64,000 bases of DNA, from positions 2,108,001 through 2,172,000 of the forward strand of contig NZ_CP067041.1 of the NCBI RefSeq assembly GCF_016599855.1, read 5' to 3'. How positions within the stretch are numbered: position 1 is the first letter of the stretch; every line of letters begins with the position of its first letter. Shown here piece after piece: positions 1-64,000 of this stretch. The notes below the pieces were generated by a model that made no database searches, was not told the DNA's origin, and was given only the letters and a program-made list of their open reading frames with translations. This stretch comes from Bradyrhizobium diazoefficiens. Lineage in GTDB: Bacteria; Pseudomonadota; Alphaproteobacteria; Rhizobiales; Xanthobacteraceae. The position numbers were made by a program, and so were the translations under genes.

Positions 1-469
1 TGAAGGCGTTGCCGATCGAGATCACGAGGTCGATGGTGCGGGCGAATTCGGCGTGGAAGATCGCCGGGCCCCGCCACGGCACGACATCGATCCGGACGTT
101 CGGCGCAAGGCGCGTCACCCTTTCCATCAAGGGCGGCATTAATAGCTCGACCGCGAGGTCCGGCATCATCAGGCGGAATGGCCGCTCGCTGCGCGCGGCA
201 TCGAACGCGTCGGGCACGAACAGCCCGCGCACCTGGTCGAGCGCCTGCGCCAGCGGCGCGCGCAGCGCTTGCGCCCGCGGCGTCAGCTCCATCCGCGCAC
301 CGGTGCGCACCAGCAGCGGATCGCCGAAGATGTCGCGCAGGCGTTGCAGCGCGTGGCTCGCGGCCGGCTGCGACAGTCCGATGCGCAGAGCGGCGCGGCT
401 GACATTGGCCTCGCGCAGCAGCGCGTCGAGCGCGGTCAACAGATTGAGGTCAAGCGAATTCAAATTCAT
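1..469 (-). CDS. LysR-family transcriptional regulator (3' end beyond window)
   Basis: The reverse strand reads from an ATG at 469 to the window edge, giving the first ~156 residues of a protein normally near 300. Residues ~5-65 form a LysR winged helix-turn-helix (start MNLNSLDLNLL, then SRAALRIGLSQPAASHAL), followed by the beginning of the effector-binding domain. It acts as a DNA-binding activator or repressor in the cytoplasm. It is divergent from the NTF2-like gene at 561, the usual arrangement for a LysR protein and its target, and a T-N11-A box lies between them. The inducer cannot be told from the fragment. Confidence 0.9.
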   Translation of the reverse strand, partial: MNLNSLDLNLLTALDALLREANVSRAALRIGLSQPAASHALQRLRDIFGDPLLVRTGARMELTPRAQALRAPLAQALDQVRGLFVPDAFDAARSERPFRLMMPDLAVELLMPPLMERVTRLAPNVRIDVVPWRGPAIFHAEFARTIDLVISIGNAF

Positions 470-529
470 GAGGCGAATAGATACCATATCCGCTATCGAT
501 TTGAAGAATTCGTTTCACGCAGCGATCAT

Positions 530-552
530 CTCCGTATTGCCACCAAACGGAG
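530..552. promoter_or_regulatory. Candidate LysR box in divergent promoter
   Basis: CTCCGT at 530-535 and ACGGAG at 547-552 are perfect 6-base inverted repeats separated by exactly 11 bases, so the inner bases make the T-N11-A signature of LysR sites. The right arm also supplies the GGAG Shine-Dalgarno of the gene at 561, so bound regulator would cover its ribosome site. The role is inferred from position and form. Confidence 0.4.
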
Positions 553-560
553 ATGCCGCC

Positions 561-1004
561 ATGAGCGCGAGCGCCAACAAGAAACTGATGCAGGATATTT
601 TCGCCGCCGCCGCCAATCCCGATCCGGCGGTGCGCGACCGCGCGCTGTTCACAGCAAGCCTCGCCGACGATGCCAGATGGATCGTCACCGGCCAGTATTC
701 CTGGTCGCGCACCTTCGTTGGCAAGGACGCGATCCTCAACGATCTGCACGGCTATGTGCGCACCCGCCTGCGCGACCGTACGCGCACGGTCGCCGAGCGC
801 TTCATTGCCGATGGCGACCTCGTCGTGGTGGAAGCCAAGGGGGACAACGTCACCCCCGAAGGCGTGCGCTACGACAACGATTATTGCCTGGTGTTTCGGC
901 TCGAGGGCGGCAAGATCAAGGAGATCCGGGAATATTGCGACTCGGTCCTGACCGAGAGGGCGCTCGGCCGGTTCCCGCAAGCAGCCATCAGGACGGCCGG
1001 CTGA
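561..1004 (+). CDS. NTF2-like / SnoaL-fold protein
   Basis: This 147-residue protein has the length and pattern of a SnoaL-like NTF2 fold, including a central DARWIVTGQYSWSRTF segment and a C-terminal strand reading YCLVFRLEGGKIKEIREY, typical of the family's final sheet and 'E-Y-x-D' ending. Such proteins are small cone-shaped cytoplasmic enzymes or binding proteins (ketosteroid isomerase, SnoaL, limonene epoxide hydrolase types); the substrate is unknown. The ATG at 561 is chosen because GGAG lies 8 bases upstream; the open frame extends much further 5', but that part is antisense to the LysR gene. It is probably controlled by the divergent LysR regulator. Confidence 0.8.
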   Translation: MSASANKKLMQDIFAAAANPDPAVRDRALFTASLADDARWIVTGQYSWSRTFVGKDAILNDLHGYVRTRLRDRTRTVAERFIADGDLVVVEAKGDNVTPEGVRYDNDYCLVFRLEGGKIKEIREYCDSVLTERALGRFPQAAIRTAG

Positions 1005-1023
1005 TCCGCTTGTCTTGAAGCGC

Positions 1024-1053
1024 CGGGCGAACGCCTGGGCAGGCGCTCGCCCG
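1024..1053 (+). terminator. GC-rich hairpin after NTF2-like gene
   Basis: CGGGCGA (1024-1030) pairs with TCGCCCG (1047-1053), and CGCCT (1032-1036) pairs with AGGCG (1041-1045), around a 4-base loop. It sits 20 bases after the stop at 1004. There is no following T run, so it may be a weak terminator or an mRNA 3' stabiliser. Confidence 0.4.
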
Positions 1054-1077
1054 AAACCGCAGCGCCGGCCGGATTAA

Positions 1078-1104
1078 GAAGGACACAATTAACAAGTGTC
1101 CTTC
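1078..1104. promoter_or_regulatory. Inverted repeat upstream of chemoreceptor gene
   Basis: GAAGGACAC (1078-1086) and GTGTCCTTC (1096-1104) are perfect 9-base arms around the AT-rich spacer AATTAACAA. It lies 70 bases before the chemoreceptor ATG. The spacing fits either a dimeric repressor operator or a leader stem-loop; no T run follows, so a terminator is less likely. Confidence 0.45.
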
Positions 1105-1173
1105 ATTGTACTGCCGCGCAGCTGGAGTCGCCGTGGGGGTGTTCGGCTGCTCGAATTCTTGGGGGGCGGCATC

Positions 1174-3183
1174 ATGCCGGGCATTCGTTTGAGAATCCGG
1201 GGGCGTCTTTACGCTGGCTTCACGGCTCTTGCCGTGGTGGGCCTGATCATGGCGTTGGTTGCCGTCTGGAATCTGTGGGCCATCCAGGACCAGGTCGCGA
1301 GAATGTCCGCCTTCTCGGACGATGCCGCGCGCGTCCAGGAGATATCAATCCATCTCCAGGCGCTCCAGCGGGCCAATCTGCGCTACATCTATGACGCCAA
1401 CGAGCCCGCCTTCAAGGAGGCCGCGGAGCGCGAGGCGGCGACGGTCGCGTTGCTGAAAGCCGCCTCGGCGGCCTCGTTCTCGGAGGAGCGGCGCAAGATC
1501 TACGACGGCCTCGTTGCCGATTTCGACAAGCTGCAGTCGCTGCGCGGGCGTCTGGGCGCCGCCGTCAAGGAGACGACGAAAGGCAAGGCCGCTCTGCTGC
1601 CGGGTGGCGAGGAGCTGAATACCTATGCCGGCAAGCTGGTCGTTGCGGCGCATGGAACCCACGATCCTGAGATCACGGCGCCCGTCGCCGACCTCGAATC
1701 CAAGATCCTCCAGGCGCGTCTCGCGAGCTGGCGCTTCCTCGCCATGCGCGATTCCAAGGCATCCTCGACCTTCAGAGCCAATACAGAGCGGGCGCAGCAA
1801 CGGATTGCGGCGCTCCAGGAGGCCAGTCTGCCGGAGCAGGTCAAGTCTGCGCTCGCCCCGGTCAAGACCTCGCTTGCCTCCTACCAGGCGGCGTTCGAGT
1901 CCACGTCCGCTGCGATCCTCGCGGCCGACGAGACTTACCGCAACAACATTGCGCCCTTGATCGCCGAAAGTATCAACAAGCTCAAGGTTGCGGACACCGG
2001 ACTGGCGGCTGACTACCAGAAGACGCGTACGATCGCCGCAGGTGTCATCGCCAGCACGACATGGATTCAGGAGGCGGCAGGCGGTCTCGCAGTTCTGTTC
2101 AGCGTAATCGTCGCCTTCCTGATCGCCCGCAGCATCGTCGGCCCGTTGACCGCGATGACGCGCGCGATGGGCCTTCTGGCCGGCGGCAATCTCGCGGTCG
2201 AGATCCCCTCGCGTGGCAAGGCCGACGAGATTGGCGACATGGCCAAGGCGATCCAGGTGTTCAAGGACAACATGATCGACACCGAGCGCCTGCGTCACGA
2301 GCAGACCGAGACCGAGGCGCGGCAGGCCGAGGATCGCAAGAAAGATATGGTCCGGCTCGCCGGCCAGTTCGAGCAGACGGTCGGCGAGATCGTCGAGACC
2401 GTGTCGTCGGCCTCGCACGAGCTCGAGGCGTCCGCTAGCACGCTGACCGCGACCGCCTCGCGCGCCCAGAACCTGTCCACCGAGGTCGCCTCCGCCTCGC
2501 AGGAAGCCACCGCGAACGTGCAGGCCGTCGCCTCGGCTACCGAAGAGCTGTCCTCCTCGGTGAGCGAGATCGCGCGTCAGGTCCAGGAATCCGCCCGTAT
2601 CGCGGGCGAGGCCGTGGGGCAGGCGACCAAGACCAACGCACGCGTTAGCGAGCTCTCCAAGGCGGCGGCGCGCATCGGCGACGTCGTCGAGCTGATCAGC
2701 ACGATTGCCGGCCAGACCAATCTGCTGGCCCTTAACGCCACCATCGAGGCCGCGCGGGCAGGCGAAGCCGGACGTGGCTTTGCCGTGGTCGCCGCCGAGG
2801 TGAAGGCGCTAGCCGAGCAGACCGCAAAAGCCACCGGCGAGATCGCCCAGCAGGTCTCCGGCATCCAGGCCGCGACGGAAGAATCGGCCGGCTCCATCCG
2901 GGAGATCAGCAGCACCATCGAGCGGCTGTCGGAAATCTCCTCGACGGTTGCGGCCGCCGTGGAACAGCAGGGCGCCGCCACTCAGGAAATCTCCCGCAAC
3001 GTCCAGCAGGCCGCGCACGGCACCCAGCGCGTTTCGACCAACATCGGTGACGTCCAGCGCGGCGCCTCGGACACCGGATCGGCCTCCTCGCAGGTGCTCT
3101 CGGCGGCGCGCTCGCTGTCTTCAGACAGCAACCGGCTGAAGCAGGAAGTTGCAAAATTCCTGAGCTCGGTCCACGCCGCCTAA
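1174..3183 (+). CDS. Methyl-accepting chemotaxis protein
   Basis: This 669-residue transmembrane chemoreceptor relays ligand binding to the CheA-CheW complex at the inner membrane. A first membrane helix lies at ~10-32 ([20 protein letters not shown]), followed by a helical periplasmic sensor of ~270 residues, a second helix at ~304-326, a HAMP linker, and a long coiled-coil signalling domain whose hairpin tip near residue 510 reads [20 protein letters not shown]. No C-terminal CheR-tethering pentapeptide is visible. The ATG at 1174 is preferred over an upstream GTG at 1096 because the latter adds a charged, non-conserved 26-residue leader and overlaps a palindrome. The ligand is unknown. Confidence 0.95.
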
Positions 3184-3188
3184 AAGCA

Positions 3189-3216
3189 AAAGGCCACGCA
3201 CGTGCGCGTGGCCTTT
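3189..3216. terminator. Bidirectional terminator between convergent genes
   Basis: AAAGGCCACGC (3189-3199) and GCGTGGCCTTT (3206-3216) are a perfect 11-base stem with a 6-base loop. It starts 5 bases after the chemoreceptor stop and lies 18 bases beyond the end of the convergent GST gene. The A/T ends give a T run on both strands, so it can serve both genes. Confidence 0.85.
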
Positions 3217-3234
3217 AACCGCGGCGAGATGTGA

Positions 3235-3915
3235 TCAGGCCACTTTCGTCGTCATGTGCTTGAACATGTTGGCTCTCGCTTCGTCGTCCATCTCGGCCTT
3301 GAAGGTGAACCTGTCCTTCAGGGCGATCGCGCGCGCCGCGGCGGGGCGCGCCGAGATCTCGTCGATCAGCCGCTTAACGTTCGGGTAGCGCGCAAAGGCG
3401 TCGTCGCCGAGCTTGAACGGTACCATCCGCGCCCAGCCCCACAGCGCCATGTCGACGATCGAATAGCTGTCGCCGGCCATGTAGCGGCGGCTGGCAAGGT
3501 GACCGTCGAGAATCTTGTAATGGCGATCGGTCTCGTACTGGTAGCGGTTATGGGCATAATCGTGGTTCTGGTCCTTCGGCGCAAAATGCTTGAAGTGCAC
3601 GGCCTGGCCCGAATAGGGCCCAACGCCGGTCGCCACGAACATCAGCCAGGACAGCAGTTCGGCGCGGTTCTCGGCGAGGAATTTTTCGGTCTTCTCGGCG
3701 AGATAGAGAAGGATGGCGTTCGAGTCGAACACGATCGTACCGTTGTCATCGATCGCCGGCACCTTGGCGTTCGGATTGACCTTCAGATAGTCCGGCGTGA
3801 ACTGCTCGCCCTTGCGGGTGTCGATCTTCACCGGCTCGAACGGCAGGCCGGCCTCCTCGAGGAAGAGCGCGACCTTGGTCGGGTTCGGCGACCCGTTGAA
3901 ATAGAATTTGAGCAT
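3235..3915 (-). CDS. Glutathione S-transferase family protein
   Basis: The 226-residue protein has an N-terminal thioredoxin-like domain (~1-80) with YFNGSPNPTKVALFLEEAG, the cis-proline region NPNAKVPAI and the SNAI glutathione-contact segment, then an all-helical C-terminal domain. The NPTKV start resembles the Ure2/YfcG/YghU-type (Nu) GSTs, which use Asn/Thr in place of the classical Tyr or Ser and often act as disulfide-bond reductases. It is a cytoplasmic enzyme likely working on glutathione conjugates or mixed disulfides; the actual substrate is not predictable. It is transcribed alone, ending at the bidirectional terminator at 3189-3216. Confidence 0.9.
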   Translation of the reverse strand: MLKFYFNGSPNPTKVALFLEEAGLPFEPVKIDTRKGEQFTPDYLKVNPNAKVPAIDDNGTIVFDSNAILLYLAEKTEKFLAENRAELLSWLMFVATGVGPYSGQAVHFKHFAPKDQNHDYAHNRYQYETDRHYKILDGHLASRRYMAGDSYSIVDMALWGWARMVPFKLGDDAFARYPNVKRLIDEISARPAAARAIALKDRFTFKAEMDDEARANMFKHMTTKVA

Positions 3916-4047
3916 CTAGCATTTCCCCGGTGTTGGTGGCCGAAAGCGGACGCGGCATCATGGCTGCGCCGCGGCCTTCTCTTGCCTGAACCTCCTCGGG
4001 GAGGGCAACCGGCGAGTTTGCCGGGCAGTATCTGCGCGCCACGCAGA

Positions 4048-4374
4048 TCAGCCGGCGTAACAAAGCCCGATCGCAGCCGTAATGACCATCGCCGCGCCGA
4101 CGGCTTCCAGCCTCAGCCCGAGCTTTGCTGCGAGATGCATGTCGGAAGCCCGCGCCGCGCGCTCCGACCCGCGCGCATAGCCGTGCACGATGACGTCCTG
4201 ATTGAAATTGTCGTGCGCCTCGTTGCTGCTGGCAAGCCCGACGCAGACCACGAGCACGCCGAAGATCGCGAGGCCGAAAAAGCCGAGCAGCGCGATCAAG
4301 AACATCGGAAACATGCCGACCAGGAAGATTGGAAGGAGCGGCACCAGTAGCAATGTCTCGGACTGTCGTCGCAT
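4048..4374 (-). CDS. Small inner-membrane protein of unknown function
   Basis: This 108-residue protein is mostly hydrophobic: two adjacent membrane helices at ~8-28 and ~30-50 (LLVPLLPIFLVGMFPMFLIALLG segment, then AIFGVLVVCVGLAS), a polar middle containing NEAHDNFNQDVIVHGYARGSE split by charged residues, and a last hydrophobic segment near the C-terminus (AAMVITAAIGLCYAG). I do not recognise the family. It stands alone between the GST gene and a repeat element. Codon use matches the neighbours, which supports it being a real gene. Confidence 0.6.
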   Translation of the reverse strand: MRRQSETLLLVPLLPIFLVGMFPMFLIALLGFFGLAIFGVLVVCVGLASSNEAHDNFNQDVIVHGYARGSERAARASDMHLAAKLGLRLEAVGAAMVITAAIGLCYAG

Positions 4375-4444
4375 GGGAAGACCGGTCGGGACGGGACTGA
4401 TCGGGGAAATTTAGTCCTGGCTGGGGCGGGTTTCAACCACGGTC

Positions 4445-4545
4445 GTCATTCCGGGGCGCGCGAAGCGCGAGCCCGGAATCCATTGGGCCGCGTGTACTGT
4501 GGCCGGATGGATTCCGGGTTCTCGCTTCGCGAGCCCCGGAATGAC
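4445..4545. repeat. Intergenic inverted-repeat element, family A (GTCATTCCGGGG ends)
   Basis: Long imperfect palindrome with outer ends GTCATTCCGGGGC and GCCCCGGAATGAC and internal complementary GGAATCCA / TGGATTCC. Members of the same family lie at 31357-31437, 34629-34730 and 60647-60749. The form is that of a REP/BIME-like or small MITE-like element. Confidence 0.85.
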
Positions 4546-4566
4546 GGAGAGAGAATGACGGAGAGA
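4539..4566. repeat. 14-bp perfect tandem duplication
   Basis: GAATGACGGAGAGA occurs twice head to tail at 4539-4552 and 4553-4566. It duplicates the right end of the family A element and stops two bases before the ccrM stop codon, suggesting a slippage event at the element edge. Confidence 0.8.
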
Positions 4567-4567
4567 G

Positions 4568-5717
<1,150 letters not shown>

Positions 5718-6098
5718 AGGCGACGCTGTCGGCGACGCGGGACCAAACAACCGACTGACCGTTACAATGAAGCGGCAAAGTAAAAATCGGCTTAACCCGC
5801 CGCTTTCGTGAGCGGACCGCGCCTCGCGTTGCAGGAGCCGGTGATTGCACGCATCCGCCGTGTTTTGCAGTGTATTTCGCATTGCTGACACTGCGGCGGC
5901 CTTGCGGCGGTCAAAACTCTCTCGGAAAAAAGTGCATGGCCCTCGGAAAAAATTGCTGATGCGCCCGCGCTGTCGCACTAGGCAATTTTTGCCGGCCACG
6001 ATATTGATAAAAGCAACGGAAATTTTACGTATGTGGCGCGTTGAGCTTTGGCGCTCCTGCGCCCAACTGACGCCATTAAGGACTTAAGGGAAGCCGCC
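5718..6098. other. Noncoding divergent region between ccrM and protease gene
   Basis: About 380 bases without a credible gene, noticeably richer in A/T than its surroundings after 5900. It must hold the promoters of ccrM (minus) and the YpfJ-type protease (plus). A CtrA-like site is possible at 5781-5795, reading TTAA-N7-TTTA on the minus strand, one base short of TTAA-N7-TTAA. CtrA activates ccrM in Caulobacter. I found no clear -35/-10 pair by eye. Confidence 0.45.
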
Positions 6099-7040
6099 AT
6101 GCGCTACGATGATTTCCGCCGCAGCGACGACATTGAGGATCGTCGCGACGACGGCGGCGGAGGGTTCGGCGGCGGCGGAGGCGGCGGGTTCGGCCTGCCG
6201 ATGGGCGGCGGCGGCCTCGGCATCGGGACCATCATCGTGCTCGGCCTGGTCGGCTATGCCTTCGGCATCGATCCGCGCGTCCTGATCGGCGGCGCCGAGA
6301 TCCTCACCGGCGGCGGCCAGGCGCCGAGCTACCACAGTGACCGTCCATCTTCCCAGGCCAGGCGCGGCGCGCCGACCGACGAGATGGGCAGCATGATTTC
6401 CGGCATCCTCGGCGAGATCGACGACCGCTGGAGCGAGATCTTCCAGGCCAGCGGCCAATCCTACACCGGCCCGAAAGTCGTGCTGTTCCACAACGCCACC
6501 AATGGCGGCCGCTGCGGCCGGGCCGAGTCGGCGATGGGTCCGTTCTACTGTCCGCCGGACCGCACCATCTTCCTCGACACGTCGTTCTTCCGCGAGGTCG
6601 AAACGCGCTTCCATGGCTGCTCCGGCAAGTCCGCGTGCAATTTCACTACGGCCTACATCATCGCCCACGAAGCCGGCCATCACATCCAGAACCTGCTCGG
6701 CATCATTCCGAAGGTGACGCGATTGCAGCAGCAGGCCGGCAGCAAGGCCGAGGCCAATGCGCTCCAGGTCAAGGTCGAATTGCAGGCTGATTGTCTGTCC
6801 GGCGTCTGGGTCAATCGTGAGGCGAAGAAGCGTCCGAACTTCCTCGAAACCGGCGACATCGACGCAGCGCTGACCACGGCGAGCGCGATCGGCGACGATA
6901 CACTGCAGCGTCAGGCCACGGGGCGCGTCGTGCCTGACTCCTTCACCCACGGCTCGGCCGCGCAGCGCAAGCAGTGGTTCATGACCGGCTATCAGCAGGG
7001 CACGCTGCAGGCCTGTAATACGTTCGGCGGCGGCGGGTAG
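6099..7040 (+). CDS. YpfJ-type neutral zinc metallopeptidase
   Basis: This 313-residue protein belongs to the putative neutral zinc metallopeptidase family (YpfJ). It has a charged start, a Gly-rich linker (~20-40), one membrane helix at ~42-58 (GIGTIIVLGLVGYAFGI) and a C-terminal domain with the zinc motif HEAGHH near residue 188 and a downstream ELQADCLSG that supplies the third ligand. It is probably anchored in the inner membrane with the catalytic domain outside. Its substrates are unknown. The ATG at 6099 is chosen over an upstream ATG at 6048 because TAAGGG precedes it and the conserved MRYDDFR start begins there. Confidence 0.9.
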   Translation: MRYDDFRRSDDIEDRRDDGGGGFGGGGGGGFGLPMGGGGLGIGTIIVLGLVGYAFGIDPRVLIGGAEILTGGGQAPSYHSDRPSSQARRGAPTDEMGSMISGILGEIDDRWSEIFQASGQSYTGPKVVLFHNATNGGRCGRAESAMGPFYCPPDRTIFLDTSFFREVETRFHGCSGKSACNFTTAYIIAHEAGHHIQNLLGIIPKVTRLQQQAGSKAEANALQVKVELQADCLSGVWVNREAKKRPNFLETGDIDAALTTASAIGDDTLQRQATGRVVPDSFTHGSAAQRKQWFMTGYQQGTLQACNTFGGGG

Positions 7041-7046
7041 CGAATG

Positions 7047-7192
7047 TCTCGTGCTCCGGACGCAGCGCAGCGCTTCTTCAGCGGTGCGTTGCAGAGCCGG
7101 GGCCCACAATGCCGGTCGCGGCAGGTTTAGAGAAATGGGTCCCGGCTCTGCGATGCACCGCTGCCGCGCTGCATCGCGTCCGGGACACGAGA
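7047..7192. repeat. Intergenic inverted-repeat element, family C
   Basis: The left half (from TCTCGTGCTCCGGACGC) and right half (to GCGTCCGGGACACGAGA) are imperfect inverted copies of ~60 bases, with GGTGC-TTGCAGAGCCGGG in one matching the complement of CCCGGCTCTGCGATGCACC in the other. It fills the space between the protease gene and moaB and would fold into one long hairpin. Confidence 0.8.
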
Positions 7193-7202
7193 GGATAGAG
7201 CA

Positions 7203-7766
7203 ATGGCCTCCATCGACGAATCCAAACAGTTCATTCCGCTCAACATCGCGGTCCTCACCGTCTCCGACACGCGCGCGCTTGCTGATGACAAATCCGGCCA
7301 GACGCTGGTCGATCGCCTCACGGCCGCGGGTCATCATCTCGCCGCCCGCGAGATCGTCACCGACGATGTCGAGGCAATCCGCGCCGTGATCCGCCGCTGG
7401 GTCGCGGATGCCGGCATCGACGTTGTCATCACCACCGGCGGCACCGGCTTCACCGGGCGCGACGTCACGCCGGAGGCGATCGAGCCGCTGTTCGAGAAGC
7501 GCATGGATGGTTTCTCCATCGCCTTCCACATGCTGAGCCACGCCAAGATCGGGACCTCGACGATCCAGAGCCGCGCCACTGCGGGCGTCACTGGGGCGAC
7601 CTACATCTTCTGCCTGCCCGGCTCGCCTGGCGCCTGCCGCGACGGCTGGGACGGCATCCTCAAAGCCCAGCTCGACTACCGCACGCGCCCCTGCAATTTC
7701 GTCGAGATCATGCCGCGGCTGGACGAGCATCTGCGAAGGCCGAAGGCGCAAGGCGCGACGGTGTAG
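7203..7766 (+). CDS. moaB: Molybdenum cofactor biosynthesis protein MoaB
   Basis: The 187-residue protein is a MoaB/MogA-fold molybdopterin-binding protein. It shows the family start LNIAVLTVSDTR, the substrate-binding TTGGTGFTGRDVTPEA loop near residue 80 and the CLPGSPGACRDGWDGI segment near the C-terminus. MoaB/Mog proteins adenylylate molybdopterin before molybdate insertion; some MoaB proteins are of uncertain activity and MogA does the step, so the exact role in this organism is inferred. It is cytoplasmic. A purine-rich GAGGATAGAGCA precedes the ATG. No other Mo-cofactor genes are nearby. Confidence 0.92.
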   Translation: MASIDESKQFIPLNIAVLTVSDTRALADDKSGQTLVDRLTAAGHHLAAREIVTDDVEAIRAVIRRWVADAGIDVVITTGGTGFTGRDVTPEAIEPLFEKRMDGFSIAFHMLSHAKIGTSTIQSRATAGVTGATYIFCLPGSPGACRDGWDGILKAQLDYRTRPCNFVEIMPRLDEHLRRPKAQGATV

Positions 7767-7790
7767 GTGCGGACGCTGGTGTTTTCTTCC

Positions 7791-7933
7791 CTTCCCCCTT
7801 GTGGACGAAGGTGGCGCGAAGCGCCGGATGAGGGGTATCTATCCACTCGCGCCAGCGCGCGTGGATAGATACCCCTCGCCCAAGCGAGCCCGCGTCTATT
7901 AGCGTCGCCGCCCTCTCCCGCAAGGGGCGAGGG
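7791..7933. repeat. Intergenic inverted-repeat element, family D (CCCTCTCCCGC type)
   Basis: The element contains CTTCCCCCTTGTGGACGAAG at one end, GCCCTCTCCCGCAAGGGGCG at the other, and a near-perfect inner inverted repeat GGGGTATCTATCCAC / GTGGATAGATACCCC around a GCGCGCC core. It lies between moaB and the convergent MarR-GNAT gene. Related elements occur at 51890-52012 and 63478-63676. Confidence 0.8.
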
Positions 7934-7967
7934 CACATTCATGCGCTTCTCGCTCGTTGCGAAATAA

Positions 7968-8897
7968 TCAGAGATCCCGCTCCCAGATCTCGCCGACCAG
8001 ATCGGCACCGAAACTGTGGTGCTTCTCTTCCTTCACGAGCTTGAAGCCGGCGCTCTGGTAGATGCCGCGTGCGGCCACCAGAATGCTCTGCGTCCACAGC
8101 GTCATCCTGCGGTAGCCCCGCTCGCGGGCGCCCTGGATGCATTGCTCGACCAGCGCGCGGCCGATACCGAGTCCGCGCGCTTTCTTCTCCACCTGCAACA
8201 GGCGGAGCTTGGCGATCTCGTTCGTGGCCTTGACCAGAAAGATCGAGCCGACCGGCTCGCCACCGATCTCCGCGATCCAGCAGTGCTCGCGTGCGGCGTC
8301 GTAGTTCCTGATGAACTGGGCACAGATCTCGGCGACCAGCGCCTCGTAGCTGATGTCCCAGTTGTAGTCCGCGGCATAGGCGGCGGCTTGCCGTGAGATG
8401 ACCCAGCCCATGTCGCCGACGCGATGGCTGCGCAGCATGAACGCTGCGGGCTGGCTTTGTCGCTGCTCCAGCACGGCCTCAATGGTCGCCATAGCCTGCG
8501 TGAGCCGTGTCGTATCGCTGGCCGAAAGCCGAGCCAGCATCGCGGCGACCTCGTTCTGAGAGTTCAGGTTCAGCTTGGCGAAAGTCTGGCGACCCTTGGC
8601 GGTGAGGCTCAGCTGGTATTGCCTGCGATCTGCCAGCAGGGGCTTTCGCGTGATCAGCCCCTTTTCCTCGAAGTTCTGAACGATGCGGCTGAGATAGCCG
8701 GGATCGAGACCAAGCTCGTTTCCGATCTCTTTGGCCGCAAGGTCGTCACGCTGCGCGAGCTCGTAGAGCACACGCGCCTCGCTGAGCGAAAACGGGCTCT
8801 TTCCAAGATGCTGGTCGAGCACACCGAGCTTGCGGGTATAGAAGCGGTTGAAGGCGCGGACCGCTGCGATTTGGCTGTCGATACCGTCAGAAGACAT
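7968..8897 (-). CDS. MarR-GNAT fusion regulator/acetyltransferase
   Basis: This 309-residue protein joins a MarR-type winged helix domain (~1-145; SEARVLYELAQRDDLAAKEIGNELG, then SRIVQNFEEKGLI and the wing DRRQYQLSLTAKG) to a GNAT acetyltransferase domain (~150-309) with the acetyl-CoA loop KARGLGIGRALVEQ. The architecture is a known bifunctional helix-turn-helix/GNAT family; the domains may couple small-molecule acetylation to repression. The start at 8897 is chosen because GAGGTG lies just upstream; an in-frame start 11 codons earlier would run into the operator. A large palindrome lies 13 bases upstream, pointing to autoregulation. Confidence 0.9.
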   Translation of the reverse strand: MSSDGIDSQIAAVRAFNRFYTRKLGVLDQHLGKSPFSLSEARVLYELAQRDDLAAKEIGNELGLDPGYLSRIVQNFEEKGLITRKPLLADRRQYQLSLTAKGRQTFAKLNLNSQNEVAAMLARLSASDTTRLTQAMATIEAVLEQRQSQPAAFMLRSHRVGDMGWVISRQAAAYAADYNWDISYEALVAEICAQFIRNYDAAREHCWIAEIGGEPVGSIFLVKATNEIAKLRLLQVEKKARGLGIGRALVEQCIQGARERGYRRMTLWTQSILVAARGIYQSAGFKLVKEEKHHSFGADLVGEIWERDL

Positions 8898-8910
8898 TGG
8901 GTCACCTCGA

Positions 8911-8950
8911 TACTTGCCATTGTCAAGCAATTATTTGACTTTGGCAAGTA
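8911..8950. promoter_or_regulatory. Palindromic operator of the MarR-GNAT gene
   Basis: The arms at 8911-8926 (TACTTGCCATTGTCAA) and 8935-8950 (TTGACTTTGGCAAGTA) are inverted copies matching at 14 of 16 positions, around an 8-base AT-rich centre. TTGACA on the minus strand and TTGACT on the plus strand fall inside the arms, so binding would occlude promoter elements. The size and symmetry fit two MarR dimers. Confidence 0.65.
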
Positions 8951-8961
8951 TTTGGAGGCGC

Positions 8962-9537
8962 TCATCCCATCATCACGATACGGCTCCGCAACCGCGTCCG
9001 GGAGGAGCGGCCGAGCCGCCGCAGCAGGCGCGCTTCGGACCGGCGGGCCTGGGGCGGATAGCCGCCGATCCGGTCGTAATGATCACGCGCGATCAAAAGT
9101 CCCTGATCGCCGAGGGGCCCGATCAGCTTGCGCGCCACGGAACGCAGGAAATCGCGAAAGCTGGTATCGGCATAAGGCGAACGGGCGTAGCGGAATACAG
9201 CCGCACGATCGCGGCCGCTGGCTGCGACGGCCTGGATGAACTGGGTGGTCTCCTCGATCCAGCCGGTGTCCAGCACGGCACCGGCCGGGAGGAACATCAG
9301 CCAGGGGGAACGGGCCTGGAGTGCGCCGGCGGCGAGCGCCGCGCCTTGCGAGGCCCCCTCATAGCCGACGAAACGGCAGCCGGCGACGTCGGCAACGCGC
9401 TCGATGACGCCGTTTCGGCTGCCGTCCACGAGCAGAACTTCCTTGATGACGCCCGCAGCGGCACCGGGTACCAGCGCGGCCAGCGTTGCGACCGTCGTCT
9501 GCTCGACGCCTTCGGTTGGTATGATGACGCTCAGCAT
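8962..9537 (-). CDS. Family 2-type glycosyltransferase (short)
   Basis: The 191-residue protein has a GT-A nucleotide-sugar fold start, MLSVIIPTEGVEQTTVATLAAL, a VLLVDGSRNGV strand-loop in the place of the usual VDDGSTD, and an ASQGAALAAGALQARSPWLMFLPAGAVLDTGWI segment equivalent to the acceptor/metal region. It is shorter than typical family 2 enzymes (~230-300) and its usual DxD is replaced by PAGA, so catalytic activity is uncertain. It has no membrane helix. Neighbours give no pathway. The start ATG at 9537 is the first in frame. Confidence 0.7.
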   Translation of the reverse strand: MLSVIIPTEGVEQTTVATLAALVPGAAAGVIKEVLLVDGSRNGVIERVADVAGCRFVGYEGASQGAALAAGALQARSPWLMFLPAGAVLDTGWIEETTQFIQAVAASGRDRAAVFRYARSPYADTSFRDFLRSVARKLIGPLGDQGLLIARDHYDRIGGYPPQARRSEARLLRRLGRSSRTRLRSRIVMMG

Positions 9538-9641
9538 GATTGAGGCTTCAATGGCCGCACTTCGGGAGAAGCGTAGCTCGTTATCAAGATGTCATAAACA
9601 TGCTCCGGTGCCGAGTGCAACTTTTCGGCGGAGTTTCGGTC

Positions 9642-9718
9642 TTCGATGGTAAACTGTCGGAGCCATTGCATCGAAAAGTACCCCCTGCGGGGGTGGCAAT
9701 GTTGCCGAATATTTCGGC
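9642..9718. promoter_or_regulatory. Stack of perfect palindromes, possible structured leader
   Basis: Within 77 bases there are four perfect inverted repeats: TTCGATG (9642-9648) with CATCGAA (9669-9675); ACCCCC-TGC-GGGGGT (9680-9694); GGCAA-TG-TTGCC (9695-9706); and GCCGAA-TAT-TTCGGC (9704-9718), the last two sharing three bases. The region lies in a 326-base gap, 146 bases before the DUF155 gene at 9864 and divergent from the glycosyltransferase gene. The rest of the gap shows nothing recognisable. Confidence 0.5.
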
Positions 9719-9863
9719 GCAGGCTCGCCTTGACGGTATTAACTTGGAGTTTCGCTCGGATGTTGCGCGGCATGCAGGCAGTTCGCAATCCTGCAACAAG
9801 AGGATACGAGCGAATCCAGGGACGGAAAACCATGCAGTCTACGGTGCTGACGGGGGGCTTCGC

Positions 9864-10703
9864 ATGAACGCCGATCAACTTGCTGTTAGCGCGCCGGTAA
9901 CTTCGCCGAAGCCGGACGCCGCGCCGACCTTGCGGATTCGGGCGTTGATGCTGGGCGACCGCATTAACGCCTCCGGCCTCGAACTCGGCACGCTGGTATC
10001 GTCGACGCCGGCCGCCTTCCGCGTCCATGCCGGCCTTGCCGTGATCTTTCGCTACGGCGTCGTGGTGCTGATCGGCCTGCTTCCGTCGGAGGAGAAGGTG
10101 CTGATCGACAGCCTCAAGTCGCGCGTGATCGGCGAGCTCAGCCCGTATGAAGAGGAGACCGCGCAAGCACAGCTTTGCCACGATGAAAGCGCCGAGGCGA
10201 TACAGCCGGGCGGGCCGATCAATCTCTCCAAGTTTTCCGACGAACGCCTGCTGCTGATCGCGGACGCACTCGCCAAGAGCACGTCGCTGGCGCGCGACGA
10301 GCGGCGTGTTGCTGCGGTCTTCGATGTCATCGAACCCTTTGCGCGGGAGCTCGCTGAGAAGGGCCGCACGTCGCGGCGGCGCAAGGGCATCTTGCAGCTC
10401 ATCGGCAACGCGCTGCTGGTCCAGCAGCGCGTCGCCGGCCGCGTCGCCGTCGCTGAGAAACCCGACGCGCTCTGGGAAAAGCCACAGCTCGACCGCCTTT
10501 ATGCACGTCTGGAAGACGAATACGAGCTGAAGGAGCGTCTCGACACGCTCGAGCGCAAGCTCACGGTCGTCGCCGAGACTGCCGATGCGCTGACAGACAT
10601 CATCGACACCCAGCGTTCGCTCCGCCTCGAAATCGCGGTAGTGGTGCTGATCGTGATCGAAGTCGCGATCGGGGGCTATCAGATTATTGCCGGGATTCAT
10701 TAG
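9864..10703 (+). CDS. DUF155 / RMD1-like membrane protein
   Basis: This 279-residue protein resembles the RMD1/DUF155 family: an N-terminal region with LRIRALMLGDRIN, a beta segment AVIFRYGVVVLIGL, a long helical body (RLYARLEDEYELKERLDTLERKL is a likely coiled coil near 215-240), and one C-terminal membrane helix (IAVVVLIVIEVAIGGYQII). In yeast and plant relatives these proteins work in organelles; bacterial function is not established. The ATG at 9864 follows CGGGGGG; the open frame continues upstream, but through the palindrome stack, so the longer start is unlikely. It is convergent with ackA. Confidence 0.75.
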   Translation: MNADQLAVSAPVTSPKPDAAPTLRIRALMLGDRINASGLELGTLVSSTPAAFRVHAGLAVIFRYGVVVLIGLLPSEEKVLIDSLKSRVIGELSPYEEETAQAQLCHDESAEAIQPGGPINLSKFSDERLLLIADALAKSTSLARDERRVAAVFDVIEPFARELAEKGRTSRRRKGILQLIGNALLVQQRVAGRVAVAEKPDALWEKPQLDRLYARLEDEYELKERLDTLERKLTVVAETADALTDIIDTQRSLRLEIAVVVLIVIEVAIGGYQIIAGIH

Positions 10704-10746
10704 CGCTGAGCTGCGCGTTGTCGCGCGCTATGTCTCAGCGAATCCC

Positions 10747-10836
10747 AGTATCGTAGGGTGGGCAAAGGCGCACTTGCGCCGTGCCCACCACCTAGAATTG
10801 GTGGGCACGCTTCCGCTTTGTCCGCACTACGATACT
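10747..10836. repeat. Nested inverted repeat, family E (GTAGGGTGGGC type)
   Basis: AGTATCGTA (10747-10755) pairs with TACGATACT (10828-10836), and inside it CGTGCCCACCA (10780-10790) pairs with TGGTGGGCACG (10799-10809) around an 8-base loop. The element separates convergent DUF155 and ackA genes and its right arm covers the last codons of ackA, so it may also act as a terminator. Confidence 0.75.
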
Positions 10837-12020
10837 GCCTCCGTAGCTTGCAGCACCCCAACGCAATGCCGCGCGATGATCAGTTCCTCGTTAGTTGGGA
10901 TCACGAAGACATCCACGGCGCTATCGCCGGCGCTGATGCGCTCGCGGCCCTCGTCATTCGCGGCCGCATCGATGCGCACGCCGAGCCACCCAAGACGCTC
11001 GCCGATGGCGCTGCGAATCTCCTTGGCATGTTCGCCAATGCCGCCGGTGAAGATCAGGCAGTCCAATCCGCCAAGAGTGGTTGCCATGACCGCGATCTCC
11101 TGCGCCGCGCGGAAGGTGAAGAGATCGACCGCCTCCCGCGCCGCGGCCTCGCTGCTCGCCATCAACGTGCGCATGTCCGCGGAGATGCCGGAGACGCCGA
11201 GCAAGCCGGACTCGTGATAGAGCAGGTGCTGGACATTCTCGACCGACATGCTTTCGTGCTGCAGCAGATAGAGCAGCACGCCGGGATCGATGGCGCCGCA
11301 GCGGGTACCCATCACGAGACCATCGAGCGGCGTCAGCCCCATCGTGGTGTCGGCGCTGCGGCCGTCGCGTATCGCGCAGAGGCTGGCACCATTGCCGAGA
11401 TGGGCGATGACGGTGCGTTTGGTTGCAAGCTGCGGCGCTATCTCGGCGAACCGGCCGGCAACATATTCGAAGGAGAGGCCGTGAAAGCCGTAGCGCCGGA
11501 GGCCGCGCTCTTCATAGCGTCGCGGAATGGCGAAGCGGCTCGCGGGCGGTGTCAGGCCGTGATGGAAGGCGGTATCGAAACAGGCGATCTGCGTCAGTGA
11601 CGGCTTGATCGCCCTGATGGCACGGACCGGCGCCAGGCAGCGCGGCTGATGCAACGGCGCCAGCGGCGTGAGTGCCTCCAGCTTCCTGTAGACCTCTTCA
11701 CTCAGTTGAACCGGACCGGAATAGTCTTGCCCGCCATGAACGATGCGGTGACCGACGGCGCGCAGGCAGCCCTCGCCAAAGCGGTCCTCGATAAAGGCGA
11801 GCACGTCGGCGAACAGATGATCGCCGTCGGCATCCGATCCCTCCCTCTGCTTCTCGAACAGCGTCTCGCCCGAGGGACTCTTTGCCACAAGCCGCGGCTT
11901 CGTCTCGTGCTCGTCGAGCAGGCCGTTGCAGAGCAGGGCAGGCCCGCTGGGCGCGATCTCGAACAAGCCGAACTTGATGCTCGACGAGCCCGAGTTGAGG
12001 ACGAGGACCGTGTCGGACAT
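10827..12020 (-). CDS. ackA: Acetate kinase
   Basis: This 397-residue cytoplasmic enzyme interconverts acetyl phosphate + ADP and acetate + ATP. All family signatures are visible: VLNSGSSSIKFGLF at the N-terminus, GHRIVHGG, CFDTAFHHGLTP, RYGFHGLSFEYVA, the nucleotide motif HLGNGASLCAI, TRCGAIDPG and FTGGIGEHA. The ATG at 12020 gives the conserved MSDTVLVLNSG start; a longer frame would overlap xfp. It begins 8 bases after the xfp stop, so the two form one operon in which phosphoketolase supplies acetyl phosphate. A repeat element covers its 3' end. Confidence 0.95.
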   Translation of the reverse strand: MSDTVLVLNSGSSSIKFGLFEIAPSGPALLCNGLLDEHETKPRLVAKSPSGETLFEKQREGSDADGDHLFADVLAFIEDRFGEGCLRAVGHRIVHGGQDYSGPVQLSEEVYRKLEALTPLAPLHQPRCLAPVRAIRAIKPSLTQIACFDTAFHHGLTPPASRFAIPRRYEERGLRRYGFHGLSFEYVAGRFAEIAPQLATKRTVIAHLGNGASLCAIRDGRSADTTMGLTPLDGLVMGTRCGAIDPGVLLYLLQHESMSVENVQHLLYHESGLLGVSGISADMRTLMASSEAAAREAVDLFTFRAAQEIAVMATTLGGLDCLIFTGGIGEHAKEIRSAIGERLGWLGVRIDAAANDEGRERISAGDSAVDVFVIPTNEELIIARHCVGVLQATEAVS

Positions 12021-12028
12021 GGCCGCCT

Positions 12029-14443
12029 TCAGTCGCCAGCTTCGGCCGGCGTGTTGCCACCGGCACTGTTCTGCCAGACCCATTTTTGGATTTCCGGCAT
12101 GTCCTCGCCATGCTCGCGCACGTAACGCGAATGTTCGATCAGCTTGTCGCGGAACTGCTGCTTCACCTGCGCGGCCTTGGTCGCGAGATCAGGCACGCGT
12201 TCGATCGCCTCGATCGCGAGATGGTAACGGTCGAGCCCGTTGAGCACGACCATGTCGAACGGCGTCGTCGTGGTGCCTTCCTCGGCAAAGCCACGCACAT
12301 GCATGCCGATATGATTGGTGCGGTTATAGGTGAGACGATGGATGAGGTGGGGATAGCCGTGATAGGCGAAAATGACAGGCTTGTCCGATGTGAACAGGCT
12401 GTCGAAGTCGCGATCGCTCAGGCCATGCGGATGCTGGTCGTTCGGCTGCAGCGTCATGAGGTCGACGACGTTGACGACACGGATCTTGAGGTCCGGCAGC
12501 GTCTTGCGCAGCAGGTCGACGGCAGCGAGTGTCTCCAGCGTCGGCACGTCGCCGGCGCAGGCCATCACCACGTCGGGCTCGCCGGTCGTGCCTTCCGTGC
12601 CGGCCCAGGTCCAGATGCCGATGCCGGCATCGCAATGCGTCGCGGCCTCCTGCATCGACAGCCATTGCGGCGCCGGCTGCTTGCCGGCGACGATGACGTT
12701 GATACGGCTATAGGTGCGCAGGCAATGGTCGGCGATCCACAGCAGCGTGTTGGCGTCTGGCGGCAAGTAGATGCGGACGATATCGGCCTTCTTGTTGGCG
12801 ACGAGATCGACGAAGCCGGGATCCTGATGGCTGAAACCGTTATGGTCTTGCCGCCAGACATGCGAGGTGAGGAGATAGTTGAGCGAGGCGATCGGCCGCC
12901 GCCAAGGCAAGTGTCGCGTCACCTTCAGCCATTTGGCGTGCTGGTTGAACATGGAATCCACGATGTGGATGAAGGCCTCGTAGCAGGAGAACAAGCCGTA
13001 CCGTCCGGTGAGCAGATATCCCTCCAGCCAGCCTTGGCAGAGATGCTCGCTCAGCACCTCCATGACGCGGCCGTCCTGCGCGAGATGGACATCGAAAGAT
13101 TCGGTCGGCTCCATCCAGACCCGTTCGGTCGCCTCGAACACCGCGTCTAACCGGTTTGACGCCGTCTCGTCCGGGCCCATGATGCGGAAGTTTCGCTGTT
13201 GCGCATTGAGGCGGATGACGTCGCGCAAGAACTTGCCGAGCTCGCGCGTCGCTTCGCCGGTGACAGCGCCGGGCTGCGGCACCTCGACGGCGAAACTGCG
13301 GAAGTCCGGCAGCTTCAGCTCCTTCTTCAGCAGCCCGCCATTGGCGTGCGGATTGGCGCCCATGCGCCTATTACCTTCGGGCGCGAGAGCTTGCAGCTCC
13401 GGAATGAGCGCGCCGCTTTTGTCGAAGAGCTTTTCCGGCTCGTAGCTGCGCATCCAGTCTTCGAGAATCTTTAAGTGCGCCGGATTCTCGCGGCAGTTCG
13501 CAATGGGCACCTGATGCGCGCGCCAAAAGCCCTCGACCTTCTTGCCGTCGACTTCCTTCGGGCCGGTCCAGCCCTTCGGGCTGCGCAGCACGATCATCGG
13601 CCAGCGCGGCCGCTCGATCGTTTTGCGTCCGTCGCGGGCGTGCTGCTGGATCGAGCGGATGCTGGCAAGTGCGACGTCCAGCGCATCCGCCATGGCGCGG
13701 TGCATCAATTTGGGATGGTCGCCCTCGACGAACAGCGGCTCGTGACCGAAGCCGCGAAAGAGGTCGCGGATCTCGCTGTCAGGCATCCGGCCGAGCACGG
13801 TCGGGTTGGCGATCTTGTAGCCGTTGAGATGCAGGATCGGCAGCACCGCGCCGTCATGCGCTGGATTGAGGAACTTGTTGGACTGCCACGACGCCGCGAG
13901 CGGGCCGGTTTCGGCCTCGCCGTCGCCGACGACACAGGCGACGGTCAGGTCGGGATTATCGAACGCCGCGCCATAGGCGTGCACCAGCGCGTAGCCGAGT
14001 TCGCCACCCTCGTGGATCGAGCCAGGTGTTTCCGGCGCCGCGTGGCTCGGAATGCCGCCGGGAAAGGAGAACTGCCTGAAAAGTTTTCGCAATCCGTCGG
14101 CGTCGCGCGCGATATCAGGATAGATCTCGCTGTAGCTGCCTTCGAGGTAAGTGTTGGCGACCATGCCTGGGCCGCCATGGCCGGGACCGCAGACATAGAT
14201 CACGTCGAGGTCCAGCGCGCGGATCACGCGGTTGAGGTGGGCGTAGATGAAGTTCAATCCGGGCGTCGTGCCCCAATGGCCGAGCAAACGCGGCTTGATG
14301 TGCTTGGGCTGCAGCGGCTCGCGCAGCAGCGGGTTGTCGAGCAGATAGATCTGCCCGACAGAGAGATAATTCGCGGCGCGCCAATAGCGATCGAGGAGAT
14401 CGAGGTCAGTGCTCGCCGTGCGCGATTGTTGTTGATTTGTCAT
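12029..14443 (-). CDS. xfp: Phosphoketolase (xylulose-5-P/fructose-6-P)
   Basis: This 804-residue thiamine diphosphate enzyme splits xylulose 5-phosphate (and often fructose 6-phosphate) with inorganic phosphate into acetyl phosphate plus glyceraldehyde 3-phosphate (or erythrose 4-phosphate). Visible family features are [39 protein letters not shown], the cofactor region [16 protein letters not shown], and [15 protein letters not shown] in the central domain. Length is the usual ~800. The ATG at 14443 has CAGGA just upstream; a GTG six codons earlier is less likely. Followed by ackA after 8 bases, it forms a pathway giving ATP and acetate without the lower half of glycolysis. Confidence 0.95.
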
Positions 14444-14604
14444 ATTCCTGCCGACCTTCACCAGGGATCGTCACCAACCGGGTTCCGGCGAGATCGATCC
14501 CAAGCGGGATCGCGGTCACACGGTGTTGCGTGAGGCCAACGGTTCGCGCGCGAAGGTTGGGCAGCGCTACTGTGCATGGGGTTGTTTTCGCGTTTTTCAT
14601 TCTT

Positions 14605-14636
14605 GTTCTTGATTTGTTCCGATTGCGTGCTATCTT
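14605..14636 (+). promoter_or_regulatory. LexA-type SOS box within promoter
   Basis: GTTC (14605-14608), seven bases, GTTC (14616-14619) exactly matches the direct-repeat LexA site of alphaproteobacteria (GTTC-N7-GTTC). It overlaps a -35 candidate TTGATT (14609-14614), with TATCTT (14631-14636) 16 bases downstream as -10. The -10 lies only 7 bases before the ATG at 14643, so transcription may start at or next to the start codon. Confidence 0.7.
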
Positions 14637-14642
14637 GGCTGC

Positions 14643-15806
14643 ATGAGTCCAGCATCTTCTTCTGCTCTCAAGCACCCGCCGGTCACGGCGCCCTCCGAGC
14701 CGGCGGGTGCGCCTTCTGATTTCCCCGAGCTTGGTGTCGCGATCGACCGCGCGCGAAGGCACGGGCGCGGCGCGCAGTCCAACGCCAGCGGCCGCTTTGA
14801 AGCCGAGGCGCGCGTCGCCTTCGACGATGGCTGGCAGAGCCTGGAAGATCTGCCGCCGTTCAAGACGAATGTCAGCGTCGACACCTCGCGCAAGGTGATC
14901 ACCCGCAACGATTCCCCCGACATTGGCTTCGATCGCTCGATCAATCCCTATCGCGGCTGCGAGCACGGCTGCGTCTATTGCTTCGCGCGGCCGACGCATG
15001 CCTATCTCGGCTTGTCGCCGGGGCTCGACTTCGAGTCGAAGCTGTTCGTGAAGCCCGAGGCCCCGGCGCTGCTCGAGAAGGAGCTTGCGGCCGCCGGCTA
15101 CGAGCCGCGGATGATCGCGATCGGCACCAACACGGACCCCTATCAGCCGATCGAGCGTGAGCGCAAGATCATGCGCGGCATTCTCGAGGTGTTGGAGCGC
15201 ACCGGCCATCCTGTCGGCATCGTCACCAAGTCCGCGCTGGTGGTGCGCGACGTCGACATTCTCGCGCGCATGGCCAAGCGCAATCTCGCCAAAGTCGCGA
15301 TCTCAGTCACCTCGCTCGACCCAAAACTCGCGCGTACCATGGAGCCGCGCGCCTCGACGCCGCCGAAGCGGCTGGAGGCGCTGAAGCAGCTTTCGGAGGC
15401 CGGCATTCCGACCACCGTGATGGTCGCGCCCGTGATCCCAGCGCTGAACGATGCAGAGATCGAGCGCATCCTCGATGCGGCTGCCCATGCCGGCGTCAGG
15501 GAAGCCTCCTACGTGCTGCTGCGGCTGCCGCTGGAGGTGCGCGATCTCTTCCGCGAATGGCTGATGGCGAATTATCCGGATCGCTACCGCCACGTCTTCA
15601 CCCTGATCCGCGACATGCGCGGCGGCCGCGACTACGATGCGAAATGGGGCGAGCGGATGAAGGGCACGGGACCGATGGCCTGGACCATCGGCCGCCGTTT
15701 CGAGATCGCCTGCGACCGGCTCGGGCTCAACAAGCGCCGGTCGAAGCTGACCACGGATCACTTTGCCCGGCCAAAGAAGAACGGCGATCAGCTCAGCCTG
15801 TTTTGA
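14643..15806 (+). CDS. PA0069-type / SPL-like radical SAM protein
   Basis: This 387-residue protein carries the radical SAM cluster motif CEHGCVYC (Cys106, Cys110, Cys113) in the context NPYRGCEHGCVYCFARP, which marks the COG1533 (SplB-like) group. It also has AIGTNTDPYQPIER and GIVTKSALVVRDVD segments of the TIM-barrel core. Members are related to spore photoproduct lyase and are often called DNA repair proteins, but the reaction of this subgroup is not established. The promoter contains a LexA-type box, supporting a link to DNA damage. There is no room for a normal Shine-Dalgarno after the likely transcription start, suggesting a leaderless message. Confidence 0.88.
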   Translation: MSPASSSALKHPPVTAPSEPAGAPSDFPELGVAIDRARRHGRGAQSNASGRFEAEARVAFDDGWQSLEDLPPFKTNVSVDTSRKVITRNDSPDIGFDRSINPYRGCEHGCVYCFARPTHAYLGLSPGLDFESKLFVKPEAPALLEKELAAAGYEPRMIAIGTNTDPYQPIERERKIMRGILEVLERTGHPVGIVTKSALVVRDVDILARMAKRNLAKVAISVTSLDPKLARTMEPRASTPPKRLEALKQLSEAGIPTTVMVAPVIPALNDAEIERILDAAAHAGVREASYVLLRLPLEVRDLFREWLMANYPDRYRHVFTLIRDMRGGRDYDAKWGERMKGTGPMAWTIGRRFEIACDRLGLNKRRSKLTTDHFARPKKNGDQLSLF

Positions 15807-15971
15807 GGTGTTCCAGAGGGAGGTTGCGAGTGGAACGACAGGTGCCGCATCTCGGTGTCGTCTTGGACAAGCGCAGATCGGGGACGACGGCAGAGGAGTG
15901 GCGGGCTGAATAGCGGGAATTATCCACGGTTCCAGGTTGCGCTGGCCGGGCTGCTTGCGCACGATCCGGCC

Positions 15972-16760
15972 ATGATTCGGGACAAGTCCGCCAGCAAGCC
16001 GGCCAAAGACGCGCCGCAGGAGGCAGTTGCCAAGAAGGCTCTGCCTGCGAAACCGCCAAGCTTCCGCCGCGAGCGCGCGCTGATCAAGCGCGGCGTCTGG
16101 CCGGTCGCAGGCTGCGACGAGGCGGGCCGCGGGCCGCTCGCCGGTCCGGTGGTTGCGGCCGCGGTGATTCTCGATCCTGACCGCATTCCGCGCGGCATCG
16201 ACGATTCCAAGCGGCTGACCGCGGAGGAGCGTGAAAGGCTGTTCGACAGGATCTGCGCCACCGCGCAGGTCTCGGTCGTCGTCGCCTCACGCGCCCGGAT
16301 CGACCGCGACAACATTTTGCGTGCCTCGCTCTGGGCGCTGAAGCGCGCGGTGGTCGCATTGCCCGAGCCGCCGAAGCACGTTTTCGTCGACGGCCGCGAC
16401 CGCCTCGACACCGCCTGCGACTGCGAGGCCGTGATCGGTGGCGACGGCATCGTGCTGTCGATCGCTGCCGCCTCCATCGTCGCCAAGGTGACGCGCGACC
16501 GGCTGATGTGCGCGCTGGCGCAGGACTGCCCCGGCTACGGCTTCGAGCAGCACAAGGGCTACAGCGTCCCCGAGCATCTCGATGCGCTCGACCGCCTCGG
16601 CCCCACCGTCCACCACCGTAGCTTCTTCGCCCCGGTCGCCGCCGCCCGCGCCAAGCACATGCCTTGGACGGTCGAGCCGGCGCGGGATCTGTTCGCGGTC
16701 ACCGAGGTCGAACTGCAACTGGAGGCGACCGTGGACATCGATGCTTCAACGGGCCTCTAG
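15972..16760 (+). CDS. rnhB: Ribonuclease HII
   Basis: This 262-residue enzyme cuts RNA in RNA-DNA hybrids and starts removal of single ribonucleotides from DNA. The catalytic Asp49-Glu50 pair lies in [26 protein letters not shown] gives the third acidic residue, and [10 protein letters not shown] and [12 protein letters not shown] are further family signatures. An N-terminal Lys/Ala/Pro-rich stretch (~1-40) precedes the fold, as is common in Rhizobiales. The ATG at 15972 is taken because upstream in-frame codons look noncoding. It follows the LexA-box gene on the same strand after 165 bases and might share its transcript; both concern DNA integrity. Confidence 0.93.
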
Positions 16761-16859
16761 GGTAGACTGTCGTTGCCACAACGCGTGGCGCCCCTTATCA
16801 AAACAGATATGAGCGAATAGGGCCGGCTGGACGGGTTGGCTGCATCTTGCGGGCGTTGC

Positions 16860-18368
16860 ATGCGGTTTACCTCCCTGGTCATCGAGCTCATCCGCGCCCG
16901 GCCGCGGCTGATCGTCTGGATTGCCGTGCTCGCGCAGGCCGCGATGTGGCTGCTGGTGGCGCTGTTGTTCTACAGCAGCCCGCCCGGTAGCCTTGCGACC
17001 TTGCTGGCGTTCGGCCGCGAATATCAGGTCGGCACTGATCTCGGGCCGCCGCTGTCGCTCTGGCTCGCCGACATCGCCTATCGCGCCGCGGGCGGCCACA
17101 TGTTCGGCGTTTACGTGCTGGCCGAGCTCTGCGAGGTCGCGACCTTCATCGCGCTCTATCACCTGGCGCGCGCCGTGGTCGGCTCTCAGCAGGCGGTGCT
17201 CGCCGTGCTCTTGACCATGACGGGGCTGGCCTTCTCCTCGTCGGCGCTCGATTTCGGCCCGCTGATCCTGGCGCGGCCATTGTGGGCGCTGCTGCTGCTG
17301 CATTCCTGGCAGATCATCGGCCAGCGCCGCGGCAATGCCTGGTTCGCCTGGTCGATCGAGGCCGGCCTGCTGCTCCTGACCACCCCGGCCGCGATCTTCC
17401 TGCTCGCGCTGCTCGTCATTTTCGCTATCTCGACCGCCGGCGGCCGCCGGACGTTGCGCGCGCTCGATCCGCTGTTCGCGCTCGTCGTCGTCGCCGTGCT
17501 GGCGCTGCCCTATGCGGTCTGGCTGATGCGCGCGGAGAGCCTTGTGCTACCGGCTTTGCCGCAGATTGCGGATCTCGGCGCCCGTGCGATCCACGCCGTC
17601 TGGCTGCTCGGCGGCCTCGTGCTCGGTGCAGTGGCGATCCCGGTGCTGAGCTTCCTCAACACACCCCTGTTCGCCGGCAAGAGCGAGGAGGCGCCGATCA
17701 TCTACCGGCCTCCGGTCGAACCGCTCGCGCGCAACTTCGTCTATTTCTTCGCGCTCGCGCCGGCACTCGGTGCGGTCCTGATCTCCGGCCTGTTCGGGCT
17801 CGACGTCGTCGTCGGCGGTGCCGGCGTCGTGCTGGTCATGTCGGGCCTTGCTATGGTCGTCATAGCCGGCGATCTCATCGCGATGCGCCGCGCCCGAATG
17901 CTTCGCACGGTGTGGATAGCGGCCATCGTGGCACCCGCCGCCGGCGTCGTGCTAGCCGTGCTGTTCCTGCCCTGGAGCGGCTCCGGCGAGATCGCGACCT
18001 CGATGCCGGCCCGTGCGATCTCGGATTTTTTCGACGAAAGCTTTGCCCGCCGCACCAACCATCGCCTGCGCGCGGTCGCAGGTGAAACCCAGCTTGCGAG
18101 CCTGATCACGCTGCACTCCGGCCGGCCCCATCTGTTCATCGATGCCGATCCTGCGCGCACGCCGTGGATGTCACAGGCCAAATTCAGCGAGAGCGGCGGT
18201 GTCGTGGTCTGGCGTGCTTCCGATACCGCCGGCACCCCGCCGCCCGAGATCCTTGCGCGCTTTCCCGGCATCGTGCCGGAAGTGCCGCGTGCCTTCGAAT
18301 GGCTGGTGACCGGACGTCAGCAACTGCTGCGTATCGGCTGGGCCATCGTGCGGCCGAAGGGGGCGTGA
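16860..18368 (+). CDS. GT39-like polytopic membrane glycosyltransferase homologue
   Basis: This 502-residue integral membrane protein has about ten hydrophobic segments. The first (IVWIAVLAQAAMWLLVALLFY) is followed by a loop with REYQVGTDLGPPLSLWLADIAYRAAG, which occupies the place of the acceptor-binding first periplasmic loop of ArnT/dolichyl-phosphate-mannose transferases (GT39). The C-terminal ~110 residues are a soluble periplasmic domain. It would use a polyprenyl-phosphate sugar to modify a cell envelope component; donor and acceptor are unknown. The ATG at 16860 with GGGCG upstream is preferred to a TTG at 16836. A repeat element follows the stop. Confidence 0.7.
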   Translation: MRFTSLVIELIRARPRLIVWIAVLAQAAMWLLVALLFYSSPPGSLATLLAFGREYQVGTDLGPPLSLWLADIAYRAAGGHMFGVYVLAELCEVATFIALYHLARAVVGSQQAVLAVLLTMTGLAFSSSALDFGPLILARPLWALLLLHSWQIIGQRRGNAWFAWSIEAGLLLLTTPAAIFLLALLVIFAISTAGGRRTLRALDPLFALVVVAVLALPYAVWLMRAESLVLPALPQIADLGARAIHAVWLLGGLVLGAVAIPVLSFLNTPLFAGKSEEAPIIYRPPVEPLARNFVYFFALAPALGAVLISGLFGLDVVVGGAGVVLVMSGLAMVVIAGDLIAMRRARMLRTVWIAAIVAPAAGVVLAVLFLPWSGSGEIATSMPARAISDFFDESFARRTNHRLRAVAGETQLASLITLHSGRPHLFIDADPARTPWMSQAKFSESGGVVVWRASDTAGTPPPEILARFPGIVPEVPRAFEWLVTGRQQLLRIGWAIVRPKGA

Positions 18369-18390
18369 GCCGCTCGCGAACTTTCTCCGT

Positions 18391-18470
18391 CGTCATTGCG
18401 AGCGCAGCGAAGCAATCCAGAGTCTTTCCGCGGTGACAGTCTGGATTGCTTCGCTACGCTCGCAATGACG
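18391..18470. repeat. Intergenic inverted-repeat element, family B (CGTCATTGCGAGCGCAGCGAA)
   Basis: The left arm CGTCATTGCGAGCGCAGCGA, then AGCAATCCAG, is answered by CTGGATTGCTTCGCTACGCT then CGCAATGACG, with a CGGTGACA-containing loop. Near-identical copies lie at 27496-27575, 38730-38816 and 56362-56442. Confidence 0.9.
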
Positions 18471-18490
18471 GGGAGGGAGCGTGCTGCCCC

Positions 18491-19297
18491 TCACGCGCCT
18501 GCCAGCACCTTCGCGATCGCGCGCAGGTCCTGCCAGGCCAGCCGCTTGTAGGATGGCGAGCGCAAGAGATAGGCTGGGTGAAACGTCGGCAGCGCGCGGA
18601 TCGTGCGTTGGCCCGTCTCGTAGTCGAACCAGCGCCCGCGCGTGCGCATGATGCCTTCGCGAGTCGATAACAGCGTCTGCGTCGAGGGATTGCCGAGCGT
18701 CACCAGCACGTCGGGATTCACCAGCTCGATATGGCGCTGGATGAAGGGGAGACAGATTTGCGTCTCCTGCGGCGTCGGCGTGCGGTTGCCGGGCGGTCGC
18801 CAGGGAATGACGTTGGTGATGTAGGCCGTGGTGCGGTTGAGGCCTATGGCCCCCATCATCAGATCGAGCAGCTTGCCGCTGCGCCCGACGAAGGGGAGAC
18901 CCTCGATGTCCTCGTCGCGGCCCGGCGCCTCGCCGACGAACATGATGCGCGCCTGTGGATTGCCGTCAGCGAACACCAGCCGCGTCGCGGTGTGCTTGAG
19001 CGCGCAGCCCTCGAAGTTTTGCATGAGATCGCGTAGCGCCTCTAGCGTCGGCGCTGTGCGTGCGGCCTCGCGCGCCGAGGCGATCGCGACGTCGGGCGCC
19101 GGTGCGGCCTCGCCGCGCATCGCGGCAGGCGCGGCGACCGGACGTGGCGCCTCGACCGGAGGGGCCGCGCGCGAAGCCGGCGGGGCGTCTAATTCCGCCA
19201 GGCGGTCGATCGGGTCCTCCGCCAGCGCGCAATCGACACCGGCCTCCAGATAGAAGGCGAGAAGTTCTCGGACGGTGGGTGCGGGCTCGGGGATCAT
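18491..19297 (-). CDS. Uracil-DNA glycosylase, family 4 type (altered Fe-S cysteines)
   Basis: This 268-residue DNA repair enzyme removes uracil from DNA. The catalytic-loop motif GEAPG is at 122-126, with GLPFVGRSGKLLD, TNVIPWRPPGNRTPT and the DNA-intercalation region LPTFHPAYLLRSP. Family 4 enzymes bind a [4Fe-4S] cluster through four cysteines. Here only two are kept (Cys98 and Cys182); the positions of the others are Phe95 and Trp166, so a normal cluster seems impossible. A proline/alanine-rich linker (~38-80) follows a short N-terminal helix region. It is a single gene, with a family B repeat 20 bases beyond its stop. Confidence 0.88.
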   Translation of the reverse strand: MIPEPAPTVRELLAFYLEAGVDCALAEDPIDRLAELDAPPASRAAPPVEAPRPVAAPAAMRGEAAPAPDVAIASAREAARTAPTLEALRDLMQNFEGCALKHTATRLVFADGNPQARIMFVGEAPGRDEDIEGLPFVGRSGKLLDLMMGAIGLNRTTAYITNVIPWRPPGNRTPTPQETQICLPFIQRHIELVNPDVLVTLGNPSTQTLLSTREGIMRTRGRWFDYETGQRTIRALPTFHPAYLLRSPSYKRLAWQDLRAIAKVLAGA

Positions 19298-19433
19298 TTG
19301 GAAAGTCAGACTATTAGTTCATCTTAGGGCGCCTTGCATCCCAGCGGAACGCATTTCCGTGGTTGTCCTACCCGGAAAAATCGGAAACAAGGGGGCGCAA
19401 ACGATAAGGAACCGTCTCAAGGGCTGAGATCAG

Positions 19434-21095
19434 ATGAGCACCGAAGAACTTCCTCCGCGTGAATCCATGGAATTCGACGTCGTCATCGTCGGTGCCGGCC
19501 CCTCGGGCCTGGCCGCCGCGATCCGGCTCAAGCAGATCAATGCCGATCTCAACGTGGTCGTGGTGGAGAAGGGCTCCGAGGTCGGTGCGCATATTCTCTC
19601 CGGCGCCGTGATTGACCCGACCGGGCTGGACAAGCTGATCCCGGACTGGCGCGAGGATTCGGATTGCCCGCTGAAGACTGAGGTCAAGGACGACCGCTTC
19701 TACTGGATGACGACGGGCGGTGCGATCAAGCTGCCGAACTTCATGATGCCGCCGCTGATGGACAACCATCACTGCTATATCGGTTCGCTCGGTAATGTCT
19801 GCCGCTGGCTGGCGCGCAAGGCCGAAGCGCTTGGCGTTGAGATCTATCCGGGATTTGCCGCAGCCGAAGTGCTCTATGACGAGCAGGGCGCGGTGAGGGG
19901 CATCGCCACCGGCGACATGGGCATCGGCCGTGACGGCAAGCCGAAGGACTCGTTCACCCGCGGCATGGAATTGCTCGGCAAGTACACGCTGTTTGCCGAA
20001 GGTGCGCGCGGCAGCCTGACCAAGCAGCTCATCAACAAATTCGCACTGGATGCGAAGAGCGAGCCGCCGAAGTTCGGCATTGGCCTGAAGGAAGTCTGGC
20101 AAATCGATCCCGCCAAGCACCAGAAGGGCATGATCCAGCATTCGTTCGGCTGGCCGCTCGATCTGAAAACCGGCGGTGGCTCGTTCCTCTATCATTATGA
20201 CGACAATCTCGTCGCCGTCGGGTTCGTCGTGCATCTGAACTACGAGGATCCATATCTGTCGCCGTTCGACGAATTCCAGCGCTTCAAGACCCATCCCTCG
20301 ATCCGCGGCACCTTTGAAGGTGCCAAGCGCCTCGCTTATGGCGCGCGTGCGATCACGGAAGGTGGGTACCAGTCGGTCCCGAAGCTGACTTTCCCCGGCG
20401 GCGCGCTGGTCGGCTGCGCGGCCGGCTTCGTCAACGTTCCTCGCATCAAGGGCGTACATAACGCGATGGGCACCGGCATGCTTGCTGCCGAGCATGTCGC
20501 GGCCGCGCTCGCGGCCGGTCGCGCCAATGACGAGATCGTCGATTATGAGAACGCCTGGCGCTCCTCGTCGGTCGGCAAGGACCTGTTCCTGGTCCGCAAC
20601 GTCAAGCCGCTGTGGTCGAAATTCGGCACTGTGCTCGGCGTCGCACTCGGCGGCTTCGACATGTGGTGCAACACGCTGTTCGGCACTTCGCTGTTCGGGA
20701 CGCAGTCGCATGCCAAGCCCGATCGGGCCACGCTCGATCCGGCCAAGCAGCATGCGCCGAAGAACTATCCGAAGCCGGACGGCAAGATCACCTTCGACAA
20801 GCTGTCGTCCGTGTTCCTCTCCAATACCAATCACGAGGAGGATCAGCCGGTCCATCTCAAGGTGGCCGACATGAACCTGCAGAAGACGTCCGAGCATGAC
20901 GTCTTCGCCGGTCCGTCGAACCGCTATTGCCCGGCCGGCGTCTACGAGTGGGTGGAGGAGGGCGCGAGCCCGCGCTATCAGATCAACGCCCAGAACTGCG
21001 TCCACTGCAAAACCTGCGACGTGAAGGACCCCAACGGCAACATCACCTGGGTTCCTCCGGAGGGCGGCGGCGGCCCGAATTACGAGGCGATGTAA
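19434..21095 (+). CDS. Electron transfer flavoprotein-ubiquinone oxidoreductase
   Basis: This 553-residue inner-membrane enzyme passes electrons from reduced ETF (fatty and amino acid oxidation) to ubiquinone. An FAD-binding Rossmann motif VVIVGAGPSGLAAAIRL lies near residue 15. The ubiquinone/membrane-binding region includes LGSLG-type segments, and the C-terminal ferredoxin-like part has RYCPAGVYEW and NCVHCKTCDVKDPNGNITW, which bind the [4Fe-4S] cluster. Length matches bacterial and mitochondrial ETF-QO, and it is longer than nitrogen-fixation FixC (~435), which it should not be confused with. It is a single gene; a hairpin follows at 21112. Confidence 0.95.
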   Translation: MSTEELPPRESMEFDVVIVGAGPSGLAAAIRLKQINADLNVVVVEKGSEVGAHILSGAVIDPTGLDKLIPDWREDSDCPLKTEVKDDRFYWMTTGGAIKLPNFMMPPLMDNHHCYIGSLGNVCRWLARKAEALGVEIYPGFAAAEVLYDEQGAVRGIATGDMGIGRDGKPKDSFTRGMELLGKYTLFAEGARGSLTKQLINKFALDAKSEPPKFGIGLKEVWQIDPAKHQKGMIQHSFGWPLDLKTGGGSFLYHYDDNLVAVGFVVHLNYEDPYLSPFDEFQRFKTHPSIRGTFEGAKRLAYGARAITEGGYQSVPKLTFPGGALVGCAAGFVNVPRIKGVHNAMGTGMLAAEHVAAALAAGRANDEIVDYENAWRSSSVGKDLFLVRNVKPLWSKFGTVLGVALGGFDMWCNTLFGTSLFGTQSHAKPDRATLDPAKQHAPKNYPKPDGKITFDKLSSVFLSNTNHEEDQPVHLKVADMNLQKTSEHDVFAGPSNRYCPAGVYEWVEEGASPRYQINAQNCVHCKTCDVKDPNGNITWVPPEGGGGPNYEAM

Positions 21096-21111
21096 GGACG
21101 GCGGGTCACAA

Positions 21112-21131
21112 AACGTGCCCCGGCGCACGTT
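21112..21131 (+). terminator. Hairpin after ETF-QO gene
   Basis: AACGTGC (21112-21118) pairs with GCACGTT (21125-21131) around a 6-base loop, 17 bases after the stop. There is no T run. A second hairpin, GGACCCG/CGGGTCC (21291-21311), lies in the leader of the next gene. The remaining ~290-base gap holds nothing else I can name. Confidence 0.35.
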
Positions 21132-21387
21132 CGCGTGAGAACGGGAGCATCCCGGGTGCCCGCGGTCACGATAAGGCCACAGTAGCGGCGTCTTGGGGCG
21201 CCCTTGACGGTCACTTGGCCGATTTGGGGCGTGCGGAGGGGAACGCCCGGTCCGAATCCTTGCGGTGAAGCGCCAAAAGCGGCATTGTCCGGACCCGACG
21301 GTTCCGGGTCCCTGTCGCCGGCCGCGTTCGCTTGCGAGACGGCCTTTTGCTTCAAACCCAGGCACTACCAACTCAAGGCGAGCCCTG

Positions 21388-23181
21388 ATGTTTTCAAATC
21401 GTTTCAACCGCTGGACTGCTGCTGCCATCGCCCTTGCCGGCTCTGCAATCGTGGCGGTCCCCGGGGTCATGGCGCAGACGCCGGATCATCCGGCCGATAC
21501 GGCGGCGCAGTTTCCGACCCGAAACGACCTGAAGTCGCTCACCGGCGCCGGCAGCTATCTCGCCGCGCGTCACGCCAGCGTCGAGCGCGACGCGACCTCC
21601 GCTGCCGCCTTCTACCGTTCTGCGCTGCGAACCGATCCCAAGAACAACGAATTGCTCGACCGCGCCTTCATCTCCTCGGTTGACGATGGCGACATCGATG
21701 AAGCGGTCAAGCTCGCCGAGCGCATCCTGACCATCGACAAGACCAATCGCGTCGCGCGCCTCGTGGTCGGCGTGCATGATTTGAAGCTGAAGAAATATTC
21801 GAGCGCGCAGAGCAACATCAACCAATCGATACGCGGACCGATCACCGATCTCGTCGCAACGCTGTTGTCCGGCTGGGCCGCCTATGGCGCGGGCGATGCC
21901 AAGGGCGCGGTTGCGACCATCGACAAGCTGGCGGGCCCGGAATGGTATCCGCTGTTCAAGGACCTGCACGCCGGGTTGATCCTCGAGAACGCCGGCAAGG
22001 AGAAGGACGCGGGCGCCCGCTTCGAGCGCGCCTATAAGCTCGACGATTCCATGCTGCGCGTCAGCGAGGCCTATGCGCGCTGGCTGTCGCGGAACAAGGA
22101 TGCGGCCTCGGCGACCGCGATCTATGAAGCCTTCGACAAGAAGCTCGCCCGTCATCCGCTCATCGTGGAAGGTTTGCGGGAGACTAAGGCAGGCAAGAAG
22201 CTGCCGTCGCTGGTCGATTCCGCGCAGGCCGGTGCGGCCGAGGCGCTCTATGGCATCGGCGCCACGCTGACCCGCCGCGGCGGCGAGGACCTCGCGCTGG
22301 TCTATCTCCAGCTCGCGCTCTATCTCCAGCCCAGTCATCCGCTGGCCCTGCTCTCGCTCGCCGACCTCTATGAATCGGTGAAGCGGCCGCAGATGGCGAT
22401 CAAGATCTATGAACGCGTGCCGTCGTCTTCGCCCTTAAAGCGCAACGCGCAGATCCAGCTCGCCATCGATCTGGATTCCGCCGACCGCACCGACGAAGCG
22501 ATCAAGATTCTCAAGAGTGTGACCGCCGAGGACTCCAAGGATCTCGAAGCCATCATGGCGCTCGGCAATCTCGAGCGCGGCCGCAAGAAGTTCGCCGATT
22601 GCGGTGCGACCTATTCGAAAGGCATCGACGCGCTGCCGGCCGGCAACGACAAGGCCAACAGCGTTTGGTACTACTACCGCGGCATCTGCGAGGAGCGCTC
22701 CAAGGAGTGGGGCAAGGCCGAAGCCGACATGAAGAAGGCGCTCGAGCTCCAGCCCGACCAGCCCCACGTGCTCAACTATCTCGGCTATTCGTGGATCGAT
22801 CAGGGCGTGAATCTCGACGAAGGCATGAAGATGATCAAGCGTGCCGTCGAGCAGCGTCCCGACGACGGCTACATCGTCGATTCCCTCGGCTGGGCTTATT
22901 ACCGCATCGGCAATTACGAAGAGGCGGTGAAGAACCTCGAGCGCGCGATCGACCTCAAGCCCGAGGATCCCACCATCAACGACCATCTCGGCGACGCCTA
23001 TTGGCGCGTCGGCCGCACGCTGGAAGCCAAATTCCAGTGGGCGCATGCCCGCGATCTCAAGCCCGAGCCCGACGAACTGCCGAAGATCGAGGCCAAGATC
23101 GCCAACGGTCTGACCGACGACAATTCGAACTCTTCGGCCGCGCAGGCCGATAAGAAGAAAGACGACGACAAGGGCGGTTGA
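21388..23181 (+). CDS. Exported tetratricopeptide repeat protein
   Basis: The 597-residue protein starts with a signal peptide (RWTAAAIALAGSAIVAVPGVMAQ, cleavage likely after AQ near residue 31). It then consists mostly of helical TPR units; the clearest are in the last third, for example HVLNYLGYSWIDQGVNLDEG, VDSLGWAYYRIGNYEEAVKN and DHLGDAYWRVGRTLEAK, spaced about 34 residues. The tail is Asn/Ser then Lys/Asp rich. It is probably a periplasmic or outer-membrane-associated scaffold. An ATG at 21388 with AAGGCGAG upstream gives the signal peptide; longer frames do not. It is followed by ispE after 26 bases, so co-transcription is likely. Confidence 0.85.
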   Translation: MFSNRFNRWTAAAIALAGSAIVAVPGVMAQTPDHPADTAAQFPTRNDLKSLTGAGSYLAARHASVERDATSAAAFYRSALRTDPKNNELLDRAFISSVDDGDIDEAVKLAERILTIDKTNRVARLVVGVHDLKLKKYSSAQSNINQSIRGPITDLVATLLSGWAAYGAGDAKGAVATIDKLAGPEWYPLFKDLHAGLILENAGKEKDAGARFERAYKLDDSMLRVSEAYARWLSRNKDAASATAIYEAFDKKLARHPLIVEGLRETKAGKKLPSLVDSAQAGAAEALYGIGATLTRRGGEDLALVYLQLALYLQPSHPLALLSLADLYESVKRPQMAIKIYERVPSSSPLKRNAQIQLAIDLDSADRTDEAIKILKSVTAEDSKDLEAIMALGNLERGRKKFADCGATYSKGIDALPAGNDKANSVWYYYRGICEERSKEWGKAEADMKKALELQPDQPHVLNYLGYSWIDQGVNLDEGMKMIKRAVEQRPDDGYIVDSLGWAYYRIGNYEEAVKNLERAIDLKPEDPTINDHLGDAYWRVGRTLEAKFQWAHARDLKPEPDELPKIEAKIANGLTDDNSNSSAAQADKKKDDDKGG

Positions 23182-23207
23182 TCCAAGTAACTGGGGGCGT
23201 ATCGCCG

Positions 23208-24092
23208 ATGCCGGCGTTGGTTGAAGAAGGACGCGCGAAGGTCAATCTGAGCCTTCGCGTGGTCGGTCGTCGTGCTGACGGCTATCATGAACTTGAAAGC
23301 GTGGTCGCGTTTTCCGATTGTGCCGACCGGCTCACCCTGGAGCCGGGACCCGAGCTGAAGCTGTCGACCACCGGGCCGCTGGCCGCAGCTTGCGGCGAGA
23401 CATCAGACAATCTCGTGTTCAAGGCCGCAAAGCTGTTGGCTGACACCGTGCCGAACTTAAAGCTCGGGGCCTTCGCGCTCGACAAGGTCCTGCCGGTCGC
23501 AGCCGGTATCGGCGGCGGTTCGGCCGATGCAGCTGCGGCGCTGCGCCTGCTCGCGCGCCTCAACAATCTCTCGCTTGATGACCCCAGGCTCCAGGAGGTC
23601 GCGCTTGCGACCGGCGCGGACGTGCCGGTGTGCCTGCTCTCGCGCGCCTGCGACATGACGGGGGTCGGCGAGCAGTTGCTGCCGCTCGCGCTACCGAGCA
23701 TGCCCTGCGTGATGGTCAACCCCCGCGTGCCGGTCGCAACCAAGGACGTGTTCCAGGCGTTGGGCCTTCGCAACGGCGAGCTGCTGATCGGCGCCACGTC
23801 CGTCCTCAACGCCCCCGCTTGGCCGGAGGAGGGCGCCTCGATCGCCGATTGGATCGGTGTTCTCGAGACCGTCGCCAACGATCTCGAAGCACCTGCGATG
23901 CGCATCGAACCGGTGATCGGGGACGTGCTGGAGGCCCTGCGCGCCTCCGCCGGCGTGAAGCTCGCGCGCATGTCCGGCTCGGGTGCGACCTGTTTTGCGA
24001 TCTATGGCGAGGCAGCCGACGCGCATGCCGCCGCCGAAAAGATCCGCGGCAATCACTCCGGCTGGTGGGTGCATGCCGGGACGTTGAGTTAA
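23208..24092 (+). CDS. ispE: 4-diphosphocytidyl-2-C-methyl-D-erythritol kinase
   Basis: This 294-residue GHMP-family kinase phosphorylates CDP-methylerythritol in the MEP isoprenoid pathway. The N-terminus EEGRAKVNLSLRVVGRRADGYHEL is diagnostic of IspE; the ATP-binding GHMP motif is VAAGIGGGSADAAAALRLL near residue 100, and a C-terminal ARMSGSGATCFAIYG closes the nucleotide site. The ATG at 23208 with GGGGGCG upstream is chosen over a TTG ten codons earlier that overlaps the preceding stop. It sits 26 bases after the TPR gene. Its product feeds the same isoprenoid pool used by the polyprenyl synthase at 27788. Confidence 0.95.
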   Translation: MPALVEEGRAKVNLSLRVVGRRADGYHELESVVAFSDCADRLTLEPGPELKLSTTGPLAAACGETSDNLVFKAAKLLADTVPNLKLGAFALDKVLPVAAGIGGGSADAAAALRLLARLNNLSLDDPRLQEVALATGADVPVCLLSRACDMTGVGEQLLPLALPSMPCVMVNPRVPVATKDVFQALGLRNGELLIGATSVLNAPAWPEEGASIADWIGVLETVANDLEAPAMRIEPVIGDVLEALRASAGVKLARMSGSGATCFAIYGEAADAHAAAEKIRGNHSGWWVHAGTLS

Positions 24093-24098
24093 TCCGCC

Positions 24099-24968
24099 CT
24101 ACGATAGCTCTGCTAGCCCCAGAAACTTTCGGATCTCGCCCAGCACCTCTTCCGGCTTATCGTGCTGCAGCCAGTGCCCGGCGCCGGCGATGGTCTCGAT
24201 ACGTGCCTGCTGGAAATAGCGCTCCAGGCCTGCGGCCCTCGCGCCGGCCAGAAAGCTTTCGCCGGCGTTCAGCAGCAGCGTTGGGCAGGCGATGCGCGAC
24301 CATAGTGCGACGTGGTCGTCCGGCCAGAGCCGGTGCGGCGCGGAGGCGCGCTGGTAGGGATCGAACTTCCAGCTATAGGTGCCATCCTCGTTCTGCCGCG
24401 CGCCGTGCGTTGCAAGGTGCAGCGCGAGTTCGCGGGCGAGGCGCTTGTTGTGCAGCACCATCTGCGCGGCGGCGTCCTCAAGGGTCGCGTAGCGGCGCGG
24501 CGTGCGGTCGTGCAGTCTGTCGAGCTGGCCGACCCATTTGCTGATCCGCTCATGCGTCGGCGGTTTTGGTGAATCCGGCAACATCGTCACACCGTCGAGC
24601 ACGATGAGCTTGGAAACCAGCTCGGGGAACGATCCTGAAAAGATCAGGCTCACCATGCCGCCCATCGAATGGCCGATGAGAGAGACTTGAGGTGCTGCGA
24701 TGGTACGGACGAGCTGGGCGAGATCGTAGACATACTCCGTCAGCGCGTAGCTGCCGCCCCTGGTCCAGTCGGAATCGCCATGGCCGCGCAGGTCGGGCGC
24801 GATCACATGGAAGTGCGGCTGCAGCGAGCGGGCGATCGCGTCCCAGCTCCGGCAATGATCGCGGCCGCCGTGGATCAGGATGAGCGGCGGTGCACTCTCG
24901 TTGCTCCAATCGGCATAATGCAGCCGCAGGCCGTGGGACTGGTAATAGCGACTTTGTGGAGCGAGCAT
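24099..24968 (-). CDS. Alpha/beta hydrolase
   Basis: This 289-residue protein has the alpha/beta hydrolase pattern: oxyanion region LILIHGGRDHCRSWD, DLRGHGDSDWT, the nucleophile elbow GHSMGG near residue 100, and the catalytic histidine in GAGHWLQHDKPEEVLGEI near the C-terminus. A cap domain spans ~130-210. It resembles esterases, epoxide or haloalkane hydrolases and YbfF-type enzymes; the substrate cannot be predicted. It is cytoplasmic with no signal peptide. It is convergent with ispE (6-base gap) and lies just downstream of the LysE-type gene, with only 3 bases between 24968 and 24972. Confidence 0.88.
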   Translation of the reverse strand: MLAPQSRYYQSHGLRLHYADWSNESAPPLILIHGGRDHCRSWDAIARSLQPHFHVIAPDLRGHGDSDWTRGGSYALTEYVYDLAQLVRTIAAPQVSLIGHSMGGMVSLIFSGSFPELVSKLIVLDGVTMLPDSPKPPTHERISKWVGQLDRLHDRTPRRYATLEDAAAQMVLHNKRLARELALHLATHGARQNEDGTYSWKFDPYQRASAPHRLWPDDHVALWSRIACPTLLLNAGESFLAGARAAGLERYFQQARIETIAGAGHWLQHDKPEEVLGEIRKFLGLAELS

Positions 24969-24971
24969 GGG

Positions 24972-25604
24972 CTACCCGTTCGCCGGCCGCCGCGCCAGCG
25001 CGAGCGACAGGCCGAGGCCGGCGATGAAGATGCCGGAGCCCCGGGTGAGGCGACGCATCAGTTGCGGCCGTCCGATCAGCTGCGTGCGCGTCGCGGACGC
25101 CATCAGCACCACGACGACATCGGCGAGCGTGTTCAGCGTCACCGAGATGGCGCCGAGCAGGATGAATTGCAGCGTGGGGCTCGCTCCCGCGGGATCGAGG
25201 AATTGTGGAATGAAGGCGAGGAAGAACGCCGCGCTCTTCGGGTTCAGCGCCTCGACCAGCACGCCGTCACGGAACGCGCGCTTGTCCCCGACGGGCTCGC
25301 TTTCGAGCGACAGCGCGCGGCCTGCGCTGCGAAAGGTCTTGATGCCGAGCCAGACCAGATAGAGCGCGCCGCCGAATTTGACGGCGGCAAACAGCTCGGC
25401 GCTCGCCAGGATGATCGCGGAGATGCCGAGGCTGCCCGCGACCACATGGACCAGGCCGCCCAGCGCCGCCCCCGCGGTCGAGGCAAAGCAACTCGCGCGC
25501 CCTTCCGAGAGGGTTCGCGCTGCGATGTAAAAGATGCCGGGGCCGGGAATAGCGGCAATGACAAAGGCGGCGGCGAGGAACAACCAGAAATTCGTGTCGC
25601 TCAT
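24972..25604 (-). CDS. LysE/RhtB-family amino acid exporter
   Basis: This 210-residue inner-membrane protein has six predicted helices. It shows the RhtB/LysE N-terminal signature FVIAAIPGPGIFYIAARTL, then a glycine-rich second segment (AGAALGGLVHVVAGSLGISAI), LYLVWLGIKTFRSA and the LNPKSAAFFLAFIPQFLDP motif. Members export amino acids or homoserine lactone-like compounds. The ATG at 25604 (MSDTNFW) is preferred to a GTG six codons upstream. It and the following hydrolase gene are nearly contiguous and likely form one transcript, hinting that the hydrolase product might be exported, though that is inference. Confidence 0.9.
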   Translation of the reverse strand: MSDTNFWLFLAAAFVIAAIPGPGIFYIAARTLSEGRASCFASTAGAALGGLVHVVAGSLGISAIILASAELFAAVKFGGALYLVWLGIKTFRSAGRALSLESEPVGDKRAFRDGVLVEALNPKSAAFFLAFIPQFLDPAGASPTLQFILLGAISVTLNTLADVVVVLMASATRTQLIGRPQLMRRLTRGSGIFIAGLGLSLALARRPANG

Positions 25605-25648
25605 CCCATTTTCGTAGCGCACCGCGCCGCGATTGCAAGGCCTGTCGT

Positions 25649-26911
25649 TTAGCCTATGCGGCGAAAGATCGCGCTGGCGTTCACCCCGCCGAAGCCGAAG
25701 CCGTTGGAGATGGCGTTGAGCATCGGCATTGGCCGTGCGTTGCCTGAGACGATATCGATACCTTCTGCGCCTGAATCGGCGTTTTCGAAATTGAGCGTCG
25801 GCGGCGCGACCTGGTCGCGCAGCGCGAGCACGGTGAAGATCGCTTCGAGCCCGCCGGCCGCGCCAAGCAGATGACCGGTAGCCGATTTGGTCGCGCTGAC
25901 CGCGATGGAATTGTTGCGGCCGAACAGCGCACCGATGGCGCCAAGCTCGCTCTCGTCGCCGGCCGGCGTCGAGGTCGCATGCGCGTTGAGGTGCTGCAAA
26001 TCCGCTGGCTCAAGCTTCGCCTGCCGCAGCGCGATCTCCATGGCGCGGCGGGCGCCGTCGCCGTCCGGCGGCCCCGACGTCATGTGATAGGCGTCCGCGG
26101 TGGTGCCATATCCGACAATCTCGGCGATTGGCGTCGCGCCGCGCGCCTGCGCATGTTCCAGCCCCTCGATCACCAGAATGCCGGCGCCTTCGCCCATGAC
26201 AAAGCCGTCGCGGTCGCGATCGAACGGGCGCGAGGCGCGGGCCGGCTCGTCGTTGTATCCGCTCGAGAGCGCGCGTGCCGCAGCGAAACCGCCCAGACTG
26301 ACGATATCGATGCAGGCTTCGGCGCCGCCGCAGATCGCGACGTCGGCTTCGCCGGCGCTGATCATGCGCGCGGCATCGCCGATCGCCTGCACGCCGGCGG
26401 CGCACGCGGTGACCGGCGTGCCCAGCGCGCCCTTGTAGCCGTATTTGATCGAGACGTGGCCGGCGGCGAGATTGGCGAGGAACGAGGGAATCGTGAACGG
26501 CGAGAGTCGGCGGGCGCCGCGGTGCTCGGTGATGCGCACCGCCTCCGCCATGGCAGGAAAGCCGCCGACGCCTGAGGCGATGATCGTTGCGGTCCGCTCC
26601 AGTGACGCTGCATCCTGCGGCGCCCATTTGGCCTGCGCGACGGCCTCCGCGGTCGCGAGCAGCGCGAACAGGATGAAGCGGTCCATCTTGCGCTGGTCTT
26701 TCGGGGCGGCGGCCGCTGCCGGATCGAAGCCGCCGTCGGCATCACCGGCCTTGTCGGGCACGAGACCGGCGATGCGTGCCGGCAACGCCTGCGACCATTC
26801 GGGCAAGCGGCGCAGTCCGCTTCGACCGGCGAGCAGCCGGCGCCAGGACAATTCGACGCCGCAGCCGAGCGGCGATACCGCACCCATTCCCGTCACCACG
26901 ATACGACGCAT
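25649..26911 (-). CDS. Beta-ketoacyl-ACP synthase (FabF-like)
   Basis: This 420-residue thiolase-fold condensing enzyme has the KAS start RRIVVTGMGAVSPLG, the active-site cysteine in TPVTACAAGVQAIGDA (near residue 168), and the two histidines in NAHATSTPAGDE (~308) and KSATGHLLGAAGG (~343). It extends acyl chains on acyl carrier protein. It is not beside acpP, fabD or fabG, so it is probably an extra KAS II-like enzyme for a special fatty acid or ketide rather than the housekeeping FabF. It starts 2 bases after the HxlR regulator gene, so the pair is an operon controlled by that regulator. Confidence 0.93.
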   Translation of the reverse strand: MRRIVVTGMGAVSPLGCGVELSWRRLLAGRSGLRRLPEWSQALPARIAGLVPDKAGDADGGFDPAAAAAPKDQRKMDRFILFALLATAEAVAQAKWAPQDAASLERTATIIASGVGGFPAMAEAVRITEHRGARRLSPFTIPSFLANLAAGHVSIKYGYKGALGTPVTACAAGVQAIGDAARMISAGEADVAICGGAEACIDIVSLGGFAAARALSSGYNDEPARASRPFDRDRDGFVMGEGAGILVIEGLEHAQARGATPIAEIVGYGTTADAYHMTSGPPDGDGARRAMEIALRQAKLEPADLQHLNAHATSTPAGDESELGAIGALFGRNNSIAVSATKSATGHLLGAAGGLEAIFTVLALRDQVAPPTLNFENADSGAEGIDIVSGNARPMPMLNAISNGFGFGGVNASAIFRRIG

Positions 26912-26913
26912 GT

Positions 26914-27429
26914 TCAGTCTCCGGCCGGCGCGATGGCCGGGTTCATGGCTTTCAGCGAGCTGAGCCGTGCGCGCATTCCGCGGCTGGCGCGCGGGCCTGC
27001 GATGACGACCGCACTGGCGAGCGTGATCGGACGCATGTCGGCGGCATCGACCACGATTGGATCGAATGGACGCAAATCATCCCGGCTCGCCAGCACGATG
27101 GATTCGCCCTTCGGCGCGAGGTGCCTGTTGCCCCAGGCGAGCAGCGCAACGACCACGGGAAAGAAATCCCGCGCCTTGTCCGTCAGCACATATTCGTAAC
27201 GCGGCGGCCGCTCATGATAGCGGCGGCGGGCGAACATGCCGCTCCTGGTGAGATGGGCAAGGCGCCGCGACAGGATGTTCGGTGCGATGCCGAGATTGCG
27301 CTCGAACTCGTCGAACCTCGTCGCGCCCTGGAACGCATCCCGCAGGATCAAGATGCTCCACCATTCGCCGACCGTCTCCACGGCGCGGCCGACGGGGCAT
27401 TCCAGGATGGAAGGGGATTTGGGCTGCAT
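26914..27429 (-). CDS. HxlR-family transcriptional regulator
   Basis: The 171-residue protein has a DUF24/HxlR winged helix: CPVGRAVETVGEWWSILILRDAFQGATRFDEFERNLGIAPNILSRRL (broken here by position) spans ~11-58, then the wing with YHERPPRYEYVLTDKARDFFPVV. The cysteine at residue 11 is the position used for thiol or quinone sensing in some HxlR proteins (QorR, YodB, HypR). The C-terminal ~70 residues are longer than the core domain. A perfect palindrome lies 21 bases upstream of the start, indicating autoregulation, and the ketosynthase gene follows after 2 bases. Confidence 0.9.
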   Translation of the reverse strand: MQPKSPSILECPVGRAVETVGEWWSILILRDAFQGATRFDEFERNLGIAPNILSRRLAHLTRSGMFARRRYHERPPRYEYVLTDKARDFFPVVVALLAWGNRHLAPKGESIVLASRDDLRPFDPIVVDAADMRPITLASAVVIAGPRASRGMRARLSSLKAMNPAIAPAGD

Positions 27430-27449
27430 AGCGACAAGGTAGGGAGGTC

Positions 27450-27466
27450 GCTTGCAAAATGCAAGC
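27450..27466. promoter_or_regulatory. Candidate HxlR operator
   Basis: GCTTGCA (27450-27456) and TGCAAGC (27460-27466) form a perfect 7-base inverted repeat around AAA. It is 21 bases upstream of the HxlR start codon on the minus strand, where a repressor would block the operon promoter. Confidence 0.6.
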
Positions 27467-27495
27467 TACTGGAGCGACGGCCGTGCCGAACACTC

Positions 27496-27575
27496 CGTCA
27501 TTGCGAGCGCAGCGAGGCAATCCAGAGTCTTACCGCGGCGGCAGACTGGGTTGCTTCGCTGCGCTCGCAATGACG
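27496..27575. repeat. Intergenic inverted-repeat element, family B
   Basis: Copy of the element at 18391-18470, with ends CGTCATTGCGAGCGCAGCGA and GCTGCGCTCGCAATGACG and inner AGGCAATCCAG / CTGGGTTGCTT. It lies upstream of the HxlR gene in a 358-base gap shared with the next element. Confidence 0.9.
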
Positions 27576-27607
27576 AAGGCTGGAGCAGCCGGCGTTGCTC
27601 TATCACC

Positions 27608-27739
27608 GTCACCCTGAGGTGCTCGTCCTGCAACGCAGGGCGAGCTTCGAAGACGTCGGCCCGGATGCGTCTCGGCCGTGCATCCTTCGAGGCTCCCGGC
27701 GCGATGCTGGCATCGCGCCACTCGCGCTTCAGGATGACG
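27608..27739. repeat. Intergenic inverted-repeat element, family F (CACCCTGAGGTGC type)
   Basis: The element starts GTCACCCTGAGGTGCTCG, carries the inner complementary pair GCGAGCTTCGAAGA / TCCTTCGAGGCTC, and ends GCGCTTCAGGATGACGG. The outer ends are imperfect complements. Together with the family B copy it fills the gap between the divergently ending prenyl synthase and HxlR genes. Confidence 0.75.
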
Positions 27740-27787
27740 GGGCTAACAGTGATGCGGGACCGATAGGAGCATCAGGGCGATCGCGTC

Positions 27788-28795
27788 CTAATGCGACCGC
27801 GCTAGGCAGAACGCCACCACCTGCTCCAGTGCGCTCTTCATCGGCGAGGACGGGAACAGTGCCAGCGCGTCAACGGCCATGGCGCCGTAGAGCTGGGCGC
27901 GGCTCAGCGTGTCCTCGAGCGCGCGGTGCTTGTTCATCAACCCGATGGCGTGATCGAGATCGCTGTCGCCGATCTCGCCGCGCTCGAGCGCGCGGATCCA
28001 GAATGCGCGCTCGGTGTCGTTGCCGCGGCGGAAGGCAAGCACCACGGGCAACGTGATCTTGCCCTCGCGAAAATCGTCGCCGGTGTTCTTGCCGAGCTTT
28101 GCGCTTTTGCCGCCATAGTCAAGCACGTCATCGACGAGCTGGAAGGCGATGCCGAGATTCATGCCGACCGAACGGCAGGCGGTCTGCTCGGCTTTCGGAC
28201 GGTTGGCGATCACGGGCCCGACCTCGCAGGCCGCCGCAAACAGCTCGGCGGTCTTGCCGCGGATCACGGCGAGATATTCGTCCTCGGTGGTCGCGGTGTT
28301 CTTGGCCGCGGCGAGCTGCATGACCTCACCCTCGGCGATGGTGGCGGCGGCCGCGGAAAGGATATCGAGGGCGCGCAGGGAGCCGACCTCGACCATCATG
28401 CGGAAGGCCTGGCCGAGCAGGAAGTCGCCGACCAGCACGCTCGCCTCGTTGCCCCAGAGCATGCGCGCGGACAGCTTGCCGCGGCGCATCTCGCTCTCGT
28501 CGACGACGTCGTCGTGCAGGAGCGTGGCGGTGTGCATGAACTCGACGGAGGCGGCGAGCTTGATGTGGCCGTCGCCGGTATATCCGGCGAGGTTGGCCAT
28601 GGCGAGCGTCAGCATCGGCCGCAGCCGCTTGCCACCGGAGGAGATCAGATGGTTGGCCACCTCCGGGATCATGGTCACGTCCGAACCGGTCCGCGACAGG
28701 ATCGTGGCGTTGACGCGCTCCATGTCAGGGGCGACAAGGGCAACCAGCTCTTCGATCGACGCGCCGGGAGTTTCGAAAGGTACGATGACGGCCAC
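27788..28795 (-). CDS. Polyprenyl diphosphate synthase (ubiquinone side chain)
   Basis: This 335-residue trans-prenyltransferase adds isopentenyl units to an allylic diphosphate. Motifs in order are GGKRLRPMLTLAMANL, the first Asp-rich motif LLHDDVVDESEMRRG, GNEASVLVGDFLLGQAF and the second Asp-rich motif FQLVDDVLDYGG. Length and the small residues before the first motif fit a long-chain (octa- to decaprenyl) enzyme making the ubiquinone tail; decaprenyl (Q10) is usual in this order, but chain length is inferred. The GTG at 28795 with GGAG upstream gives MAVIVPFETPG; a TTG at 28807 is possible. GCCCC-GGA-GGGGC (28813-28825) forms a small palindrome upstream. Confidence 0.92.
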   Translation of the reverse strand: MAVIVPFETPGASIEELVALVAPDMERVNATILSRTGSDVTMIPEVANHLISSGGKRLRPMLTLAMANLAGYTGDGHIKLAASVEFMHTATLLHDDVVDESEMRRGKLSARMLWGNEASVLVGDFLLGQAFRMMVEVGSLRALDILSAAAATIAEGEVMQLAAAKNTATTEDEYLAVIRGKTAELFAAACEVGPVIANRPKAEQTACRSVGMNLGIAFQLVDDVLDYGGKSAKLGKNTGDDFREGKITLPVVLAFRRGNDTERAFWIRALERGEIGDSDLDHAIGLMNKHRALEDTLSRAQLYGAMAVDALALFPSSPMKSALEQVVAFCLARSH

Positions 28796-28923
28796 GCCGG
28801 TCTCCAATATTTGCCCCGGAGGGGCTATTCTGATGGAAAGACAATAGAAACTGGACGGGGATGCGGCAAGGCCTGTGGAACAATTGACATTTGCGGCTCA
28901 CCCCTTTCAGGCAGGAGGCTCGT

Positions 28924-29151
28924 TTGCGTGAACTGGTTCGGACCAACGATATCGTGCTGGTGTCGGCGATCGGCGCGCTGCTCGACGGCGCCAACATCCA
29001 TCATCTGGTGCTGGACCAGAACATGAGCATCATCGAGGGCTCGCTCGGCGTGCTACCGCGGCGGATCCTGGTCCATGAGGACGACGCCATCGAGGCCCGG
29101 CAACTCTTGACCGAGGCCGGCCTCAGTCACGAACTGCGCGGCGATGATTGA
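28924..29151 (+). CDS. DUF2007-domain small protein
   Basis: This 75-residue protein (RELVRTNDIVLVSAIGALLDGANIH start, then VLPRRILVHEDDAIEARQLL) matches the DUF2007 'signal-transducing' family, a ferredoxin-like fold usually 70-80 residues long. The start is the TTG at 28924: a perfect AGGAGG lies at 28913-28918 with 5-base spacing and RELVRTND is the conserved beginning. No upstream ATG has a ribosome site. It overlaps the TrmN6-like gene by 8 bases, so translation of the two is coupled. Its molecular role is unknown. Confidence 0.88.
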   Translation: MRELVRTNDIVLVSAIGALLDGANIHHLVLDQNMSIIEGSLGVLPRRILVHEDDAIEARQLLTEAGLSHELRGDD

Positions 29152-29911
29152 CGTCGTCACAGATCTCACCGAGGACGCCTTTCTCGGCGGCCAGCTGCGC
29201 CTCAAGCAGAAGCGGTCCGGCCATCGCGCCGGGCACGACGCGATCCTGCTTGCGGCCGCGACACAGGCCCGTGAAGGCGATCGCGTGGTCGATCTCGGCG
29301 CCGGCGTCGGCACGGCCGGCCTCGCGCTCGCCCGGCGCGTCGCCGGGATCGATGTTCGTCTCGTCGAGATCGATCCGGAGCTGGCCGGCCTCGCGCGCGC
29401 CAATGCGGCCGCGAATGCGATTGTGGCGGACGTGATTGTGCTCGACGTCACGGCGGATGCGCAGGCTTTTGCCGCACATGGACTCATGCCCGACAGTGCC
29501 GACTGCGTGTTGATGAACCCGCCCTTCAACGATGCTGCGCGGCACCGCGGCTCGCCGGACCAGGCGCGCCACACCGCGCATGTGGCAACCGATGAGACGC
29601 TGCATGGCTGGATCCATGCAGCGCGGCGCATCCTCCGATCGCACGGTGTGCTGACCCTGATCTGGCGCGCCGACGGGATCGCGGAGGTCTTGGCAGCACT
29701 GTCACGCGGCTTCGGCAGCCTGTCGATCCTGCCGGTTCATGGCGAAACGGGGAGGCCTGCGATCCGTGTGCTGGTGCGCGCGGTCAAGGGCGGCCGGGCG
29801 CCGACGCGATTGCTGCCGGGCCTCATGCTCAATGATGAGTCACGCGTGCCTAAAAAAGAGGTGCGAAACATTTTGGAGGGGAGAGCAGTCTTGCCGCTGG
29901 CGGAGCCGTGA
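29144..29911 (+). CDS. TrmN6/YfiC-like tRNA or N6-adenine methyltransferase
   Basis: This 255-residue AdoMet-dependent methyltransferase has the motif I VVDLGAGVGTAGLALARRV, the acidic VRLVEIDPELAGLAR strand and the catalytic NPPFND near residue 125, the pattern of N6-adenine methyltransferases. The start LTEDAFLGGQLRLKQKRSGHRAGHDAILLAAA is typical of the TrmN6/YfiC group, which methylates A37 of tRNA1(Val) in E. coli. The target here is inferred. It is translationally coupled to the DUF2007 gene by overlap. Confidence 0.88.
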   Translation: MIDVVTDLTEDAFLGGQLRLKQKRSGHRAGHDAILLAAATQAREGDRVVDLGAGVGTAGLALARRVAGIDVRLVEIDPELAGLARANAAANAIVADVIVLDVTADAQAFAAHGLMPDSADCVLMNPPFNDAARHRGSPDQARHTAHVATDETLHGWIHAARRILRSHGVLTLIWRADGIAEVLAALSRGFGSLSILPVHGETGRPAIRVLVRAVKGGRAPTRLLPGLMLNDESRVPKKEVRNILEGRAVLPLAEP

Positions 29912-29915
29912 CGGC

Positions 29916-30014
29916 TTACTGGGGAAGCGATTCCGACTGTTGTTCCTGCGGGGACGTAAAGCGAATCGCCGTGAAAAGCGCGCCGATCAACATCAACAGC
30001 AGATAGATCTTCAT
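29916..30014 (-). CDS. 32-residue single-pass membrane peptide
   Basis: A short reading frame codes for 32 residues: MKIYLLLMLIGALFTAIRF then a polar Gln/Ser/Glu-rich tail (TSPQEQQSESLPQ). Residues 3-17 are a compact membrane helix and the tail would face one side. GGAGGA stands 6 bases before the ATG at 30014, an unusually good ribosome site for this window, which is the main reason to call it real. It is convergent with the TrmN6-like gene (stop 5 bases away) and divergent from the S49 peptidase gene. The function is unknown. Confidence 0.6.
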   Translation of the reverse strand: MKIYLLLMLIGALFTAIRFTSPQEQQSESLPQ

Positions 30015-30127
30015 GTCGCTTCCTCCGCTGCCTCATTGCAGCTTCCCAACCGGGATTCTGCAAAACACGTTCCAGGCACCTGCAATGACAGTCGCGTGAT
30101 AAGAAATGGTTAACCAGAGGTAAGGCC

Positions 30128-31036
30128 ATGGCCGAACAATTGAACGATCGCGAAAATTCCGGCCTGGCCGACAAGCTCTTGCAATATCTGCCGGCGCGCT
30201 TCCGCCCGGGCACGGCGGTCGTGCCGGTGGTGCGGTTGTCAGGCATCATCGGCGCGGTGACGCCGCTGCGTCCAGGGATGACGCTGGCGGGCGTGGCGCG
30301 GGTGCTGGAGCGGGCGTTTTCGTACCGCAGCGCCAAGGCGGTGGCGCTGGTGATCAATTCGCCCGGCGGCTCGCCGGTGCAGTCGCGGCAGATTTATCTG
30401 CGCATCAAGCAGCTTGCAGCGGAGAAGAAGCTGCCCGTGCTGGTGTTCGTCGAGGACGTAGCGGCCTCCGGCGGCTACATGATCGCGTGTGCCGGCGACG
30501 AGATTTTTTGCGATCCGTCCTCGATCCTTGGCTCGATCGGCGTGGTCGGCGGCAGTTTTGGTTTCCAGGAGGCGATCAAGCGGCTCGGCATCGAGCGGCG
30601 GCTCTATACGGCCGGCGCGCACAAGGCGATGCTCGATCCGTTCCTGCCCGAAAACCCCGACGACGTCGCCAAGCTGAAGGCGCTTCAGCGCGAGATCCAC
30701 CAGATCTTCATCGCGCTGGTGAAAGAGAGCCGCGGTGCGCGGCTGAAGGGTGCCGACGACACCTTGTTCACCGGCGAATATTGGGCCGGCGAAACCTCGA
30801 TCGCGCTCGGGCTCGCCGACGGCATCGGCGATCTCCGCTCAACTCTTCGTGCCCGCTATGGCGACAAGGTTGTCACCCCCGTGATCGCACAGCCATCCGG
30901 GCTGCTCTCCGGCCTTTTAGGGCGAAAATCGCCCGGCGCGGGGCAGCTTTCGGCCATGGAATCAATGGCCGGACTGCCGGACGAGCTGATCTCGGCGGTC
31001 GAAACGCGAGCGATTTGGGCGAAATTCGGGTTTTAG
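30128..31036 (+). CDS. S49-family (SppA-like) peptidase
   Basis: This 302-residue serine peptidase uses a Ser-Lys dyad. The nucleophile lies in VAASGGYMIACAGDEI (Ser near residue 112) and the general base Lys is in AGAHKAMLDPFLPE (near residue 165). The fold start VVRLSGIIG and VINSPGGSPVQS are typical. SppA-type enzymes degrade cleaved signal peptides. This is the short, single-domain form without a clear N-terminal membrane helix, so it may be cytoplasmic or peripheral, like some SohB/SppA36-like proteins. It is monocistronic or followed by the small gene at 31153. Confidence 0.9.
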   Translation: MAEQLNDRENSGLADKLLQYLPARFRPGTAVVPVVRLSGIIGAVTPLRPGMTLAGVARVLERAFSYRSAKAVALVINSPGGSPVQSRQIYLRIKQLAAEKKLPVLVFVEDVAASGGYMIACAGDEIFCDPSSILGSIGVVGGSFGFQEAIKRLGIERRLYTAGAHKAMLDPFLPENPDDVAKLKALQREIHQIFIALVKESRGARLKGADDTLFTGEYWAGETSIALGLADGIGDLRSTLRARYGDKVVTPVIAQPSGLLSGLLGRKSPGAGQLSAMESMAGLPDELISAVETRAIWAKFGF

Positions 31037-31152
31037 CCGCCGACCCTCTCGCGCCATTTGGTCCAAGGTGAATCGGAGCCGAGTCAATTGCGGCGCGGCC
31101 CGGTCTGCGCGAGAATGCGTGTGGGGGCTGAGCATTGAACAAGGATCGACCA

Positions 31153-31344
31153 ATGCCGCCGTTCGTCGCATTCGCGGGCGTGCTGGGTGGGCTTGCCGTG
31201 GTCCGCTGGGCCTACAAGACCGCACTCCGGATTAACCAGGAGCTGGAGGAGATGCGCCTGTCGCGCGTCGCCGAGGCCGCCCCTATGGGGACCATCCAGA
31301 CGCTGAAGCGTGACCCTGTCACCGGAGCCTACCGGCCGGGTTAG
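31153..31344 (+). CDS. Small hypothetical protein, N-terminal membrane helix
   Basis: The 63-residue protein has a hydrophobic N-terminus ([20 protein letters not shown]) that is a likely membrane anchor, a charged helix ([16 protein letters not shown]) and a C-terminal tail ending [14 protein letters not shown], the sort of 'L-x-x-DPxTGxYRP' ending shared by small alphaproteobacterial proteins. I know no function for it. The ATG at 31153 is preferred with AAGGA 8 bases upstream; a TTG six codons earlier is the alternative. A family A repeat follows. Confidence 0.7.
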
Positions 31345-31356
31345 TTGCACACGCTC

Positions 31357-31437
31357 CGTCATTCCGGGGCGCCCGATGGGCCAACCCGGAATCTCGAGAT
31401 TCCGGGTTCGATGCTCGCGCATCGCCCCGGAATGACT
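31357..31437. repeat. Intergenic inverted-repeat element, family A
   Basis: Ends CGTCATTCCGGGGCGCCCGA and GCGCATCGCCCCGGAATGAC, with a perfect inner palindrome CCCGGAATCTCGAGATTCCGGG. It lies directly upstream of glyQ. Confidence 0.88.
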
Positions 31438-31523
31438 GTGATTCCCCCTTTGCCTTGATTCCCACCCCCGCCGTCGATACGGTCCCGCGCGATTCAAAAC
31501 CCCCGCGAGAGCCTGATCTGACG

Positions 31524-32462
31524 ATGGACGCCTCATTGCCCGCCCATATGCGCCCGGAACGCTCGTTCCAGGGCTTCATCCTCGCGCTCCAGCGGTTCTG
31601 GGCCGAGCAGGGCTGCGTGATCCTGCAGCCCTACGACATGGAGATGGGCGCAGGCACCTTTCATCCGGCGACCACACTGCGCGCGCTCGGGCCAAAACCC
31701 TGGAACGCCGCCTATGTGCAGCCCTCCCGCCGGCCCAAGGACGGCCGCTACGGCGAGAATCCGAACCGGATGCAGCACTATTACCAGTTCCAGGTGATCA
31801 CGAAGCCGTCGCCGCCGAACCTTCAGGAGCTGTACCTGAAGTCGCTCGCCGCGATCGGCATCGATTCCGCCGTGCACGACATCCGTTTCGTCGAGGACGA
31901 TTGGGAGAGCCCGACGCTGGGAGCGTGGGGTCTCGGCTGGGAATGCTGGTGCGACGGCATGGAAGTTAGCCAGTTCACCTATTTCCAGCAGGTCGCGGGC
32001 GTCGAATGCGCACCGGTCGCGGGCGAGCTCACCTACGGGCTCGAGCGGCTTGCCTGCTATCTCCAGGGCGTCGATCGGATCATGGATCTCAACTTCAACG
32101 GCCGCGAAGGCGCCGAGAAGGTCACCTATGGCGAGGTGTTCTTCCAGGCCGAGCAGGAATATTCGCGGCACAATTTCGAGTACGCCGACACCGCAATGCT
32201 GTTCGAGCAATTCAAGATGGCCGAAGAGGCCTGCAAGAAATATCTGGCTGCCGGCTGGACGTCGCGCGGTGACCAAAAGCGGCATCTGATGGTTTTGCCG
32301 GCTTACGACCAGTGCATCAAGGCGAGCCACGCTTTCAATCTTCTGGATGCGCGCGGCGTGATCTCGGTGACGGAGCGGCAGAGCTACATCTTCCGGGTGC
32401 GCGAACTGGCCAAGGCCTGCGGCGAAGCCTGGGTCCACACCGAAGCCGGTGGAGCGGCCTGA
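31524..32462 (+). CDS. glyQ: Glycyl-tRNA synthetase alpha subunit
   Basis: This 312-residue class II synthetase subunit holds the catalytic core that activates glycine and forms an alpha2-beta2 enzyme with GlyS. Family features include [32 protein letters not shown] near the start (broken at residues ~12-43), the [20 protein letters not shown] segment of motif 2, and [17 protein letters not shown]. The ATG at 31524 gives [16 protein letters not shown]; an upstream TTG is less likely. Its stop TGA overlaps the ATG of glyS by one base, ensuring coupled synthesis of the two subunits. Confidence 0.95.
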
Positions 32463-34603
32463 TGCCCGATTTGTTGCTCGAACTGTTCTCGGAAGAAATC
32501 CCCGCGCGCATGCAGGCCAAGGCGGCGGACGATCTGCGCCGTCTGGTCACCGACAAGCTCGTCGCCGAAGGCCTCGTCTATGACGGCGCCAAAGCGTTCG
32601 CGACACCGCGCCGCCTTGCGCTCACTGTGCACGGAATCCCCGCGCGTCAATCTGATCTCAAGACCGAGCGCCGCGGACCGAAAGTCGGCGGCCCCGATGC
32701 GGCCGTGCAGGGCTTTCTGAAAGCGACAGGCTTGAAATCGCTGGACGAGGCCAAGATCCAGCGCGACCCCAAGGGTGATTTCTACATCGCGCTGATCGAG
32801 AAGACCGGGCGCGACGCGATCGACGTGCTTGCGGAAATCCTGCCCGTCATCATCCGCACCTTCCATTGGCCGAAATCGATGCGCTGGGGCGCGCGCTCTG
32901 GAAAGCCGGGATCGCTGAGCTGGGTGCGTCCGCTGCATGCGATCACCGCGACGTTTGGGCTCGAGACCGAAGAGCCCGACGTCGTCAAGTTCGAGGTCGA
33001 CGGCATCGAGAGCGGGCAGACGACGTATGGCCATCGCTTCATGGCGCCGGACGCGATCTCCGTGCGTCGCTTCGAGGACTATGAGGCGAAGCTAAAGGCG
33101 GCCAAGGTCATCCTCGATGCGCAGGCGCGCAAGGACATCATCCTCGCCGACGCCAAGCAGCTTGCCTTCGCGCAAGGGTTTGAGCTGTTCGAGGATATTG
33201 TGCTGCTGGATGAGGTCTCGGGACTGGTTGAATGGCCGGTGGTTTTGATGGGAGATTTTGACCCCGCCTTCCTAACCCTTCCGGGCGAAATTATCCGCTC
33301 TACGATTCGCAACAATCAGAAATGCTTTGTTGTCCGCAATGCCGAGACGGGTTTCCTGGTTCCCAAATTCATTCTCGTTGCAAACATCGAAGCGACCGAC
33401 GGTGGACGCACAATTGTGTCGGGGAACGAACGTGTGATTCGTGCTCGGCTTTCCGACGCCAAGTTCTTCTATGAGGCTGATCGCAAGGAGAGACTTGAGG
33501 ATCGGTTATTTAAGTTCGAGAACATTCTTTTTCATGAAAAGCTTGGCACTCAAGCCGCGCGCATCGATCGTATCGAGAGGCTCGCGGCTGAGCTCGCGCC
33601 CATTGTTGGCGCTGACATTGAAAAAGCGAAACGTGCGGCGAAATTGGCGAAGGCAGACCTGCTGACGGAGGTAGTTGGCGAATTCCCTGAATTGCAAGGG
33701 ATCATGGGCACTCACTATGCTCAGAAGCAAGGTGAGGACGGTGAGGTCGCCTTTTCGATTGAGCAGCACTATCAGCCTAAAGGTCCTGACGATGTCGTGC
33801 CCCAGCTTCCCGTTTCGGTAGCAGTTGCACTGGCCGACAAACTCGACACACTAGTTGGCTTCTGGGCGATTGATGAGAAGCCGACTGGGAGCAAGGACCC
33901 ATATGCGCTACGGCGCGCAGCGTTAGGTGTGATCAGACTGGTCGTCGACAATAACTTGCGGCTCGACATGGTCTCGTTTCTTGGCGAGCCGGCTCGCCGA
34001 TTTCTCGAACAAGTGGCGGAGTATGTGCCAGGCTATATTTCAGTGCCTTGGAAGGGACAAAAGGTTCCACAGATTGCCATCGATCTCTTGGCCTTCTTCG
34101 CCGACCGCCTGAAGGTCCAGCTCCGCGAACAGGGCGCGCGGCACGATCTCGTCGACGCGGTGTTTGCGCTCGGCGGCCAGGACGATCTCCTGATGATCGT
34201 CCGCCGCGTCGAGGCGCTCGGCAAGTTCCTCGAGTCCGATGACGGCAAGAACCTGCTCGCCGGCACCAAGCGCGCCAGCAACATCCTCGCGATCGAAGAG
34301 AAGAGGGACAAGCGCAGCTTCGACGGCGCGCCGGACGCCGCGCTCTACAGTCTCGATGAGGAGAAGGCGCTGGCGAAGGCGATCGGCGAGGTGAAGGCTG
34401 AAGCAGGCGCGGCTGTTGCGAAGGAAGATTTCGCTGCCGCGATGAGCGCGATGGCAAAGCTGCGTCCGCCGGTCGATGCGTTCTTCGACAAGGCGCGCGT
34501 CAACGATGACGATGCCAAGGTGCGCGAGAATCGTCTGAAGCTGCTGAACGAGATCCGCAGCGCGACGCGTGCGGTGGCGGATTTCTCGAAGATCCAGGAT
34601 TGA
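32462..34603 (+). CDS. glyS: Glycyl-tRNA synthetase beta subunit (internal low-GC segment)
   Basis: This 713-residue subunit binds tRNA(Gly) and completes the heterotetrameric synthetase. The start [18 protein letters not shown] is the family signature; the HD-like middle ([36 protein letters not shown]) and C-terminal anticodon-binding region are all present at normal length. The gene starts inside the glyQ stop (TGATG). Between about 33181 and 34080 the DNA is 53% GC by hand count (481 of 900), with third-position GC near 50-60% in two sampled stretches, versus 65-68% and 19 of 20 third positions just outside. The protein frame is unbroken, so this looks like a replaced segment. Confidence 0.95.
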
Positions 34604-34628
34604 GGCGCGGTCGCGCGGCAAGCACCGC

Positions 34629-34730
34629 TGTTCCGGGGCGCGCCCCTTGGCGCGAGCCCGGAATCCATTTCTCCACGTCATGCGCTGCACGATGGATTCC
34701 GGGTTCGCGCTACGCGCGCCCCGGAATGAC
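34629..34730. repeat. Intergenic inverted-repeat element, family A
   Basis: Starts GTTCCGGGGCGCGCCCCTTG and ends CGCGCGCCCCGGAATGAC, with the inner pair GGAATCCA / TGGATTCC. It follows glyS by 25 bases. Confidence 0.88.
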
Positions 34731-34735
34731 AAGAG

Positions 34736-34776
34736 ATAAAAATGCCCCACCCGGCGGGGGGAAGACCGGGCGGGGC
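34736..34776 (-). terminator. Rho-independent terminator of DUF1236 gene
   Basis: GCCCCACCCGG (34744-34754) pairs with CCGGGCGGGGC (34766-34776), with one G-T type mismatch. On the minus strand the stem is followed by ATTTTTAT (34743-34736), a classical T run. It lies ~125 bases past the stop of the minus-strand gene ending at 34901. Confidence 0.75.
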
Positions 34777-34900
34777 CTGATGTCCGACTACGCGATGCGC
34801 GCCAGCCTGATGTGGCGCGCCGGACATCGAGTTGAACGGCAGCGTTTTCAAGCGAAGTGGGTACCGGTTCGCGTGAAGAAAACGCGTCCAGACCAGAAGT

Positions 34901-35254
34901 CTAGTTCATCACCTCGACGATGCGCCGGGAGCGCGGTTCGACCAGCACGGTCTCGCCGTTCACGACCGTGTAGCGATAAGTCGTCGCGCCGAAACGTTGC
35001 GGCACGTCATAATAGGTGATGCCGGTTTCAGGTAAGGTGGCACCGACCACGACACGGTCGGGAATGCTGAAGGCCGGGACACGTTGTTCGACGACATAGT
35101 CACGGAAGGCCGGCCGCTGCTCGACCGCAATCGTCGGGCCGCCATCGACCACGACCGGCGCGCGTCCCACCGTGATCCCGGTTTGCGCCTGCGCGGCGAC
35201 GGGCGAGCCGACCGCGGCCGCGAGCGCAGCAAGGGCAAGAATCCTGTTCCGCAT
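34901..35254 (-). CDS. DUF1236 exported protein
   Basis: This 117-residue protein has a signal peptide (MRNRILALAALAAAVGSPVAAQAQ, cleavage after AQA or AQ) and a DUF1236-type repeat: VPAFSIPDRVVVGATLPETGITYYDVP and YRYTVVNGETVLVEPRSRRIVEVMN. The family is abundant in Bradyrhizobium, periplasmic, and of unknown function. The ATG at 35254 with AAGGAG upstream fits the signal peptide; a longer frame does not. Two direct repeats CGACGTGGTT, 13 bases apart (35267 and 35280), lie just upstream and could be a regulatory site. Confidence 0.88.
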   Translation of the reverse strand: MRNRILALAALAAAVGSPVAAQAQTGITVGRAPVVVDGGPTIAVEQRPAFRDYVVEQRVPAFSIPDRVVVGATLPETGITYYDVPQRFGATTYRYTVVNGETVLVEPRSRRIVEVMN

Positions 35255-35491
35255 GGGCAACTCCTTCGACGTGGTTTTGCGACGTGGTTCTAAGGGAAGC
35301 GCCAGTGGCGCAACCGGTTGCCAATGCTGCGCCGTGCACGATGTTCCGAAAAAGCCTTGCCGCATACGCGGCAATTTCGGGCAGTTTTCGCGAAGCCGGG
35401 AACTCGCAAAGACCGCGGCGCGTCTCTACCCGCGGAACCCGCTCCGCTATGATCCGCCCGCGATTCGCCCTAACGTTCGGAAAGACAATTC

Positions 35492-35647
35492 ATGCACATC
35501 ACCGTCGCCCACATCTCGCCGATCCTGTCCCTGCTTGCGGGTGTGCTCATTTTGATCATGCCGCGCCTGCTCAACCTGATCGTGGCGATTTTTCTCATCG
35601 TCAATGGCGCGATCGGGCTCGGTTTGTTGAAGTGGCTCCATCTCTAG
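35492..35647 (+). CDS. DUF3096 small membrane protein
   Basis: This 51-residue protein is nearly all hydrophobic. MHITVAHISPILSLLAGVLI begins a first helix and LLNLIVAIFLIVNGAIGLG forms a second, separated by the MPR turn. This matches the DUF3096 family of two-helix inner-membrane proteins, whose function is unknown. The ATG at 35492 has a weak AAAGAC ribosome site. It is divergent from the DUF1236 gene and lies about 95 bases before the pyruvate phosphate dikinase gene. Confidence 0.85.
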   Translation: MHITVAHISPILSLLAGVLILIMPRLLNLIVAIFLIVNGAIGLGLLKWLHL

Positions 35648-35743
35648 GCCTTGATTTTCCGGAACTCTTCGACTTGCGCGGACCTGCCCAAAGTGGTGTA
35701 AGGCGCGCGATTTCCCATTCCTCTCGCAGGTTGTGTGCAAGCT

Positions 35744-38656
<2,913 letters not shown>

Positions 38657-38676
38657 GACAGACACCTACGAGATGC

Positions 38677-38710
38677 AAAGAGGCGGGCCAAACCCCGCCT
38701 CTTTCATTTT
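38677..38710 (+). terminator. Rho-independent terminator of ppdK
   Basis: AAAGAGGCGGG (38677-38687) and CCCGCCTCTTT (38694-38704) are a perfect 11-base stem with a 6-base loop, followed by CATTTTG. It lies 20 bases after the stop. Confidence 0.85.
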
Positions 38711-38729
38711 GAGCGATGCTCTCTCCCCT

Positions 38730-38816
38730 CGTCATTGCGAGGAGCCCTTGCGACGAAGCAATCCAGACTGTCTCCGCGGAGAGAATCTGGATTGCTTCGC
38801 TGCGCTCGCAATGACG
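38730..38816. repeat. Intergenic inverted-repeat element, family B
   Basis: Copy of the family B element: CGTCATTGCGAGGAGCCCTT at the left, AAGCAATCCAG / CTGGATTGCTTCGCTGCGCT inside, and CGCAATGACG at the right. Confidence 0.88.
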
Positions 38817-38819
38817 AGC

Positions 38820-39101
38820 GTGTCGCAACGGCGGGAACTCATCGCGAGTCCCGTAATGATACGCGCACGCAAGAGTTCCTTCACCATTCGCGTTGACCAG
38901 ATGTTTACCACTTCAAGTGGGCCCGCATTTACCAACGCGCAGCATCGCCCCGTGTAAACACCTGACATCGCTTGAGTGTGTCGGTTGCGCCACGTCGATT
39001 AACGCCCCGGCAACCTAAATTAGATACTCACGATAAAGATCGAATTGCACGGATGTACTGCGGCTCGATCTTTCGAGCGTAAGCGTAGCGTGAGCGTAAC
39101 G
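38820..39101 (+). promoter_or_regulatory. Leader region of SleB-type gene with inverted repeats
   Basis: This noncoding stretch has several symmetries. CCACTT-C-AAGTGG is a perfect palindrome at 38908-38920. TTTACCA occurs at 38904 and 38928, with GTGTAAACAC nearby. AAAGATCGA (39035-39043) is matched by TCGATCTTT (39065-39073), a 9-base stem with a 21-base loop that ends about 28 bases before the ATG at 39102. No T run follows, so it is more likely a leader stem or operator than a terminator. Confidence 0.4.
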
Positions 39102-40556
39102 ATGTCAGTGTTGCGTAACCATCCGAAGGGCGCGCGGTTCGCGTCCTTCGGAATCGGTCTCTTCATCTTCGCATTGATGCCGAGAGAGACCGGCTATCAG
39201 GACATCGGCTCGCTGCTGGCGCGTCAGCCCGGTGTTGCCGAACGCTGGCAGAAGCAGGTGTTCTCGGCGGCCTCGTCCATTCAGCTTGCCACTTACAGCT
39301 TCTCGCGTCCGATCGGAACCTCGGTGCCGCAGAGCGCGATGGTTCGCCTTGCGAGCCTCGATGGCCGCGACGTCACCGGCTCCATCTCGCGCAATCCGAT
39401 GCTGCAGGCGCCGGCGCGCTACCAGGCCTCCGATTTCCCCAAGGTTGATCGCGCTCTGAAAGGCGACCGTCTCGCCATTGTGACGCCTGCGCCTGAAACG
39501 GCTGCACCTGACCCCGCGCCCGCGCAGGACGATCCCGCGACCTCGAACAGGTCCGTGTTCGGCGCCAAGACCGTTCAGCTGCAGGTCGCGCTGCCGCAGG
39601 CGATGTCCCCGGAGTCCGCGGCCGTCCTCGATCCCGAGCTCCAGGAGGCGATGCGCGCGCCGCCTCTGCCGCAATATGCCAATCCGCCGAAGGCCAACGA
39701 CAATGCGCTGTCCCTCGCAGCCCAGCCGCTCAACGCGCTGAAGCAGGCAACAGTCGCTGCGCCGCCGCGGGATCCCTTCAGCGTGAAGACCTCAAGCCTG
39801 TTCTTCGGTAGTTCCTCGCTCGGCGGCTCCGTCGAAAGCATCGAGAGCTGGCAGCCGGGTGCCGAGCCGTTGATCGTGATGCCCGACCCCGACATGAAGC
39901 TGGCCTCGCTGTCGCCACCGAATGAGGATGCCGGAAACGCGACCGAGAGCGGCGAGAGCGTCGCGCCGAAGGGCGAGGTCAATGCCGACAACCAGCGCGC
40001 CAAATCGCCGGCCGAGCGGCTGGCGCTGAACGACAAGTCACGCGCGAAATCGGAGAAGTGCCTGGCCGAGGCGGTCTATTTCGAATCCCGCGGCGAGGCT
40101 GTGCGCGGCCAGATCGCGGTGGCGCAAGTGGTGATGAATCGCGTGTTCTCCGGCAAATATCCCGACACCGTATGCGGCGTGGTCTATCAGAACAAGTATC
40201 GTCATCTGGCCTGCCAGTTCACCTTTGCCTGCGACAACATTCCCGACGTGATCCGCGAGCCCGAGATGTGGGAGCGCGCCAGGAAGATCTCGAAGGCGAT
40301 GCTCGACGGCCAGATCTGGCTGCCCGAGGTCGGCAAGTCGACGCACTACCATGCTTATTGGGTGCGCCCGTCCTGGGTCGCCGAGATGAAGAAGATGTAC
40401 AAATTCGGCGTGCACACCTTCTACCGGCCGCGCGCCTGGGGCGCCGGTGACGAGGAGCCGAGCTGGGGTACGCCAGCGCAGACCGCCGCGCTCTCGGCCG
40501 AGCTCGTCCAAGAAGCCAAGAGCTCCGCCGAGATGGGCGTGACCGAGCGGCGCTAA
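39102..40556 (+). CDS. SleB-type cell wall hydrolase
   Basis: This 484-residue protein has an N-terminal hydrophobic segment (FASFGIGLFIFALM, ~12-26) acting as signal anchor, a long low-complexity Pro/Ala/Ser middle (~40-310), and a C-terminal Hydrolase_2 domain starting CLAEAVYFESRGEAVRGQIAVAQVVMNR (catalytic Glu in YFESRGE, near residue 325) and running to STHYHAYWVRPSW. SleB/CwlJ-like enzymes cleave peptidoglycan glycan strands; in alphaproteobacteria they act in cell wall turnover rather than spore germination. The ATG at 39102 is chosen; a GTG at 39090 is possible. It is convergent with nadC. Confidence 0.88.
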   Translation: MSVLRNHPKGARFASFGIGLFIFALMPRETGYQDIGSLLARQPGVAERWQKQVFSAASSIQLATYSFSRPIGTSVPQSAMVRLASLDGRDVTGSISRNPMLQAPARYQASDFPKVDRALKGDRLAIVTPAPETAAPDPAPAQDDPATSNRSVFGAKTVQLQVALPQAMSPESAAVLDPELQEAMRAPPLPQYANPPKANDNALSLAAQPLNALKQATVAAPPRDPFSVKTSSLFFGSSSLGGSVESIESWQPGAEPLIVMPDPDMKLASLSPPNEDAGNATESGESVAPKGEVNADNQRAKSPAERLALNDKSRAKSEKCLAEAVYFESRGEAVRGQIAVAQVVMNRVFSGKYPDTVCGVVYQNKYRHLACQFTFACDNIPDVIREPEMWERARKISKAMLDGQIWLPEVGKSTHYHAYWVRPSWVAEMKKMYKFGVHTFYRPRAWGAGDEEPSWGTPAQTAALSAELVQEAKSSAEMGVTERR

Positions 40557-40563
40557 GCGCGCC

Positions 40564-41442
40564 TCACGCCTCGATATCCAGCGCGCAGTCGAAATTCGGC
40601 GCCGAATGCGTCAGTGCGCCTGATGAAGCGTAGTCGACACCGGTCGCCGCGATCGCCGCGATCGACTCCAAGGTGACGCCGCCGGATGCTTCCAGCGCGA
40701 CCCTGCCTTCCGCAATCCGCACCGCCTCGCGCAACGTCGCGAGATCCATGTTGTCGAGCAGCACGGCGTCGGCGAGCCCCGTGCCGAGCACCTCGCGCAG
40801 CTGCGCCAGCGTGTCGACCTCGATCTCGATCTTGACGAGATGGCCGGCATGGGCGCGGGCGCGCTCCAGCACCGCACCGATGCCACCGGCGACCGCGATG
40901 TGGTTGTCCTTGATCAGGATCGCATCGTCGAGGCCGAAACGGTGGTTGAAGCCGCCGCCGCAGCGCACCGCGTATTTCTCCAGGGCCCGTAATCCCGGCG
41001 TGGTCTTTCGCGTGCAGCAGATGCGCATTCTGGTGCCATCGGTGCGCGCGACATAGTCCGCCGTGAGCGTCGCGATGCCCGAGAGGCGGCCAACAAAATT
41101 CAGCGCGGTCCGTTCGGCCGTGAGAATGGCGCGGGCCGGGCCGGAGATCGTCAGCACCTGCTGCCCGCGGGTGACGCGCGCGGCATCGCGGACGTGTGCG
41201 CGCACCTCGACGTCGGATGAGAGCTTTTGCAGCGTCCCGACCGCGAGCGGCAGGCCCGCGATGACGCCGGACTGGCGCGCGACGAGGACGGCCTGCGCTG
41301 TGGTCGCTTCCGGGACCGTTGCCAGCGAGGTGATGTCGCCGGCGCGGCCGAGATCCTCGTCAAGCGCGCGATGCACGGCCTCGTCGATGGCGAGCGGGGA
41401 GAGGAAGGCGTCGGGATTGAGCAGTGAGGTCGGGGTGATCAT
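40564..41442 (-). CDS. nadC: Nicotinate-nucleotide diphosphorylase (carboxylating)
   Basis: This 292-residue enzyme converts quinolinate and phosphoribosyl diphosphate to nicotinate mononucleotide, CO2 and pyrophosphate, the last step of de novo pyridine synthesis. Visible motifs include [14 protein letters not shown] near the start, the phosphoribosyl-binding [20 protein letters not shown] and [16 protein letters not shown], and the barrel end [14 protein letters not shown]. It is the third gene of nadA-nadB-nadC, 11 bases after nadB, and is controlled from the operator region upstream of nadA. Confidence 0.95.
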
Positions 41443-41453
41443 GAATAACTCCG

Positions 41454-43064
41454 TCAGGCGATCATGGATTGCGCGATGCGCGGCATTGAATGCTCGGTGA
41501 GGCCGTCCGCGACCTCACGCGCAGCAGTCAGCGTGGTCATGGTTCTCTGCGCCAGCGCGGGGACTTCGGTCGGATAGTCGGCACGGAAATGGGCGCCGCG
41601 GCTCTCGCGCCGGCTCCACGCCGCGGCTGCAACGAGCAGGGCCGCCGTCGCCATGTTGCGGAGGGCGACGCTGGTGGCCGAGTGCTCGAGCGCGGCGAAG
41701 CTGCGCACGGCCTCCGCAAGCCCGTCGCGCTCGCGGATCACGCCGACATTGGTGCTCATTATCGTGCGCAGCCGTTTCACGCTGCCTGCATCCGGCGCGC
41801 CGCCGCGCGGCATCACCAGCGCCTCGGGGAGGCGGCCAGGTAGGGCGATGGCGTGGCCGGCGATGTCGTCGGCGATGCGCGCGGCATAGACCACCGCCTC
41901 CAGCAGCGAATTCGAGGCGAGCCGGTTCGCACCATGGGCGCCGGTGGAGGACACTTCACCGCCAGCCCAGAGGCCGTCGATCGAGCTGCGGCCATGCGCA
42001 TCGACCGCGATGCCGCCCATGTGGTAGTGCACGGCCGGCGCGATCGGGATCGGCTGCGTCACTGGGTCGATGCCGGCGGCCATGCAGCTCGCATGCACGG
42101 TCGGGAACCTCTCGGCGAAGCGCGCGCCCAGCGCTTCTCGCGCGTCGAGAAAGGCGCCACGTCCCGCCGTGATCTCGGCGAACACGCCGCGGGCCACGAT
42201 GTCGCGCGGCGCGAGCTCGGCGAGCGGATGCTGCGCCGTCATGAAGCGCTCGCCCCGACTGTTGATCAACGTCGCGCCTTCGCCGCGCAGCGCCTCGGTC
42301 GCAAGCGGCGCCGGGTCGCGGCCGACCATGATGGCGGTCGGGTGGAACTGGACGAATTCGGGGTCTGCGATCACGGCACCAGCGCGCGCCGCGATCGCAA
42401 GGCCCGATCCGCCGGCTTCCACCGGATTGGTGGTGACGGCATAGAGATGACCGATGCCGCCGGTCGCCAGCACGATCGCGCGAGAAGCGATCATCATGGG
42501 TCTGGCTGCAAAGTTGCCGGCCTGGCGCAATTCAAGTCCGGTGACGGCGCCGTCCTCCGTCAATAGCGCTTCGGCGACAAAACCTTCGATCAGACGAATC
42601 GACGGCGTGCGGCGCACGGCCTCGGTCAGGGCCGCGATGATCGCCGCGCCTGCGCCGTCGCCGCGCACATGCACGATGCGACGCGCTGAATGTGCCGCTT
42701 CGCGCCCGACCGCGAGCCGGCCTTCGAGGTCGCGGTCGAAGGGAACGTTATAAGCGAGTAAATCCTGAATTCGCGGTGCTGCCTCCCGCGCGATCCCGAG
42801 CGCGACCGCCTCATCGACGATACCGCCGCCGACGGCGATGGTATCAGCTGCATGCGCTTCGGGACTGTCGCCCTCGGCGACCGCGGCTGCAATACCGCCT
42901 TGCGCCCATGCGGATGACGCGCCATGTCCGAGCGGCGCCGCCGCTATCAGCGTCACCGGCCGCGGTGCCAGCTTCAGCGCGCAGAACAGTCCGGCAAGTC
43001 CGCCGCCGACGATGACGACGTCGTCGGTGGAGCGAGTGAGATTGTGGATGTTGTTTGATGTCAT
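41454..43064 (-). CDS. nadB: L-aspartate oxidase
   Basis: This 536-residue FAD enzyme oxidises aspartate to iminoaspartate for quinolinate synthesis. The FAD motif [17 protein letters not shown] lies near residue 16, and the succinate dehydrogenase/fumarate reductase-like active-site segments [40 protein letters not shown] and [11 protein letters not shown] are present, as is [26 protein letters not shown] (split at ~355-380). The ATG at 43064 with GGAGAG nearby is chosen over a start seven codons earlier. A family G repeat lies between it and nadA. Confidence 0.95.
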
Positions 43065-43085
43065 AGCTCTCTCCAAGTTCTCCAC

Positions 43086-43210
43086 CGTCGTCCCGGCGAA
43101 GGCCGGGACCCATACTCCGCAGCAGTTGTCGTTCTACGAAGCTGTTCGGCGTCGTTCTTCGCAACCACGCCTTCCTGTGGTTATGGGTCCCGGCCTTCGC
43201 CGGGACGACA
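43086..43210. repeat. Intergenic inverted-repeat element, family G (CGTCCCGGCGAAGGCCGGGA)
   Basis: The ends CGTCGTCCCGGCGAAGGCC-GGGACCCAT and ATGGGTCCCGGCC-TTCGCCGGGACGAC are near-perfect complements. The element lies inside the nad operon, between nadA and nadB. A second copy is at 52614-52733. Confidence 0.92.
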
Positions 43211-43236
43211 GCGGAGTTTGGTGCTTCGGGGTTCGC

Positions 43237-44343
43237 TCAATTCTTCAGATTGATCATCCGCTCGACCGACCGCCGCGCCCGCTCCGCAAGCGCGGGATCG
43301 ATGGTGACTTCCTCGCCGAGCGTCAGCAGGCTCTCCAGAATGTTGGACAGCGTGATGCGCTTCATGTGCGGGCAGAGATTGCAAGGACGCAGCATCTCCA
43401 CGTCTGGCAGCTCGGCGCGCACATTGTCGGCCATCGAGCATTCCGTGATCATCACGAGGCGCTTTGGACGCTTCGCCCGCACCCAGTTGATCATGTGCGC
43501 AGTCGAGCCGGTGAAGTCGGCCTCCGCCAGCACGTCGGGCGGGCATTCGGGATGCGCGATGATCTGCACAGAGGGATCGGCCTCGCGAAATGCGCGCAGC
43601 TCGCCGCCGGTAAAGCGCTCATGCACCTCGCAGGCGCCCTTCCAGGCGATGATCTTCACGTCGGTCTTCGAGGCCACATAGGTGGCGAGATAGCGGTCAG
43701 GCAGGAAGATCACACGCGGCGCGTTCAGGCTCTCGACCACCTGCACCGCATTCGACGACGTGCAGCAGATGTCGACCTCGGCCTTCACCTCGGCCGAGGT
43801 GTTGACATAGGCAACCACGGGCACGCCGGGGAATTTCTCGCGTAGCAAGCGCACGTCGGCGCCGGTGATGCTGGCGGCGAGCGAGCAGCCAGCGCGCGCG
43901 TCGGGGATCAGCACCGTCTTGTCCGGATTGAGCAGCTTTGACGTCTCCGCCATGAAGTGTACGCCACATTGCACGATGACATCGGCCTTCACCTTGGTGG
44001 CCTCGACGGCAAGCTGGAGCGAATCGCCGCCGATGTCGGCGATGCCGTGGAAGATCTCCGGCGCCTGGTAATTGTGGGCGAGGATCACCGCATTGCGCGC
44101 GCGCTTCAGCTGGTTGATCGCATGAATCGTCGGCGCCATCAGCGGCCACTCGATCGGCGGGATCACGTGCTGGACGCGGTCATAGATCGGCGCGGTGGCG
44201 CGCTCGATCTCCGGCGTCCATTCCAGTGACGGCATCGGCAGCAAGGCCACTGTCCGCGCAGACGCGGAGCGGGTGGAGGTGGTGATCTGGCCCTGTGGCC
44301 GGTTGGTGAAGTCATCAGGGCCGTAAATTCCAATGATCGGCAT
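43237..44343 (-). CDS. nadA: Quinolinate synthase
   Basis: This 368-residue [4Fe-4S] enzyme condenses iminoaspartate (from NadB) with dihydroxyacetone phosphate to quinolinate. Cluster cysteines lie in [22 protein letters not shown] and [28 protein letters not shown] and HPECPPDVL are further family signatures. An N-terminal ~50-residue extension precedes the fold. The ATG at 44343 has GGGAGG 5-9 bases upstream. It heads the nadABC operon; two palindromic NadQ-type operators lie 24 and 98 bases upstream of the start. Confidence 0.95.
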
Positions 44344-44366
44344 CCAAGCCTCCCGTGCGCGTGAAT

Positions 44367-44385
44367 TATACTCATTATGAGTATA
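44367..44385. promoter_or_regulatory. NadQ-type operator 1
   Basis: TATACTCAT (44367-44375), central T, ATGAGTATA (44377-44385) is a perfect 19-base palindrome. It lies 24 bases before the nadA start, where binding would block transcription. The pattern of ACTCA/TGAGT arms agrees with what is known of NadQ sites in front of nadABC in Rhizobiales. Confidence 0.75.
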
Positions 44386-44440
44386 TATAGAGCCTGAGAA
44401 ATCCGGCCGAGGGGCCGGGCGGGTTTCATCTTCACTTCCA

Positions 44441-44459
44441 TATGCTCAATATGAGTACA
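44441..44459. promoter_or_regulatory. NadQ-type operator 2
   Basis: This 19-base site (TATGCTCA-A-TATGAGTACA) matches operator 1 at 16 of 19 positions. The centres are 74 bases apart, close to seven helical turns, so both sites face the same side of DNA and could support looping or cooperative binding. Confidence 0.7.
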
Positions 44460-44668
44460 TCGAACATAACACGCCGGGCGCGAAGCCGCTAGGCCTCGCC
44501 GCACACATTCTCGTCAAATCTCGTCCCTCGCGTGTCCGAAACGCAATGCTCCCGCAACAGCCTCTCGCAGGACGCGATCTCTCTTGACTTGGGATGTTCA
44601 TGCAGTTGCATTAAACGTATAAATGGCGGCCGCCCATTCCGGGTCCGCCAACGAGGGATGAGGAACTC

Positions 44669-45922
44669 ATGTCGACGCAAGTGGGCGAACTCGGTCGGCT
44701 CTCACGTCCTTCCAACTGGCGCACGCCGGCGGTCATCATCCTCTGCGGCTGTGCGATCGGCATGCTCGGCTTCGGCCCGCGCTCGGCGCTGGGCTTCTTC
44801 GTGCAGCCGATGAGCCATGAATTCGCCTGGGGCCGCGACGTGTTCGGCCTCGCCATCGCCGTGCAGAATCTGTTGTGGGGATTGGGCCAGCCGTTGGCCG
44901 GCGCGGTCGCCGATCGCTTTGGCCTATTCCGCGTGATGTGCGTCGGCGCGCTGCTCTATGCCGGCGGTCTGCTGCTGATGCGCTATTCCTCAACGCCGCT
45001 GTCGCTCAATATCGGCGCGGGCGTGATGGTCGGGTTCGGTCTCGCCGGCTGCTCGTTCAACCTGGTGCTGTCGGCGTTCACGAAACTGCTGCCGGCCGAG
45101 AAGCGCAGCCTCGCGCTTGGCGCCGGCACCGCGGCGGGCTCGCTCGGCCAGTTCCTGTTCGCGCCGATCGGCGTGGCCTTGATCGACAATTTCGGCTGGC
45201 AGCAAGCGCTCACCGTGTTCGGCTTTCTGATGCTGTTGATCGTCCCGCTGGCGCTGGCGATCTCGACGCCGCCGGTCGCAAGCGAAGCACACGCGGCGCC
45301 TGCGCATGAGCAGACCATCATCAAGGCGCTCGCTGAAGCCTTCGGCCATCGCTCCTACGTGCTGCTGGTGCTCGGCTTCTTCACCTGCGGCTTCCAGCTC
45401 GCCTTTATCACCGTGCATCTGCCGGCGTTCCTGGTCGACCGCGGCATCTCGACACAAACCGGCGGCTGGGTGATCGCGGCGATCGGCCTGTTCAACATCA
45501 TGGGCTCGCTCAGCGTCGGCTATCTCCAGAACTCGCTGCCGAAGCGCTACATCCTCTCGACGATCTATTTCACCCGCGCGGTGGCAACGCTCGCCTTCAT
45601 CTCGTTCCCGATCACGCCGTTCTCGGCGATCGCGTTCGGCGCGGTCTCCGGCGTGACCTGGCTGTCGACCGTGCCACCGACCTCGGCGCTGGTCGCGCTG
45701 ATGTTCGGCACCCGCTGGCTGGCGACGCTCTATGGCTTCGCCTTCGTCAGCCATCAGGTCGGCGGCTTCCTCGGCGTCTGGTTAGGGGGCATCGTGTTCG
45801 AGAAGTTCGGTTCCTATACGCCGATCTGGTGGCTCTCGATCCTGTTCGGCGTGCTCTCGGCGCTGATCAATCTTCCGATCGTGGAGAAGCCGGTCGCACG
45901 AGCGGTTGCGCAGCCGGCCTGA
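44669..45922 (+). CDS. MFS transporter, monocarboxylate/OFA-like
   Basis: This 417-residue inner-membrane protein has twelve predicted helices and the MFS motif region [21 protein letters not shown] between helices 2 and 3. The overall pattern ([29 protein letters not shown] at the start; split at ~33-60) resembles monocarboxylate/oxalate-formate-like antiporters. It likely moves a small organic acid; the substrate is not predictable. GAGG lies just upstream of the ATG. It is divergent from nadA, so the operator region may also affect it, though its start is ~210 bases from operator 2. Followed by the reductase gene after 43 bases. Confidence 0.88.
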
Positions 45923-45965
45923 TCGGCTAAACAATCCCGGTCAAACAAGTCAGGGAGTTCAAACC

Positions 45966-46952
45966 GTGGCCACATTCAAGGCGATCCGGATCGACAAGGC
46001 GGACAAAGGCACCGCCACCGCGCTTACCCAGTTCGACGAAGCCGAGCTGATGGACGGCGACGTCACCGTCGGCGTGGAATGGTCGACGTTGAACTACAAG
46101 GACGGCCTCGCGCTCACCGGCAAGGCGCCCGTGGTGCGCCGCTTCCCGATGATCGCCGGCATCGATTTCGCAGGCACGGTCGAAGCCTCCTCCCATCCGC
46201 AATGGAAGACGGGCGACAAGGTCGTCTGCACCGGCTGGGGAATGGGAGAGACCCATCTCGGCGCCTATGCCGAGAAGGCGCGGGTGAAGGGCGACTGGCT
46301 GGTCGCCCTGCCGCAGGGCCTGTCGGCACGCGATGCCATGGCGATCGGCACCGCAGGTTTCACCGCGATGCTCTCGGTGCTGGCGTTGGAGAAGCATGGC
46401 GTCTCGCCCAAGAGCGGTCCGGTGGTGGTAACAGGCGCGGCCGGCGGCGTCGGTTCGGTCGCGACCGCCGTGCTGTCGAAGCTCGGCTATCACGTCATCG
46501 CCTCGACCGGTCGCGCGTCCGAGGCAGATTACCTGAAGAGCCTCGGCGCGGCTGAGATCATGGACCGCAACGAATTGTCGGGGCCGGCCAAGCCTCTGGC
46601 CAAGGAGCGCTGGGCGGGTGGCGTCGACAGCGTCGGCTCGACGACGCTCGCCAATTTGCTGTCGATGACGAAGTATGGCGGCGCCATCGCAGCCTGCGGT
46701 CTTGCGGCCGGCATGGACCTGCCGTCTTCTGTCGCACCGTTCATTTTGCGCGGGGTGTGCCTTCTCGGCATCGATTCCGTGATGTGCCCGCTTCCGCCGC
46801 GAAAAGCCGCCTGGCAGCGCCTGGCCTCCGACCTGGATCGGACAAAACTGGCTGAAATCACTACGGAAATCTCACTTGACCAGGTTCCGGAGTGGGGCGC
46901 GAAAATCCTCGCCGGCCAGGTCCGCGGCCGCGTCGTGGTAAAAATTGTCTAA
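45966..46952 (+). CDS. AcuI/YhdH-type acryloyl-CoA reductase
   Basis: This 328-residue zinc-free MDR-superfamily enzyme matches the YhdH/AcuI group: [25 protein letters not shown] start, [24 protein letters not shown] (split), the NADPH-binding [31 protein letters not shown] (split) and the end [25 protein letters not shown]. AcuI reduces acryloyl-CoA to propionyl-CoA with NADPH, in DMSP or 3-hydroxypropionate use and for detoxification. The GTG start at 45966 follows AGGGAG. It is in the same direction as the MFS gene and may share its transcript; a leader-like hairpin lies after it. Confidence 0.9.
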
Positions 46953-46963
46953 CGGCGTTCAGA

Positions 46964-47022
46964 CTTTACCAACCAAGCTGCTTCAATGTCGCCATGGTTA
47001 GTATGGTAAGCAGCGGGTAAAG
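46964..47022 (+). promoter_or_regulatory. Two-part stem-loop in leader of exported protein gene
   Basis: CTTTACC (46964-46970) pairs with GGTAAAG (47016-47022), and inside it GCTGCTT (46977-46983) pairs with AAGCAGC (47008-47014), giving one long hairpin with an asymmetric internal loop. It lies between the reductase stop at 46952 and the ATG at 47065. No T run follows, so a leader structure is more likely than a terminator. Confidence 0.4.
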
Positions 47023-47064
47023 AGATAAGGCATCGCCCGCTGCGGGGTTGGTTCGGAGTAGAGC

Positions 47065-47667
47065 ATGCTTGCGCGTATTGTGTTGGGGGCTGTCACGGCG
47101 GCCGTGACGTTTGCACCGGCCATCGCCTTGGCCGGGAGTATGAACGCGGATGAGGCACGCCGCTTCGTCGCCGGTAAGGTGTTCGCCTTCACCTGTTTCG
47201 ATGGCACCCGTGGCGCCGGCCGTATCCTCGATGATCTCGGCGCCGCCGGCGCGGTGCAGTTCTCGGGCTCGGGTCCGGTGCGCCATCTCCGCCTGCCAGG
47301 CAACACGCTCCAGATCCGCGGCCAGAACGTGTGCGCCTCGATCAAGGGCATTCCGTTCGAGCCGTGTTTCAACCTGGAAAAGACCGACGATCGCAGCTTC
47401 CGCGGCTCCGTCTCGGGCATGGGCTTTGCTTATTGCGACTTCCACCACCAGGGCGGCAACCAGATGCTGATGGCGCGCGCCGTCGCACGGCCACGCTCGC
47501 TGCGGGCACCCGAGCGGACCGGTTCGGTCAACGCCTCGAGCACGGAGGTCGCCGCGCGGGTCGAGACGCCCCGGGTCGAGACCAGCCGGATCGAGCCGGT
47601 GAAGTCTGAGCCCAAATCGGATTCGAAGAATGATGGCCCGCTGGAACTGCGCCGCTCCACCGAGTGA
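47065..47667 (+). CDS. Exported hypothetical protein
   Basis: The 200-residue protein begins with a signal peptide (MLARIVLGAVTAAVTFAPAIALA, cleavage near residue 23). A compact domain of ~110 residues follows with cysteines at about 45, 92, 101 and 122 (FTCFDGTRGAG, QNVCASIKGIPFEPCFNL, FAYCDFHHQGGNQ) that could form two disulfides in the periplasm. The last ~60 residues are a charged, low-complexity tail with VETPRVETSRIEPVKSEP repeats. I do not recognise the family. GGAG lies 8 bases before the ATG. A terminator-like hairpin follows at 47725. Confidence 0.75.
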   Translation: MLARIVLGAVTAAVTFAPAIALAGSMNADEARRFVAGKVFAFTCFDGTRGAGRILDDLGAAGAVQFSGSGPVRHLRLPGNTLQIRGQNVCASIKGIPFEPCFNLEKTDDRSFRGSVSGMGFAYCDFHHQGGNQMLMARAVARPRSLRAPERTGSVNASSTEVAARVETPRVETSRIEPVKSEPKSDSKNDGPLELRRSTE

Positions 47668-47724
47668 CGTCCAGCGCGAACGACGCGCGCAATTCACCCG
47701 CTTTTGACGGATGCATCGCATACG

Positions 47725-47760
47725 AAGCCCGCGCCGTAGTCATACGGCCCGCGGCTTTTA
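47725..47760 (+). terminator. Terminator-like hairpin
   Basis: AAGCC (47725-47729) pairs with GGCTT (47753-47757), and CCGTA with TACGG inside it, with GC-rich bulges between and TTTTA at the end. It lies 58 bases after the exported protein gene. Confidence 0.5.
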
Positions 47761-47831
47761 TGCCTTGGTAGCGACTGGCACCCCAGTTTGCGCGTGGCCG
47801 GTGGGGTGCGGCCCTATGCAAGGGTTCAACG

Positions 47832-48065
47832 ATGTCGCTGTATTTCTTCCGCATCAGCACCGGCCGCTATTCCGGCGCCGCCGATCAGCCGTACGAATTC
47901 GAGGATCGTACCGCCGCCTGGACCGAGATGACCGAGGTATGCGCCAATCTGCTCGGCAGCATCTCCCGCAATCTGAAGCCGAACGCGAAGTGGAGCATGG
48001 AGCTGCTCGACGAGAACAAGCAACCGGTGTTCCGCATCAGCCTGGTCGGCGAAACAGTGCGCTGA
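47832..48065 (+). CDS. DUF6894-like small protein
   Basis: This 77-residue protein (SLYFFRISTGRYSGAADQPYEFEDRTAAWTEM, split at ~2-33) has the pattern of the DUF6894 family: an 'xYFFxIxxGxxxxDxxGxEfxDxxaAxxeA' start, a central helix and a final beta strand (MELLDENKQPVFRISLVGE). The family is common in Bradyrhizobium in many copies and its role is unknown. It is convergent with the DUF2339 gene. The intergenic space has no second signal. Confidence 0.82.
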   Translation: MSLYFFRISTGRYSGAADQPYEFEDRTAAWTEMTEVCANLLGSISRNLKPNAKWSMELLDENKQPVFRISLVGETVR

Positions 48066-48119
48066 CGCGGCTGGCTGGGTTGGACACTCATCACCGAATC
48101 GGTCCGCGCGGCCTGACCT

Positions 48120-50807
48120 TTAGCTGCCTGTCTGCGGAGCCGCAGGCGGTGTCACTTGCCGCCGGAACAGGATGCGCTGGTAGAGCCAACCGATCGCAAC
48201 CAGCACGATGCCAAGGCACATGAACGACAGCGCGCGGTAGACGCCTGTGAGCGTCGACATGTCGATCGCGAAAGCCTTCAAAATCGTCAGCGCGATGACG
48301 GCGGCAGACGCCAGCCGCGCCCGCTCGGAATTGACTGTTATGCCGATGCCGAGGAGCACGACGCCGAAGGCGAGCCAACCGATCGAATAGCTGTATTGCT
48401 CGGCGCCCGTGGTCTCGCCGCTGGTGAGGAACGGGCCGTGATAGAAGCGGCGGGTCTCCATCGTGAGGTAAGTCAGCGCAAACACCAGAGCCGCGCCCGC
48501 GATCGTGTTCGCATAGGCCTTGCCGCGCTCGCCGACCACCGCATAGGCGAGGAGCAGCATCAGCACCGCCGGCAGCGCGTAGCCGAGCAGCAGCAGGTTG
48601 AACACGACGTCACCGACATCGATGTGCCAGAGCAGCGGGTTTTCCAGGAATAAGAGGCCGAACAGGCTGATGAAGCCCGCGATTGCCGTGAGCACGATCG
48701 CGCCGACATTGTGCACGATGCTCCGGCTGCGCAGCCGCAACCGCTCGAGGCCGGTCGCCATGGCCAGCGCCACGCAGACCTGCAAGCCGGCTTCCAGCAG
48801 TGACGGCGCGGCGATCATGTCGCCGCCGGTCGCGAGATGGCGGATCTCCATGAAGGCAAGCAGCGCAGTGAACAGGATCGCAGCCCCCTCCACCATGCGC
48901 AGCGGCGCGTCGTCGCCACGGCGGCGCAGGAAGATGCTCGCCGCCCAGAATGAGGCTGCCGGCAGGCCATAGCCCCACAGCAGCCAGTTCAGAATCGGCG
49001 TGGTGCCGACGGCGTCGCCGACGATGCGCGGATCATAGCCGACGCGCGCAGTGACGATGGCGGCGAAGATCGCAGCGAGCCAGCGCAGGAATGGGATCGG
49101 CCGCTGCATCGCAATCCAGGCGGTGCCGAGCGACATCAGCGCCAGCGCAATGGTGAGCCAACCCTTCTCCAGTGCGAAGGTGAGCGCCAGCGCCAGTGCG
49201 CCGAGCGTACCGGTCGCGAACAGTGCGGTCGAGATTGCAAGGCCCGGCCGCGCCTCGCGGCGAGCCAGTGTTTCCGTCGCAGCGCCAAAGGCGGCGGCGA
49301 GCAGCACCGCGAGGATCGCGAATGGGATCGAGCGGTCGAGATGGGCAATGCGGGCGTAGAGCGCGACCAGGAGCGCGAGCGGCGTCGCAACGCCCGCCGC
49401 CGACCACACCACGGCAATGATCGCCGAATTCGAGCGGCCCTGTGCGAAAAAGCCGGCGATGCCGAAGCCGGCGGCGAAGATCGCGGCCATCACCAGATGC
49501 AGCGTCACTGCATTGTCGGTTGCGACCGGCCCGACGCCGGGCATGGGTCCGCCCGGCAGCACCAGCATGTCGGGATTGGCGCGCACGGCCCATTCGGCGA
49601 ATACGATGAACACGGTTGCAGCGGCCGCGCCCAGCGCGCCGGTTGCCGCCGGGGCGCGCCAAGCGACCAACAACGTTGCCGCGATAAGCAGTGTGAAGGC
49701 GATCAGCGCCAGATCGGCATGCGCGCTCGACAGCACGATCAGCATCGCGCCGAACAGGTAAGCGCCGAGCGAGCTTGACGAGACCGGCTCGATCTCACCG
49801 TCTTCGATCGTCGGGCCGAACATGAAGCCGCAGACGACGAGCAGCGCTGCGAGCACGAAGCCGGCGATGACATGAAAAGCGTGCGGCGCGACCTGCAGCT
49901 CGCCGGTATCGAGTCCCAGAAAGGTCCACAGCACGGCGAAGGTGATCGTCGTTACCGCCAGCCAGCGCCACAACCGGATGCGGGCGAGGCCAAAGCTCGC
50001 GGCGGTGACGATGGCGAGATAGACGTAGAGCGCCCAATAATCCGGCTTGCCACTGGAGACGAGCACCGGGGTCGCGAACGCGCCGACCACGCCGAGGCCC
50101 GCCAGCGCCGGCCCGTGCAGCAACGCCGCCGCGAGCGTGCCCATCGCGACGAGGCCGAGCAGCACGAAGGCCGTGGCAGGCACCAGGAATCCATAGAGCG
50201 CATAGGCCGCATACACGGTTGCAAACGCGACTGCCGTGCCGGCCGCGGTGAGGATGGCGGGGATGTTGGCGATCGGCAGCGCCTGGACCGCCAAGATACT
50301 CTCCCTGCGCCGCGTCCATTCGCCGGCGCCCAGCAGCGCCAGCGCGAACAGGCCGCCAAGGAACACGCGCACGCCAGGGCCGACGAGGCCGGCCTCGATC
50401 GAATAGCGCACCATGAAGAAGCCGCCGAGCGCGAGCGCAAGGCCACCGATCCATACCACCCAGCGCGTGCCGAGTCGCTCTTCGAAACCAGGCGCAGGCA
50501 GCGGAGGCGGCGCATCGGCTGAGGGGCTCGCTTCGAGCGGGGGCGGCGAAACGTCTTCGGTGACGAGCGGAGGCGCTGCGGCCTCAGCCTCAGGCGCAAG
50601 CGGCGGGGGCTCTGCTGCGGGCGTGCTCGCTTGCTCCGACACAGGCATCAGCGGCGGTGGCTGGACCTGTCGCTGCACCTGCAGCGCGGCCTCCAGCGAA
50701 CTGAGCCGCCGGCGCAGCTCGGTCGCCTGGTTCGACGCCTTCAGCGCGATCAGGAACGCAGCGATCGCAAACATCACTGCAAAGACGTCGAACGGGGCGT
50801 CGAACAT
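48120..50807 (-). CDS. DUF2339 polytopic membrane protein
   Basis: This 895-residue inner-membrane protein starts with one anchor helix (FAVMFAIAAFLIALKA), a short coiled coil (ELRRRLSSLEAALQVQRQ), a Pro/Ala-rich linker (~45-105), and then about 25 hydrophobic segments beginning at LGTRWVVWIGGLALALGGFFMVRYSIEAGLVGPGVRV (split). That entry sequence is the hallmark of DUF2339 proteins, a bacterial family of very large membrane proteins of unknown function. The ATG at 50807 with AGGAG upstream is chosen over a start 45 codons earlier that overlaps nadQ. It lies 46 bases downstream of nadQ on the same strand. Confidence 0.88.
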   Translation of the reverse strand: MFDAPFDVFAVMFAIAAFLIALKASNQATELRRRLSSLEAALQVQRQVQPPPLMPVSEQASTPAAEPPPLAPEAEAAAPPLVTEDVSPPPLEASPSADAPPPLPAPGFEERLGTRWVVWIGGLALALGGFFMVRYSIEAGLVGPGVRVFLGGLFALALLGAGEWTRRRESILAVQALPIANIPAILTAAGTAVAFATVYAAYALYGFLVPATAFVLLGLVAMGTLAAALLHGPALAGLGVVGAFATPVLVSSGKPDYWALYVYLAIVTAASFGLARIRLWRWLAVTTITFAVLWTFLGLDTGELQVAPHAFHVIAGFVLAALLVVCGFMFGPTIEDGEIEPVSSSSLGAYLFGAMLIVLSSAHADLALIAFTLLIAATLLVAWRAPAATGALGAAAATVFIVFAEWAVRANPDMLVLPGGPMPGVGPVATDNAVTLHLVMAAIFAAGFGIAGFFAQGRSNSAIIAVVWSAAGVATPLALLVALYARIAHLDRSIPFAILAVLLAAAFGAATETLARREARPGLAISTALFATGTLGALALALTFALEKGWLTIALALMSLGTAWIAMQRPIPFLRWLAAIFAAIVTARVGYDPRIVGDAVGTTPILNWLLWGYGLPAASFWAASIFLRRRGDDAPLRMVEGAAILFTALLAFMEIRHLATGGDMIAAPSLLEAGLQVCVALAMATGLERLRLRSRSIVHNVGAIVLTAIAGFISLFGLLFLENPLLWHIDVGDVVFNLLLLGYALPAVLMLLLAYAVVGERGKAYANTIAGAALVFALTYLTMETRRFYHGPFLTSGETTGAEQYSYSIGWLAFGVVLLGIGITVNSERARLASAAVIALTILKAFAIDMSTLTGVYRALSFMCLGIVLVAIGWLYQRILFRRQVTPPAAPQTGS

Positions 50808-50853
50808 GGGGTCTCCTGGCAATCGGCGGGCAGGGGCCGACCGTAATCTTGGT

Positions 50854-51816
50854 CTAACGCCGGGAGCGTACGCGCAAGCCGGGCGCGGGCCGCTCCTGGA
50901 GCACGTCGCGCCGGAAGCGGTAGAGCGCCGCCGGCCGTCCACCCGTCTGTGTCGACATCACGCCGGTCGGTTCGACCAGCGCCTCGGTTTCGACCAGACG
51001 GCGAAAATTCTGCTTGTGGAGGTGACGGCCGGAGATGGCCTCGACTGTGTATTGCAATTCCGTAAGTGTGAACTCGGCGGGCAAAAGTTCAAACACGACA
51101 GGGCGATACTTCAGCTTTGCGCGCAGCCGGGCGATGGCTGTCGCAAGAATCCGACGGTGATCGAAACGCATCGATGTCCCGAGCGCGGGCAGCGTCTTGC
51201 GCGCAAGGGCTGCGGGCCGGCCGTCGCGCCGCGCCTCCTCGACGAGGCCGGCTTCGTACAGCAGCTCGTAGCGGTCGAGCACGCGCTCCTCGTCCCAGGA
51301 AGCGCCCTCAAGGCCGAAATAGAACCGCACGCGGTCCCTGCGCGGCAATGCGCGTGTGGTTTCCGGCGTCTCCTCCTCGGCCCATTTGGTCAGCGCCGGG
51401 ATGATGTCGCGGGCGATGATCGCGGGCGGCGCCTCGCGCCAGTCTTCCCAGGGGAAGAAGCGATACCAGGGCTCGAAGCTCGCCGTCGTTGCAGCGCCCT
51501 CGGCGGCGCGCGTCAGCGCAAGATAGCCGATCGACACCATATGCGCGCCGGTGTCGCCGGCTTCCGCATGACGGCCGCGATCGCCAAAAGTGTAGAGTTG
51601 CTCGACATAGCCGAGCCGCAATCCCGCTTGCTGTTCGACCCAGGCGCGCAGGCCGATCTCGAAGGTGCGATGGCTCGGCGCATCGAACGGGCCGAACGGC
51701 AGCCCGGCGAGGCCGTCGCTGCCGCGTGCGGTCAGCACCAATGGCTCATGATCCTCGATCGCGACGATCGCGGCAGTCAGGCCGATCTCGATCGGCGTCA
51801 GCTGCTTGTCGCTCAT
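50854..51816 (-). CDS. nadQ: NAD biosynthesis repressor NadQ (Nudix-like plus winged helix)
   Basis: This 320-residue protein has an N-terminal Nudix-like domain (~1-150; IGLTAAIVAIEDHEPLVLTAR, LPFGPFDAP, then LRAWVEQQAGLRLGYVEQLYTFGDRGR split) lacking the catalytic Nudix box residues, and a C-terminal winged helix (~230-310; FTLTELQYTVEAISGRHLHKQNFRRLVE, split). That architecture is the COG4111/NadQ family, which represses nadABC in Rhizobiales according to comparative genomics. The nadABC operon lies 6.5 kb away in the window with two candidate operators. The Nudix-like part probably senses an NAD metabolite. It is not adjacent to its target. Confidence 0.82.
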   Translation of the reverse strand: MSDKQLTPIEIGLTAAIVAIEDHEPLVLTARGSDGLAGLPFGPFDAPSHRTFEIGLRAWVEQQAGLRLGYVEQLYTFGDRGRHAEAGDTGAHMVSIGYLALTRAAEGAATTASFEPWYRFFPWEDWREAPPAIIARDIIPALTKWAEEETPETTRALPRRDRVRFYFGLEGASWDEERVLDRYELLYEAGLVEEARRDGRPAALARKTLPALGTSMRFDHRRILATAIARLRAKLKYRPVVFELLPAEFTLTELQYTVEAISGRHLHKQNFRRLVETEALVEPTGVMSTQTGGRPAALYRFRRDVLQERPAPGLRVRSRR

Positions 51817-51889
51817 GCGATTGAGGGCGCCGGTGTTGGCAGAAAGACTTGCCGGTTGATGGAGGTCACCTGGCCACGGGCTCGCTGTA

Positions 51890-52012
51890 ACCTCTCCCGC
51901 TTGCGGGAGAGGTCGGCGTGTAACGCCGGGTGAGGGCTTTCTCCTCTAGGGGATTGTCCCGTTGCGGAGACACCCTCTCCCCATCCCTCTCCCGCAAGCG
52001 GGAGAGGGGGCG
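51890..52012. repeat. Intergenic inverted-repeat element, family D
   Basis: Two hairpins, CCTCTCCCGCTTGCGGGAGAGG at the left and CCCTCTCCCGCAAGCGGGAGAGGG at the right, flank a GGTGAGGGCTTTCTCCTC middle. It lies between nadQ and the phosphatase gene. Confidence 0.88.
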
Positions 52013-52045
52013 CAGTCCCGTCCCGGCTGCTATTCGACTCCCGCC

Positions 52046-52552
52046 TCATTCGAGCTCGATCACGAAGGGGCGGCCTTCGACCAGCATCTCGCCCGGGCCC
52101 ATCTCGTCGAGAGCGTGCAGCATGCGGCCATTGCGCCCCAGCGCACGGTCGGCAAGGCTGACGATGCGCCGGTTCGGCGAGGCGATCGGGGACGCCGCGC
52201 GGATTTTCTTCGCGATCTCGACCTCGTCGCGCTGTGGATTGAGCGCGCAGACCGCAGCGAACGCGCTCGCCGTGGAGCGGCTGATACCGGCATAGCAATG
52301 CACCACCAGCGGCGCGCCCCGGTCCCAGCTGCGCACGAAATTCAGCACCTGGTCGACATGCGCTTCCGACGGCGCGACGAAACCGTCCATCTCCTCGGTG
52401 ATGTCGTCCATCGACACCTTGAGATGATTGGCAGGGAGCACCGACACCGGCCGAGCTACCTGTTCGACATTGGCCATCACCGTCAGCACGTGGCTGGCGC
52501 CGGTGCGGCGGACGGTTTCGGGAAGGGCGGCGAGGGAACAGACGTGGATCAT
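52046..52552 (-). CDS. Dual-specificity / tyrosine phosphatase-like protein
   Basis: This 168-residue protein has the Cys-based phosphatase signature HCYAGISRS (Cys86, Arg92) preceded by an acid candidate Asp50 in VSMDDITEE. It is compact like atypical dual-specificity phosphatases. It is cytoplasmic, probably dephosphorylating phosphotyrosine, phosphoserine/threonine or a small phosphate ester; the substrate is unknown. The second position of the P-loop holds GIS rather than the usual G-x-G, a moderate departure. It lies between two repeat elements and seems to be transcribed alone. Confidence 0.85.
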   Translation of the reverse strand: MIHVCSLAALPETVRRTGASHVLTVMANVEQVARPVSVLPANHLKVSMDDITEEMDGFVAPSEAHVDQVLNFVRSWDRGAPLVVHCYAGISRSTASAFAAVCALNPQRDEVEIAKKIRAASPIASPNRRIVSLADRALGRNGRMLHALDEMGPGEMLVEGRPFVIELE

Positions 52553-52613
52553 GGCGGACCTTTTTGTCGCTCATTATAGCGGGCGTCTGTAGTGTGGGCA
52601 AAGCATCCACATT

Positions 52614-52733
52614 GTCGTCCCGGCGAAGGCCGAGACCCATAACCACAGGGCCTCGTGATTGAGACGGTGGTAACTCCGAGTCTTCGCAAAACACTCTTTC
52701 GGGGTTATGGGTCCCGGCCTTCGCCGGGACGAC
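52614..52733. repeat. Intergenic inverted-repeat element, family G
   Basis: Copy of the element at 43086-43210: GTCGTCCCGGCGAAGGCC at the left and GGCCTTCGCCGGGACGAC at the right, with ACCCATAACC / GGTTATGGGT inside. Confidence 0.92.
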
Positions 52734-52769
52734 GGCGGAGCGTGAGGCGCCATCGACCCAGAACGGTGC

Positions 52770-53387
52770 CTACGCAAACACCGCGCCGAACCGCTCCAGA
52801 AACTGCTTCTCGGCCCGCGCCGCGGTCCAGGGCGTCAGATAGTCGTGCCGGACGCTGTCGGAGAGGCACGGATCCTTGCCGAACAGGCGCCTGGCCTCAG
52901 CATCGCTGAACCCGGCGAGCTCGGTCGCCTCCAGGTAGGCCGCGCCGCGATCGGCGGCCTTGATGGCCTGCGTTATCTCCTCGGGCAACACCGGCGGCAG
53001 CCCGAAACGGATATGGATGGCGCCGAGCAGGCGCTTCTCCACCGCCTTGTAATGGCCGTCGAGCACCGCCTTGAACGGCGAAATCATGTCGCCGATCACA
53101 TATTCGGGCGCATCGTGCAGCAGCGCTGCGAGCCGCATGCGCTGGTCGACGCGCGGCATCTCGTGACGCAGCACGGTCTCCACCAGCAGCGTGTGCTGCG
53201 CGACTGAGAAGATATGTGCGCCGGTGGTCTGTCCGTTCCAGCGTGCCACGCGCGCCAGCCCATGCGCGATGTCGGCGATCTCGATATCGAGCGGGGAGGG
53301 ATCGAGCAGATCGAGCCGCCGGCCCGACAGCATGCGCTGCCAGGCGCGCATCTGCACGCTGCGCGACGTCGTCTTCTTCGCCGTCAT
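52770..53387 (-). CDS. HD-domain hydrolase (YfbR-like)
   Basis: The 205-residue protein is an HD-superfamily metal phosphohydrolase: conserved His65 in VAQHTLLVETVL, His91-Asp92 in ALLHDAPEYVIGDMISPFK, and Asp near residue 145 in AIKAADRGAAYLEATEL. The HDxxEyvxGDMxxPfK spacing matches YfbR-type 5'-deoxynucleotidases and related HD proteins, which remove phosphates from deoxynucleoside monophosphates; the exact substrate is inferred. Its ATG overlaps the stop of tag by 4 bases (ATGA), so it is the last gene of a ygfZ-tag-HD operon. Confidence 0.88.
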   Translation of the reverse strand: MTAKKTTSRSVQMRAWQRMLSGRRLDLLDPSPLDIEIADIAHGLARVARWNGQTTGAHIFSVAQHTLLVETVLRHEMPRVDQRMRLAALLHDAPEYVIGDMISPFKAVLDGHYKAVEKRLLGAIHIRFGLPPVLPEEITQAIKAADRGAAYLEATELAGFSDAEARRLFGKDPCLSDSVRHDYLTPWTAARAEKQFLERFGAVFA

Positions 53388-54010
53388 TTGGCCTTAAGGC
53401 GCGGCTTGCGCTGCATCTTGCTGCAACTCGCGTGGCAGTGGCAGTCGACGAGATGGTCGTTGACCATGCCGGTCGCCTGCATGAAGGCATAGACGATGGT
53501 GGGGCCGACGAATTTGAAGCCGCGCGAGGACAGCTCTTTGGAGATTTGCACCGACAGCGGCGTGGAAGCGGGCACGCTCGCCGTGGTCTTGAATGTGTTG
53601 ATTTTGGGCCGTCCGTCCATGAAGTCCCACAGCAGCTTCGAAAAGCCTGGCCCCTTCTCCATGATCTCCAGATAGGACTTCGCGCTCAGGATCGTGCCGT
53701 CGATCTTGGCGCGGTTGCGCACGATGCCGACATCGTTCATCAGCGCATGCACCTTTTTGTCGTTGTAGCGCGCGATCTTCTCCGGTTGGAAATCGTCGAA
53801 CGCTTTGCGGAAATTGTCGCGCTTGCGCAGGATCGTGATCCAGGACAACCCGGCCTGAAAACCATCGAGGATCAGCTTTTCGTATAGCGCGCGGTCGTCA
53901 TACTCCGGTACGCCCCATTCAGTGTCGTGATAGGCGACATAGAGCGGATCTTCGCCCGGCCAAGGGCAGCGGGTCTTTCCGTCAGGATGCAGGTGGGGAG
54001 CACGGCTCAT
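53384..54010 (-). CDS. tag: DNA-3-methyladenine glycosylase I
   Basis: This 208-residue repair enzyme removes 3-methyladenine from DNA. The signature RCPWPGEDPLYVAYHDTEWGVPEYDD (split at ~14-39) and the catalytic region FQAGLSWITILRKRDNFRKAF are intact; zinc ligands come from the N-terminal Cys14 and a C-terminal His-Cys-His-x3-Cys (DCHCHASC). It overlaps ygfZ and the HD hydrolase by 4 bases each, so it is the middle gene of a coupled operon. No LexA box is seen upstream of the operon. Length is slightly above the E. coli enzyme because of a basic C-terminal tail. Confidence 0.95.
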   Translation of the reverse strand: MSRAPHLHPDGKTRCPWPGEDPLYVAYHDTEWGVPEYDDRALYEKLILDGFQAGLSWITILRKRDNFRKAFDDFQPEKIARYNDKKVHALMNDVGIVRNRAKIDGTILSAKSYLEIMEKGPGFSKLLWDFMDGRPKINTFKTTASVPASTPLSVQISKELSSRGFKFVGPTIVYAFMQATGMVNDHLVDCHCHASCSKMQRKPRLKAK

Positions 54011-54888
54011 GCGATGGGCTGTTTTGTCGGGATGCGGACGATTTCAGGTTCGGCGAGCCTCACAGCGAGGCCGCCGGCGGTGAGCGGCTGGCCGGCATCG
54101 AGCGCGTCGGCAACGCGGTCAATGCGCACCAGTGCGATGCCCTTGCCTTTCGCCGACGAGCCCATCGTGCCGACGGACTTGTCACCGGCCATAACGCTGA
54201 CACCGGCCTCCGGCGAGGGGCCGTCGAGCAGCACCTTGACGCTGCGGGTGCGCGCGGTGCCGCGATGCTGCATGCGCGAGACGACCTCCTGGCCGACATA
54301 GCAGCCCTTGTCGAAATCGACGCCGGCGAGGCGGTCCATGTTGGTCTCATGCGGAAACGCATCGCCGTACATGAAGTCGAGCCCACCGCGCGGCACGCCG
54401 AGCGCAATGCGATGGGCCTCGTATTCGCCGGCATCGACGAGGTCGGCGCCGATCAGGTCGGACAGTTTCTGCTTGAGATCTTCGGGGATCAGGATGCGAG
54501 TGCCGAGCTCACCATTGCGCGGATCGGCGAAGGCGAGGTCCGGCTGACCGCCGAGCTGGCCGTCCCAGGCCGCGAGCACGCCGAGATTGTCGGAGAGGTT
54601 GTCCACCGTCACCTTGGCGCGCAGCTTGTAGAATTTCAGCTTGGTGGCGAGGCCATCGGCCAGCGGTTTCGGGCAGTCGATCAGGAACCCGCCGCCATGG
54701 CCGGCAGGAGCTTCCGTGATTAGGAAATCCACGATGATCTTGCCCTGCGGTGTCAGCAACGCGCCGAATCGCCCCAGGCCCGGTTTCAGCCTGTCGAGAT
54801 CGGTCGTGATCAGGCCGTTGAGGAAGTTGCGTGCGTCATCGCCCGCGACCTTGACCACGCCCCGGTCGGGAAGAAACGCTGATTTCAT
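54007..54888 (-). CDS. ygfZ: YgfZ/GcvT-like folate-binding Fe-S protein
   Basis: This 293-residue protein is related to the glycine-cleavage T protein but has the YgfZ signature KGCYVGQEVVSRMQHRG near residue 205, including the conserved Cys. YgfZ-type proteins use tetrahydrofolate and help repair or mature certain [4Fe-4S] enzymes. The start LPDRGVVKVAGDDARNFLNGLITTDL (split) is typical. The ATG at 54888 is chosen over a longer start because homologues begin MKSAFLPDR. It is the first gene of the operon and is divergent from pyrC, leaving a ~100-base promoter region. Confidence 0.92.
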   Translation of the reverse strand: MKSAFLPDRGVVKVAGDDARNFLNGLITTDLDRLKPGLGRFGALLTPQGKIIVDFLITEAPAGHGGGFLIDCPKPLADGLATKLKFYKLRAKVTVDNLSDNLGVLAAWDGQLGGQPDLAFADPRNGELGTRILIPEDLKQKLSDLIGADLVDAGEYEAHRIALGVPRGGLDFMYGDAFPHETNMDRLAGVDFDKGCYVGQEVVSRMQHRGTARTRSVKVLLDGPSPEAGVSVMAGDKSVGTMGSSAKGKGIALVRIDRVADALDAGQPLTAGGLAVRLAEPEIVRIPTKQPIA

Positions 54889-54989
54889 GCGAAAATCTCT
54901 TGCGACATGTTGCTTCGGAACGTAAGCCCGCAAGGCATAAACGACAAGACCTCAAGCCCTGCGCTTGGGGATGACAGAGGTCTCCAGCC

Positions 54990-56324
54990 ATGACCCAGCG
55001 TTTCGATGTGATCCTCAGGGGTGGCACCGTCGTCAACCAGGACGGCGAGGGTGTTCGCGATATCGGCATCACCAATGGTCGCATCGCCGAGCTGGGTCCA
55101 CTGTCGCAGGATTCCGCCGCCGAGGTGATCGATTGCAAGGGCCTGCACATCCTGCCCGGCGTGATGGACACGCAGGTGCATTTCCGCGAGCCCGGGCTGG
55201 AGCAGAAGGAAGACCTCGAGACCGGTTCGCGCAGCGCCGTGATGGGCGGCGTGACTGCTGTGTTCGAGATGCCGAACACGTCGCCGCTCACCGTGACCGA
55301 GGCCACCTTCACCGACAAGGTGAAGCGCGCCCATCACCGCATGCATTGCGATTTCGCCTTCTTCATCGGCGGCACCCGCGAGAACGTGCAGGACCTGCCG
55401 GTGCTCGAACGTGCGCCCGGTTGCGCGGGTGTCAAGGTGTTCATCGGCTCATCGACCGGCGCACTGCTGGTCGAGGATGACGAAAGCCTGCGACGAATCT
55501 TCCAGGTGATCCGCCGCCGCGCGGCGTTCCACGCCGAGGACGAGTATCGCCTCAACGATCGCAAGTCGCTGCGCATCGAGGGCGATCCGCGCTCGCATCC
55601 GGTCTGGCGCGACGAGACCGCGGCGCTGATGGCGACGCAGCGTCTGGTTAAGCTCGCGCACGAGAGTGGCAAGCGCATCCACGTGCTGCACATCTCGACC
55701 AAGGAAGAGATTGAATATTTGCGCGACCACAAGGACGTCGCGTCCTGCGAGGCGACGCCGCATCACCTCACCCTGGTCGCGCCCGAATGCTACGAGCGGC
55801 TCGGCACGCTGGCGCAGATGAACCCGCCGGTGCGCGGGGCCGATCACCGCGCCGGTATCTGGCGCGGCATCGAGCAGGGCATCATCGACGTGCTCGGCTC
55901 CGACCATGCGCCGCATACGCTGGAAGAGAAGCAGAAGACCTATCCGGCCTCGCCCTCCGGCATGACCGGGGTGCAGACGCTGGTGCCGCTCATGCTCGAG
56001 CACGTCAATGCCGGCCGCTTGTCGCTGGCAAGGTTCGTCGATCTCACGAGCGCCGGTCCCGCCCGCCTCTACAACATAGCCCGCAAGGGCCGTATCGCGG
56101 CCGGCTACGACGCCGACTTCACGGTCGTCGATCTCAAACGCAGCGAAACCATCACCAACAAATGGGTGGCGTCGAAAGCCGGTTGGACCCCCTATGACGG
56201 CGTCCGCGTTACGGGCTGGCCCGTCGGCACCTTCATCCGCGGCCGCCGCGTGATGTGGCAGGGCGAACTCGTGACGCCCTCGCAGGGCGAGCCGGTGCGG
56301 TTTCTGGAGACGCTGAAGCAGTAG
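54990..56324 (+). CDS. pyrC: Dihydroorotase-type amidohydrolase (class I)
   Basis: This 444-residue amidohydrolase matches dihydroorotases, which cyclise carbamoyl aspartate in pyrimidine synthesis. The metal-site region is LPGVMDTQVHFREPG: His64 is kept, but the first His of the usual HxH is Gln62. The bridging carboxy-lysine (Lys149, GVKVFIGSSTG), VLHISTKEEIEYL, TPHHLTL and the catalytic Asp in LGSDHAPHTLEEK remain. It is therefore probably active, but with a modified metal site. Hydantoinase/allantoinase-type activity is an alternative. It is monocistronic, ending at a family B repeat. Confidence 0.88.
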   Translation: MTQRFDVILRGGTVVNQDGEGVRDIGITNGRIAELGPLSQDSAAEVIDCKGLHILPGVMDTQVHFREPGLEQKEDLETGSRSAVMGGVTAVFEMPNTSPLTVTEATFTDKVKRAHHRMHCDFAFFIGGTRENVQDLPVLERAPGCAGVKVFIGSSTGALLVEDDESLRRIFQVIRRRAAFHAEDEYRLNDRKSLRIEGDPRSHPVWRDETAALMATQRLVKLAHESGKRIHVLHISTKEEIEYLRDHKDVASCEATPHHLTLVAPECYERLGTLAQMNPPVRGADHRAGIWRGIEQGIIDVLGSDHAPHTLEEKQKTYPASPSGMTGVQTLVPLMLEHVNAGRLSLARFVDLTSAGPARLYNIARKGRIAAGYDADFTVVDLKRSETITNKWVASKAGWTPYDGVRVTGWPVGTFIRGRRVMWQGELVTPSQGEPVRFLETLKQ

Positions 56325-56361
56325 AACGCTGTCCTGTAAGGATGCACAATGCGTCCCCGCC

Positions 56362-56442
56362 CGTCATTGCGAGCGCAGCGAAGCAATCCAGAATCTTTCC
56401 GTGGTGACAGTCTGGATTTGCTTCGCTGCGCTCGCAATGACG
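56362..56442. repeat. Intergenic inverted-repeat element, family B
   Basis: CCGTCATTGCGAGCGCAGCG with AAGCAATCCAG at the left, and CTGGATTTGCTTCGCTGCGC with TCGCAATGACG at the right. The right arm has an extra T (GGATTTGC) compared with other copies. It lies 43 bases upstream of the chimeric gene. Confidence 0.9.
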
Positions 56443-56484
56443 AGAGGCGAGGTCTACATTCCTCTCGAACGGGAGTACAGTTCA

Positions 56485-57477
56485 ATGTCCCATCCCGCCG
56501 CCCTCATCACCACCGAGCAACTCGCCAGCATCCTCGACGATCCCAACCTGCGCCTCTACGACTGCACGACCTACAACGAACCGGTGCCGCCGGGCAGTGA
56601 CGTGCCCTATCGCGCTGTCCCCGGCGACAAGACCTTCGCGGACGGCCACATTCCCGGCGCCGATTTCCTCGACCTGCAGGGCGAGTTCTCCGACACCTCG
56701 CTATTCCTGTCGCATGGCGGCGGCCCCTGGCCGTTCATGGAGGACAGGCGGGTGCAATATGCCAAGACCGCCGCGGAATTCGGCCGGCTGCCGCAGCTTC
56801 TGCCCGCGCGGCCGAAGGCGGTGCTCGTCATCACCGGCCATTGGGAGGCTGATGCGTTCACCGTCTCGACCTCGGCGCATCCGCCGATGGTGTACGACTA
56901 TTACGGCTTCCCCGAGCATACGTACCACATCAAATATCCGGCGCCGGGCCAGCCCGCGCTCGCAGCAGAAGTGAAAGCGCTGCTCGCGCGCGCCGGCTTC
57001 GATTGCCGGGAGGACGCCAATCAGGGATTTGATCACGGCACGTTCGTGCCGCTCGGCCTGATGTATCCGAACGCCGACATGCCGATCGTGCTGCTGTCGC
57101 TGAAGGCGACCTACGATGCAGCCGAGCACATTAGGGTCGGGCAGGCGATTACTTCGCTGCGCGACGAAGGCATTCTGATCGTCGGTAGCGGGCTCACCTA
57201 TCACAACATGCGCGGCTTCGGACGCGCGGAGTCCAAGCCCGTCTCGTATGATTTCGAGGCCTATCTGAACGAGGCGATCAGCAATCCGGATGCGGCGCGC
57301 CGCAATGCGATGCTGATCGATTGGGAGAATGCGCCGGGCGCGCGTCTCGCCCATCCGCGCGAGGACCATCTGCTGCCGCTGATGGTCGCAGCAGGTGCCG
57401 CCGGCAGCGACGTCGGCAAGCGCGTCTTCGTCGACGAGGTCGCAAGCGTCGCGATGGCATCGTATGTGTTTGGGTAA
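56485..57477 (+). CDS. Chimera: N-terminal rhodanese fragment fused to LigB-type dioxygenase
   Basis: The 330-residue product has two unlike parts. Residues 1-72 (ITTEQLASILDDPNLRLYDC... GHIPGADFLDLQGEFSDTS) are the first part of a rhodanese/thiosulfate sulfurtransferase domain, cut before any catalytic Cys loop. From residue 73 (LFLSHGGGPWPFMEDRR) to the end it reads as a nearly whole class III extradiol (LigB/DODA, YgiD-like) dioxygenase, with metal-ligand candidates in SHGGGP, GHWEADAF and FDHGTFVPL. Only the first few residues of the dioxygenase are missing. The join keeps the frame at nucleotide ~56700. Start ATG 56485 with GGGAG. The substrate is unknown. Confidence 0.8.
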   Translation: MSHPAALITTEQLASILDDPNLRLYDCTTYNEPVPPGSDVPYRAVPGDKTFADGHIPGADFLDLQGEFSDTSLFLSHGGGPWPFMEDRRVQYAKTAAEFGRLPQLLPARPKAVLVITGHWEADAFTVSTSAHPPMVYDYYGFPEHTYHIKYPAPGQPALAAEVKALLARAGFDCREDANQGFDHGTFVPLGLMYPNADMPIVLLSLKATYDAAEHIRVGQAITSLRDEGILIVGSGLTYHNMRGFGRAESKPVSYDFEAYLNEAISNPDAARRNAMLIDWENAPGARLAHPREDHLLPLMVAAGAAGSDVGKRVFVDEVASVAMASYVFG

Positions 57478-57500
57478 TGCGGTGAGAGGTGAAGGATGCC

Positions 57501-58952
57501 TCAGGCGCGACGGGACGCCGTCAGACCGCGATAGAGCGCGGCGTACTCGCCTGCGCGGTTGCGCCAGGACACATCGGTCGCAAGGCCGCTCAATTGCAGC
57601 CGCCGCCAGGTCGGCTTGTCGCCGAAGGCGGCGTTCGCCTTGCGCAAGCTGCCGGCGAGGGCATCTGCCGTCACCGGAGCGAATTTGAAGCCAGTGGCAT
57701 CACGTCCGGCCTCGCCGATATCGACGATGGTGTCCTCGAGGCCGCCGACGCGGGAGACGATGGGGACTGCGCCATAGCGCAGGGCGCAGAGCTGGGTCAG
57801 CCCGCACGGCTCGAACCGCGAGGGCACGAGGAGCGCGTCGGAGCCGGCCTGGATCAGATGGGCGAGAACCTCGTCGTAGCCGATCAAGACGCCGATCCGG
57901 CCGGGATTGGCGCGCGCGACCGCCTGATAGCGATCCTGGAGATCGCGATCGCCGCTGCCGAGCAGCGCAAGCTGCATGCCCTGGTCCAGGATCGTCGGGA
58001 TTGCCTCGAGCAGGAGGTCGAGCCCCTTCTGCCAGGACAGCCGGCTGATGACGCCGAGCAGCGGCGCCTCGTCGGAGGAATCGAGGCTGAATTGCTGCTG
58101 AAGCGCTGCCTTGTTCGCGGCCCGGAATGCGAGATCTTCCGCGCCGAAACGATAGGCGATGTGCGGGTCGGTTTGCGGATTCCACACTTCGATGTCGATG
58201 CCGTTGAGGATGCCGCTCAGCACGCTTGCGCGTTCGCGCAGCAAGCCGCCGAGCCCCATGCCGCCTTCGTCGCTCTGGATTTCACGCGCGTAGGTCGGCG
58301 ACACCGTGGTGATGCGATCGGCGAGTTGCAGCCCGGCTTTCAGGAAGCTGATGCCGCCGAAATATTCGAGGCCGTGAACGTCGAACGCCGCCGCCGCGGG
58401 CAGGCCGATCGCGCCGGCCAGCGCACGATCGAACTTGCCCTGATAGGCCATGTTGTGAATGGTCATCACCGTGCCGGGTCGAGGGCCGCCGTCGTAATGC
58501 AAATAGGCCGGCGCCAGTCCGGCCTGCCAGTCATGGGCGTGCACCACGTCGGGTACGAAGGCTGCGACGAGACCGTGGCCGATGTCGGCCGCCACGCGCG
58601 ACAGCGCCGCGAAGCGCACGCCGTTATCCGGCCAGTCGATGCCCTCGGCGCTGACGTAAGGGTTGCCCGGCCGTGCATAGAGATGCGGCACGTCGAGCAC
58701 GAACAGGTCGAGCCCGTCGCGGGAGCCGGCGAGCAGGCGGCCCGGCCCGCCGAAATAGTCCGGCCAGATGCGGATTTCATCCGCGCCCGCGAGCTGCCGC
58801 ATCACGTCCGGGTAGCCCGGCATCAGCGTGCGCATCTCGACGCCGTGCGCCTTCAGTGCGATCGGCAGCGCGCCGGCGACGTCCGCGAGGCCGCCGGTCT
58901 TGACGATGGGATAGACTTCAGAAGCGACCGCGAGGACGCGAACAGGCGTCAT
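57501..58952 (-). CDS. glgA: Glycogen synthase (ADP-glucose)
   Basis: This 483-residue GT5 enzyme adds glucose from ADP-glucose to glycogen. The ADP-glucose-binding [10 protein letters not shown] motif starts at Lys18, and [44 protein letters not shown] and the C-terminal [17 protein letters not shown] motif are all present. Length is normal. Its ATG overlaps the stop of glgC by 4 bases, so the two enzymes are translationally coupled, in a glgC-glgA operon. Branching and phosphorylase genes are not in the window. Confidence 0.96.
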
Positions 58953-60211
58953 GTATTGAGCCTGTCGATCATCGGCTGGGTGATGAGCGAGATACCCTGC
59001 TCGGTGGTGCGGAAGCGCTTGGCGTCGAACTCGGGATCCTCGCCGACCACGAGCCCCTCGGGAATCTCCACGCCGCGGTCGATCACGACGTTCTTCAGTC
59101 GCGCGCCGCGGCCGACATTGACGTAAGGCATGATCACGGCGTTCTCGACATTGGCAAAGGAGTTAATGCGCACGCCGGTGAACAGCAGCGAGCGGCGCAG
59201 CGCCGCACCGGAGATGATGCAGCCGCCCGACACCAGCGAGCTCACCGCTTGGCCGCGGCGGCTCTCCTCGTCATGGACGAACTTGGCGGGCGGCGTGATC
59301 TCCACATAGGACCAGATCGGCCAGGCGCGGTCGAACAGATCGAGCTCCGGTACCACGTCGGTGAGGTCGATATTGGCCGACCAATAAGCATCGACCGTGC
59401 CGGCGTCGCGCCAGTAGGCGCGCGGATCGCTGCCCGAGCGCACGCAGGAGGTCGAGAACTGATGCGCGATGGCGCGGCCGTTCTTGACGATATAGGGGAT
59501 GATGTCCTTGCCGAAATCGTGGTTGGAGTGCGGGTCTTCGGCGTCGCGCTTCAACTCCTCGAACAGGAATTTCGCGTCGAACACGTAGATGCCCATGCTG
59601 GCGAGCGAAACGTCCGGCTTGCCCGGCATCGGCGGCGGATCTTTCGGCTTCTCCAGGAACGACTTGATCCAGCCGTTCTCGTCAACATGCATGATGCCGA
59701 AGCCGGAAGACTCTTGGCGCGGCATTTCGAGGCATCCGACCGTGACGTCGGCGCCGCTGTCGACGTGCTGCCGCAGCATCACCTCGTAGTCCATTTTGTA
59801 GATGTGATCGCCGGCGAGCACGACGATGAAGCGGCAGGCGTGCGATTCGATGATATCGATGTTCTGGTAGATCGCATCTGCCGTGCCGACATACCACATG
59901 GACTCCGAGACGCGCTGGCTCGCCGGCAGGATGTCGAAGCTTTCGTTGCGCTCCGGGCGGAAGAAGTTCCAGCCCATCTGGAGATGCCGGATCAGGCTGT
60001 GCGCCTTGTACTGCGTGGCGACCGCGATACGGCGGATGCCGGAGTTCACCGCATTGGACAGCGCGAAATCGATGATGCGGGATTTGCCGCCGAAATAGAC
60101 CGCCGGCTTGGCGCGCCGATCGGTCAGCTCCAGCAGCCGGCTGCCGCGGCCACCGGCCAGGACAAACGCCAGTGCCTGGCGGGCAAGCGGCTCATTTCCG
60201 GCAGCACTCAT
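58949..60211 (-). CDS. glgC: Glucose-1-phosphate adenylyltransferase
   Basis: This 420-residue enzyme makes ADP-glucose from glucose 1-phosphate and ATP and controls glycogen synthesis. The N-terminal [32 protein letters not shown] (split) is the nucleotidyltransferase and allosteric region; [27 protein letters not shown] and [13 protein letters not shown] are catalytic motifs; the C-terminal left-handed beta helix ends with [26 protein letters not shown] (split). It precedes glgA with a 4-base overlap. The promoter must lie in 60212-60438, where I see no known site. Confidence 0.96.
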
Positions 60212-60438
60212 GTCATCCTCCCACTCGTCAGGCGCAAGCTCAGGCCATCGCGACTGCGTTTCGGCCGCGCATCATTGGAACCGATAGTAACGGTACGAAT
60301 AGGTAATCGGGAAGGTGCTTGTTGGTTGCGAACGCATGGGAAGCTTAACGCTTTGCCTTGGCGCGCGGGCCTTGTGGCACCGTCGTCCCGACGTCACTGG
60401 GCCTGGGCGAGGCGTCGTCCGCTGGTCACAATTGAGGC

Positions 60439-60615
60439 ATGCGCGGCTGTCTTGTGCGTTGCACGCAAATTCGAGTCTTTGAGTTCGTGCAAGGGTGCCT
60501 GATCATGTGGTTGCGATGCGCACCGGACCACGATAGTCCCTATCGCTACCGTTATGCACCGGCTTGCTATGGCCACTATGGGCCGTATCGCCCGTATTAC
60601 GGCGGGTACTGGTAA
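60439..60615 (+). other. Possible 58-codon Tyr/Gly-rich reading frame (remnant)
   Basis: An ATG at 60439 opens 58 codons; the last 30 encode a Tyr/Gly/Pro/Arg-rich tail (SPYRYRYAPACYGHYG then PYRPYYGGYW), like the end of small exported GYR-rich Bradyrhizobium proteins. There is no signal peptide and no good ribosome site; a second ATG at 60505 gives 36 codons. It could be the decayed 3' end of such a gene. The rest of the 734-base gap (60212-60945) holds the glgC promoter side, a family A repeat and the promoter side of the next gene, with nothing else recognisable. Confidence 0.3.
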
Positions 60616-60646
60616 ACGCGCTTAGAGCGACAGCCACACGATCCTG

Positions 60647-60749
60647 TCGTCATTCCGGGGCGCGACGAAGTCGCGAGCCCGGGATCCACTCATCCACATA
60701 CATTGCGGCCCGACGGATTCCGGGCTCGCCCTTTGGGTGCCCCGGAATC
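60647..60749. repeat. Intergenic inverted-repeat element, family A
   Basis: GTCGTCATTCCGGGGCGCGA at the left and GGGTGCCCCGGAATCGA at the right, with GGATCCA / GGATTCC inside. The right end has drifted (AATCGATG in place of AATGACG). Confidence 0.82.
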
Positions 60750-60945
60750 GATGCGGGCGAGAGGTCACGATTCCCTCAAGCATCCGTGAAGCCGACACAG
60801 CACGTTCCAACCCAATCGGCTTTCTCGAAACATCCTTCTGCATTCCCGGCTCGCGACAAAAGTGCCATTGCTATTTGCATCGCCTGCCTTGCAGCCGCTT
60901 CATCCCGGCAAAAATCAATGAGACGACCACATCGGGAGACCGGCC

Positions 60946-61791
60946 ATGGGCCTGCAAGAAACAAAAATCGAATCGCTTCCCTTCGTCACCGCCGAACTCA
61001 ACTATCTCGCGCCGACATCAGGCAAGCCGCGCACCTACGCCTTCGATCCGCCGCCGGGCGAGCCGAAAAGCACGTCACTGCCGGAGCCGCATCAGGTCCC
61101 GATCTTCGATGCGCGCCTCATCACCGAAAGCTTTTCGCTCGACCGTGAAGGCTTTGCGCTGATGCGCCATCCGACCCAGGTGAAGGATTTTTACAACGAC
61201 GGGGAAATCCGCACCGTCTACTATCCCGCCGTCGAAGCTTTCCTCCGCGCGACGCTGAAGGCGGACCGCGTTGTCATCTTCGATCATACGGTGCGTAAGC
61301 GCGTCGAGGGCGCGCCGGATATTCGCGATGGTGGGCCGCGTCAACCGGCGACGCGCGTGCATGTCGATCAAACCGCCGTCTCCGGCGCCAATCGCGTGCG
61401 CGAGCACTTGCCTGAGGAGGCCGAAGAACTGCTGAGAGGGCGCGTGCAGGTGATCAACCTCTGGCGGCCGATCCGCGGACCTTTGCGCGATTCACCGCTC
61501 ACGATGGCCGACGGCACGACGGTCGCGCCCGACGATCTCGTCGCCTCCGACCTGATTTATCCCAACCGCCGCGGCGAGACCTATTCGGTGAAATACAATC
61601 CGAACCACCGCTGGTTTTATTTCCCGGAGATGACGGCGGACGAGGCGCTGCTGCTGAAATGCTATGATTCCGCAACGGACGGCCGCACCCGCTTCGCTCC
61701 GCACACCGCCTTCGCCGATCCGACCACGCCGCCGGATGCGGCCCCGCGCGAGAGCATCGAAGTGCGCACGCTGGTCTTTCACAAACAGTAA
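60946..61791 (+). CDS. CmcJ/NvfI-type oxidoreductase family protein
   Basis: This 281-residue protein matches the CmcJ/NvfI/AsaB-like family: start VTAELNYLAPTSGKP, a ligand segment ATRVHVDQTAVSGANRV with an H-x-D pair, VINLWRPIRGPLRDSPL, and the region WFYFPEMTADEALLLKCYDS then FAPHTAFADP. Family members include fungal gibberellin and meroterpenoid 2-oxoglutarate-type oxygenases and bacterial CmcJ (cephamycin methoxylation). Activity on a small molecule with iron is inferred. It stands alone with no biosynthetic neighbours. Its stop codon falls in an 18-base tandem duplication. Confidence 0.82.
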   Translation: MGLQETKIESLPFVTAELNYLAPTSGKPRTYAFDPPPGEPKSTSLPEPHQVPIFDARLITESFSLDREGFALMRHPTQVKDFYNDGEIRTVYYPAVEAFLRATLKADRVVIFDHTVRKRVEGAPDIRDGGPRQPATRVHVDQTAVSGANRVREHLPEEAEELLRGRVQVINLWRPIRGPLRDSPLTMADGTTVAPDDLVASDLIYPNRRGETYSVKYNPNHRWFYFPEMTADEALLLKCYDSATDGRTRFAPHTAFADPTTPPDAAPRESIEVRTLVFHKQ

Positions 61792-61810
61792 CTCTTTCAC
61801 AAACAGTAAC
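61775..61810. repeat. 18-bp perfect tandem duplication over a stop codon
   Basis: TCTTTCACAAACAGTAAC occurs at 61775-61792 and again at 61793-61810 with no gap. The first copy holds the last codons and stop of the CmcJ-like gene; the second is downstream noncoding DNA. It is probably a recent slippage event. Confidence 0.95.
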
Positions 61811-61914
61811 AATGTGTGATGGCACTGCCGGGCATTGGCTCGGCAGTGTTTGGGAACCAACGGGAACCAGGCGACGTTGCCGCGCGGGGGCAGGGCCAAC
61901 CGGGGAGCGGTGCC

Positions 61915-62229
61915 GTGCAAGCGCAACCGACGCTATTGCTTTGCCTGACGACTTTCTCGCTTTCTGCATTTTCCATCGCCCACGCTGAAAGCGGACTTGC
62001 CTCATATTATGGATACGGGAAAGCCGCGAAGAACGGCGAACTGACCTGCGCGCACCGGACGCGTCCGTTCGGCAGCGTGCTCAAAGTGTCCTACAGCGGG
62101 CGGACGATTCAATGCCGCGTCAACGATCGCGGCCCCTTCATTCGCGGCCGCATCGTCGATCTCTCGGTGCCTGCCGCCCGCGCCCTCGGCATGATGAGCG
62201 CAGGCGTGGTGCGGGTCTCGGTGGAATAG
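61915..62229 (+). CDS. Short RlpA-like double-psi beta-barrel protein
   Basis: This 104-residue protein has a signal peptide (QAQPTLLLCLTTFSLSAFSIAHA) followed by an RlpA-type double-psi beta barrel: SGLASYYGYGKAAKNGELTCAHRTRPFGSVLKVSY (split), VNDRGPFIRGRIVDLSVPAARALGM. RlpA proteins bind or cleave naked glycan strands at the septum or envelope. The C-terminal SPOR domain of typical RlpA is absent, so this is a minimal barrel. The GTG at 61915 with GGGGAG upstream gives the signal peptide; upstream in-frame ATGs add a non-signal leader. The barrel contains Asp in NDRGPF, the usual catalytic spot. Confidence 0.82.
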   Translation: MQAQPTLLLCLTTFSLSAFSIAHAESGLASYYGYGKAAKNGELTCAHRTRPFGSVLKVSYSGRTIQCRVNDRGPFIRGRIVDLSVPAARALGMMSAGVVRVSVE

Positions 62230-62277
62230 CTTTGCCACCGCGCTATAGTGCCGCCCAAGGCAAGGGTGGGGAGCGCT

Positions 62278-63447
62278 ATGGCCAAAATCAGGGTCGGACT
62301 GGTCGGCTGCGGCTTCGTGTCGGAGCTGCACATGTATGCGTTCCGGCGCGTCTATGGTGTCGACGTCGAGATTGCCGCGATCGCCGCGCGCGGCGATCAT
62401 GTCGTCGAGTTCGCCGCGCGTCATAACATCCCGCGTGTCTATCGCAGCTTTGCGGAATTGATCGCGGACCGCGCGCTCGATGTCGTCGACATCTGCACGC
62501 CGCCCAATCTCCATGCCGAGATGATCGTCGCTAGCATGCAGGCCGGCAAGCACGTGATCTGCGAAAAGCCCTTTGCCGGCTATTTCGGCCGTGACGACGA
62601 CAAGCGACCGATCGGCAAGCACGTGCCGAAGGCGCTGATGTATGAACGCGTGCTGGAGCAGATGGACGCGACACGCGCCGCGATCGAGCGCACCGAAAAA
62701 CTCTTCATGTATGCCGAGGACTGGATCTACGCACCCGCGGTGACCAAGACCGCGGAGATCCTCAAGGCGACGAAAGACAAGATCCTGTTCATGAAAGGCG
62801 AGGAGAGCCATTCCGGCTCGCACGCGGCGCATGCCGCGCAATGGGCGATGACCGGCGGCGGCTCGCTGATCCGGATGGGCTGTCATCCGCTCTCGGCCGT
62901 GCTCTATCTCAAGCAGGTCGAGGCGAAGGCGCGCGGCGAGATCATCAAGGTTGCCAGCGTCACCGGCGATGTGGGCAACGTCACGGCCAGCCTGAAGCCA
63001 GAGGAGCGGACCTACATCAAAGCCAATCCGGTCGATGTCGAGGATTGGGGCACGCTGACCGCGACCTTCTCCGACGGTACCAAGGCCACCGTGTTCTCCG
63101 GCGACATGATCATGGGCGGTGTGCGCAACCTGATCGAGACCTACACCAGCGGCGGCTCGCTGTTTGCCAACATCACGCCTAACACGCATCTGATGAGCTA
63201 CCAGACCAGCGAGGAGAAACTCGCAAGCGTTTACATCACCGAAAAGGTCGACCGCAAAACCGGCTGGCAATATGTCTGCCTCGAAGAGGAATGGACGCGC
63301 GGCTATCTCCAGGAGATCCAGGACTTCATGGAATGCGCCGCGAGCGGGCGCCAGCCGCTGTCCGACCTTGCGCTGGCGTACGAGACAATCAAGGTGAACT
63401 ACGCCGGCTATTGGGCGGCGGAGGAGGGGCGGCGGGTGGTGCTGTAG
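62278..63447 (+). CDS. Gfo/Idh/MocA-family oxidoreductase
   Basis: This 389-residue NAD(P)-dependent dehydrogenase has the Rossmann motif KIRVGLVGCGFVSELHMYAF, DVVDICTPPNLHAEM and the EKP signature in HVICEKPFAGYFG (Lys near residue 97), followed by a beta-sheet substrate domain with MGCHPLSAVLYL. Family members act on sugars, inositols and related polyols; the substrate here is unknown. GGGGAG is near the ATG at 62278. It lies 48 bases after the RlpA-like gene. The partial ABC substrate-binding protein on the other strand is a neighbour but has no demonstrated link. Confidence 0.9.
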   Translation: MAKIRVGLVGCGFVSELHMYAFRRVYGVDVEIAAIAARGDHVVEFAARHNIPRVYRSFAELIADRALDVVDICTPPNLHAEMIVASMQAGKHVICEKPFAGYFGRDDDKRPIGKHVPKALMYERVLEQMDATRAAIERTEKLFMYAEDWIYAPAVTKTAEILKATKDKILFMKGEESHSGSHAAHAAQWAMTGGGSLIRMGCHPLSAVLYLKQVEAKARGEIIKVASVTGDVGNVTASLKPEERTYIKANPVDVEDWGTLTATFSDGTKATVFSGDMIMGGVRNLIETYTSGGSLFANITPNTHLMSYQTSEEKLASVYITEKVDRKTGWQYVCLEEEWTRGYLQEIQDFMECAASGRQPLSDLALAYETIKVNYAGYWAAEEGRRVVL

Positions 63448-63477
63448 GGCAGATCGTCACCGCGACCGGACTGTGCT

Positions 63478-63676
63478 CCCTCGCCCCGCTCATGTCCGCC
63501 GAAGCCTTGGCGAAGGCGGATGCGGGGCCGCGACGAGCTTCGCTCGCGCTGAGAGGGTTGGGGTGAGGGTGAGTCTCCGCGGGGAAGGTGATAGAGGAGT
63601 TTGGGGAGAGTCCCCTCACCCGGAATCCGCGCTTTCAGCGCGAATTTCGGCCTCTCCCCGCAAGCGGGGAGAGGCG
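63478..63676. repeat. Composite inverted-repeat element, family D
   Basis: The element runs from CCCTCGCCCCGCTCATGTCC to CTCTCCCCGCAAGCGGGGAGAG. It includes GTCCGCCGAAGCC / GGCGAAGGCGGA and GAATCCGCGCTTTCAGCGCG hairpins. At ~200 bases it is the longest of its family here and fills the gap between the Gfo/Idh gene and the convergent partial gene. Confidence 0.82.
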
Positions 63677-63687
63677 AAGAGCGATCG

Positions 63688-64000
63688 TCACACCCCGTAG
63701 GTCGAGCCCTTCGGCAGCGGAAACACCGGATCCTGGGTGCGCATGTTGGTCGGCCACACCACCGAAATGTGCTCGCCCGCGTTCTGCATCACCACCGGCG
63801 TTGAGCGTTCGTTCTGGCCGGAGAGCGGCGTGCCCGGCGGGAAGAACTTCACGCCGTAGCCCTGGATGGTTCCGCCGGCGGGGATGTCGACGTCAAGTGC
63901 GGCCTTGCGGACGGCTTCGGGCTCGAAGCTGCCGTATTTCGCCTTGGCGACCGGCAGCACGTTGTTGAGCAGCACCCAGGTCTGGTTAAAACCCATCGAG
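63688..64000 (-). CDS. ABC transporter substrate-binding protein, branched-chain amino acid type (5' part beyond window)
   Basis: The last ~104 residues of a periplasmic LivK-type substrate-binding protein are visible: FNQTWVLLNNVLPVAKAKYGSFEPEAVRKAALDVDIPAGGTIQGYGVKFFPPGTP (split) and ending ISVVWPTNMRTQDPVFPLPKGSTYGV. The 'GEHISVVWP ... PVFPLPKG' ending is common to Bradyrhizobium LivK-like receptors for amides, urea, amino acids or aromatic acids. The start lies beyond the right edge. It ends 12 bases from the family D element. Confidence 0.88.
   Translation of the reverse strand, partial: SMGFNQTWVLLNNVLPVAKAKYGSFEPEAVRKAALDVDIPAGGTIQGYGVKFFPPGTPLSGQNERSTPVVMQNAGEHISVVWPTNMRTQDPVFPLPKGSTYGV

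Follow-up and report, generated by a model that had tools for sequence, protein, structure and literature searches.

Two in-frame rhodanese-dioxygenase chimeras in Bradyrhizobium diazoefficiens, very probably the products of one large inversion

A rhodanese head joined to a dioxygenase

The window that we analysed, a stretch of 64,000 nucleotides, covers positions 2108001-2172000 of the B. diazoefficiens genome G000, which is assembled as a single contig of 7,100,878 bases (G000:C1). Positions 56485..57477 of its plus strand hold an open frame of 330 codons that joins the head of a rhodanese to a DODA/LigB-type dioxygenase; the peptide that spans the junction reads ...GEFSDTSLFLSHGGG.... Codons 1-72 (56485..56700, plus strand) are the beginning of a 289-aa two-domain rhodanese resembling mercaptopyruvate sulfurtransferase, together with the start region of that gene, as judged from a 72/72 identity to the intact rhodanese P0122 and from a left flank that is the one of the pyrC-rhodanese locus. 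Residues 73-330 represent a LigB protein of the DODA/YgiD type, running from codon 7 of the dioxygenase gene to its stop (56701..57477, plus strand; 258 residues) according to orthologues and PDB matches. The initial annotation had proposed an in-frame fusion of precisely these two parts, a dioxygenase that lacks its first few residues, and a head without a catalytic cysteine loop. All three proposals hold: the frame is open throughout, the missing residues number six (MTRFPT; MTR[FL]PT among the orthologues), and the cysteine loop is absent from the head.

When the entire 330-aa protein is searched, Pfam and NCBIfam name the dioxygenase part alone. PF02900 matches residues 106-315 (E 3.7e-32; 111.9 bits against a cut-off of 26.3), while PRK10628, an equivalog model for 4,5-DOPA extradiol dioxygenase with a curated cut-off, covers residues 72-325 with 155.1 bits, a score that was determined for the fusion only and lies under the cut-off of 233. 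The 72-residue head searched by itself reaches 17.6 bits with the Rhodanese profile (cut-off 22.2) and spans positions 1-36 of the 102 profile positions. No second match to the 330-aa protein was found in G000 at E<=0.001.

The genes on either side belong to different loci. To the left lies a gene for a dihydroorotase-like protein of 444 aa (54990..56324, plus strand), presumably pyrC, which marks the rhodanese locus and occurs in the same order in the loci L031, L033, L034, L039, L201, and L203. To the right, a glycogen-synthase-like gene (57501..58952, minus strand), which we take to be glgA, marks the dioxygenase locus (same order in L032, L035, L040, L200, and L202); it is accompanied by a glucose-1-phosphate-adenylyltransferase-like gene (58949..60211, minus strand), presumably glgC, that shares the synteny of the dioxygenase locus. 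The spacer between pyrC and the rhodanese head contains, at about 56361..56442, the palindromic "family B" repeat to which the initial annotation had already drawn attention; it is situated 42 bases 5' of the ATG and 258 bases 5' of the junction. Four copies of this repeat, one of them shorter, are present in the window (18391-18470, 27495-27576, 38754-38818, and 56361-56442).

The solved structures nearest in sequence to the dioxygenase part are those of the DODA enzymes 8in2, 29ky, and 9j2l and of the E. coli YgiD protein (2pw6), and residues 72-309 of the fusion align with both 8in2 and 2pw6. Six histidines common to these solved relatives (H77, H119, H184, H240, H290, and H295; alignment with 8in2) are retained, and we take them to be the metal or catalytic residues of the dioxygenase. 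Between the junction and H77 there is no in-frame ATG, GTG, or TTG, the first internal ATG being residue 85; hence, any dioxygenase that starts at one of these codons and carries H77 must include the tail. In an AlphaFold2 model the blocks of the dioxygenase core have pLDDT values of 60-98 and those of the tail 34-67 (best of five models, 79.0; the others, 68.9-73.3). The fold matches 8in2, 9j2l, and 2pw6 with TMt values of 0.80-0.85, the best DODA match being 8in2 (0.85). Since the tail leads into the beginning of the first strand (residues 72-76) and H77 follows just past the end of that strand, the modelled active site is expected to stay usable, a prediction that we regard as somewhat better supported than its opposite. 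With all six shared histidines kept, the dioxygenase is probably active despite its tail, as far as one can judge from its sequence.

The reciprocal reading frame and the two breakpoints

Searching G000 with the remainder of a relative's rhodanese uncovered the missing portion of the gene at 5633897-5634547 on the minus strand (88% identity; residues 2-218 of the query fragment), and a relative with 36% identity at 5845122-5845763 (minus strand). The former is part of an open frame of 223 codons (G000:C1:5633894-5634565, minus strand), which begins with the start codons of the dioxygenase and continues in frame with rhodanese residues 73-289; its product opens with MTRFST, followed directly by AQQLFMMPEV... 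and thus by 217 rhodanese residues. It possesses the CGGGIS loop and is devoid of rhodanese residues 1-72. An esterase-like gene (assigned by eye) lies upstream of this frame and precedes the dioxygenase in the relative G060. An 896-aa open frame is also found upstream of the G060 dioxygenase (L032:4172-6862, minus strand), which by eye combines a flavin monooxygenase with an alpha/beta hydrolase. The rhodaneses of seven relatives that we compared measure 288-289 aa; the one from G045 matches the 3-mercaptopyruvate sulfurtransferase model PRK11493 at 144.1 bits, under the cut-off of 250, and PDB entry 1urh. Neither piece in G000 combines both rhodanese domains and the cysteine loop in one chain.

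Base-level comparison with relatives places one breakpoint at 56700..56701 (G000:C1:2164700/2164701), between residues 72 and 73 of the fusion, and the other at G000:C1:5634549, 3.47 Mb away. Examples of the unbroken sequences of relatives are ...GACACCTCGGCGCAACAA for the rhodanese (G065) and ATGACGCGATTTCCGACCCTCTTCCTG for the dioxygenase. In G000 the junctions read ...GACACCTCG joined to CTATTCCTG and ATGACGCGATTTTCGAC joined to GGCGCAGCAG, a crosswise exchange with a slack of about one base. In such an exchange one in-frame junction entails that the other is in frame as well, and a single one arises by chance in about one case in three; that both junctions are in frame is therefore weak evidence.

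The flanks, which we compared over roughly 5-9 kb to the left and right of either break, are complementary at both breaks. Window positions 48096-56324 track the rhodanese locus of G060, and the sequence from 56701 onward tracks its dioxygenase locus; at the distant break, 5634549-5641413 follows the upstream flank of the dioxygenase and 5629334-5634547 follows the rhodanese with its downstream flank. Both loci are continuous in G060, G045, G125, G206, and G008, so that one inversion suffices to convert the local gene order of these relatives into that of G000. On the flanks read, two reciprocal junctions with inverted order are thus present; further rearrangements may have taken place later in the interior of the 3.47-Mb segment.

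Neither break is embedded in a repeat. Between the 6-kb regions around the two junctions in G000 there is no match better than E 0.11 (14 bp), and the longest among the matches listed measures 16 bp; the rhodanese locus of G045 and the dioxygenase locus of G060 share words of at most seven bases near the breakpoints, and these lie off the break itself. The palindromic repeat sits in the spacer rather than at the breakpoint, it also precedes the unbroken rhodanese gene of G065, and no copy was detected at E<=1e-3 in 58.8 kb around the other breakpoint (L043-L045). It is therefore unlikely to have made the junction, and recombination through it was dismissed, with a copy found at neither break.

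The inverted segment comprises 3,469,849 bases, and its centre (3,899,625) lies 49 kb from a candidate dif-like site, AATTCGCATAAGGTATATTATGGAATAC, at G000:C1:3850757-3850784. This candidate matches 15 of the 22 positions of an E. coli consensus, is tied with two other sites, and was picked post hoc at the position where KOPS orientation flips (3.848-3.867 Mb); a dif-like pattern allowing one mismatch gave no match. Three parS-like sites are located at G000:C1:199299-201299, about 200 kb from dnaA (0.4 kb), so that dnaA may not mark the origin. The opposite centre of the inversion falls at 0.349 Mb, compared with 0.199-0.201 Mb for the parS-like sites, and the arms from parS to the breakpoints measure 1.96 and 1.67 Mb. 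GC skew, as sampled, is noisy: it is negative from 3.793 Mb, ahead of the KOPS flip, negative over the first 19 kb, and slightly positive on the expected negative side in L173, L044, L176, L192, and L191. The KOPS counts contain single exceptions in L162, L164, L173, L174, L190, L193, and the window. Collectively, with a candidate terminus site near its centre, the inversion is roughly symmetric about the origin-terminus axis.

Occurrence among relatives, age, and constraint

The whole fusion (residues 1-330) is matched at E<=1e-140 by one of 265 genomes of the genus, namely G000 itself. Matches at this threshold occur in 127 genomes including G000; those in the other 126 begin at residue 54-73, and the remaining 138 genomes have none. 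In searches of 146 and of 265 genomes of the genus, the dioxygenase and the rhodanese head find separate places, in keeping with the initial annotation's statement that the partners are normally encoded separately, and the case that it had also considered, in which most relatives encode the same fused protein, is contradicted by this distribution. Named loci show the group to be that of Bradyrhizobium; in the best 80 of 325 the matches all begin at residue 51-73, and no fused protein is found among them; no match among the best 120 of 7,987 scored protein matches covers more than 78% of the fusion. One locus (L112) labelled Frankia sp. RB7 carries a Bradyrhizobium-like dioxygenase (92%) and is probably mislabelled or contaminated. 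A full-length rhodanese query matches 229 of the 265 genomes at E<=1e-60, and among the matches listed the incomplete ones are those of G000 (71-289), G144 (62-289), and G132 (1-230). The G132 match stops 19 bases from a contig end. G144, considered as a second truncated rhodanese, instead has an in-frame internal deletion with no rearrangement: its orthologue (L158:2906-3838) lacks, by eye, about 27 residues of the first domain, which is unrelated to the inversion.

In the 48 relatives with both matches on contig C1, some of them incomplete assemblies, the rhodanese and dioxygenase genes are at least 117 kb apart in 47. Forty of the 48 have them on opposite strands with 3.4-5.4 Mb in between; in the other eight the genes share a strand and are separated by 8 kb to 2.05 Mb.

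A protein search revealed an intact 289-aa rhodanese (P0122) that is identical to the head at 72 of 72 positions and to the reciprocal frame at 215 of 219; of the four differences, two concern the junction codons. It is present on two contigs, the longest of 3,275 bases, and shares with the head H3 and D53, residues that are otherwise private to G000 among 33 distinct heads. The existence of this nearly identical intact allele makes the inversion look recent; most simply, these sequences suggest that the rhodanese was split after the separation from the P0122 lineage. The closest intact dioxygenase among the best 120 of 7,987 protein matches is 93% identical.

We compared the median omega of G000 versus relatives with that among relatives (Nei-Gojobori; the comparison among relatives used pairs with dS over 0.15, up to the first 3,000). 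The values are 0.096 and 0.095 for the dioxygenase part (94 sequences), 0.153 and 0.134 for the rest of the rhodanese (36), and 0.131 and 0.086 for the head (33); the control genes gave 0.052 and 0.059 (pyrC), 0.133 and 0.139 (glgA), and 0.074 and 0.076 (glgC). When each part is compared with its ten nearest relatives, omega remains inside the range of the relatives for the dioxygenase (0.101) and for the rhodanese rest (0.169), and that of the head (0.176) exceeds their 95% bound of 0.163. Private residues number none in the dioxygenase, one in the rhodanese rest, and two in the head; the head has no private synonymous codon, and eight of 33 relatives have as many private residues. The raised value of the head may reflect relaxed constraint or small numbers. 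Decay of the pieces was considered and dismissed, there being no stop or frameshift and the omega values of the dioxygenase and the rhodanese rest staying inside the relatives' range; these comparisons give no clear sign of decay and hint at relaxed constraint in the head.

Origin of the chimeras and comparison with known systems

We consider it very probable that both chimeras, known from one assembly, arose together in one recent reciprocal inversion spanning 3.47 Mb. It would have severed codon 72 of the rhodanese gene from codon 73 and codon 6 of the dioxygenase gene from codon 7, followed by crosswise rejoining of the ends. The breaks may have been joined illegitimately, in an end-joining-like manner, perhaps at two stalled replication forks at mirror positions.

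The assembly itself could have created such a picture if the two loci had been crossed by the assembler while both genes are intact in the chromosome, as the initial annotation had allowed, and the intact, nearly identical rhodanese P0122 would fit this. Misassemblies normally sit in long repeats. Here, two reciprocal junctions at the same base, both in frame, lie in repeat-free coding DNA, and P0122 and the G000 pieces disagree at two residues outside the junction codons, so that P0122 probably stems from another strain; we thus hold an artefact in this one assembly to be quite improbable. Very little likelihood attaches, too, to the view that the fusion is an established two-part protein whose tail has a selected function. 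That the frame is kept and that head and body show neither stops nor clear decay would be compatible with it. Coverage of the fusion is partial throughout the best 120 of the 7,987 protein matches, however, none of the other genomes among the 265 of the genus matches the whole protein, the tail is predicted to be mostly disordered, and the intact allele in a nearly identical lineage makes the join recent.

A second rearrangement at the same two loci bears on the remaining alternatives. In G065 the rhodanese with about 1.8 kb of its downstream flank is joined to about 5.4 kb of the upstream flank of the dioxygenase (L033:12447-12485), with the complementary junction at about 2.50 Mb (L199:14459-14654). 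This is a separate reciprocal inversion of about 3.9 Mb that connects the same two loci; relative to G000, its breakpoints are displaced by about 2.4 kb at the rhodanese locus and 5.4 kb at the dioxygenase locus. In a tree built from two glycogen genes together with the dioxygenase (of 86 sequences, 74 had all three), G065 stands apart from G000, which belongs to a clade of four with a support of 0.92; the p-distance to G000 is 8.7% for its nearest relative and 12.0% for G065.

In G065 the two genes occur in the order that is needed, with 8 kb between them, and this arrangement could be taken to favour the initial annotation's idea that adjacent genes were fused by deletion of the intervening DNA. 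Several observations speak against it: the remainder of the rhodanese and the first codons of the dioxygenase are still present, linked together at a site 3.47 Mb distant, the genes are widely separated in 47 of the 48 relatives compared, the flanks of G000 run on past the points at which G065 is joined, the tree does not group the two genomes, and an excised circle would have had to be reinserted at the matching place. We therefore give a deletion next to no credence; the in-frame fusion and the new tail of the initial annotation stand, and its picture of neighbours joined by deletion does not. Alternatively, the DNA between the two genes could have been excised in a G065-like ancestor and then reinserted between matching flanks, which would account for the meeting of the same two loci in two species. 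This course is nevertheless exceedingly unlikely, given that it requires more events than one inversion, that five relatives read at both loci, including G206, are unrearranged, and that G065 and G000 fall apart in the tree. The opposite-strand arrangement of the genes, megabases apart, in most relatives, together with nearby breakpoints in two lineages, raises the idea that half-chromosome inversions in Bradyrhizobium preferentially involve this pair of loci; we find this doubtful, and the coincidence of breakpoints, noticed while inspecting these very loci, may be due to chance. If it were true, the pair would mark places where two forks or arms repeatedly meet and are joined without homology, with chimeric genes as a by-product.

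Under the single inversion, both chimeras would be incidental products, as opposed to a two-part enzyme favoured by selection. Expression of the dioxygenase would be driven by the start and promoter of the rhodanese gene; the dioxygenase would thus have acquired the new N-terminal tail and start region foreseen in the initial annotation and would still be made, with 72 mostly disordered residues ahead of its first strand. The 223-aa product retains the sulfurtransferase's catalytic half but is missing roughly half of the N-terminal domain; its sulfurtransferase activity is likely to be lost or strongly reduced, and the 36% identical relative perhaps covers for it. For annotation, this means that the open frame should not be taken to represent a natural family of rhodanese-dioxygenase proteins and that the sulfurtransferase at the distant site is a truncated one. 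The case displays, base by base and at an early stage, how a large repeat-free inversion can create two new reading frames, and the intact allele in a nearly identical lineage makes the tolerance, use, or decay of accidental chimeras directly testable.

Among known proteins, the fusion resembles the class III extradiol dioxygenases of the DODA/YgiD type (PF02900; 8in2, 9j2l, 2pw6) in sequence alignment and fold, and differs from them in that its first six residues are exchanged for 72 of another protein. Compared with 3-mercaptopyruvate sulfurtransferase and other two-domain rhodaneses (PF00581; 1urh), the head and the reciprocal frame correspond to residues 1-72 and 73-289 of one protein that in G000 is divided over two loci, with both domains whole in neither piece. 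The event is of a known kind; unusual are the two in-frame reciprocal chimeras and the clean outcome. A partial body of literature (including PMC9584773 and PMC12863080) yielded no report of this rhodanese-dioxygenase fusion, nor of a bacterial inversion that gave rise to paired in-frame chimeras. According to PMC9584773, symmetric inversions are the predominant structural variation in bacteria, B. diazoefficiens is named among the species that have them, and the large inversions examined carry the same repeat at both ends. Such repeats are usual without being required, and none was found here. Like the replication-associated symmetric inversions ("RASR") described there, the G000 rearrangement is one large inversion that is roughly symmetric about the replication axis; unlike them, its breaks are free of repeats and fall inside two coding sequences, with products that stay in frame.
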